36,865 nt of DNA. Source: Verrucomicrobiota bacterium (GTDB taxonomy: Bacteria > Verrucomicrobiota > Verrucomicrobiia > Chthoniobacterales > UBA10450). The notes under the pieces are model-generated. The model was not told the origin of the DNA. It did no database searches and was given only the letters and a program-made list of their open reading frames with translations. The DNA is taken from assembly GCA_003218415.1 (NCBI GenBank), contig QHNK01000059.1, positions 1-36,865 on the forward strand. The letters run 5' to 3'. The position numbers and the translations under genes were made by a program. Of this stretch, positions 1 to 36,865 are shown piece after piece (position 1 is the stretch's first letter; each line of letters opens with the position of its first letter).

Positions 1-790
1 GAAATTTGGTTCAGCCTGGACGATTTTCTCCTGCTCGGCGCGCGCTGCAGTGAAAGCCGACCGCGCTTTGTCATCCTCCTTCGCCATGCGGGCGATAACA
101 CCCTGTATAAATGGACGATTGCAAAAACATCGTTCCCCGGATTGATCGGGTTCTCGCCGGCTGCAGTTAAGGCATCTGTTGCCGCCACGGCGTCACGTTC
201 GGCTAGTGCGCAGTGGAGCCACCAATCATCAATATCTGGCACCGCAGAAGGCGCTGAACACTTCCTTCCAACACGTTTGCTACCCCGAGTTCGTGGCCAA
301 TCTTGCGGAGATCGCGGCCGACACCGCTCTTGTATTGCATCACAGAGATGCGACCGATCACCTTTAGATCGGCGATCCGGGCCAGGTTGGTTAGTATTCC
401 GTCGTGTACGCCTTCCGCGAAATATACGTTATCTGGGTCGCGGCTGAGGTTTTCGAAGGGCAGAATCGCGATGGATTTTGTCGGTGAGCGGAAAGCGTCA
501 GTTGTTGTGGAGCTGTGTAGCGACCCACAAAAAACAGACCGACCGAAAGCGCAGCAGCTACGATGATCAGGCAAATCCATGGGCGACTGCGAGCTGCTTT
601 GTCCGGTAAATCGTCAGCGAATTCTATTGGCTTCAAACCTTCAGGCAACTTAAACGCCCAAACAGTCATCGATGCCATCGGAAATCCGAGTGCGATGAGC
701 ATGACGATGCAGCGAACGCCGAATTCGCAACCTCAGAAAGGAACGGAAAGACTTGCGTCCCCGGAATGAGCAACCAAACCTTCCGGTGTT
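1..790 (-). pseudogene. Decayed TolB-N/TPR protein, third member of a tandem array
   Basis: This is a broken relative of the gene at 791-2644. Between about 775 and 702 the minus strand still spells a family N-terminus (NLFAEMKHRK, then WLLIPGTQVFPFL), but out of frame with what follows. The next part (702 to about 515) reads LKPIEFADDLPDK and a membrane segment ending in GLFFVGRYTA. A frameshift near 500-515 leads into SIAILPFENLSRDPDN and the TolB-N domain down to LEGSVQR near 245. There the gene jumps, by an internal deletion of the whole TPR middle, to a C-terminal TPR piece (DDWWLHCALAERD, about 238-125). A second frameshift near 105-130 then gives IARMAKEDDKARSAFTAAR, which runs off the left edge. 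The DNA is visibly close to 2250-2700, so it probably arose by tandem duplication. It is almost certainly not functional. Confidence 0.85.
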
Positions 791-2644
791 TCATCTCGGC
801 GAAGAGATTGCGCGGATTTCCGGCTGCTTATCTTTGCAAAGTTTTTGGAAAGCGGGATCGGAGCGCAAAGGGTCCCAGATCGGATCGAGCCTTAAAAGCG
901 CCGGCGTAATGGTTGAGCCGTAAACCCAGCTATTATAGGGTGTTTGTAACAACTGAGTGAGAGTTGTGATCGCGCGGCTATTCTCACCGAAGATCGTCTG
1001 AATCAGCGCCAGGTTCTCTTCATATGTAGGTCCGGACACCGCATCTTTAGTACGGGGGAGAAGTGTGATTGTGCGCTCCGCCACTTTTAGGGCGGAGTCC
1101 TTCCGCCCCATCGCGGCATAAGCTTGAGACAGCATTGCCGCAAGGTAGAAGTTATCCGGTTGAACTCTGCAGAGCTGCTCGAGTGTATTGCGCACCTGTT
1201 CAGCGGTAAGCCCTGCGCCAACCGTGTCGCCAGCAAGACGCTGCATGAAAGCAAGTGCTAACTGATCACGAACCTTGTCGTACTGAGAAGCAAAATGGAA
1301 TTGAGCCTGTCGAGCGTGGAGCGTTCGGATGGCCTCGCCGTAATTTCGTTCAAGTTTCAACTGAGTCATTTTGACTATGAAGGCACTCTCGGATGGAGTC
1401 TGCGCGTTTATTTCTGACAAAAATTTAGCAGCTTGTTGCAGGTTACCCTGAGCTTGATAAATGCTGGCCTTTGCCGCCATCGCATCGGGGTCGTTTGGCG
1501 TAATGTCCAGCACTCGATCATAAAGCTTTAGCGCGGCCGGGAATTGTCGAAGCATGGCGGAAGTCGATGCCGCGACGATGAGTAACTCCGCATTACGTGG
1601 GTCCAAAGCGATGGCTTGTTCGAAGTAGGCAACGCTTTCATCCCAGTTTCCCTCGCGTCGGGTAATTAAGCCGAGGGCCCTTGGCACCTCGCTACTGCCT
1701 GGCAACATGTTGTTGACGCGACCAAACGTTGTTTTGGCCAGTCCATAGTCACGCAGCACCCAGTATTGATAGTAACCCACGGCCAGCAGGGTCTCAGTCA
1801 AGTTCGGCTCCAGTTTCTGCGCATGCTCCAAAGCACCTTTCGCCGCATCGCCCCGAGCGGCAGTAGCAGTGTCGACACGGTTAAAATAGAGAACGGCGTC
1901 CGCGCGAGAAAGCCGCGCCCAAGCAATCCCAAAATTGGGGTCGAGCTGCACCGCCCGCTCGTAAAAACCGGCGGCTTTCCATACGAGATCGCGAACGTAG
2001 AGGTAGTGACTGCGCGCCTCAAAAGCCAGGCCCCGAAGATACGCATCGTAAGCTTCCGGATGGTTTGTCGGTTTAGCTGCCAACGCCTGCTCTTCGCGAC
2101 CGGTTAGCCTCGCTTGCAATGACTCCGCTATTCGCTTGGCGATTTCGCTCTGAATTGCGAACACGTCTGCAAGATCACGGTCATACGTCTGTCCCCATAG
2201 CTGTCGGTGGGTACGCGCGTCGACTAACTGGGCGTTGACGCGCAAACGATTGCCGGAGCGCTGAACACTTCCTTCGACCACGTTCGCTACCCCGAGTTCG
2301 TGGCTGATCTTGCGCAAGTCGCGCGCGACACCGCTCTTGTATTGCATCGCTGAGGCGCGACCGATCACCTTCAGATCGGCGATGCGCGACAGGTCGGTTA
2401 GAATTTCATCCTGTACGCCGTCGGCGAAATCTGCGTTATCTGGATCGCGGCTGAGGTTTTCGAAGGGCAGAACCGCGATGGATTTTGTCGGTGAGCGGAA
2501 AGTGCCGGTCTCTCGTCGAGCTGTGTAGCGACCCACAAAAAACAAACCAACGGAAAGCACAGCAGCTACGATTATCGCGTAGATCCATACGCGACTGCGG
2601 GATGGTTTGCTTGGTAAATCGTCAGCGAATTCTGTTGGCTTCAA
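791..2644 (-). CDS. TolB-N domain and TPR repeat protein, N-terminally truncated
   Basis: A 617-residue protein read from a TTG codon. It has one membrane segment (about residues 20-40, IIVAAVLSVGLFFVG), then a TolB-amino-terminal type domain (COG5616-like: SIAVLPFENLSRDPDN, and EGSVQRSGNRLRVNAQLVDA), then a long run of TPR-like helices to the end. It resembles the C-terminal half of the kinase encoded just upstream at 2818-5679: both have AKPT-PEAYDAYLRGLA and both finish LRLDP-DPLRxDPxFQxLCKDKQP. No catalytic site is visible, so the likely role is protein-protein contact or sensing. The family's normal N-terminus is still present upstream (2645-2817) but is cut off by a one-base deletion just before this start. 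The product may therefore be a truncated but expressed protein, or an early pseudogene. Function is not known. Confidence 0.75.
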   Translation of the reverse strand: MKPTEFADDLPSKPSRSRVWIYAIIVAAVLSVGLFFVGRYTARRETGTFRSPTKSIAVLPFENLSRDPDNADFADGVQDEILTDLSRIADLKVIGRASAMQYKSGVARDLRKISHELGVANVVEGSVQRSGNRLRVNAQLVDARTHRQLWGQTYDRDLADVFAIQSEIAKRIAESLQARLTGREEQALAAKPTNHPEAYDAYLRGLAFEARSHYLYVRDLVWKAAGFYERAVQLDPNFGIAWARLSRADAVLYFNRVDTATAARGDAAKGALEHAQKLEPNLTETLLAVGYYQYWVLRDYGLAKTTFGRVNNMLPGSSEVPRALGLITRREGNWDESVAYFEQAIALDPRNAELLIVAASTSAMLRQFPAALKLYDRVLDITPNDPDAMAAKASIYQAQGNLQQAAKFLSEINAQTPSESAFIVKMTQLKLERNYGEAIRTLHARQAQFHFASQYDKVRDQLALAFMQRLAGDTVGAGLTAEQVRNTLEQLCRVQPDNFYLAAMLSQAYAAMGRKDSALKVAERTITLLPRTKDAVSGPTYEENLALIQTIFGENSRAITTLTQLLQTPYNSWVYGSTITPALLRLDPIWDPLRSDPAFQKLCKDKQPEIRAISSPR

Positions 2645-2817
2645 ACCTTCAGCAACTTAAACGCCCAGACAATCATCAATGCAATCGGAAATCCGAGCGC
2701 GATCAGCACTACGATGAGCAGCACTCACCAAAAATGGGAAGAGTTGCGTCGCGACTTGAATGAGCAGCCAGCCCAAAATCTTCCGGCGTCTCGGCTCGGG
2801 CGAGAGGTTGCGTAGCT
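2645..2817 (-). pseudogene. Out-of-frame N-terminal remnant of the 791-2644 gene
   Basis: Directly after the stop of the kinase gene the minus strand reads KLRNLSPEPRRRKI, LGWLLIQVATQLFPFL and, after a frame change, LIALGFPIALMIVWAFKL. This is the membrane-spanning N-terminus usual for this protein family. In the neighbouring copy (702 to about 620) the junction reads KLPEGLKP. Here one C is missing, so the frame ends at TGA (KLLKV-stop) inside what should be EGLKP. Both copies also lack about ten residues that I would expect before WLLIQ, which suggests a shared deletion older than the duplication. The stretch explains why the downstream gene has only a TTG start. Confidence 0.7.
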
Positions 2818-5679
2818 TCACGGCTGCTTATCTTTGCAAAGTTCTTGAAATCGCGGATCGCCACGGAGCGGATCGAACATTGGATCGAGCCGGAGCAACG
2901 CAGGAGTAAGCGGTACGTTTTCAGAAAAAGGCCCTGCATATGGCAGTGAGATTAGTTTCTCTAAAACGGTAATGGCGCGGTCCGGCTCTTCCATTTGCGT
3001 GGCCACCCGCGCAAGGATCTCGATCAGCGGGGGAGCAGCCACCGAGTCTTTCTCGAGCGGATTTGCGGCGACGGCCCGCTCTGCCAGAGCCAACGCGGCG
3101 GGTTTGTCGCCGAGACCGATACAGGTCAGCGCGAGAGCTCCAATGAGCCTGCCATTTTCCGGCTGTTCTTTGAGGAATGGCTCCAGGTCGCTGCGCGCCT
3201 GTCGCCAACTTCCCTTCGCAGCCGCATGGTCGCCAGCGACTTGTTGGGCCCAGCCTAACCAAAAGCGCAGTTCGCCATTGTAAAAACCCAACGCCGGATC
3301 AGGCACCGCCAATATTTCTTTTAGGCGAAGGATCATTTGTGCAGGCCGGCGCTCCAAGATCGCCTGGTAAACTTGTGTTTCTAAGGCCTGCGTGAGTTCG
3401 GCGGTCGGGCGGAGCGGAGCCAGGAGCGTGGACGCACGTGGCAGATCGCCTTGGGCCTGGGCGATAGCCGCCTTCGTCGCGAGGGTATCCACATCGTCCG
3501 GCGTGATATTGAGAACCTGATCGAGGTTTCGTAACGCTTCGGGAAAACGACGAAGAGACATATAGGAAATCGCGTGCTGGGTAAGTACCGCAACGTTGCG
3601 CGGGTCGAGTCGCTCGGCTTCGTTGAAGTACGCCTCGCTTCGGTCCCACTGGCCTTGCCTCCGTGTGACGTAGGCCAGCGCCTCAGGAATTTGGCTGCCA
3701 TTTGGCAGGAATTGCCGCGCTTGCTCAAAGTAGCGCACTGCGCTGTCGTAATCCTTCAGGCAGGCGTAGTAGTAATATCCCTTGGCCAATAGTGCCTCGC
3801 CGAGATTGGGCCGAAGAGTGAGTGCGGTTTCGGCTGCCTGGCGTGCCTCTTCACGGAGGGCGAGCGTTGGTTGAAGATTCAGTGTGCGGTAGCCAAGCGC
3901 ATCAACATACGACAGCATCGCCCAGGCAAGCGCGAAATTCTGATCCAACCGCACCGCTTCTCGGAGATATTTCTGCGCGGCAAGGAAGTTAGCGGGTGTG
4001 TTGAACGTTTTCAGTGTGTAAGCCAGTCCGCGAAGATAAGCATCGTAAGCCTCCGGGCTGTCTGTCGGTTTAGCGGCCAAGGCTTCCTCCTCGCGCCCGT
4101 TTAGCTTCGCCTGCAACGACTCCGCGATTCGTTTGGCGATCTCGCTCTCCACGCCGAAGATGTCAGTCAACTTCCGGTCGTAGCTCTCTGCCCAAAGGTG
4201 GGAATCGGTTTGCGCGTTAACCAACTTCACATTGACCCGCACCTGGTCAGCCACTTTTTGCACGCTACCTTCAAGAATAGTCGTTACGCCAAGCTGCTTC
4301 GCGATCTCGGCGAGATTGCGAGGTTTGCTCTGATATTGCTGCGTGGAAGAGCGCGAGATCACCTTCAAATCCGCGATGCTAGCCAGACGCGTCAGGATTT
4401 CTTCTTGAATGCCGTCTGCGAAATACGCGTTATCTGGATCGGGGCTGAGGTTTTCAAACGGAAGCACTGCGATTCCCTTTGTTTCGGGACGGCTGATTAG
4501 TTCGCTTTTCCAAACATTCCAGCCTATGGCCGCTGCTAAAGCAACTAACGCCGCAATCAACGTGGCAATAGCGGGTTTCCTCCGCACCCATTTGCCGACA
4601 TGTCTAAGAAATCCACTTCGCTTCGCGCGAATTGGCTCGTGCTTTAGCCAGTGTTCGAGGTCTTCGGCCAGCGCGAGAGCGGACGAGTAACGGCGCTGTG
4701 GATCTTTCTCCAGACACTTCAGACAAATCGTGGAAAGATCGCGACTTATTTTCCGATTCCACAAACGCGGTTGCCGCGGTTCAGTGTCCAACAGTAACCG
4801 GATAGTTTCCCAGCTTGTTCCTCCGGCAAAAGGTGGATGGCCAGTGAGCAATTGGTAGAACACCGCGCCAAGTCCATAGATATCCGTCGCCTTGTTAAGT
4901 TTTGTAGTTTCACCGGCAGCTTGTTCCGGCGCCATGTAGCTCGGTGTGCCCATCACTTCCAGTGTGCGCGTGATCGTGCTTTCTGTTTCCAGCAGTCTGG
5001 CCAGTCCGAAATCTGTGAGATGCGGTTCGCCTTTTGCATCGAGCAGAATGTTTCCCGGTTTGATGTCGCGATGAAGAATGCCGTGCTCATGCGCGTAATG
5101 CACAGTGCGCGCGAGTTTGGCGATCAGTTCCACAGCGCGCCGGATCGGCATCGGCTCACGCCTGACCACTTCATCAAGCTGACCGCCTTCGATGAACTTC
5201 ATGCTGAAGTAGCATGAGCCTTCGCGCTCGCCGACTTCATAGATGGGCACGATGGATGGATGATCGAGACTGGCGGCGGCTTCGGCTTCCCGGCGAAAGC
5301 GCTTCAGGTGAGCTTGGCTCGCCCATTGACCAAGGCTAATGACTTTTAAGGCGACCGTGCGGTTGAGACTTTTTTGCCGCGCGCGAAACACCACGCCCTG
5401 ACCGCCGCGACCGACTTCTTCCAGCAATTCGTAGTCGCCCAGTTCTCCCAGCATCTTAGCAAGGCGCTCACTGCTCGTGGCCGCACGTGCTGCTTTATCC
5501 ACGTGGCAGGGGTCATCCGCCTTTGCCGAGGCTAGGGCGGACGAGCCGACCCCGGCTACAGATACGTCGGCGAGCAGATTGAGGCCACTCTCAAGAAGGC
5601 AACCTGGGCAGCCTCCTTCGGGCGCGTCGGGTGCGATTTCCGCCCCGCACCTTGGGCAAAGTCTGAGTGCGCTGATCAT
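2818..5679 (-). CDS. Ser/Thr protein kinase with TolB-N and TPR sensor domains
   Basis: A 953-residue membrane protein. Residues 8-27 form a zinc-ribbon-like CPRC...CPGC motif. The kinase domain (about 82-345) has the glycine loop GRGGQG, the ATP-binding lysine K112 in VALKV, the catalytic loop HRDIKPGN (D205), DFG at 223-225 and the APE-like motif MAPEQ, so it should be active. A transmembrane helix lies at about 368-388. A TolB-N type domain (GIAVLPFENLSPDPDN, about 401-520) and a TPR array (about 560-940) follow, ending LCKDKQP. The kinase would face the cytoplasm and the TolB-N/TPR part the periplasm, an inferred sensor layout. An ECF-like sigma factor (6372-7139) lies upstream on the same strand. 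Such sigma-kinase pairs are known in Planctomycetes and Verrucomicrobia, which suggests that the kinase acts with the sigma factor. Substrate unknown. Confidence 0.9.
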   Translation of the reverse strand: MISALRLCPRCGAEIAPDAPEGGCPGCLLESGLNLLADVSVAGVGSSALASAKADDPCHVDKAARAATSSERLAKMLGELGDYELLEEVGRGGQGVVFRARQKSLNRTVALKVISLGQWASQAHLKRFRREAEAAASLDHPSIVPIYEVGEREGSCYFSMKFIEGGQLDEVVRREPMPIRRAVELIAKLARTVHYAHEHGILHRDIKPGNILLDAKGEPHLTDFGLARLLETESTITRTLEVMGTPSYMAPEQAAGETTKLNKATDIYGLGAVFYQLLTGHPPFAGGTSWETIRLLLDTEPRQPRLWNRKISRDLSTICLKCLEKDPQRRYSSALALAEDLEHWLKHEPIRAKRSGFLRHVGKWVRRKPAIATLIAALVALAAAIGWNVWKSELISRPETKGIAVLPFENLSPDPDNAYFADGIQEEILTRLASIADLKVISRSSTQQYQSKPRNLAEIAKQLGVTTILEGSVQKVADQVRVNVKLVNAQTDSHLWAESYDRKLTDIFGVESEIAKRIAESLQAKLNGREEEALAAKPTDSPEAYDAYLRGLAYTLKTFNTPANFLAAQKYLREAVRLDQNFALAWAMLSYVDALGYRTLNLQPTLALREEARQAAETALTLRPNLGEALLAKGYYYYACLKDYDSAVRYFEQARQFLPNGSQIPEALAYVTRRQGQWDRSEAYFNEAERLDPRNVAVLTQHAISYMSLRRFPEALRNLDQVLNITPDDVDTLATKAAIAQAQGDLPRASTLLAPLRPTAELTQALETQVYQAILERRPAQMILRLKEILAVPDPALGFYNGELRFWLGWAQQVAGDHAAAKGSWRQARSDLEPFLKEQPENGRLIGALALTCIGLGDKPAALALAERAVAANPLEKDSVAAPPLIEILARVATQMEEPDRAITVLEKLISLPYAGPFSENVPLTPALLRLDPMFDPLRGDPRFQELCKDKQP

Positions 5680-5759
5680 CGCCGGAGAGTCGCTCGTGCG
5701 CTCCCCTCTCCTAGTGCGTAAAATCTTACCAGAGGTTACGCCCCGACCACAGAAATAAT

Positions 5760-5902
5760 TTAGACACGAATCTTACTAACTCACACCAATACCAGACACG
5801 AATTTCACGAATTTACACCAATGTACAGCGGTTGACTCGGGGCCTCATGAATCTTCGTGATAATTCGTCTCTCTCTCTCTCTCTCTTAACAATTCGTGTC
5901 TA
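5760..5902. repeat. Nested palindromic repeat (family A, ACACGAATT type)
   Basis: The outer arms are TAGACACGAAT (5760-5770) and ATTCGTGTCTA (5892-5902). Inside them is a second, imperfect pair: AGACACGAATTTCACGAA near 5794 and the partly degraded TTCGTGATAATTCGTCT near 5854-5870. Related palindromes occur at 6284-6375, 15317-15407, 19676-19744 and 20324-20407. They look like small non-autonomous repeats of the REP/MITE kind. The right end overlaps and supplies the stop codon of the dead gene at 5900-6274. Confidence 0.75.
5869..5886. repeat. (CT)9 dinucleotide tract
   Basis: Nine perfect CT units lie inside the family A palindrome. The tract is not in a coding frame and is probably a neutral slippage product. 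Confidence 0.9.
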
Positions 5903-6274
5903 CAAAATGACTCTTTTCCATTCCAAAGCATCGCCACCAAAATTGACCAGCAGGCCGATGCGAAGTTTCGAGGCGGCCAGATAGTTCAGTACTTGTTTGA
6001 TGTGTGAATCGGTCAGTTTTTCGACGGCTTCGCCTCAAAGAGAATTTTATCCCAGACAACGAAGTCCGCGTAGTAATAATGAGGCAGGATAACTCCTATG
6101 TATGTGATTTCGTAATTTTACTCGCGCGAAAACGGAATTCCAGCGCGACTCAGTTCAACGACCAGAGCGTCCTTGTAGATGACTTCGTCGTGGCCCTTTC
6201 CCAAGTCGCTATGAATTTCCATGCAAACACCTGCGAGTTGAAAAAATTTCTTCTTTGTAAAGCAGCTCAGACAC
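5900..6274 (-). pseudogene. GxxExxY family protein, inactivated
   Basis: The minus strand spells a full-length GxxExxY protein (PF13366 type; molecular role unknown, a nuclease-like fold has been suggested) in broken frames. It starts near GTG 6274 with SELLYKEE, then shifts frame to QLAGVCMEIHSDLGKG and HDEVIYKDALVVELSRAG. An in-frame TAA follows FSRE, then NYEITYIGVILPHYYYADFVV and FEAK. A one-base loss then moves the rest, AVEKLTDSHIKQVLNYLAAS and LRIGLLVNFG, into another frame, which ends ALEWKRVIL-stop. At least two frameshifts and one nonsense codon are present, so the gene is dead. It is flanked on both sides by family A palindromes and separates the sigma factor gene from its presumed partner kinase. 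Confidence 0.82.
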
Positions 6275-6283
6275 AAATCAATC

Positions 6284-6375
6284 GAGACACGACTTTCACC
6301 AATTTACACTAATTAAGTTCAACGCTTGACCACAGCTCTAAGACATTCGTGAGAATTCGTGTAATTCGTGTCTAC
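6284..6375. repeat. Palindromic repeat (family A)
   Basis: The left arm GAGACACGACTTTCACCAA (6284 on) and the right arm ending ATTCGTGTAATTCGTGTCTAC (to 6375) form an imperfect inverted repeat of about 92 bp. The right end contains the TAG stop codon of the sigma factor gene, read on the minus strand as TAGACACGAATT. The dead gene at 5900 ends in the same way at its own repeat. Confidence 0.75.
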
Positions 6376-7139
6376 GCCCGAACCACAGCAATTAAGTAGC
6401 GCAACTCATCTTCGATATCGCTCGGCATGGCAACCGTGTGCGAGATCTCCTCTCGCAATAACGCCTGGTAACGCTGACGGAATCGGTAAAACGCCTGCTT
6501 GACGGCGTTCTCCGTCATGTCGAATTCGCTGGCCATCTGGGCTTGCGAAGGCCGGCCGGCTTCGTCCATGAGCATTTTCTTCATCTGATCAAAGAACCGC
6601 ACGTTGCCCGCACTGCGATACTCGTCCCGCAGCCGCGTCATCACTTGCTCCAGAACCGTAAACGCCCAACGACGTTCGTAAATTTGGTCGGCCGTCAACC
6701 TGTCGCTCCGTTCAACATCGATACGCTCACGCTCACGAATCTCCTCGAATGGAATCAGCCACTGTCCTTTGCCGCGTTTGACTGCCATCGCATGGCGCGC
6801 CTCATCGGTCAGAAAATGTTTGACCGAGGCAAGCAAGTAAGAACGAAGCCGCCCTTTTTCCTTGCGGACGGTATTCAAATCTTTGCGCTCTAATAATAAA
6901 GCGAAGAAGCCCTGGGTGAGATCTTCCGCGTCCTCGGCCCGAGCCCCGTGTCGCCGCACGAAGCTATAAATAGGTCGCCAATACGTGCGGCAAAGTTTTT
7001 CGAGCGCTTCTTGTGCCGCTGGCGATTCACCTTGCGCCTCGAGCACCATGCTCCAGTGCGTGGTAGCAAACGCCGCCGCGCCGTGATGAGCATCTCCGCC
7101 AATCGCGCTCAGTGAAGTCAGGTCATCATCAGCAGGCAC
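6372..7139 (-). CDS. ECF-like RNA polymerase sigma factor
   Basis: A 255-residue sigma-70 family protein of the short, ECF-like class common in Planctomycetes and Verrucomicrobia. Region 2 is seen around residues 45-125 (LCRTYWRPIYSFVRRHG, EDAEDLTQGFFALLL, RLRSYLLASVKHFL). Region 4 is seen around 205-240 (MASEFDMTENAVKQAFYRFR), a helix-turn-helix that would contact the -35 element. The start is taken as GTG 7139, with AGGA seven bases upstream. The next gene on the strand is the Ser/Thr kinase at 2818-5679, now about 690 bp away because of repeats and a dead gene. I infer a sigma-kinase regulatory pair. No anti-sigma gene is visible. The stop codon lies in a palindromic repeat. Confidence 0.88.
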   Translation of the reverse strand: MPADDDLTSLSAIGGDAHHGAAAFATTHWSMVLEAQGESPAAQEALEKLCRTYWRPIYSFVRRHGARAEDAEDLTQGFFALLLERKDLNTVRKEKGRLRSYLLASVKHFLTDEARHAMAVKRGKGQWLIPFEEIRERERIDVERSDRLTADQIYERRWAFTVLEQVMTRLRDEYRSAGNVRFFDQMKKMLMDEAGRPSQAQMASEFDMTENAVKQAFYRFRQRYQALLREEISHTVAMPSDIEDELRYLIAVVRA

Positions 7140-7222
7140 ATTGCTATCCTAACTAAAAACTCGCGCTGAAATCAAGCCACGATAATTCAAGATCGGTGAT
7201 TTCGCCACGCTTAGGCGTTGAT

Positions 7223-9268
7223 CTAAAACTGTGCGAGCCGCGCAGGACTGATCGGCACAAATTCGCTTTCGTGCAAAACGACACGTCTTGTTCCGCGAAT
7301 TAGCTGCCACCATTGTCGTGCCGAGCCTAGAACGATCAGGCAAACGAGCACCAGAAAGAAAACGGCAACCAGCGCATCGAATCGCCAGACACCTGCTTGC
7401 CGGGCCAGCTCAGCAGCCTTGGCTGGATCGGCCATTCCCGATGCTTCACGCAAAAGTGACCGTGCACCGCTTAAAAAACCAAGTCTCGGATCGGACGAGA
7501 AAACTTTGAGATAACCGGCGGAGAAAGTTACGGCGCACATGAAGCAAAGCGGCACAAGCGTCACGAAGAGATATTTGGTTTTGTGCATCTTGATCAGGAG
7601 CGTTGTGCCGAGGCAAAGCGCCACGACCGACAGCAATTGATTCGCCAGTCCAAACAGCGGCCAGAGCGAGTTGATGCCGCCAAGAGGATCAATCACGCCC
7701 TCGTATAAGAACCAGCCCCAAGCCGCGACCAGCAACACGCTGGACAAAAAATTCGCGCTCCAGGAACGCGTATTGCCAAGCGGCCGCCAGAGATTGCCCA
7801 GAAAATCCTGAAGCAAAAACCGTCCCACACGTGTTCCGGCGTCGATGGTCGTGAGAATAAACAACGCCTCAAACATGATGGCGAAGTGATACCACAGCGC
7901 TAGCGCAGTCGGCTTGGCTGAGACTTGGGAAAACATATTCGCCATGCCGACTGCGAAAGTCGGCGCGCCGCCTGCGCGATTAAACATGGTGGATTCCCCG
8001 AGATTCGCGGCGAGCTTTTTCATTTCTGCCTCCTTTACAGGAAAACCAGCGGCGGAAACTTTTGCGACAACTTCAGTGGGTGCGCCTTTCGTGTTGATCG
8101 CAAAGTACTCTCCCGGTTGCAACACGCACGCGGCGATCATCGCCATCAAAGCGACCATCATTTCGGTCACCATCGCGCCGTAGCCAATAGGACGTATTCG
8201 CGACTCGCGTCTTATCATTTTTGGCGTGGTGCCCGAGGCGATCAGGGAGTGAAATCCTGAGACTGCGCCGCAGGCGATGGTGATGCAGACAAACGGGAAC
8301 ACTGGCCCCGCAAAGACAAGACCGCTGCCGTCGATGAATTTTGTGATCGCCGGCATTTGCAGTGTGGGATTAATCAGCACCACCGCAGCCGCTAGCATGG
8401 CTACGGTGCCGAGTTTCAAAAACGTGCTCAGATAATCGCGCGGCGTGAGCAACATCCACACAGGCAGGACGGACGCGGCCAATCCGTAGATCATGATTGC
8501 CCACGCCAGCCATTTCTGGTCGTGACGGAACCACGCTTCAATCGCAGGAAAGTGCGCGAGAAATTGTCCGCCCCACACGCCAAATGCCAGACCGAGCAAT
8601 CCAAAAACTGTAACTGCGATGACGCTTACCTTCCCCGTGCGCAGTGCAATGCCCATAATCAGCGCCAGAGGAATGGTCGTCGCGATGGTGAAAACGCCCC
8701 AGGGACTTTGCGCAAGAGCTTGAACCACCACCAGCGCCAGAACCGCCAGCAGGATAATCATGATCGCCAGGACACTGACGAGAGCGAGCAGGCCAACGCC
8801 GAGTCCAATTTCGTCCTTCACCATTTGACCGAGCGTTTTTCCGCCACGCCGGATCGAGGCGAAGAGAACAATCATATCGTGCACGCCTCCGCCGAGCGTC
8901 GCACCGATCAGAATCCAGAGAGTGCCAGGCAGGAATCCAAATTGCGCGGCCAGCACCGGCCCAACCAATGGCCCGGGTCCGGCAATTGCCGCGAAATGGT
9001 GTCCGAAAACCATCCATCGATTGGTCGGTACGTAATCCTTATTGTCATTCTGCAGGATTGCAGGCGTGGCACGCTCTTCGTTCAACACGAGCACCTTTGT
9101 CGCCAGCCATTTGCTGTAAAAACGATAGCTGATGGACAACGCGCAAAACCCAGCCAGAACAATCCAGAGCGCGCTGATTTGTTCGCCGCGCGAGAGCGCC
9201 AGGCGCGCCATCGCCCATACCCCCATCGCAGAGATGACAATCCAGAGTAGCTTCTTCCACCAACTCAT
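7223..9268 (-). CDS. cstA: CstA-family carbon starvation / peptide-pyruvate transporter
   Basis: A 681-residue polytopic membrane protein with well over ten hydrophobic segments. Family signatures are NDNKDYVPTNRWMVFGHHFA, IAGPGPLVGPVLAAQFGFLP and GGGVHDMIVLFASIRR near residues 75-140, and later CGAVSGFHSLIASGTTPK and EALFILTTIDAGTRVGRFLL. CstA proteins import peptides or pyruvate when carbon is short. The length is close to that of the Escherichia coli protein. No partner transporter or two-component regulator gene lies beside it. It is transcribed away from the methyltransferase gene at 9313, with about 44 bp between starts, so the two must share a very compact divergent promoter region. 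Substrate cannot be told from sequence alone. Confidence 0.93.
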   Translation of the reverse strand: MSWWKKLLWIVISAMGVWAMARLALSRGEQISALWIVLAGFCALSISYRFYSKWLATKVLVLNEERATPAILQNDNKDYVPTNRWMVFGHHFAAIAGPGPLVGPVLAAQFGFLPGTLWILIGATLGGGVHDMIVLFASIRRGGKTLGQMVKDEIGLGVGLLALVSVLAIMIILLAVLALVVVQALAQSPWGVFTIATTIPLALIMGIALRTGKVSVIAVTVFGLLGLAFGVWGGQFLAHFPAIEAWFRHDQKWLAWAIMIYGLAASVLPVWMLLTPRDYLSTFLKLGTVAMLAAAVVLINPTLQMPAITKFIDGSGLVFAGPVFPFVCITIACGAVSGFHSLIASGTTPKMIRRESRIRPIGYGAMVTEMMVALMAMIAACVLQPGEYFAINTKGAPTEVVAKVSAAGFPVKEAEMKKLAANLGESTMFNRAGGAPTFAVGMANMFSQVSAKPTALALWYHFAIMFEALFILTTIDAGTRVGRFLLQDFLGNLWRPLGNTRSWSANFLSSVLLVAAWGWFLYEGVIDPLGGINSLWPLFGLANQLLSVVALCLGTTLLIKMHKTKYLFVTLVPLCFMCAVTFSAGYLKVFSSDPRLGFLSGARSLLREASGMADPAKAAELARQAGVWRFDALVAVFFLVLVCLIVLGSARQWWQLIRGTRRVVLHESEFVPISPARLAQF

Positions 9269-9312
9269 CTGATTTGCAGTTTAGTTGAAATTGTTGCGCT
9301 GCGCCACAAGCT

Positions 9313-10086
9313 GTGATCTATCCTCCAGTGCGATTGCGCCATAGTCTCAAGAAACTTCCCCATAAACTTAAGAAGCTTGTAAATGGCGAAAGCGTAGCCA
9401 GCGCAAGAAGGCACACGCTCAGACTCCTTCGGCCGAACCGCTTTCCTCTGGAACCGAAGCGAATCATCGAAACGATCGATGCTCAGGGTTTCGGGCAGAT
9501 TCGCCAGCGTTACGGTGTCAAAGGTCCCAGCCTGGACTGGCCCAAATTTCTCGATCTCGAACGATGGGTTGATATTAACATCCGCCGGATCCGCGAGATC
9601 GAGCTCGACCTGGCGCGGCCGAAACGCATTCTCGATCTTGGCTGCGGTGCAGGGTATTTCCTTTACATCGCTCAGCTGCTCGGCCACAAGGGCCTCGGGC
9701 TCGATTTAGATCAGCTCCCCATGTTTGGCGACCTTACCCGCCTGCTCGGCGTGCGTCGTGTGATCTGGCAAATTAAAGCGTTCGAGCCGCTGCCCGACCT
9801 GGGGAAATTCGATCTCATCACTGCGTTCCTGATCTGCTTCAATCGCCATAAACAGGCCAACGTCTGGGGCGTGCCCGAGTGGGGATTTTTTCTCGATGAT
9901 CTGGCCAAACATCTGGCGCCACGCGGTCGCGCTTGGCTCGAATTGAACCAGGAACACGACGGAACATTCTACACGCCCGAGCTAAAAGAATTCTTCCAAA
10001 AGCGTGGCGCAAAAATCGACCGGCACAAAGTAGTTTTTAATTCAGGCCTTCTCTCGCCTGTTTCAACCTCGCCAGTTGCGCGCTGA
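9313..10086 (+). CDS. Class I SAM-dependent methyltransferase
   Basis: A 257-residue protein with motif I ILDLGCGAGYFLYIA (about residues 106-120) and the acidic loop GLGLDLDQ after the second strand, both of the Rossmann-fold methyltransferases. A later strand reads GRAWLELNQEHDG. A basic N-terminal arm (SLKKLPHKLKKL) precedes the domain. The start is taken as GTG 9313. The substrate is not recognisable; the arrangement resembles small cytosolic enzymes of the methyltransferase type 11/12 groups. Its last 50 bases overlap the end of valS on the other strand, so the two transcripts collide. Confidence 0.8.
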   Translation: MIYPPVRLRHSLKKLPHKLKKLVNGESVASARRHTLRLLRPNRFPLEPKRIIETIDAQGFGQIRQRYGVKGPSLDWPKFLDLERWVDINIRRIREIELDLARPKRILDLGCGAGYFLYIAQLLGHKGLGLDLDQLPMFGDLTRLLGVRRVIWQIKAFEPLPDLGKFDLITAFLICFNRHKQANVWGVPEWGFFLDDLAKHLAPRGRAWLELNQEHDGTFYTPELKEFFQKRGAKIDRHKVVFNSGLLSPVSTSPVAR

Positions 10087-12688
10087 GATCTTTCAAGCGT
10101 TTTCGATGCTCGTCGACGACCGCCGCCGGGGCGCGATCAACAAATGATTTGTTTTTCAATTTGTTCTCCGCTGTTCGCAGTTCGTTCTCGATTTTTGCCA
10201 TTTCCTTATCCAGCCGCTCTCGTTCTCGTGCGCTGTCCGCTGCCGCGATGGCTAGAAATATCTCGCCGAGCGGTGTGACTGCCACTGGATTGCCCGCCGG
10301 GGCTTGATATTTGCGATCCAGCCTTACCTCTTCGGCATTCAACAGTCGGGTCAACGTCGGAAGCTGCCCAGAAATTAATTTCTCTTCGGTGCGTAAAATA
10401 AATCCTATCTTCTTGTTCGACGGCTGCTTGGATTCAGCACGAAGATTCCGCCCGGCCTGCACCGTTTGATAAATGGCCGAGACAAGCTCGCGTTTACCTG
10501 GAACATCGGTGACGTCGTCCAACGCAATCTTTTGCGGCGGGGCGGCAAATTGAATCGAACCCTTTCCAAAGCCCAGTAAGAACCACAGCTCTTCAGTAAT
10601 GTGCGGCATAAAAGGATGAAGCAATCGCAATGTCGCCGAAAGCACGAAATCCATCGTCGCCAGCGTGCATTTCTTCTTCGCCTCGTCCTCGCTGAAAATT
10701 TCCGTCTTGGCCGTTTCGACAAACCAATCGCAATAATCGCTCCAAACAAAATCATAAAGCCGCTGTGCGACTGCGTTGAATTGATAATCGCGATACGCCG
10801 CGTCGATCGCATCGATCGTCTCGTTTAATCGCGAAAGTACCTCGATCGCATAGATCGACAGCTGCCTATTGTCGATCTTTGGCTCGGCGGAGCTCGGCCC
10901 ATGCATTTGTCGCAAACGCGCGACATTCCAGAGCTTTGTGGCAAAATTGCGGCCTTCTTCGATTTGCTTTTCGTCGAACCGAATGTCCTGACCACTTGGC
11001 GCGATGCGCATCAGACCAAATCGCAAGCCGTCGGCGCCATATTTCTCAATCAACTCGAGAGGATCCGGCGAGTTGCCCAGCGACTTCGACATCTTTCGCC
11101 CGAGCTTGTCACGAATCAGGCCCGTAAAATAAACATGGCGAAAGGGAATATTGTTTTCATTGCGGTCGGATTTGCCCGGCTTGAACTCAAGCCCCGCGAT
11201 AATCATGCGCGCCACCCAGAAGAAAATGATGTCCGGCGCAGTGACGAGCACGCTGGTTGGATAAAATTTCCTGCGCGTCTCTTCATCCATGGTTTGATAA
11301 GCCCATAGCCACGAGGAAAACCACGTATCGAGTGTATCGGGATCCTGGACCCAATTCTCCGGATCAGGCGGCGGCTCGACGCCGACGTAAATCTCTGACT
11401 CCTGACCTCTGACTTCTGACTTCTGTTTGCGATACCAGGCCGGTATCCGATGTCCCCACCACACCTGCCGACTGATGCACCAGTCGCGGATGTTCTCCAG
11501 CCACTGCGCGTAAACTTTTTCCCAATGCACGGGAAAGAAGCGGATCAGATGATCGCGCACAACGGCGAGCGCGTCTTTCGTTTTGGGATAACGCAGGAAC
11601 CATTGCTCGCTGATGCGCGGCTCGATCGGCACATCACTGCGATCGCTGAACCCGATATTGTTTTCATACGGCTCCGCCTTCGCCAGCGCTCCCCTCGCCT
11701 GCAATATCTCTGCGGTTTTCTTGCGCGCTTCGAAGCGATCAAGCCCATCTAACTCCGGTTCTGCCGGACAATTGATTCGCCCATCCGCATGCAGGACATC
11801 GACAATCGGCAGGTTATGACGCTGGCCGATTTCGAAATCGAGCGCGTCGTGCGCGGGCGTGACCTTCAAAACGCCAGTGCCGAACTCCGGATCGATTGCG
11901 TCGTCGGCTACGATGGGAATTTTTTCGCGGGCGAGCGGGCGCCATGCGTGTTTGCCCAGGAGACTGACGTATCGCTCGTCGCCTGGATGAAAAGCCATCG
12001 CTGTGTCGGCCATGATCGTTTCCGGCCGCGTGGTTGCGACTTCGAGAAAACGACCCGGTTCTTCGACGATCTCATAGCGAACGAAATAGAGATTTCCTTT
12101 CTGCGGCTTGGAGACGACCTCCTCATCCGAGAGCGCGGTTTGCGCAGACGGATCCCAGTTGATCATCCGGCGACCGCGGTAGATCAGACCTTTGTTGTAA
12201 AGATCAACAAAAACTCTTTGGACTGCGCGCGCGTAATCCTCATCCAGAGTATAGCGTTGGCGCGACCAATCGCAGGAGCAACCGAGCCGCTTGAGTTGCT
12301 CGATGATGATGCCGCCGTGCTTATCCTGCCATTCCAGAACGCGCCGTAAAAATTCTTCGCGGCCAAGATCGTGGCGCGTTTTATTTTCAGTCCGCCTCAA
12401 ATGTTTCTCGACTGCAGTTTGCGTCCCGATTCCAGCGTGATCTGTGCCCGGCAACCAAAGGACTTCAAAGCCCTGCATGCGCGCGCGACGACAGAGAATG
12501 TCCTGAATGGTGTTATTCAAAACGTGGCCGAGCGTGAGCACGCCCGTGATGTTCGGCGGCGGCATCACTATTGAGAACGGCGCCTTTGACGATTCAGAAT
12601 TCACAACGAAATCGCCATCGTCAATCCAGCGTCGATACCATTTCGGTTCAACCGAATTTGGATCGTACCTTTTGGGGAGTTCAGCCAT
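10037..12688 (-). CDS. valS: Valyl-tRNA synthetase
   Basis: Charges tRNA-Val with valine in the cytoplasm. This is a class I synthetase. The HIGH-type signature is seen as PPPNITGVLTLGHVLNN near residue 45 and KMSKS as DKLGRKMSKSLGNSPDP. The editing-domain motif TTRPETIMADTA and the HRIPAW and DTWFSSWLW motifs are present. The C-terminus is a coiled-coil arm rich in Lys, Glu and Arg (RERLDKEMAKIENELRTAEN). ATG 12688 is preferred over the TTG three codons upstream because the family starts MAELPKRYDP. An insertion of about ten residues (KQKSEVRGQESE) after RIPAWYR is encoded by a 7-bp tandem repeat at 11394-11425. The 3' end overlaps the convergent methyltransferase gene by 50 bp. Confidence 0.97.
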   Translation of the reverse strand: MAELPKRYDPNSVEPKWYRRWIDDGDFVVNSESSKAPFSIVMPPPNITGVLTLGHVLNNTIQDILCRRARMQGFEVLWLPGTDHAGIGTQTAVEKHLRRTENKTRHDLGREEFLRRVLEWQDKHGGIIIEQLKRLGCSCDWSRQRYTLDEDYARAVQRVFVDLYNKGLIYRGRRMINWDPSAQTALSDEEVVSKPQKGNLYFVRYEIVEEPGRFLEVATTRPETIMADTAMAFHPGDERYVSLLGKHAWRPLAREKIPIVADDAIDPEFGTGVLKVTPAHDALDFEIGQRHNLPIVDVLHADGRINCPAEPELDGLDRFEARKKTAEILQARGALAKAEPYENNIGFSDRSDVPIEPRISEQWFLRYPKTKDALAVVRDHLIRFFPVHWEKVYAQWLENIRDWCISRQVWWGHRIPAWYRKQKSEVRGQESEIYVGVEPPPDPENWVQDPDTLDTWFSSWLWAYQTMDEETRRKFYPTSVLVTAPDIIFFWVARMIIAGLEFKPGKSDRNENNIPFRHVYFTGLIRDKLGRKMSKSLGNSPDPLELIEKYGADGLRFGLMRIAPSGQDIRFDEKQIEEGRNFATKLWNVARLRQMHGPSSAEPKIDNRQLSIYAIEVLSRLNETIDAIDAAYRDYQFNAVAQRLYDFVWSDYCDWFVETAKTEIFSEDEAKKKCTLATMDFVLSATLRLLHPFMPHITEELWFLLGFGKGSIQFAAPPQKIALDDVTDVPGKRELVSAIYQTVQAGRNLRAESKQPSNKKIGFILRTEEKLISGQLPTLTRLLNAEEVRLDRKYQAPAGNPVAVTPLGEIFLAIAAADSARERERLDKEMAKIENELRTAENKLKNKSFVDRAPAAVVDEHRKRLKDLSAQLARLKQAREGLN
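11394..11425. repeat. 7-bp tandem repeat inside valS
   Basis: About 4.6 copies of TCTGACT (one copy is CCTGACC). Read on the minus strand it encodes QKSEVRGQESE inside ValS, in the loop between HRIPAWYR and the ENWVQDPDTLDTW motif. A 7-base unit changes the reading frame unless three copies are gained or lost together. Confidence 0.85.
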
Positions 12689-12725
12689 CGCGATCAATCA
12701 TCCGAAAGCGTGGCGGGTTTGCAAG

Positions 12726-12767
12726 GGTAGGGTCGGCGCGCGGCGACGGACGGCGCAGGTCCCTACC
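12726..12767. repeat. GC-rich inverted repeat (family B, GGTAGGG ends)
   Basis: The ends are GGTAGGG (12726-12732) and CCCTACC (12761-12767), with a GC-rich core of GGCGCGCGGC and GACGGCGCAGG. It lies in the 125-bp gap between the divergent valS and murI starts. Similar elements are at 21538-21595 and 30923-30975. Confidence 0.65.
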
Positions 12768-12813
12768 ACAAGGCACTTGCGGCTTCCCTTGAGAACCGTC
12801 ACGTTCCCGCTGC

Positions 12814-13617
12814 ATGAGCGACCCGCGACCCATCGGCGTTTTCGACTCCGGCATTGGCGGACTCACCGTCGTGAAGGCGCTGCGTGATTTGCTGCCAAAT
12901 GAAGACATTTGTTATCTTGGCGACACAGCGCGTGTTCCTTACGGCCCGAAAAGCCCGGAAACCGTGCAGCGCTACGCCATGGAACTGGCGGAGATGCTGA
13001 TGCGGAAAAACGCGAAGGTGCTGGTTGTTGCGTGTAACACGGTTTCATCAGTCGCGTTGCCGTTGTTAACAAAGAAATTTTCAGTGCCCGTGATTGGGGT
13101 GATCGAGCCGGGAGCGCGAGCTGCGTTGCAAGCGACACGCAACCGGCACATAGGCGTGATCGGAACGCGTGCGACGATTCGCAGCGGCGCGTATGAAAAG
13201 GCGCTGCGCGCGGCCGACAATAATGTGCGCGTGAGCAGTCGCGCATGCCCGTTGCTCGTCCCGTTAATCGAAGAAGGCTTGCTCGACGACGACGTGACGG
13301 ATCGAATGATCATGCGCTATCTTGAGCCGCTACTTGCAGATGGGATCGACACGCTGGTGCTTGGTTGCACGCATTATCCTCTGCTCACAGGCGCGATCGC
13401 ACGAATACTCAAGCGCCAAATCATGCTCGTCGATTCCGCGCAAAATTGTGCGCATGTTGTGGAAGAAATGCTGGATCGACAATCACTTCGCGCGGCCCGG
13501 CTAAATCGCGGTGAGCTACATGTCGCTCTGACGGACGCGGCCGATAATTTCCTCAACGTCGCCCGCGACGCGCTGCAGTTGAGCTTCGGCGAGATCGAGC
13601 TGCGATCTTTGCTGTAG
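12814..13617 (+). CDS. murI: Glutamate racemase
   Basis: Converts L-glutamate to D-glutamate for peptidoglycan in the cytoplasm. The 267 residues fit the family length. The N-terminus has GVFDSGIGGLTV with the catalytic-site Asp and Ser, followed by YLGDTARVPYG. The two catalytic cysteines are C74 in VACNTVSS and C185 in LGCTHYPLL. The start is ATG 12814, without a clear ribosome binding site. It stands alone, divergent from valS, with a family B repeat between them. The last 65 bases overlap the end of the YjbR-like gene on the other strand. Confidence 0.97.
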   Translation: MSDPRPIGVFDSGIGGLTVVKALRDLLPNEDICYLGDTARVPYGPKSPETVQRYAMELAEMLMRKNAKVLVVACNTVSSVALPLLTKKFSVPVIGVIEPGARAALQATRNRHIGVIGTRATIRSGAYEKALRAADNNVRVSSRACPLLVPLIEEGLLDDDVTDRMIMRYLEPLLADGIDTLVLGCTHYPLLTGAIARILKRQIMLVDSAQNCAHVVEEMLDRQSLRAARLNRGELHVALTDAADNFLNVARDALQLSFGEIELRSLL

Positions 13618-13945
13618 ATTTTGGCAGACTGTTGGCCACAAGATCATAGGAGTGGTCGATCATTTTTCGTAGCTCGGCATCAGGAATGCCGGTCTCAATC
13701 TCGACGGTGTTCCAGTGCTTCTTGTTCATGTGATAACCGGGCGTGACTTGCTCGTAACGATCACGGAGATCGAGCGCCAAATCAGGGTCGCATTTTAAGT
13801 TCACTGTGGTCGGCACTTCGTCGAGAGCTGCTAATGCGAACATTTTACCGCCGACCTTGAACACGAGAACATCGGGGCCGAATGGCGTGCCCTCAGTTGC
13901 GCGAGGTTTGCTCAGGCAGTATTCGCGGAACTGCGCGAGATACAT
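13553..13945 (-). CDS. MmcQ/YjbR family protein
   Basis: A 130-residue protein of the YjbR fold (double-wing DNA-binding-like; function unknown). Typical features are the N-terminal FREYCLSKPRATEGTPFGPD, then VFKVGGKMFAL, VNLKCDPDLALDLRD, TPGYHMNKKHWNTVE and ELRKMIDHSYDLVANSLPK. The C-terminal tail (AARSRRSSTAARRGRR) is basic and is encoded antisense to the end of murI, so it may be an accident of the overlap. Its ATG overlaps the glyQS stop codon (TGATG), so translation is probably coupled to glyQS. Confidence 0.88.
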   Translation of the reverse strand: MYLAQFREYCLSKPRATEGTPFGPDVLVFKVGGKMFALAALDEVPTTVNLKCDPDLALDLRDRYEQVTPGYHMNKKHWNTVEIETGIPDAELRKMIDHSYDLVANSLPKSTAKIAARSRRSSTAARRGRR

Positions 13946-15306
13946 CAGGCTATCCGTGCGCGCAGGATCGCCGCCAGGTCCTGAATCGCGACGCGCTCCT
14001 GTTTCATAGAATCGCGGTCACGTAACGTCACCGTGTCGCGCAAGCTCGCGTCTTTCTCACCGAGCGTTTCAAAATCGACCGTCGCGCCGAACGGCGTGCC
14101 GATTTCATCCTGGCGCCGATAACGTCGTCCAATCGCGCCACTCTCATCGTAGAACACATTCATGTGCGGACGCAGAAGATCGACAATCTCCTTTGCTTTT
14201 GCGACAAGCTGCTCCTTGTTTTTCAATAACGGAAACACTGCGCACTTGATCGGCGCAATGCGCGGATGGAAACGCAATACAAGTCGCGTTTCCATTTTGC
14301 CTTTTTCGTCGGGCGCTTCGTCTTCCGAGTACGCCTCGCAAATCAGGGCCAGCACTGTGCGATCGACGCCGGCGCTCGGCTCCACAACGTGCGGAATAAA
14401 TCGTTGTTTCGTTTCCTCATCAAAATACTCGAGAGACTTCCCGCTGGCTTTCTGATGCTGGGACAAATCGTAATCGGTGCGATAAGCAACGCCTTCGAGC
14501 TCCTGCCGGCCGAAAGGAAAATCGTATTCGATGTCATAGGTTCCTGTCGAATAGAAGGCGCGCTCTTCGTCTGAAACGGTTTTCACGTGCAGTGTGTCGC
14601 GCGGGATCCCGATGTTTTCATAAAACTTGAGCCGCTGTTCCTTCCAATATTCGAGCAGTCTCATCCCCTCCTCAGCCCGACAAAAATATTCGAGTTCCAT
14701 CTGCTCGAACTCGCGCGAGCGAAAAGTGAAATTTCGCGGATTAATTTCGTTCCGGAAGGCTTTGCCGATCTGCGCGATGCCGAAAGGCAACTTTTTCCGT
14801 GAGACTTCGAGCACGTTTTTAAACTGCACAAAAATGGACTGTGCGGTTTCCGGACGCAGATAAGTAATCGACGATTCATCTTCGGTCGCGCCCACATAGG
14901 TCTTAAACATCAAGTTGAACGGGCGCGACTCGGTTAAATCTTTGCTCCCGCAGTTGGGACATTGTCGCACGCCTTTCTTCTCGATCATCTGGTCGGCACG
15001 CAAACGGGCCTTGCAAACTCGGCAATCGACCATTGGATCGCTGAACGTGTCTTCGTGGCCGCTGGCTTTCCAAACGGCGCGGTTCATGAGAATCGAGCCG
15101 TCCATGCCGACAACGTCATCGCGCTCGTGCACCATGACCCGCCACCAGTAGTTTTTCAGATTGCGCTTTAATTCGACGCCGAGCGGGCCGTAGTCCCAGA
15201 GACCATTCAGACCGCCATAGATTTCACTCGATTGGAAAATGAAGCCGCGCCGTTTACAGAGGCTGACGATCTTCTCCATGCGCTGGGCGTCGGTCGGCGT
15301 GGTCAT
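13945..15306 (-). CDS. glyS: Glycyl-tRNA synthetase, dimeric type
   Basis: Charges tRNA-Gly. This is the single-chain alpha2 form (453 residues), not the bacterial alpha2beta2 form. It opens with the region MEKIVSLCKRRGFIFQSSEI and GLWDYGPLGVELKRN. Zinc-binding cysteine pairs are CRVCK and CPNCG. Class II motifs are present: QIGKAFRNEINPRNFTFRSR (motif 2) and the C-terminal HPRIAPIKCAVFPL anticodon-binding domain, with DEIGTPFGATVDFE near the end. A family A palindrome lies about 10 bp upstream of the start, between it and the OsmC-family gene on the same strand. Downstream it overlaps the YjbR-like gene by one base. Confidence 0.97.
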   Translation of the reverse strand: MTTPTDAQRMEKIVSLCKRRGFIFQSSEIYGGLNGLWDYGPLGVELKRNLKNYWWRVMVHERDDVVGMDGSILMNRAVWKASGHEDTFSDPMVDCRVCKARLRADQMIEKKGVRQCPNCGSKDLTESRPFNLMFKTYVGATEDESSITYLRPETAQSIFVQFKNVLEVSRKKLPFGIAQIGKAFRNEINPRNFTFRSREFEQMELEYFCRAEEGMRLLEYWKEQRLKFYENIGIPRDTLHVKTVSDEERAFYSTGTYDIEYDFPFGRQELEGVAYRTDYDLSQHQKASGKSLEYFDEETKQRFIPHVVEPSAGVDRTVLALICEAYSEDEAPDEKGKMETRLVLRFHPRIAPIKCAVFPLLKNKEQLVAKAKEIVDLLRPHMNVFYDESGAIGRRYRRQDEIGTPFGATVDFETLGEKDASLRDTVTLRDRDSMKQERVAIQDLAAILRARIA

Positions 15307-15316
15307 CGGAAAATAT

Positions 15317-15407
15317 CCACAGATTTCGCAGATTTACGCAGATTTATCCAGAGAAACAGTTTCAGAGCCTCGCTCCAATCTGTGAAATCTGTGTAAATCT
15401 GTTGACC
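15317..15407. repeat. Palindromic repeat (family A, CACAGATTT type)
   Basis: CCACAGATTTCGCAGATTTA on the left is answered by AATCTGTGAAATCTGTGTAA and ATCTGTTGACC on the right, with a non-repeated core of about 30 bases. It fills the gap between the OsmC-family gene and glyS. In an RNA it would fold into a long imperfect hairpin in the 5' leader of glyS. Confidence 0.8.
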
Positions 15408-15415
15408 AATTCGAT

Positions 15416-15868
15416 TCAGGTTTGCGGTTCGATTTCGATTTCGGTCTTTACCGAGTTCGCAATAAAACATTGCTCATGCGCGGCATGATTCATTTCGTCG
15501 AGTTCTTGCGACGTGGGTTGTTTATCGCCGGAGAATTTGAGTCGCGGCCTTAATGTGACGCGTGTAATCGCTAATTTACCCTCGGCGTTCTTTTCCATGT
15601 GGCCGGTTGCTTCATCGACGTATTCATCAAGCACGAACTTCTTTTTGGCCGCGATGGCAAGGAACGTGAGCATGTGGCAGCTCGAAAGCGATGCCACAAA
15701 TGCTTCCTCCGGGTCGACCAGGTTTGGATTGCCGAGATAGGCGGGAGCAGCCGATGCCTGCATCTCGTGTCCGCCGTCGAATTTCCAAGTGTGATCCCGT
15801 GAATATTTCTGGTATTCGAAGGGCTTATCGCCGCGTTTCCAAGTGAGAGTGATTTTGTGTTCAGACAT
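15416..15868 (-). CDS. OsmC/Ohr family peroxidase-like protein
   Basis: A 150-residue protein of the OsmC superfamily, which reduces organic hydroperoxides with a pair of cysteines. The two expected cysteines are visible in ASLSSCHMLTFL (about residue 63) and HEQCFIANSVKTEIEIEP (about residue 135). The N-terminal part HKITLTWKRGDKPFEYQKYS and GGHEMQASAAPAYLGNP matches the family layout. It is more like the general OsmC-family group than true Ohr, so its substrate is uncertain. It is the first gene of a minus-strand run OsmC-glyS-yjbR, with a palindrome after its stop. Confidence 0.9.
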   Translation of the reverse strand: MSEHKITLTWKRGDKPFEYQKYSRDHTWKFDGGHEMQASAAPAYLGNPNLVDPEEAFVASLSSCHMLTFLAIAAKKKFVLDEYVDEATGHMEKNAEGKLAITRVTLRPRLKFSGDKQPTSQELDEMNHAAHEQCFIANSVKTEIEIEPQT

Positions 15869-15896
15869 GTCCTCTAGATAAAATGCGACGCCGCGC

Positions 15897-15928
15897 AGGG
15901 CAACCCCGAAGGCTTTCGGGGGGGCCCT
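15897..15928. terminator. GC-rich hairpin upstream of the OsmC-family gene
   Basis: The hairpin is AGGGC / AA internal loop / CCCCGAA, loop GGCT, then TTCGGGG / GG / GCCCT: 12 pairs around a 2x2 internal loop. No T-tract follows on either strand, so it may be a structured repeat with GTAGGGC-type ends (family B-like) rather than an intrinsic terminator. Confidence 0.4.
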
Positions 15929-15992
15929 ACAATTCCTGTGCTCCGCTTGCGCTCCCCGGCGCGCTCTTTATTTTGTCGGCTTCTGAAAACTC

Positions 15993-17451
<1,459 letters not shown>

Positions 17452-17537
17452 TCGCTTCGCGGTGAGGCCCTTTTTTGACTCGCGCCAACACTGTTTCGAT
17501 CAAGACAGGCGCGTGAAAGCTGTTCGTAATCCGTATA

Positions 17538-17921
17538 ATGAGTGTTATGAAAACAAACCTTGTTGATTATGCGGAGGCAAAAACAGTTTCCGCGGAGCGT
17601 GCGACAAAAACTAAACTGAGATGGCCACTAATAGTATTGGTTTTGATCTCCGCCGCGCTCGGTGCAGGTGGGTGCGAAGGGTATTATAGCGCCTCCCCGG
17701 GCTACGGGCCGTATTATGGTGGACCGAATTACGGCGGACCTTATTATGGAGGAGGTTATCCGGGCTCCGTTACGGTCGAGGTTGGCGATCGCCCTTATTA
17801 CGTTCACGGCCCTGGTTATTACGTAGGCCACACCTATTACGTTTGGAGGCCAGGACATTGGGCTTGGCGACACGGTCAGAGAGTGTGGATCCGTGGTCAC
17901 TACGTCGTGCGAGGCTACTGA
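17538..17921 (+). CDS. Small Tyr/Gly-rich exported protein with WxxGxW motifs
   Basis: A 127-residue protein. After a polar start it has a hydrophobic stretch (WPLIVLVLISAALGAGGC, residues 29-46) that could be a signal peptide or anchor. C46 lies in a weak lipobox, because position -3 is Ala. Next comes a Gly/Tyr/Pro-rich linker of PYYGG-type repeats. The end carries the motif YYVWRPGHWAWRHGQRVW and IRGHYV, of the WxxGxW/YxW type found in small outer-surface lipoproteins. The start could also be ATG 17547. Function unknown; a surface or periplasmic location is inferred. Confidence 0.7.
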   Translation: MSVMKTNLVDYAEAKTVSAERATKTKLRWPLIVLVLISAALGAGGCEGYYSASPGYGPYYGGPNYGGPYYGGGYPGSVTVEVGDRPYYVHGPGYYVGHTYYVWRPGHWAWRHGQRVWIRGHYVVRGY

Positions 17922-18034
17922 CCTTGTAGCTCGCGCAGGTGCGCTGGGTTAGAGCTAAGTAGGAATACGGCCGCCAGCGCTCCGGAGTAGGCATCTCAGC
18001 TCATTAGGCGACCGGGGACCGGAGCAGTGGGTTC

Positions 18035-18772
18035 TTAGACGAGCGGCTGAGCCAGGCCCCAGCGCGCCAAACGGAAACGCAGCGCCGTTGCTAGGCAACC
18101 TAGTCCGTAGCGCACGCTTCTCCGGAAATTGATCGATGACGCCTCGGGCATGTAGCGAGCTGGGCATGTCACTTCACCGATGGCGCAGCCGAGAGCAATG
18201 ATTTGCGCGAGGATCTGATTGTCGAAAACAAAATCATTGGAGTTCGAGTCAAGTGGCAGCCGTTCCAACAATTCGCGCGAGAAGGCGCGATAACCAGTGT
18301 GGTATTCCGAGAGCTTCGCGCCGATGAGAAGATTCTCTACAAAAGTCAGGAACCGGTTTGAGACGTATTTCCACCAGGGCATGCCGCCGCGCAGCGCGCC
18401 TCCGCCAAGAATACGCGAAGCGAGCACGCAAGGGTACAGACCACTAGCCACTAGAGCCGCCATCGCTGGAATCAACTGCGGTGTGTACTGATAGTCGGGA
18501 TGAATCATAATGATGATGTCCGCGCCTGCGGCGAGTGCGAGCCGGTAACAAGTCTTTTGGTTCGCGCCGTAACCGCGATTCTCCGGATGCACCTCCACTT
18601 GCACGTTTGGCAGGGTGCGCGCAATCGCCACCGTCTCATCGTGACTGGCGTCGTCCACCACGATGACGACATCGACAATGCCATGCGCCATGACTTCATC
18701 GTAAGTCTGGCGCAATGTGCGCGCGGCGTTATACGCCGGCATCACTACCACAATTTTCTGGCCGTTTAGCAT
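18035..18772 (-). CDS. Family 2 glycosyltransferase, polyprenyl-phosphate sugar transferase-like
   Basis: A 245-residue GT2 protein of the GT-A fold. It begins KIVVVMPAYNAARTLRQTY, then VIVVDDASHDET (nucleotide-sugar and metal-binding Asp residues), ENRGYGANQKTCYRLAL and the metal-binding-like MIHPDYQYTPQ. It resembles DPM1-like enzymes that move a sugar to a polyprenyl phosphate. A hydrophobic stretch near FLTFVENLLIGAKL could touch the membrane, but there is no long C-terminal membrane domain. YHTGYRAFSRELLERLP is another family motif. It is divergent from the deacetylase-family gene, with only 43 bp between the starts, so the two may share a control region. Confidence 0.87.
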   Translation of the reverse strand: MLNGQKIVVVMPAYNAARTLRQTYDEVMAHGIVDVVIVVDDASHDETVAIARTLPNVQVEVHPENRGYGANQKTCYRLALAAGADIIIMIHPDYQYTPQLIPAMAALVASGLYPCVLASRILGGGALRGGMPWWKYVSNRFLTFVENLLIGAKLSEYHTGYRAFSRELLERLPLDSNSNDFVFDNQILAQIIALGCAIGEVTCPARYMPEASSINFRRSVRYGLGCLATALRFRLARWGLAQPLV

Positions 18773-18815
18773 CGTCGTAGTCGAATATCCATTGGATCGT
18801 CACGTTGCAACCTCA

Positions 18816-19673
18816 ATGACTATTTTTTACCATCCATGCTGCCTCGAATATTCGAGCCCCGGCCATCCCGAACGTCCGGAGCGCATAGCTCGCACCGCGC
18901 CACTGACAAAGGACCAGCATGCTGAATGGGAATGGCGCGAGCCGGTCCCGGCGACGGACGATGAATTGTTGCGCGCGCATTCGCGTGAGCATATCGAACG
19001 CGTCGCAAAACGGCGCGAAGATTTTGATCTCGATACGCCCTATTATCCGAGTATCGAGGCATACGCGCGACAATCGGCCGGCGCCGCGATTGAGGCAGCG
19101 CGTATGGCGTTGCGTGGCGAACCCACGTTTAGCCTGATGCGACCACCCGGACATCATGCCATGCGAGATCGCGCGATGGGTTTCTGTTATTTCAACAATG
19201 TTGCCATCGCTACGCTTGATGCATTGGAAAACGGTGCTCAACGCATTGCGATTTGGGATTTTGATGGACATCATGGCAACGGAACCGAGGCAATCGTGGC
19301 GCACAATCGGCGAATTCAATTCGCGTCGATCCATCAATATCCGGCGTATCCGGGAACCGGCGCGAAATCGTTCGCCAACGTCGATAATTATCCCGTCGCT
19401 CCTTTCACGCCTCGGAATGAGTGCGTCAGCATTGCAAAGCAGTCGCTGGAAAAGCTAATTACGTTTAAGCCCGATCTGCTACTTGTTTCCGCCGGCTTCG
19501 ACGCCTACGCGCGCGATCCGCTGTTACAATTAACGCTCGAGCGCCAAGACTTCGCGGCATTCGGCGAGTGGTTGAGTAAAATCGACATTCCGGTCGCTGT
19601 TGCTCTCGAAGGCGGTTACAGCAACGACTTGCCTGGATTGATCGATGCGTTTTTAACGGCCTGGCAGAGTTAG
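18816..19673 (+). CDS. Histone deacetylase superfamily amidohydrolase (AcuC/HDAC-like)
   Basis: A 285-residue zinc amidohydrolase. The start ATG 18816 gives MTIFYHPCCLEYSSPGHPER, the usual N-terminus with the GHPERP motif. Catalytic features are the His pair in RPPGHHAM, the zinc ligands in WDFDGHHGNGTE (Asp and His) and SAGFDAYARDP (Asp), and the closing EGGYS loop. Such bacterial enzymes remove acetyl groups from proteins, polyamines or small molecules; the substrate is not clear here. It is divergent from the GT2 gene. Its stop codon TAG is followed at once by a family A palindrome. Confidence 0.93.
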   Translation: MTIFYHPCCLEYSSPGHPERPERIARTAPLTKDQHAEWEWREPVPATDDELLRAHSREHIERVAKRREDFDLDTPYYPSIEAYARQSAGAAIEAARMALRGEPTFSLMRPPGHHAMRDRAMGFCYFNNVAIATLDALENGAQRIAIWDFDGHHGNGTEAIVAHNRRIQFASIHQYPAYPGTGAKSFANVDNYPVAPFTPRNECVSIAKQSLEKLITFKPDLLLVSAGFDAYARDPLLQLTLERQDFAAFGEWLSKIDIPVAVALEGGYSNDLPGLIDAFLTAWQS

Positions 19674-20180
19674 CGCCACAGATTTACACGGCTGCAACAC
19701 AGATGAATTTCTAAATCCGTGAGAATCCGTGTTAATCCGTGGCTGATTTCTTATTTCGCGCTCCAATTCGGCCGCCGCGTTTTCGATTTCGATGTAGCCG
19801 TATTGGTGGGCTCTGGCTTTCACCGCAAGCAGACCGCATCGATGAACGCTTTTAAAATCGCCGTAAGGAAATTTGTATCTTCGCTTCGTATTCTCGGGGT
19901 ATCGTTCATCAATGCCGAGGTGCCATTTTGCATACTCACCGAATCCATGGAGACGGATAAATTCATTCTCTTGATCTGCCGAAGGCCGATCTCCACTCCA
20001 CGCGCCTTTGCGGTCCGCGATAACATGTCCGTCGTTAATGAGTCGCGCTGCGAACGCGAAGGCATCTGCGTTTAACTTGATGCTCCCGCGCGACTGAGCG
20101 AAAGCATCGCCGATCGAACAGAGAAGAACTCCAACTGCGGCGAAACTGACAACTGCAAGTTTCGAGATGGCTGACTTCAT
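19653..20180 (-). CDS. Secreted protein of unknown function
   Basis: A 175-residue protein from ATG 20180. Upstream codons in the same frame run through tRNA-Pro and a repeat and are not believable. A signal peptide is clear: KLAVVSFAAVGVLLCSIGDAFAQS with cleavage near AFA-QS. The body (INDGHVIADRKGAWSGD, FIRLHGFGEYAKWHLGID, RYKFPYGDFKSVHRCGLLA) resembles small conserved proteins of unknown role found in several phyla; one Cys is present in the mature part. The natural end is probably near ELEREIRNQ. The last 35 or so residues (RINTDSHGF and onward) are read from the palindromic repeat at 19676-19744 and overlap the end of the deacetylase-family gene. Confidence 0.7.
   Translation of the reverse strand: MKSAISKLAVVSFAAVGVLLCSIGDAFAQSRGSIKLNADAFAFAARLINDGHVIADRKGAWSGDRPSADQENEFIRLHGFGEYAKWHLGIDERYPENTKRRYKFPYGDFKSVHRCGLLAVKARAHQYGYIEIENAAAELEREIRNQPRINTDSHGFRNSSVLQPCKSVALTLPGR
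19676..19744. repeat. Palindromic repeat (family A) at a shared gene end
   Basis: GCCACAGATTTACACGG on the left and CCGTGTTAATCCGTGGC on the right, with extra units CACAGATGAATT and AATCCGTGAGAATCCGTG between. It sits between the convergent deacetylase-family gene and the secreted-protein gene, and is translated as the C-terminal tail of the latter. Confidence 0.8.
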
Positions 20181-20238
20181 CAACTCGGCCGGAAACGTTT
20201 GCCTCAGACGCGGAAGTGGCAAACAGTATTCGCTCCAG

Positions 20239-20312
20239 CGGGCCGTAGCACAGCTTGGTAGTGCGCTTGAATGGGGTTCAAGAGGTCGCGGGTTCAAATC
20301 CCGCCGGCCCGA
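20239..20312 (+). tRNA. tRNA-Pro (anticodon GGG)
   Basis: Acceptor CGGGCCG (20239-20245) pairs with CGGCCCG (20305-20311). The anticodon arm is CTTGA-ATGGGGT-TCAAG, giving anticodon GGG. The T arm is CGGG-TTCAAAT-CCCG. Discriminator A, no encoded CCA, unlike the tRNA-Val gene in this window. It lies between the start of the secreted-protein gene (other strand) and a palindrome ahead of ychF. Confidence 0.95.
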
Positions 20313-20323
20313 GAAATTTTTGA

Positions 20324-20407
20324 GCCACGGATTAACACGAATGAAACACAGATTATGCGTGGTGAAAATACAAATTTGTCCGTGTAAATCTGTGTTCATC
20401 TGTGGCT
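20324..20407. repeat. Palindromic repeat (family A) in the ychF leader
   Basis: GAGCCACGGATTAACACGAA on the left matches GTGTTCATCTGTGGCT on the right, with ACACAGATTA and GTAAATCTGTG units inside. It ends two bases before the ychF ATG, so most of the ychF leader, and any ribosome binding site, lies in the repeat. Confidence 0.8.
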
Positions 20408-20409
20408 GA

Positions 20410-21534
20410 ATGCTCAGCGCTGGAATTGTCGGACTGCCGAACGTCGGGAAATCGACGCTTTTCAACGCGGTCACCCGCACTCACAAAGCGCCAGCAGAAA
20501 ATTATCCGTTCTGCACGATCGATCCGAACGTCGGAGTCGTCACGGTGCCCGATCCGCGGCTGGAAAAAATCGCAGAGATTTCCCACTCAAAAAAAATCAC
20601 GCCAACCGCGATCGAGTTCGTCGATATCGCCGGCCTGGTCAAAGGAGCAAGCGCGGGCGAAGGCTTGGGAAACCAGTTTCTCCATCACATTCGCGAAGTG
20701 GACGCGATCGTGCAGGTCGTGCGCTGTTTCGAAAATCCGGACGTTCATCACGTCAGCGCCACGATTGATCCGATTCGAGACATCGAAGTGATTAATACAG
20801 AGCTCGTGCTCGCGGACTTGGCATCTTTGCAGAGGAGGCATGACCGATTACAGAAACAGCTGCATGCCGGTGACAAAACGGCAAAGATCGAAAACGCAGT
20901 CATCGAAAACCTCTCCCCGCATCTCGACGCCGGGAAGCCGGCGATCACTGCAGAATTGACCCCGGAAGAAAAGGCAATCGCGCGCGGATTTTTTTTACTC
21001 ACATCAAAGCCAACCATTTTCGCGTGCAACGTGGCGGAATCCGATTTAGCGGCGATTTCGACTGGCGATCAAGGAAGTGCTGCCGCACGACACCGCGAGC
21101 TTGTCCAAGATTACGCGCGTCATCACTTTGCCACGGAAGCGATCGTGCTTAGCGCACAGATCGAGAGCGAACTCGTCGATCTCAGCGAGCAGGAGGCGCT
21201 GGAATATTTACGAAACCTTGGCGTGGACGACAGCGGTGTGCATGCGCTCATTCGCGCGGCCTATCATCTGCTCGGTTTGCGCACGTTTTTTACCACCGGC
21301 GAAAAGGAGACGCGGGCGTGGACAATTCATGAGGGCGAGAAAGCGCCCACGGCCGCAGGAGCCGTTCACTCAGATTTCGAGCGCGGCTTTATTGCCGCAG
21401 AAACGATCCACTACGACGATCTGGCCGCACTCGGTTCTTTCGCGAAGGCCCGCGAGGCCGGCAAACTGCGGCTGGAGGGAAAAGACTACGTAGTGCGCGA
21501 TGGCGACGTGATTTTGTTCCGGTTCAATGTCTGA
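20410..21534 (+). CDS. ychF: Redox-regulated ATPase/GTPase YchF (Ola1 family)
   Basis: A 374-residue member of the TRAFAC/Obg-related P-loop proteins. It binds ATP and ribosomes and takes part in stress and translation control. The P-loop is GLPNVGKST (residues 8-16), followed by YPFCTIDPNVG (switch I region) and FVDIAGLVKGASAGEGLGN (G3 and switch II). The C-terminal TGS-type domain is seen in FFTTGEKETRAWTIHEG, AAGAVHSDFERGFIAAETI and GKDYVVRDGDVILFRFNV, which is the usual end. It stands alone, downstream of tRNA-Pro and a palindrome, and converges on the zinc-ribbon gene with a family B element between. Confidence 0.97.
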   Translation: MLSAGIVGLPNVGKSTLFNAVTRTHKAPAENYPFCTIDPNVGVVTVPDPRLEKIAEISHSKKITPTAIEFVDIAGLVKGASAGEGLGNQFLHHIREVDAIVQVVRCFENPDVHHVSATIDPIRDIEVINTELVLADLASLQRRHDRLQKQLHAGDKTAKIENAVIENLSPHLDAGKPAITAELTPEEKAIARGFFLLTSKPTIFACNVAESDLAAISTGDQGSAAARHRELVQDYARHHFATEAIVLSAQIESELVDLSEQEALEYLRNLGVDDSGVHALIRAAYHLLGLRTFFTTGEKETRAWTIHEGEKAPTAAGAVHSDFERGFIAAETIHYDDLAALGSFAKAREAGKLRLEGKDYVVRDGDVILFRFNV

Positions 21535-21537
21535 TTG

Positions 21538-21595
21538 AATGTGGTCGCGGCCTCGGCGCCGCGAGAATCCGGGACACTGAGGTCCCTCCCACATT
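21538..21595. repeat. Double-hairpin element between convergent genes (family B-like)
   Basis: The ends AATGTGG and CCACATT enclose two hairpins, CGCGGC/GCCGCG and GGGAC/GTCCC. The element begins just after the ychF stop, and its right end forms part of the TAA stop of the zinc-ribbon gene. It probably works as a two-way transcription end, although no T-tract is present. Confidence 0.6.
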
Positions 21596-22298
21596 ACGCC
21601 GCGTCGTACAGAATCCGGCCGCAATTTTCGCAGTTAACGATTTCTTTTCCCGCTTTGACTTGCGACGCGGTCGCAGTCGTCACTTTCATGTGGCAGCCCG
21701 TACAAACGCCATGCTCGATGGCAACAATAGCCGCATCGCCTTTGCTTTGGAAGAGGCGTTCGAAGCGAGCGAGCAAATCCTCATCGATTTTTCCGGCCAG
21801 CTCGGATCGCTCCGTCGTTAATCCTTGTAGCTGGGATTCCAAAGCTTTCGATTTATCCTCGAGGTCAGCTGTTTGTCGGGTGATCGAGTCTTTGGCCGCA
21901 GCTGCTTTCTTTTCTTCTTCAGCAAGATCCGCCTTCACCTTGTCGGCTAGCACCATCAATTCGAGCTCCTCGTCCTCTATTTTTTGAATTTCATTTTCAT
22001 ACCGCTCGATCTCGTGCCCGATTGCCTGGAATTCGTCGTTCTTGCGCGTCTGATATTGCTGGGTCTTGAGCCGTGCGATCGTCTCGGCGCGAGTCCCCAC
22101 GTCCAGCTCAAGTTTCTTGCGGTCCATTTCGACCTGTCGCGCTCTTTGCTTGAGGACTTCCACGCTCGCCCTGCTTGCTGCCAATTGCGCTTCCAGGCTC
22201 TTGCGCCGTAGCGGCACGGTCTCGATTTCGGTGCGAATCTGTCTGATCCTTTGTTCGCGATCTTGGAGAATGAGCAGTTGTTCCAATTCGGAATGCAC
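21594..22298 (-). CDS. Coiled-coil protein with C-terminal C4 zinc ribbon
   Basis: A 234-residue protein of the CT398/zf-RING_7 type, often named a putative nucleic-acid-binding zinc-ribbon protein. Residues 1-170 are a long charged coiled coil with heptad-like spacing (LEQLLILQDREQRIRQIRTE at the start, EEEKKAAAAKDSI later). The C-terminus has four cysteines, CTGC and CENCG, 21 residues apart around HMKVTTATASQVKAG. The molecular role is not settled; homologues have been linked to translation or flagellar secretion in some bacteria. It lies 37 bp downstream of the candidate selenoprotein gene on the same strand. Confidence 0.88.
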   Translation of the reverse strand: MHSELEQLLILQDREQRIRQIRTEIETVPLRRKSLEAQLAASRASVEVLKQRARQVEMDRKKLELDVGTRAETIARLKTQQYQTRKNDEFQAIGHEIERYENEIQKIEDEELELMVLADKVKADLAEEEKKAAAAKDSITRQTADLEDKSKALESQLQGLTTERSELAGKIDEDLLARFERLFQSKGDAAIVAIEHGVCTGCHMKVTTATASQVKAGKEIVNCENCGRILYDAA

Positions 22299-22335
22299 GT
22301 GCGCTGAAGTTATTGACTCGGCGGAGCGGCGTCAA

Positions 22336-23121
22336 TCACTGCACGACAGGCGCAATTTGATCGAAGGCATCGAGGACTTGCTCTGGTCGCGAGCGCACGG
22401 CGATGTTCTCCGTGAGATTGACCCAGCGAACCATGCCGCTGGAATCAATCAAAAACTCGGCGGGCCGGGCAATGTCCGCGCCTTTAGGTGCTGCGCCGGG
22501 ATGCAACACATCGTAACGGCGAATAACTTCTGCCCTGGGATCGGAAAGCAGCGGGAAACTGTAGCGGAGTTTTTGCGATTGCCGCCGATTAATCTCAGGC
22601 GGATCAACGCTGATGCCGACAATGCGGGTCCCGCGCGCATCAAAATCAGAAAGCCGGTGCTGAAAACTCCGCAACTCGGAGTTGCAGAGCGGTCACCAAA
22701 AGCCGCGATAAAAAATCAGCACAACAGCTTTTGAGCCGGAAAGCAAATCCGCGAGGGCGACTGATCTTCCATTTGGATCGACCAACGTGAATTCCGGCGC
22801 CTTTTCCCCAACGCGCGGCGCGTGAGATGAGAGCGGAACCTGGCGCAGAACGTAAAAAATCTCGTAGGCGAAAAATGCAAAGAGGAGAAAGCTGATCGTT
22901 ACGAAGATCGAGCCGAAAATTTTGCCACGATAAACTTGCGGTCGCCCAAACGCGCGGAACAAACCGACGAGCAGCAACGCGGCGCCGATGGCGAAAAGCA
23001 AAAGATTCGCCCACGGGAAATCGCGCGTGATCGGAAATTGCGCGAAGAACTCGTAAGAAAACAATCCGCCGACGGCGACAATGAAGCCGAGCCAGATCGG
23101 CCAATTCCATCTCCGCTTCAT
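22336..23121 (-). CDS. Candidate selenoprotein: membrane-anchored peroxiredoxin-like protein (UPLC)
   Basis: One frame of 261 codons is interrupted only by TGA at 22693-22695 (codon 143). The first part has three membrane helices (about residues 8-25, 38-55 and 70-92), then the start of an AhpC/TSA-type redoxin fold: VGEKAPEFTLVDPNGRSVAL and VVLIFYRGFW. After TGA the same frame continues PLCNSELRSFQHRLSDFD, IVGISVDPPE, YSFPLLSDPRAEVIRRYDVL, GADIARPAEFLIDSSGMVRW and VNLTEN, without damage to the stop at 22336. In relatives the residue after FYRG-W is the first Cys of a CPxC redox motif, so UGA replaces exactly that Cys (U143, C146). A hairpin follows at once (22665-22683). The ATG overlaps the stop of the OPT gene (ATGA), which implies coupled translation. 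A recent nonsense mutation is the main alternative. Confidence 0.78.
22665..22683 (-). promoter_or_regulatory. Candidate bacterial SECIS hairpin
   Basis: Starting nine bases after the UGA, the mRNA reads AACUCCG-AGUUG-CGGAGUU: a perfect 7-bp stem with a five-base loop. The loop begins 17 bases after the UGA (16 between), and G is its second base. From memory, bacterial SECIS elements have a small loop 16-37 bases after UGA with G among the first two loop bases. A competing hairpin uses nearly the same bases (CUCUGCAACU with AGUUGCGGAG, loop CCG, one U-G pair) and may be more stable. Confidence 0.5.
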
Positions 23122-25127
23122 GTCGATCCAATCGACTCGCTGCGCTCACTCAGGACAGGCCTTGCGGAAGCCATTCCCAGGATCCAGCGATAGAGCACGA
23201 AGGCGATGATCACGAAAGCCGCGCCGCCGATGATGATCCCGGCCGTTTCGTACGCCGGTCCGACCAGGGAGAGCGGCGCATCCTTCCCGGAGAATACCAC
23301 GATTGCCGATATGACGACACCGATAATGCCCTCGCCAACGATCAAGCCTGACGCGAGCAGCACCCCAAGCTGCTTTGTTGCCTCCGGTTTTGGTGTGCGA
23401 TCGGCGCGTCTGTCGAAAAACCACCCGACGATCGCGCCGACCACAATCATCAGTGTGCTTTGCGTGGGCAGATAAATTCCAAGCCCGACCGCCAACGGCG
23501 GAACATGCATGTGTTTCGTCGTGCGACGGAGGATCTCGTCGAGCAGAATAATTCCAACGCCGATCATGCCGCCGATTCGAATCAGACTCCAATCGATGTC
23601 GCCAGAGATCACGCCTTTGCCGAGTGACGAGATCAGGCCCGCTTGCGGCGCCGGAAGTGGATGCGGACGCAAATCCGCACCCGGCGCGCCCACGAAACCG
23701 TAAGCGTGATTTACGAGATCGAGCACTGGTGGAATCACAAACGCGCCCGCGATCACACCGATGACGAGCGCGACCTGCTGCTTCCATGGCGTGGCATCGA
23801 CAAGCTGGCCGGTCTTCAGATCCTGGAGGTTGTTGTTCGCAATCGCCGCCACATTGAAGACTACCGCCGTTGTGAACAGCGCGAACGCAATCAGCGCTTT
23901 GCCCGCATCCGGACCGACGTACGGTTTGACTCCCATCACCAGAAGCAAGGCGGCGCCGATCACGACCAAAATTCCGATGCCGGAGAGCGGACTGTTGGAG
24001 GAACCAATCAGCCCGGCCATGTAACCGCACACCGCGGAAACGAAAAAGCTCATCAACACGATGTAAGTCACGCCGCCAATAATGAGCGTCGGCAAATGCG
24101 CGCCCAGACCGCTTGAGGTCCCGAAATAGCCGAGTAACCAACCGATCGGCAGCATGCAGACCAACGTCACGACGCCGACAATGCCGATCGGGATATCGCG
24201 TTCAGTAATTGGCAGCGTGTCGGCCTTGCCCGCTTTGCGCGCGCGCGATGCAGCCATCGCGCTGGTGAGACCGCGCGCGACTGGCTTTACCAATTTGAGC
24301 AATGTCCAAATCGCCGAAACGCCGATCGCGCCCGCGCCAACAAAACGAACTTTCGTGCTCCAGGTTTTTTGCGCGAGCGTGACCGCGGCCGTCGTGACAT
24401 CCCCGGCCATCGCCGAAAAATGTGGCACGCCCCAGCCCCAGCCGATGAAGGCACCGATCAGCATCGCGATACCAACCGAAAGACCGACCAAATGTCCGAT
24501 CCCGAGAAGCGCGAATGACAAAAAGAAATCGTAACCGCTCACCGCGCCGCGTCGGCCGATGCGAAAAGTTTGTGCGACGTCCGCCGCGAAAACTTGCGTT
24601 GCCACAATCACTGCGAACACCGCCGATACGATCGATCCCCACAGCACCGCGAGTAGACCAGCGCGACCGTGTTCGATATCGTGCGCATGCTCGGAATCGC
24701 CACTGCTGCCGACCTTGAGGACCTCAGCGCACGCGACGCCTTCCGGATATGGCAAATCCGAAGTTGTCACTAGCGCGCGCCGCAGCGGAATTGAATACAT
24801 CACACCGAGAATTCCACCGAGCGCGCAGATCCAAAACGACGTCCAGAACGGAAAATCGGTCCAATAACCGATCATAATCAAACCCGGCAGAACGAAAATG
24901 ATCGACGAGAGAGTGCCCGCCGCCGACGCGACTGTCTGCACGATGTTGTTTTCCTGAACGGTCGCATCGCGAAACCCGCGCAGGATCGCCATTGAAATCA
25001 CCGCCGCAGGAATCGACGTCGAAAAGGTGAGGCCAGCCTTAAGGCCGAAGTACACGTTGGCCGCCGTGAACACGAGCGTGATGACGATTCCTATGATCAG
25101 TCCGCGAATGGTAAGTTCGGCGCGCAT
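23118..25127 (-). CDS. OPT family oligopeptide transporter
   Basis: A 669-residue membrane protein with about 14-16 hydrophobic segments. Family features are ELTIRGLIIGIVITLVFTAA, NVYFGLKAGLTFSTSIPAAV near the start, LPYPEGVACAEVLKVG near residue 125 and NNNLQDLKTGQLVDATPWKQ in the second half. OPT proteins move small peptides or metal-chelate complexes with protons; the bacterial branch is mostly uncharacterised. The last residues (PVLSERSESIGST) are encoded by a TGAGCGCAGCGAG-type repeat fragment, and the stop overlaps the start of the redoxin gene (ATGA). The pairing with a membrane redoxin suggests, but does not show, a shared envelope role. Confidence 0.93.
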   Translation of the reverse strand: MRAELTIRGLIIGIVITLVFTAANVYFGLKAGLTFSTSIPAAVISMAILRGFRDATVQENNIVQTVASAAGTLSSIIFVLPGLIMIGYWTDFPFWTSFWICALGGILGVMYSIPLRRALVTTSDLPYPEGVACAEVLKVGSSGDSEHAHDIEHGRAGLLAVLWGSIVSAVFAVIVATQVFAADVAQTFRIGRRGAVSGYDFFLSFALLGIGHLVGLSVGIAMLIGAFIGWGWGVPHFSAMAGDVTTAAVTLAQKTWSTKVRFVGAGAIGVSAIWTLLKLVKPVARGLTSAMAASRARKAGKADTLPITERDIPIGIVGVVTLVCMLPIGWLLGYFGTSSGLGAHLPTLIIGGVTYIVLMSFFVSAVCGYMAGLIGSSNSPLSGIGILVVIGAALLLVMGVKPYVGPDAGKALIAFALFTTAVVFNVAAIANNNLQDLKTGQLVDATPWKQQVALVIGVIAGAFVIPPVLDLVNHAYGFVGAPGADLRPHPLPAPQAGLISSLGKGVISGDIDWSLIRIGGMIGVGIILLDEILRRTTKHMHVPPLAVGLGIYLPTQSTLMIVVGAIVGWFFDRRADRTPKPEATKQLGVLLASGLIVGEGIIGVVISAIVVFSGKDAPLSLVGPAYETAGIIIGGAAFVIIAFVLYRWILGMASARPVLSERSESIGST

Positions 25128-25174
25128 ATTTGCGTGGGATTGTGTAGTGCGGCCGTTCCGGCTTCAAGCACGAC

Positions 25175-26337
25175 TTAAGGAGCACTGGTGCTACGCGCTT
25201 CCGGTGTTCGCGTTAAGAGCGCATTGATGATTTCTGCAGCCAGGTTAGGAAGCGACTTACTATCGTGATTGTCGAGCAGGATAACGGTCCAAGTGCGATC
25301 GAGAAATAAAGTCATGCAGCTGTGAAAGCCGGGGAGATCGCCCGAGTGTGATGCAAGCAACAGGTTGGCGCTGTTTGGGGCCGGTTGTGCATCATAGTCG
25401 CTTGCGAGAAAAGTGCGAAGTTGAGTCGGATTAGTCCGTCCCACGTGCCAGCCGAAGGAGTAGCCAAACGGCCGGATCGCAAATATCTCGTTGGTCGCTT
25501 TCTCGCCCAGCACTCGCCCAGCAAGGAGTTCTCCGCGCCATCGCCAGAGATCTCGCACGGTGGAGTACACGGCACCAGACTAAAACGCGACCGACCAGTC
25601 GATGTATGGCGCCTTTATTTGCTGACCGTTTTCGACGACGTACGCTGTGGCCAACCGAGGCACAATCGCGCGCGGTCCGCTGATACCCGTATCCGTCAGG
25701 CCGGCGCGAGCGGTCAGCCGCCGAAGTCCATCCGCGTAGGTCTCGCCGGTCACCCGCTCGTAGAGCGCACCTAAGATTAAGTAACCGCAGTTGCTGTATT
25801 TGAACTGGGTGCTGGGCGTGAACTCAATCGCGTTGCTGCAGTATTTACTAATTACCTCCTGAGGCGTGGCTGGTTCTTTCACGATCTGCATGATGTCAGA
25901 TCTGTGGACCAAGTCCGGCACGCCAGCTGAGTGCCCCAGCAATTGGCGGATGGTAACGGCGTCTCCTACGTCGCGCCGATACTCCGGCAAATAGACCGAC
26001 AAAGTAGCATCGAGATTGAGGCGCCCTTTCTGCGCGAGTTCTAAAACAAGCGCGGCGGTAAACTGCTTCGTCAACGAGCCAATCTGGAAGCGCGTTGCAG
26101 GAGTGTTGGCGATTTTCCATGTCTCGTCGGCCAGACCAAATGCTCTTTCATAAACAACCGCGTCCCCGTATCCGACTAGCGCAGATCCCGAGAACTTACC
26201 ATTCCGGTGGTACTGAGAAGGATTTGTGCGATCTTATTCTTGGATGACGAGGCGGCGGTGCATGAGCATAGAATTGCCGTGAGAAAGCCAGCTCCGGCAG
26301 CTTTAAAAACCGTCGCCGCAGACCGACTCCGAAACAT
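25175..26337 (-). pseudogene. Beta-lactamase-related serine hydrolase, inactivated
   Basis: The remnant starts at ATG 26337 with a signal peptide or lipoprotein leader (FKAAGAGFLTAILCSCTAAS). A frameshift near 26200-26220 moves the frame to GKFSGSALVGYGDAVVYERA and FQIGSLTKQFTAALVLELAQ, which carries the SxxK catalytic motif (SLTK). The YxN motif is YSNCGYL, and the HSG motif near the end is SHSGDLPGF. After YIDWSVAF an in-frame TAG (25580-25582) interrupts the domain; the same frame continues SGAVYSTVRDLWRWR to the stop near 25175. The enzyme type is class C beta-lactamase/esterase-like (PF00144). With both a frameshift and a nonsense codon, it is very likely dead. It lies 10 bp downstream of nagZ, so it may once have shared its transcript. 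Confidence 0.87.
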
Positions 26338-26346
26338 CGAAAGTGA

Positions 26347-27447
26347 TTAATAACGCTCCACGGGCGAGCGTTTGCCTTCTTCGATACTGCGGATGGCTGC
26401 GCGTTCTTCACCGAGAACAGCCAGGCGCAGGTCCCAGATTTCGCTGTCAACCTTGCGAAACGCGGCTTCGGAGAATTGGTCGGGTGGCGTAAGATTCTTC
26501 TTAAAACGTGCCACGCTCTTCAGGGCGCGATCAATCTGCTTGTGCGGCAATGTGCCCAGAATCCGGTGAACATTCTCGATCTCGGGAATGCGGTGGCAAA
26601 TCATGGCGAGATCATTTCCGGCGGCAATGACGAGACGAATAGTGTCCTCGAGTTGGTATCCGGTGAGAATCGCACCCATATCGAGGTCGTCGGTCATGAT
26701 GAGACCATCGAAGCCAAGTTCATTGCGCAACAAATCGGTGATGATACGCCGCGACAATGTGGCCGGCGTTTTCTTCGACTCAAAACATGGATACCAGCCA
26801 TGGCAAATCATCATGCTGTCCACGTCGTCAACGAATTTGCGAAAGACGGCCAGTTCGTTTTGATCAAGTTGTTCGCGGGTGCGATCGATTCGCGGCAATT
26901 GGTAGTGAGCATCGGAAGTCGCAGCCGAGTAACCAGGGAAATGTTTGCCGCAGCTCGCAATCCCCTGCCCTCTCATCGCTTCGTTAAATGCGGCAGCATT
27001 GCGCACCACTTGCTCGACCGTTTTCCCATAGCAACGGCCGCGCAATGAATTGTCGGCGTCGTCATCAAAGGAAATGTCGAGGACGGGACACAAATCCAAA
27101 TTGAATCCGAAGAGGCGCAGCAAACGCCCGGTAATGTCGCCGTGGCGCCGGATCAATTCGATATCGTCTTTGTCGCGCAATTGTTGCGCGTTCGGCGGCT
27201 CGTTGCCGATCAGACGCAATCGCGAAACGCGACCGCCCTCCTGATCGATGGTGATGATGGGCTCGACTTCGCTCAGGTCGCGCAAATCGTCGATGAGCTT
27301 CCGGAGTTGCGCGGCGCTTTCGATATTTCGGCCGAAAAGAATGAACGCGCCCGGTTGCACTTTACGGAAAAGCCGGGCCGTCGCTGGCTCGAGCTCTTTT
27401 CCGGGCACACCGGTCATGATGAGTTGACCGAGCGAATCGCCTTTCAT
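26347..27447 (-). CDS. nagZ: Family 3 glycoside hydrolase, beta-N-acetylhexosaminidase (NagZ-like)
   Basis: Removes N-acetylglucosamine from peptidoglycan fragments during wall recycling. From ATG 27447 it has 366 residues, starting MKGDSLGQLIMTGVPG; an upstream in-frame start at 27483 is less family-like. Motifs are PGAFILFGRN, IITIDQEGGRVSRL, CGKHFPGYSAATSDAHYQLP (the loop with the Asp-His dyad of NagZ enzymes) and the nucleophile Asp in GLIMTDDLDMGAI. No signal peptide is visible, in line with a cytoplasmic role. The neighbours are a dead beta-lactamase-related gene downstream and divergent nadD upstream, with a palindromic repeat in the gap. Confidence 0.92.
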   Translation of the reverse strand: MKGDSLGQLIMTGVPGKELEPATARLFRKVQPGAFILFGRNIESAAQLRKLIDDLRDLSEVEPIITIDQEGGRVSRLRLIGNEPPNAQQLRDKDDIELIRRHGDITGRLLRLFGFNLDLCPVLDISFDDDADNSLRGRCYGKTVEQVVRNAAAFNEAMRGQGIASCGKHFPGYSAATSDAHYQLPRIDRTREQLDQNELAVFRKFVDDVDSMMICHGWYPCFESKKTPATLSRRIITDLLRNELGFDGLIMTDDLDMGAILTGYQLEDTIRLVIAAGNDLAMICHRIPEIENVHRILGTLPHKQIDRALKSVARFKKNLTPPDQFSEAAFRKVDSEIWDLRLAVLGEERAAIRSIEEGKRSPVERY

Positions 27448-27514
27448 AGCTTTCAACCTAGATGTCGCGTCCGTCTGGCGCAAAAATCCACGGCAAATTG
27501 CCCGTATTCAAGGC

Positions 27515-27576
27515 TGTCGTTCTGAGCGAAGCGAAGAATCTCAGATCAGAGATGTTTCGCTTCGCTCAACATGACA
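27515..27576. repeat. 62-bp palindrome (family C, GAGCGAAGCGAA type)
   Basis: TGTCGTTCTGAGCGAAGCGA on the left, a centre CTCAGATCAGAG, and TCGCTTCGCTCAACATGACA on the right. The copy at 32276-32337 is nearly identical in the opposite orientation. It lies in the divergent nagZ-nadD gap. Confidence 0.88.
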
Positions 27577-27596
27577 AAAAGAAAGGTCATTGAGCA

Positions 27597-28166
27597 TTGA
27601 AAAAGATCGGCATTTACGGCGGCTCATTCGATCCCATTCATCACGGACATCTGATCTTGGCCCGGGAAGCGCGCGAGGCTTTGGATCTGGAGAAAGTAAT
27701 TTTTGTTCCTGCCGCGGTGTCGCCGTTTAAAGAGCGCGCCGCGGCAGCGAGCGGCGATATGCGATTAAAGATGTTGCAGGCCGCGATCGAAAGTGAAGAG
27801 GGATTTGCAATTGACGATTGCGAGCTGCGGCGGCCGCCGCCATCGTGGACCATCGATACGGTGTTGGAAATTCGGAAACGCGAGACCGACTCCGAGATTT
27901 ATCTCCTCATCGGCGAAGATAACGTGGCGGCGCTGGACCGTTGGCGGCGGTTCGACGAGTTAAAGAAAATGGTGCGCTTTGTGGTGCTTGATCGCACGGG
28001 CTCACAAACGCGACGCAATTACGAGGTCGTGCTCCGGAAGATCGACATCTCAGCCACGGACATCAGAAAGAGAGTTGCGCACGGACAATCGATTCGTTAT
28101 CTCGTACCGCCAGCCGTGGAAGAAATTATTGAGCGCGAACAACTTTATCGGGAGCAATCGAAATAA
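27597..28166 (+). CDS. nadD: Nicotinate-nucleotide adenylyltransferase
   Basis: Adds AMP to nicotinate mononucleotide in NAD synthesis. It has 189 residues. The nucleotidyltransferase motif is GIYGGSFDPIHHGHLILA (HxGH), followed by VIFVPAAVSPFK and the C-terminal ISATDIRKRV motif that binds ATP phosphates. The start is TTG 27597 (family start MKKIGIYGG). It overlaps the rsfS frame by four bases at its stop codon. The pair nadD-rsfS is a common conserved arrangement. Confidence 0.96.
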   Translation: MKKIGIYGGSFDPIHHGHLILAREAREALDLEKVIFVPAAVSPFKERAAAASGDMRLKMLQAAIESEEGFAIDDCELRRPPPSWTIDTVLEIRKRETDSEIYLLIGEDNVAALDRWRRFDELKKMVRFVVLDRTGSQTRRNYEVVLRKIDISATDIRKRVAHGQSIRYLVPPAVEEIIEREQLYREQSK

Positions 28167-28522
28167 CGCCAGAAACCCTAGCAAAGACTTGCGCAGAACT
28201 CGCCTCGAACAAAAAGGCCGAGGACATCGTTGTGCTGGACTTGCGCGATATCTCAACATTTACAGATTTTTTTGTGATCTGCTCCGGTACGTCTGAGCCT
28301 CAGCTGAAAGCGATTGCAAACGAAATCGAAACGCGCTTGCGCGAAGAACATTCGCTTCGACCAGTAGCGATCGACGGATTTCCTGCCAGCCAATGGATCG
28401 TGCTCGATTACCTGCAAGTGGTTGTCCACATTTTTCACCAAGACAAGCGCGCCTTCTACAGTTTGGAAGATTTATGGGGCGACGCGCCCCGGATAGAATG
28501 GGAAGCGGCAGCGGCACGATGA
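28163..28522 (+). CDS. rsfS: Ribosomal silencing factor RsfS, apparent AUA start
   Basis: Binds ribosomal protein uL14 and blocks subunit joining when nutrients are short. The conserved N-terminal part TPETLAKTCAELASNKKAED precedes VVLDLRDISTFTDFFVICSG and is open only back to a stop upstream of 28135. Between that stop and the conserved region there is no ATG, GTG or TTG in frame. The best start is ATA at 28163-28165, which overlaps the nadD TAA stop as ATAA and has GGGAG (28150-28154) eight bases upstream. A GTG at 28232 would remove 23 conserved residues. From ATA the protein has 119 residues, a normal length. Later motifs are AIDGFPASQWIVLDYLQVVV and FYSLEDLWGDAP. Confidence 0.88.
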   Translation: MTPETLAKTCAELASNKKAEDIVVLDLRDISTFTDFFVICSGTSEPQLKAIANEIETRLREEHSLRPVAIDGFPASQWIVLDYLQVVVHIFHQDKRAFYSLEDLWGDAPRIEWEAAAAR

Positions 28523-28549
28523 GGGTCGCTCGTGGCATGCAGCCACTTC

Positions 28550-28570
28550 GATCAACCTCGCCGGTTGATC
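28550..28570. terminator. Perfect hairpin between convergent rsfS and FKBP genes
   Basis: GATCAACC and GGTTGATC form an 8-bp stem around a five-base loop, TCGCC. There is no T-tract on either side, so it would be at most a weak or factor-assisted terminator. Confidence 0.45.
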
Positions 28571-28627
28571 AACATTGAGAACCAAATGCCGATTCGCTGC
28601 GCTGGTTTGGCGGACAAGGTCGCCGAA

Positions 28628-29389
28628 TTATTTCGGCGAGGGCCTGGGCGGCGGCGTAGGTTTCGGTGCAGCCTGCGGGGCAGGCCCTGAAGCTTGCGGA
28701 GCAGGTGTCGGAGGCGGTTTAACGTCCAGCAGTTCTACTTCAAAAATCAGAGTCGCATTCGGAGCGATGTCCGGACCGACGGACCGCTCGCCATATGCCA
28801 GGTTCGACGGGACGAACAACTGATATTTTGATCCGACCTTCATCAGTTGAACGGCTTCCGTCCATCCCTTGATCACGCCATTAAGTGGGAAGGTGGCCGG
28901 TTGGCCGCGCTTGTATGAACTGTCGAACTCCGTGCCGTCAATCAGCGTGCCGCGATAATTTACTGTCACCATGTCAGTCGCCTTGGGTTGCGGTCCTGTT
29001 CCCTCTTTAACGGCTTTATATTGCAACCCGCTGGCAGTGGTTTTTACCCCTTCTTTCTTTTTGTTTTCCTCGAGGAACTTCGCGCCGTCCGTCTTATTTT
29101 TCTCTCCGGTTGCCTTCTGTTTTTGTTCCATATCTTTCTCGAATTGCGCCATGACGTCTTTGACTTGGTCCTGTGTGAGCTGCGGCTTGCCAGCAATCGC
29201 ATCTTTGATGCCCGCAGCCAGCACATCGGTATTGATGTCTACCTTCTGGCGGCTCAGGTTCAATCCGATATTCATGCCGATGCTATAGCTGACCTTGTCC
29301 TTCTGGTCTTTTAGTTGCGGTGATTTCTCTTGCCCGAACAAAGGCAATGCAAGTAAGGATGCGCTGACAATAAGAATAAAACGTTTCAT
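28628..29389 (-). CDS. Exported FKBP-type peptidyl-prolyl isomerase
   Basis: A 253-residue protein of the FkpA/Mip kind. A signal peptide (FILIVSASLLALPLFGQ) is followed by an N-terminal helical dimerisation domain (about 30-125, VSYSIGMNIGLNLSRQKVDI and a Lys/Glu-rich helix). The FKBP domain (about 130-232) has TVNYRGTLIDGTEFDSSY, FPLNGVIKGWTEAVQLMKVG and VPSNLAYGERSVGP, with the usual active-site aromatic residues. A Pro/Ala-rich tail (PPPTPAPQASGPAPQAAPK) may cross the wall or be a linker. It would help fold periplasmic proteins. It is divergent from the exported unknown protein at 29449. Confidence 0.94.
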   Translation of the reverse strand: MKRFILIVSASLLALPLFGQEKSPQLKDQKDKVSYSIGMNIGLNLSRQKVDINTDVLAAGIKDAIAGKPQLTQDQVKDVMAQFEKDMEQKQKATGEKNKTDGAKFLEENKKKEGVKTTASGLQYKAVKEGTGPQPKATDMVTVNYRGTLIDGTEFDSSYKRGQPATFPLNGVIKGWTEAVQLMKVGSKYQLFVPSNLAYGERSVGPDIAPNATLIFEVELLDVKPPPTPAPQASGPAPQAAPKPTPPPRPSPK

Positions 29390-29448
29390 AAGATGGTTTT
29401 TTCCGCGCCGCTTTAATTAAATTAATCGCCGCAGAAAGCCGCACGCTA

Positions 29449-30291
29449 ATGGATAAATGTCGCCCGTCAAGAAAACAGCGTTGCTGGCTGCCGAGTGGCT
29501 TTTGTTTTCTAGCCGGATGGCTCGTTGCCGCCACAATTGCGCTCTGGCCGCACATATCGTGCGCCATCGCGCTCTCGCATGGCGACATTCTGAGAATCGG
29601 AAAAAGAGTTTGGCAAAATGAATGCAATGGAACTATTTCCGGACTCACTGCATGGAACCAAGGCGAAGACTTCGCATCGCTGGGCATCGGCCATTTCATT
29701 TGGTATCCGAAGGAACGGCGCGGTCCTTTCGACGAAAGTTTCCCCAAACTCGTAAGCTTCATTTCAAAGCGCGGCGCCAAATTGCCAACATTACTCTTGA
29801 CGAGCGGCGAACAGCCATGTCCTTGGAATTCGCGTGCCGAGTTTCTTCGAGCGCAACACACACCGGAGATGAATCAGTTACGCCAGTTTCTTGCCGATAC
29901 GATCGATCTTCAGGCTGAATTCCTTATTGCGCGGTTGGAGGGCGCGCTGCCTAAAATGCTGGCCGAAGCGGCGCCTGCCGATCGAGCAAACGTACAGCAA
30001 CAGTTCGAGCGCCTGGCGAGGACATCACAGGGATGTTTCGCCCTTGTCGATTACGTAAATTTCAAAGGGGAAGGCGTCCTGCACACGGAGCGTTATCAAG
30101 GCCAGGGATGGGGTTTGCTTCAAGTCCTCGAAGCGATGCACGGCACTTCCGACGCCGGTGCGGTTGATGAATTCGTCCGCGCAGCGAAGGCGACCCTGAT
30201 TCGACGCGTGCACAATGCGCCTGCCGAACGTCATGAATCACGGTGGTTATCGGGTTGGCTTCGGCGCGTGAACGGCTACAGTGGCGGCTAA
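29449..30291 (+). CDS. Exported conserved protein of unknown function
   Basis: A 280-residue protein with an N-terminal membrane or signal segment (FCFLAGWLVAATIALWPHIS, residues about 19-38) after a basic start. The mature part has well-kept motifs: RVWQNECNGTISGLTAWNQG, FASLGIGHFIWYPKERRGPF, PCPWNSRAEFL and, near the end, HTERYQGQGWGLLQVLEAM. I recognise it only as a conserved exported protein without known role. The Glu in the N-terminal WQNEC and the SLGIGHFIWYP strand recall lysozyme-like folds, which is a guess. It ends three bases before an L,D-transpeptidase gene, so a peptidoglycan-related job is plausible. Confidence 0.75.
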   Translation: MDKCRPSRKQRCWLPSGFCFLAGWLVAATIALWPHISCAIALSHGDILRIGKRVWQNECNGTISGLTAWNQGEDFASLGIGHFIWYPKERRGPFDESFPKLVSFISKRGAKLPTLLLTSGEQPCPWNSRAEFLRAQHTPEMNQLRQFLADTIDLQAEFLIARLEGALPKMLAEAAPADRANVQQQFERLARTSQGCFALVDYVNFKGEGVLHTERYQGQGWGLLQVLEAMHGTSDAGAVDEFVRAAKATLIRRVHNAPAERHESRWLSGWLRRVNGYSGG

Positions 30292-30294
30292 TCC

Positions 30295-30909
30295 ATGCGA
30301 CCAAAACTTCGCATACTGCTTTTCGGCATTTTACTGGCTGTTCTTACCAGTGCGGTCAACGGTCAGTTCCGTCTCTTTGGACCAAAGCCCACGCCAAAAC
30401 CAATGCGCAAAGCGTCGGAGCTTATCAGCAGGCAAGCGCCGTTGAAGGTGAATCAATCTATACTTAAACAGGCGACGCCGGACAATACACACATCGTCGT
30501 CTCGATTCCAAAGCAGCGCGCTTACCTGATGATCGACGACCAAGTCGTGGCCGATGGTCCAATCTCGTCCGGCAAACGCGGACACGAGTCGCCAACAGGG
30601 CATCTGCACGTGCTTGAGAAAGACCCGAATCACCATTCCAATCTGTACGGCGAATTTGTGGACTCTTCGGGCCGCGTAGTACGCGCTGGAGTCAGTGCCC
30701 GGATCGATTCAGCTCCGAGCGGCACGCACTTCGCCGGCGCGCCGATGAGATGGTTCCTGCGTTTGACCGAGGAAGGCGTGGGCATGCACGTGGGAATTTT
30801 GCCCGGCTACCCCGCTTCGCATGGCTGCATCCGCCAATCGGCCGACGGCGCAAAATTATTTTACGACTACGCGAAGGTCGGAACGCCCGTGGATGTGGGC
30901 GACTACTGA
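30295..30909 (+). CDS. L,D-transpeptidase (YkuD domain)
   Basis: Forms 3-3 or protein-peptidoglycan cross-links in the periplasm. A 204-residue protein with a signal peptide (ILLFGILLAVLTSAVNGQ). The YkuD domain runs from about 65 to the end: IVVSIPKQRAYLMIDDQVVA, GPISSGKRGHESPTGHLHVL and the active-site motif HVGILPGYPASHGCIRQS, with catalytic Cys in SHGCIR and His in the upstream HVG. It is translated almost directly after the exported unknown protein (three-base gap). It converges on cinA, with a double hairpin (family B) between. Confidence 0.93.
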   Translation: MRPKLRILLFGILLAVLTSAVNGQFRLFGPKPTPKPMRKASELISRQAPLKVNQSILKQATPDNTHIVVSIPKQRAYLMIDDQVVADGPISSGKRGHESPTGHLHVLEKDPNHHSNLYGEFVDSSGRVVRAGVSARIDSAPSGTHFAGAPMRWFLRLTEEGVGMHVGILPGYPASHGCIRQSADGAKLFYDYAKVGTPVDVGDY

Positions 30910-30922
30910 CGAACCGTCCGAT

Positions 30923-30975
30923 GGTAGGGACGCCGCGCCGCGGCGTCCGGTCGGCGCTGCGCGCCGACCCTAACC
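30923..30975. repeat. Double perfect hairpin (family B) between convergent genes
   Basis: Two adjoining perfect 9-bp stems: GGACGCCGC-GCC-GCGGCGTCC (30928-30948) and GGTCGGCGC-TGC-GCGCCGACC (30949-30969), framed by GGTAGG and CCTAACC. The cinA stop codon lies in its right end. It probably ends transcription from both sides. Confidence 0.8.
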
Positions 30976-32211
30976 GAGTGAAAGCATCTTCCGCCGCAAA
31001 AGGTCGAGTCCGGCTTGGGCAGCTAATTGTTTGAATGTCTCCCGATCAGCGGGAAAAAAGAACTTTTTCGCGATCGTTTCCGACGCTGCCGAGGCCAGGG
31101 CAACGTAAACTGTTCCAATTGGCTTTTCCGGCGACCCACCGGTTGGCCCGGCAATTCCAGTTGTTGCGAGTGCATAGTCAGATCCTGTACAGGCACCGGC
31201 ACGTTCGGCCAACGCGCGCGCGACTGGCTCACTCACGGCACCGTGCGTTTCGATGAGCTTTGGATCGACATCCAACATGTCAGTCTTTGCTCGATTCGCG
31301 TAACAAACGTAGCCAGCCACAAAGACGCGCGAGGCGCCGGGTACGTTCGTGACGCGGTTCGCAATCAATCCGCCAGTACACGATTCTGCGGTTGCCAGCG
31401 TTTGATTGCGTTTTGTGAGCAGTTTGACGATTACTTCTTCCAGGGTTTCATCCGCTGTAGAGAAGATCGAGACTCTCAAGCTTGATTGAATGATGGCATC
31501 CGCCTGCTTGATCGCTCTTGGTTCTCCGACGATGCGCACTTCGACCTCGCCCGGGCGCGCACAATAACCGAGCTCAATTCCCGGAATCGTGAGAATCTTT
31601 TCGCCGATTGTTTCCTCAACCAGCGACTCGCCCACTCCGGCGATCCTGTAAAGCCGCCGCTCCACTGAGAGCGGTGCGCGAACAATCGAGTGCAGGATCG
31701 GCAGCACGAACTTCCTAAACATTGGCTGCAGTTCGCGCGGCGGGCCTGGCATTACAAAAACGTGCGGGGACGGAATACGCGGATTGATGTTCGCCTTCAA
31801 ATATAATCCGGGTGCGCTTCCGTTTTCGTTTGGAAGAACCTGCGCGCCGACTGGGACATCGGTCTGACGGACAATGCCCGCAGCCCATTTGATTCCGCGA
31901 ATTTTAAGTTTTTGCCGCAGCGAAGCCAATAATTGCGCGTCTTGATGCAGTTCTAACCCGAGCGAATCAGCAACCATCTCTCGCGTGATGTCGTCGCTGG
32001 TTGGACCCAGGCCGCCGGTCACAAAGAGAATTTCACAACGTGGAAATAATTCGGCCAGCGTATGCCGGATTGCCTCCGTGTCCGGCACCGTGCGCCGCTC
32101 CTCGATGCGCAAACCCAACGGAAAAATCTCGCGCGCTATGAAGGTAAGATGGGCGTCTTGAACATCGCCGAGCAAAAGCTCGGTGCCGGTGTTGATGAGG
32201 GCTGCGCGCAT
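30970..32211 (-). CDS. cinA: CinA family protein (nicotinamide-nucleotide amidohydrolase type)
   Basis: A two-domain protein of 413 residues from ATG 32211 (MRAALINTGTELLLGDVQD); in-frame codons further upstream are not family-like. The N-terminal MoCF/COG1058 domain (1 to about 170) has FVTGGLGPTSDDITREM and VFVMPGPPREL and in homologues acts as an ADP-ribose pyrophosphatase. The C-terminal PncC-like domain (about 255-413) has TLATAESCTGGLIANRVTNV (catalytic Ser) and ATTGIAGPTGGSPEKPIGTV and deamidates nicotinamide mononucleotide. It thus recycles NMN, which fits with nadD in the same window. The stop codon sits in the family B double hairpin. Confidence 0.95.
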   Translation of the reverse strand: MRAALINTGTELLLGDVQDAHLTFIAREIFPLGLRIEERRTVPDTEAIRHTLAELFPRCEILFVTGGLGPTSDDITREMVADSLGLELHQDAQLLASLRQKLKIRGIKWAAGIVRQTDVPVGAQVLPNENGSAPGLYLKANINPRIPSPHVFVMPGPPRELQPMFRKFVLPILHSIVRAPLSVERRLYRIAGVGESLVEETIGEKILTIPGIELGYCARPGEVEVRIVGEPRAIKQADAIIQSSLRVSIFSTADETLEEVIVKLLTKRNQTLATAESCTGGLIANRVTNVPGASRVFVAGYVCYANRAKTDMLDVDPKLIETHGAVSEPVARALAERAGACTGSDYALATTGIAGPTGGSPEKPIGTVYVALASAASETIAKKFFFPADRETFKQLAAQAGLDLLRRKMLSLG

Positions 32212-32240
32212 GACAGACTGGACAATCAACGCACAACGCC

Positions 32241-32370
32241 CAACGCTCAACGCGCAAGACTACAACCACAACGCCTGTCATGTTGAGCGAAGCGAAACAT
32301 CTCAGATCAGAGATTCTTCGCTTCGCTCAGAATGACAGCTTTGAATGATGAAAGCTGGTGTTGAGCGTTG
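32241..32370. repeat. Inverted repeat CAACGCTCAAC flanking a family C palindrome
   Basis: CAACGCTCAAC (32241-32251) and GTTGAGCGTTG (32360-32370) are perfect 11-bp inverted repeats that bracket the 62-bp palindrome. They lie in the 175-bp gap between clpX and cinA. Confidence 0.6.
32276..32337. repeat. 62-bp palindrome (family C), second copy
   Basis: TGTCATGTTGAGCGAAGCGA, centre CTCAGATCAGAG, and TCGCTTCGCTCAGAATGACA. It is almost exactly the reverse complement of 27515-27576, differing only in the centre and one base near the end. Confidence 0.88.
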
Positions 32371-32386
32371 GACGCTTGCCGAAAAA

Positions 32387-33667
32387 TCAAGCCGCGGTCT
32401 TGTCTTGCTTTTTGCGAATCAACGGTAGCTTTTTACCCTCTACCACCGCGCGGTTGATCGTCACTTCGGCGATATCTTCGCGACTCGGCACGTCGTACAT
32501 GATGTCGAGCATGATCCGTTCGAGCATCGAGCGCAACGCGCGCGCACCGGTTCCCTTTGTGACCGCCTGCCCCGCCAGCGCGCGCAAGGCGTCTTTGGTC
32601 ATTGATAGCCGCACGCCTTCCATTGAGAAAAGCTTGGTGTACTGCTTCACCATCGCGTTCTTTGTCTCGGTGAGAATGGCTACCATTTCTTCTTCGGTCA
32701 GCGCATCGAGCGAACTGACCACCGGCAGGCGTCCGATGAATTCGGGAATCATTCCAAAGGCAAGCAAGTCCTCTGGCTCAACGTGGCGGATGGCTTGCTT
32801 TCGTAATGCTTCCTCCACTTCGAGCGTCGGGCTACCAAACCCCATCACTTTTTGGCCGATGCGTTTCTGAATGATTTTGTCGAGTCCGACGAATGCGCCG
32901 CCGCAAATGAAAAGAATTTTCTCGGTATTGACCTGGATATACTCCTGATGCGGATGTTTGCGGCCGCCCTGGGGCGGCACGTTGCACATGCTGCCTTCCA
33001 AAATTTTCAAAAGCGCCTGCTGCACCCCTTCGCCGGAGACGTCGCGTGTGATGCTCACGTTGTCAGTCTTGCGGCCGATCTTGTCGATCTCGTCGATGTA
33101 AACGATGCCGATCTCCGCGCGTTTCACGTCGTAATCAGCATTTTGCAAAAGCCGCAGAATGATGTTTTCGACGTCTTCGCCGACGTAACCGGCTTCGGTC
33201 AGCGTAGTCGCGTCGGCGATGCAAAATGGCACGTCCAGGATTCTGGCCAGGGTTTTCGCCAGCAAAGTCTTTCCGGAGCCGGTCGGTCCGATGAGCAAAA
33301 TGTTGCTCTTCTCAATTTCAACGTCCGCAAGTGGATCGGGTTGAAAGGTGGCGGACGCTTGGGCTGTGGCGGAAGTTTGCAGCACCCGCTTATAGTGATT
33401 GTGCACCGCGACAGACAACGTCTTTTTGGCGATGTCCTGTCCGATGACATATTGATCCAGCGCCTTTCGGATTTCTGCCGGTTTGGGCACGCGGATTATG
33501 GATGACTGGCGCCTGGCATCCTCGTTGAGTTCCTTATCAAGAATGCTCTTGCAAACGTTGATGCAGCTATCGCAGATATAAACGCCGGGCCCGGCGATTA
33601 GCTTGCGCACCTCTGCGTGGCTCTTGCCGCAGAAGGAGCACATCGTGAGGTTAGAAGCGCGGGCCAT
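32387..33667 (-). CDS. clpX: ATP-dependent Clp protease ATP-binding subunit ClpX
   Basis: Unfolds substrates and feeds them to ClpP. It has 426 residues. The N-terminal C4 zinc-binding domain is [13 protein letters not shown] ... [14 protein letters not shown]. The AAA+ core has Walker [16 protein letters not shown], the pore loop GYVGEDVEN and Walker [12 protein letters not shown], then [11 protein letters not shown] and [19 protein letters not shown]. The ClpP-contact loop reads VMGFG where Escherichia coli has IGFG. It lies 24 bp downstream of clpP in the conserved order tig-clpP-clpX. Confidence 0.98.
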
Positions 33668-33691
33668 ATTGGTTTTGGAGTATGAGCGCTG

Positions 33692-34393
33692 TTATCCCGA
33701 CACTTTACGCGGTAACGCCACCTCCGCGACTTCTACTGACCGATCACCGGACGGCGGCACGGCACCGTCGAGCAACTTTATTTCCTTTCGCGACTTGATC
33801 ACTTCGTCCACCAGACCGTATGCCTTCGCCTCTTCGGCGGACATATAGTAATCGCGGTCTGAATCGACCCGGACTTGCTCCTCAGATTTGCCAGTGTGCT
33901 GCGCAATGATTCGGATGAGGCGTTTCTTGAGCTTGAACATGTAATCAACCTGCCGTTCCACGTCGCTCGCCGCACCCTGCGCGCCGCCAGACACCTGATG
34001 GATCATGATATCGGAATTCGGCAGCGCAAAACGTTTGCCCTTGGTACCCGCACAAAGGAGGACCGCCGCCATGCTGGCCGCCATCCCGAGACAATAGGTT
34101 GTCACGTCGCAGGTGAGAAATTGCATCGTGTCGTACACCGCGAGTCCTGCCGTCACGGAACCGCCGGGCGAATTGATATAGATGTTGATGTCTTTTTTTG
34201 AATCTTCCATCTGCAGAAAGAGCAACTGCGCAATGACAAGATTGGCGATGTGATCGTCCATCGGCGTTCCGATGAAGACGATCCGGTCCTTGAGCAGCCG
34301 CGAGTAAATGTCGTAGCTGCGTTCGCCCCGGCCAGTCTGCTCCACGACCATCGGAATCAGTACCTGCGAAACATTTTCGTCCGATACGCTCAT
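33692..34393 (-). CDS. clpP: ATP-dependent Clp protease proteolytic subunit ClpP
   Basis: Serine protease barrel partner of ClpX, 233 residues. The catalytic triad is Ser107 in [16 protein letters not shown], His132 in [11 protein letters not shown] and Asp181 in [17 protein letters not shown]. The substrate-binding strand [19 protein letters not shown] is present. The N-terminus (about 25 residues before [14 protein letters not shown]) includes a normal short propeptide region. The C-terminal tail is about 20 residues longer than in Escherichia coli. Its ATG overlaps the trigger factor stop codon (ATGA), so the two are translationally coupled. Confidence 0.98.
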
Positions 34394-35727
34394 GATTTTT
34401 GTTCTTTGACAGTGGATTCTTGCGCTGGCTCGATGCTAACATTCGCCTTCAGGAAATCAAGAGTCTTGCCCAGCAGGATCTGCTCAGCGACGTCATCCAA
34501 TACATCTTTTTGCTGCAACTCCTTGCGCATTTTCTCAGGCGAAATGTCATAACGTGCCGCCTCTTGCCTGATGCGAAGATCGACATCTTCCTTCGCGACT
34601 TCAATGTTCTCGCGCTCCACGATCCGATGCAGAATGAAATTTGTTTTTAACCGATGCGCCGCCACGCCTGCGGCGCCATCGATCAGTTCTCTCTCTTTTT
34701 CCTTCAGCATCTCATCAGTAACCCCACGCTCGCGGTTCCGTTGCACTAATTCGGCCAGCGCACGGCGCGTTTCATTTTGCAGAAGCGCGGGAGGCAACTC
34801 GAATTGAATCCGCTCGTGCAAATATTTCATGATCTGTGATTCCTTGGCCCGCTCGACATCATGCTCTTTCGCATGCTCGATATCGTGCTCGAGCAACTGG
34901 CGAAGATCCACAAGGGTTTTCCCCGGAGCGAGTTTGGCCGCGAGCGCATCGTCGATCGGTGGCAAGACCTTCTCCTTGACCTCGCGCACGGTAACGGCGT
35001 AATCCGCTTTTTTGCCTGCCAATTCCTTGACCGGAAAATCTGCCGGGAATTCCACGATCGCCAGGCGCGTTTCGCCCGGCTTTTGTCCGACCAATTGCTC
35101 GCAAAATTTCGGAAGAAAATTATCAGCCGCGAGGTGCAGCCAGAATTTTTTGCCTCCTTGCAAATTTTTGCTGGCTTGCGGCGCGATCTCGCTAATCGGC
35201 TTGCTATCCATCGAACCCTCAAAATCAAGCACCGCAAAATCGCCCATTTGCAGTCCACGTCCTGGCACATCGACAAAATCAGCTGACTGCTCACGCAGAC
35301 GTTCCAGCGCCTCCTCGATTTCGGCATCAGAAACTTTTGTGTCCGGCAACTGCACCGGAATCTTCTTGTAATCGGGCAGCTCGAATTCCGGCGCGATAAC
35401 CACGGTCGCTCGGAAGCGCATCGACTTGTCTTCGCCGAACTGGATGTCTTCGATGTTCGTTAACGAAGCCACGCGCAAGTGCTCTTGTTCGACTGCTTCG
35501 TGATAACTTTTCGAGACGAGTTTCTTGGTCAGTTCGTCCTGGATTTCCTTGCGGAATCTTTTGTCGATCACGGCACGCGGCGCTTTGCCCGGCCGGTATC
35601 CGGGGATTTTCGCAAATCGCGCGAAGCTGTTTGCGATCGCATCCCACTCCTTTTCGACTTCCTTAGGCGGCAATTCGATCTGGAGCTTCGAGACCGAACC
35701 GGGCTGCCTTTCTACTTCAACCTTCAT
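34390..35727 (-). CDS. tig: Trigger factor chaperone
   Basis: Ribosome-bound folding helper, 445 residues. The N-terminal ribosome-binding domain has the signature [18 protein letters not shown] (GFRxGKxP type). The PPIase domain (about 150-245) starts [20 protein letters not shown]. The helical C-terminal arm is long and charged, ending VKEQKS. It is the first gene of the clp set: the stop overlaps clpP ATG. hutI lies 33 bp upstream on the same strand, with a hairpin across the hutI stop codon that may separate the two units. Confidence 0.97.
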
Positions 35728-35750
35728 TGTGAGAAAGCGACGATTGTAGC

Positions 35751-35769
35751 GGCGCTTGTGTCAAGCGCC
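35751..35769. terminator. Hairpin across the hutI stop codon
   Basis: GGCGCTTG and CAAGCGCC form a perfect 8-bp stem with loop TGT (35759-35761). It covers the hutI TGA and lies about 24 bp upstream of the tig start. No U-tract follows on the minus strand, so its role as terminator or processing site is uncertain. Confidence 0.4.
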
Positions 35770-36865
35770 GGCCACGCGTTTGCCTTTGACGTAAACCGAA
35801 TGTGTTTGCGGCGTTCCAAACCAGTACGCCAATTCGCGATAATCTTCGCAATCGAAGACAGAGAAGTTGGCAAGCTTGCCTCGCTCAAGCGAGCCGATCC
35901 TATCGCCGCGATTGAGGCTGTAAGCCGCGTTGATCGTCGCTGCGGTGATCGCTTCCGGGGGTGACATTTTCATCTGTGTGCAGGCAAGAGACAAAATCAT
36001 CGGCATGCTTGCGGTGGGCGACGAGCCGGGATTGAAATCCGTCGCGATCACAACAGCAAGTCCGGCCTCGATCATTTCGCGCGCGCGGGGATAATCTGTC
36101 GATCCAAGCACATACACGGAACCCGGCAACAGCACTGGTTGGACACCAACGGATTTCATTGCCGCAATCCCCTGTTCATCTGTTTTCTCCAAATGATCCG
36201 CCGTCGTCGCCTCCAGTTCTGCGGCCAGTTTCTCGCCGCCCGAACTGGTTAGTTGGTCCGCGTGGATTCGCAGCCTTAGGCCGAGCTCCCTGGCTGCCGT
36301 CAGAATTCTTCTCGACTTTTTGACGTCGAAATAACCGCGCTCACAGAACACGTCGCAAAACTCCGCGAGCTTTTCCGTTGCGATCCGCGGCAGCATTTCA
36401 TCGATCACAAGCTCAATGTATTCATCGGCATCCATCTCGCGCGGCACCGCGTGTGCCCCGAGAAATGTCGGCACAATCTCAAGAGGAGTTTCTTCATTGA
36501 GCCGCGATATTACACGCAAAATCTTCAATTCGTCTTCGACAGTCAGCCCGTACCCGGATTTTGCTTCGACAGTCGTCGTTCCGCAGCGCAGGAACCATTC
36601 TGTGTGTTTCTGCGCCTGGGCGAAAAGTTCATCGCCGCTGGCCGCGCGCGTTTTTTCTACCGTTGACCAAATCCCGCCGCCGGCCTTGGCAATTTGTTCG
36701 TAAGTTTCGCCCCGCGCGCGCCGCACAAAATCGTCTAGGCGATTTCCGGCAAAAACCAAATGCGTGTGCGCATCGACAAATCCGGGCAACACAACACGCC
36801 CGCCAGCATCAATAATCTCCGCGCTGCTCGCGTTCTTCTCGATTCGATCGCTCGATCCGACGATG
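35761..36865 (-). CDS. hutI: Imidazolonepropionase, 5' end beyond the window
   Basis: Opens the ring of imidazolone-5-propionate to N-formimino-L-glutamate in histidine breakdown. The visible 367 codons are open up to the right edge ([20 protein letters not shown]), so the true start lies outside; a TTG at 36792 would cut away the N-terminal beta sandwich. Zinc and substrate motifs are [64 protein letters not shown] and [14 protein letters not shown]. The C-terminus [20 protein letters not shown] is that of amidohydrolases. Other hut genes are probably beyond the edge. Confidence 0.96.

Follow-up and report, generated by a model that had tools for sequence, protein, structure and literature searches.

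A conserved ATA codon as the probable start of the ribosome silencing factor gene rsfS in a soil bacterium of the Verrucomicrobiota

The gene for the ribosome silencing factor, rsfS, of a soil bacterium is probably translated from an AUA codon at position 28163, a conserved initiator of the AUH class (AUA, AUU or AUC) that would keep RsfS scarce through discrimination by IF3; we hold this reading with fairly high confidence. The position of the codon, its conservation, the absence of an alternative start and the specificity of the pattern for this gene are plain from the DNA itself. The conservation goes far beyond chance. The low output of RsfS and the action of IF3 are drawn from better known systems.

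The nadD-rsfS junction

The window, i.e. the whole stretch of 36,865 nucleotides that was analysed, carries nadD and rsfS as a two-gene cluster on the + strand. The features of the pair are as follows.

27597..28166, + strand: nadD (nicotinate-nucleotide adenylyltransferase), with a TTG start and a TAA stop at 28164-28166; matches PF01467 and NF000840 above cut-off
28150..28154, + strand: Shine-Dalgarno sequence GGGAG, within the nadD 3' end, 8 nt before ATA
28163..28165, + strand: ATA, the putative rsfS start codon
28163..28522, + strand: rsfS (ribosome silencing factor), with a TGA stop at 28520-28522 and a length of 119 residues when counted from ATA
28164..28166, + strand: nadD stop TAA, overlapping the putative rsfS start (ATAA)
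28179..28181, + strand: second stop in the nadD frame, TAG, conserved; the nadD stop in ATC relatives
28232..28234, + strand: GTG, first in-frame canonical start; rejected as the rsfS start

Read from ATA, the product is RsfS by its match to PF02410 (E 2.6e-33, 114.6 bits against a cut-off of 21.6) and to the NCBIfam equivalog TIGR00090 (E 5e-34, 116.4 bits against a cut-off of 56.9). By homology to the Staphylococcus aureus protein, it would be expected to bind uL14 and block the association of 50S and 30S subunits, as reported in PMC7125091.

After the TGA stop at 28130, the rsfS frame runs GCG CGA ACA ACT TTA TCG GGA GCA ATC GAA ATA ACG CCA GAA. A sequence-only reading had proposed that no ATG, GTG or TTG lies between this stop and the conserved region, and that GGGAG stands 8 nt before the ATA; reading of the codons bears out both, with no canonical codon before the GTG at 28232. 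The overlap of ATA with the nadD TAA, which it gave as three bases, is in fact two (28164-28165). The ATC at 28157, considered as a start of the AUH class, was set aside; its distance from GGGAG is only 2 nt, and relatives have not retained it.

Could translation begin at GTG 28232, or at another canonical codon downstream? This GTG is the first canonical in-frame codon of the window, but a start there would cost codons 1-23, as the sequence-only reading had also stated. These 23 residues are largely conserved within the taxonomic order, and some 15 positions at the front of PF02410 would be lost as well. In addition, ATG, GTG and TTG are all absent from the first 30 codons in 11 of the 52 loci L031-L082. 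A downstream start is thus highly improbable.

Conservation of the codon in close relatives

A protein search of the genome collection yielded 56 loci, and among the window's relatives 54 of 58 genomes had a match. At the homologous position the window and the 28 further distinct loci of the same genus all have ATA, and the comparison with relatives (29/29) hence upholds the AUA start proposed from the window. Among the 53 closest distinct homologues, whose median pairwise nucleotide identity is 0.755, the start column holds ATA in 48, ATC in three, ATT in two and ATG in none, i.e. ATH in 53/53. GGAG is invariant across 27 aligned nadD-rsfS junctions, and 48 of these 53 homologues have the nadD stop at offset +1. 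An ATG at the rsfS start would turn the nadD stop into TGA, which is still a stop.

A sequencing or assembly error, with G the true base at 28165, might be suspected in a draft assembly of 204 contigs. The same A, however, is present in 28/28 other distinct same-genus loci from separate genome assemblies. The check on relatives that had been suggested for such an error, a search for ATG in the start column, gave 0/53, and the error is ruled out, with a negligible chance left to it.

Is the missing G simply a matter of little divergence? At the third base, both A and G occur in each of the ten invariant Lys, Glu or Gln columns; this comparison used the 48 loci picked for having ATA, and for column 1 itself only the count over 53 loci is unbiased. 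Since A and G vary at all ten of these columns, the absence of G in the start codon is not slow drift. Nor is ATA a favoured isoleucine codon in the 48 loci, where it makes up 6 of 365 other Ile codons, the rest being mostly ATC or ATT. The region around the start shows no conserved RNA structure: the consensus has 7 weak pairs (-1.28 kcal/mol) and no pair with two-sided changes, and the single-sequence z-score is 0.71.

The nadD frame has a feature of its own. In all 48 ATA loci, it has one stop at +1, either TAA or TAG, and another, always TAG, at +16. The second stop is retained in 48/48 by way of the Leu codons TTA or CTA, otherwise a minority, and the third base of the rsfS Leu-6 codon is invariant in these loci. 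In three ATC relatives the TAG at +16 is the nadD stop. That it is kept in the 48 loci and used in the ATC relatives suggests that ATC with a longer nadD was ancestral, and that a C to A change might have created both the ATA and the new nadD stop.

Starts of rsfS and of control genes in other families

The wider survey comprises 226 distinct rsfS loci. Nearly all are from Verrucomicrobiota; the exceptions are three Acidimicrobiia and SAR116 loci and that of E. coli. rsfS was matched in 371 of 387 genomes, with coordinates for the best-scoring ones, and 147 of the 371 were read by this route (30 + 59 + 58 loci). Of 255 loci, 29 were removed because their core DNA duplicated that of another. 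The count of loci without a canonical start excludes ten in which the frame continues past the end of the available sequence. From the upstream stop through alignment column 7, 58 of the 226 loci have no canonical start. Column 1 is ATA in 38, ATC in 12 and ATT in seven of these; the 58th (L119) has ATT two codons before column 1. At other in-frame positions of the same loci, ATH is found in 22 of 676 cases. Shine-Dalgarno pairing at the start codon has a median of -6.6 kcal/mol, compared with a background of -2.2, and passes the background 10% point in 55/58. In three lineages a stop lies one or two codons upstream (G417, TGA TCC ATC; G176, TGA ACG ATT; G039, TAA CCC ACC ATA), so that almost no alternative start is left there. 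Non-standard rsfS starts are thus more widespread than the sequence-only reading supposed, with AUC and AUU in the same column in other families. ATG occupies this column in 21/226 loci, which belong to other families.

The loci without a canonical start span 15 family codes: f1, f3, f4, f5, f6 and f10 within the window's order, and f46, f49, f52, f55, f60, f68, f77, f80 and f83 outside its class. In the same class but outside the order, a canonical start is missing in 0/25 loci; the trait is patchy. A small sample of 18 named records, drawn from a plasmid collection, covers other phyla and E. coli; rsfS begins with ATG, GTG or TTG where it is annotated, and has a canonical candidate where it is not. 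How did this distribution arise? A tree of RsfS was built from 183 of the 226 rows, with most ATA rows thinned out and rows of less than 80 residues left out. It has 17 label changes, of which only four are forced by starred branches; the labels are conservative because incidental upstream codons were scored as canonical, and the columns are too few to decide gain versus loss. Patchy retention and repeated origin of AUH starts are both compatible with the tree of so short a protein.

In some other families the column-1 Ile is internal, a few codons after an ATG (e.g. L169, L270 and L299), and there it can be a sense residue too. In L169, L270, L289, L299 and similar loci the homologous Ile codon follows the ATG at a distance of two to six codons, and such loci may indicate how AUH and AUG starts replaced one another. 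Family f46, where column 1 is ATG in nine loci, ATT in L312 and ATC followed by ATG in L262, is a good place to study such a switch.

The overlap of nadD with rsfS, together with an rsfS frame devoid of a canonical start, also brings to mind a NadD-RsfS fusion made by ribosomal frameshifting or stop readthrough, with the Ile codon read as sense. In the wider set of rsfS loci without a canonical start, however, the nadD stop lies at +16, +8, +2, +1, -4, -6, -14, -15, -17, -30, -34 or -105 relative to column 1, in all three frames. By eye, the junctions have no shared slippery site and the codons upstream of column 1 are not conserved as protein. Because the frame relation of nadD to rsfS is variable, a general fusion is ruled out, and there is scarcely any likelihood of one here. 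Low RsfS levels and a dependence of rsfS on nadD translation, both considered in the sequence-only reading, are plausible, but the same spread, from +16 to -105 nt, and two loci with no detectable upstream nadD make a strict dependence on nadD unlikely as a general rule.

Control genes were read in the same set of genomes, 30 at most, the infC and rpsP starts being placed by profile coordinates. Of 28 rpsP loci, 27 have ATG and one is cut by a contig end (0/27 without a canonical start). A canonical start is present in 22/22 rbfA loci and in the 28/28 HPF loci examined; six further HPF matches are outside the count. As these three genes lack a canonical start in 0/77 loci together, the method itself does not generate non-canonical ones. 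In infC, the classic AUU-start gene, a canonical start is missing in 20/30 loci. The standouts among the five genes are thus the two that encode anti-association factors, rsfS and infC. G417 combines an AUC rsfS with a canonical infC candidate.

The infC starts differ among families. In the window's genus and family infC seems to be CTG-started (L227, from the window's own genome, G000:C188; L208, L219, L220 and L223-L226), and these frames open 8 codons before the domain with no ATG, GTG or TTG. In other families of the order, ATT, ATA or ATC is found nearby.

A weak start and the supply of RsfS

Does the AUA start have a role? It might be real but without regulatory function, a weak start that is tolerated where a good Shine-Dalgarno sequence and termination-reinitiation supply enough RsfS. 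The strong Shine-Dalgarno sequence and the stop overlap at the rsfS start fit this, as do weak rsfS starts elsewhere, UUG in E. coli (PMC10917681) and TTG in Listeria; polyamines are also reported to have no effect on E. coli rsfS translation (PMC10917681). But the third base is never G in the 53 close homologues, where a purine is free to vary at every comparable column, and AUH recurs in 15 families. Both suggest maintenance of the weak start, and mere tolerance is the less likely account, one to which we give a minor share of belief.

We therefore favour a regulatory start, by the following putative steps. The Shine-Dalgarno sequence in the nadD 3' end would set the 30S subunit on AUA, probably assisted by ribosomes that finish nadD at its overlapping UAA. 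The third base of AUA mismatches the initiator tRNA, and IF3 would destabilise the complex, so that the checkpoint at 50S joining lets only a fraction through. RsfS, itself a blocker of 50S subunit joining, would thereby stay scarce. IF3 is reported to discriminate against AUU, AUC and AUA twice, first on the 30S complex and later when the subunits associate (PMC4611024). For S. aureus, the conserved AUA and AUU starts that Ribo-Ret mapped are reported to yield about 10% of AUG output (PMC13009471). RsfS is described as an anti-association factor on uL14 that hinders 50S joining (PMC7125091).

The nearest likeness is infC (AUU, AUA or AUC), which, like rsfS, has a conserved AUH start after a Shine-Dalgarno sequence, encodes a subunit anti-association product and is non-canonical in the same genomes. 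The two differ in their target, 30S for IF3 and 50S for RsfS, and IF3 is the very factor that discriminates; in the window's genus, moreover, infC seems CTG-started and rsfS ATA-started. S. aureus ccpN (AUA) and cvfC1 (AUU) also have conserved AUH starts with an extended Shine-Dalgarno sequence, mapped by Ribo-Ret, that cut expression to about 10-30% of that with AUG (PMC13009471). In Streptomyces, the conserved non-canonical start of sigR, a gene in an operon, is repressed by IF3 and fixes how much of this stress protein is made, an example of a regulator whose dose can be set through IF3 by such a codon (PMC5472188). The S. aureus genes are other genes in another phylum, and sigR starts with GTC; they have been studied by experiment, including a test of IF3 repression in Streptomyces for sigR (PMC5472188), whereas the rsfS start is predicted from sequence. 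By analogy with these cases, AUA probably keeps RsfS low. The E. coli orthologue, ybeB, has a weak UUG start (PMC10917681), but UUG ends in G, is canonical and is not subject to IF3 discrimination (PMC4611024).

None of the listed papers that were examined reports an AUH start for rsfS, although a list by Gvozdjak and Samanta of genes with a preference for non-AUG starts (arXiv 2008.10758, cited in PMC9845219) may include it. In the literature searched, no paper brings AUA together with start codons and Verrucomicrobia, and none treats start codons in Udaeobacter.

Could RsfS also control its own synthesis? In an attractive but speculative feedback, more RsfS would slow 50S joining, near-cognate 30S complexes on AUH would dissociate before the 50S subunit arrives, and initiation at its own AUH codon would fall. 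We regard such autoregulation through the subunit-joining checkpoint as doubtful. If true, it would be the 50S counterpart of the autoregulation of IF3 at infC, with a shared kinetic sensor.

Few bacterial genes are known with AUA, AUU or AUC starts. Gene finders restricted to ATG, GTG and TTG would be expected to make the rsfS of this phylum too short or too long, or to overlook it. Judged by its codon, rsfS belongs with infC among the genes whose conserved start falls in the class disfavoured by IF3, and it would constitute a deeply conserved AUH case in the same genomes as infC, the products of the two being the 50S and 30S anti-association factors. This pairing leads to a testable proposal on how cells set ribosome silencing.
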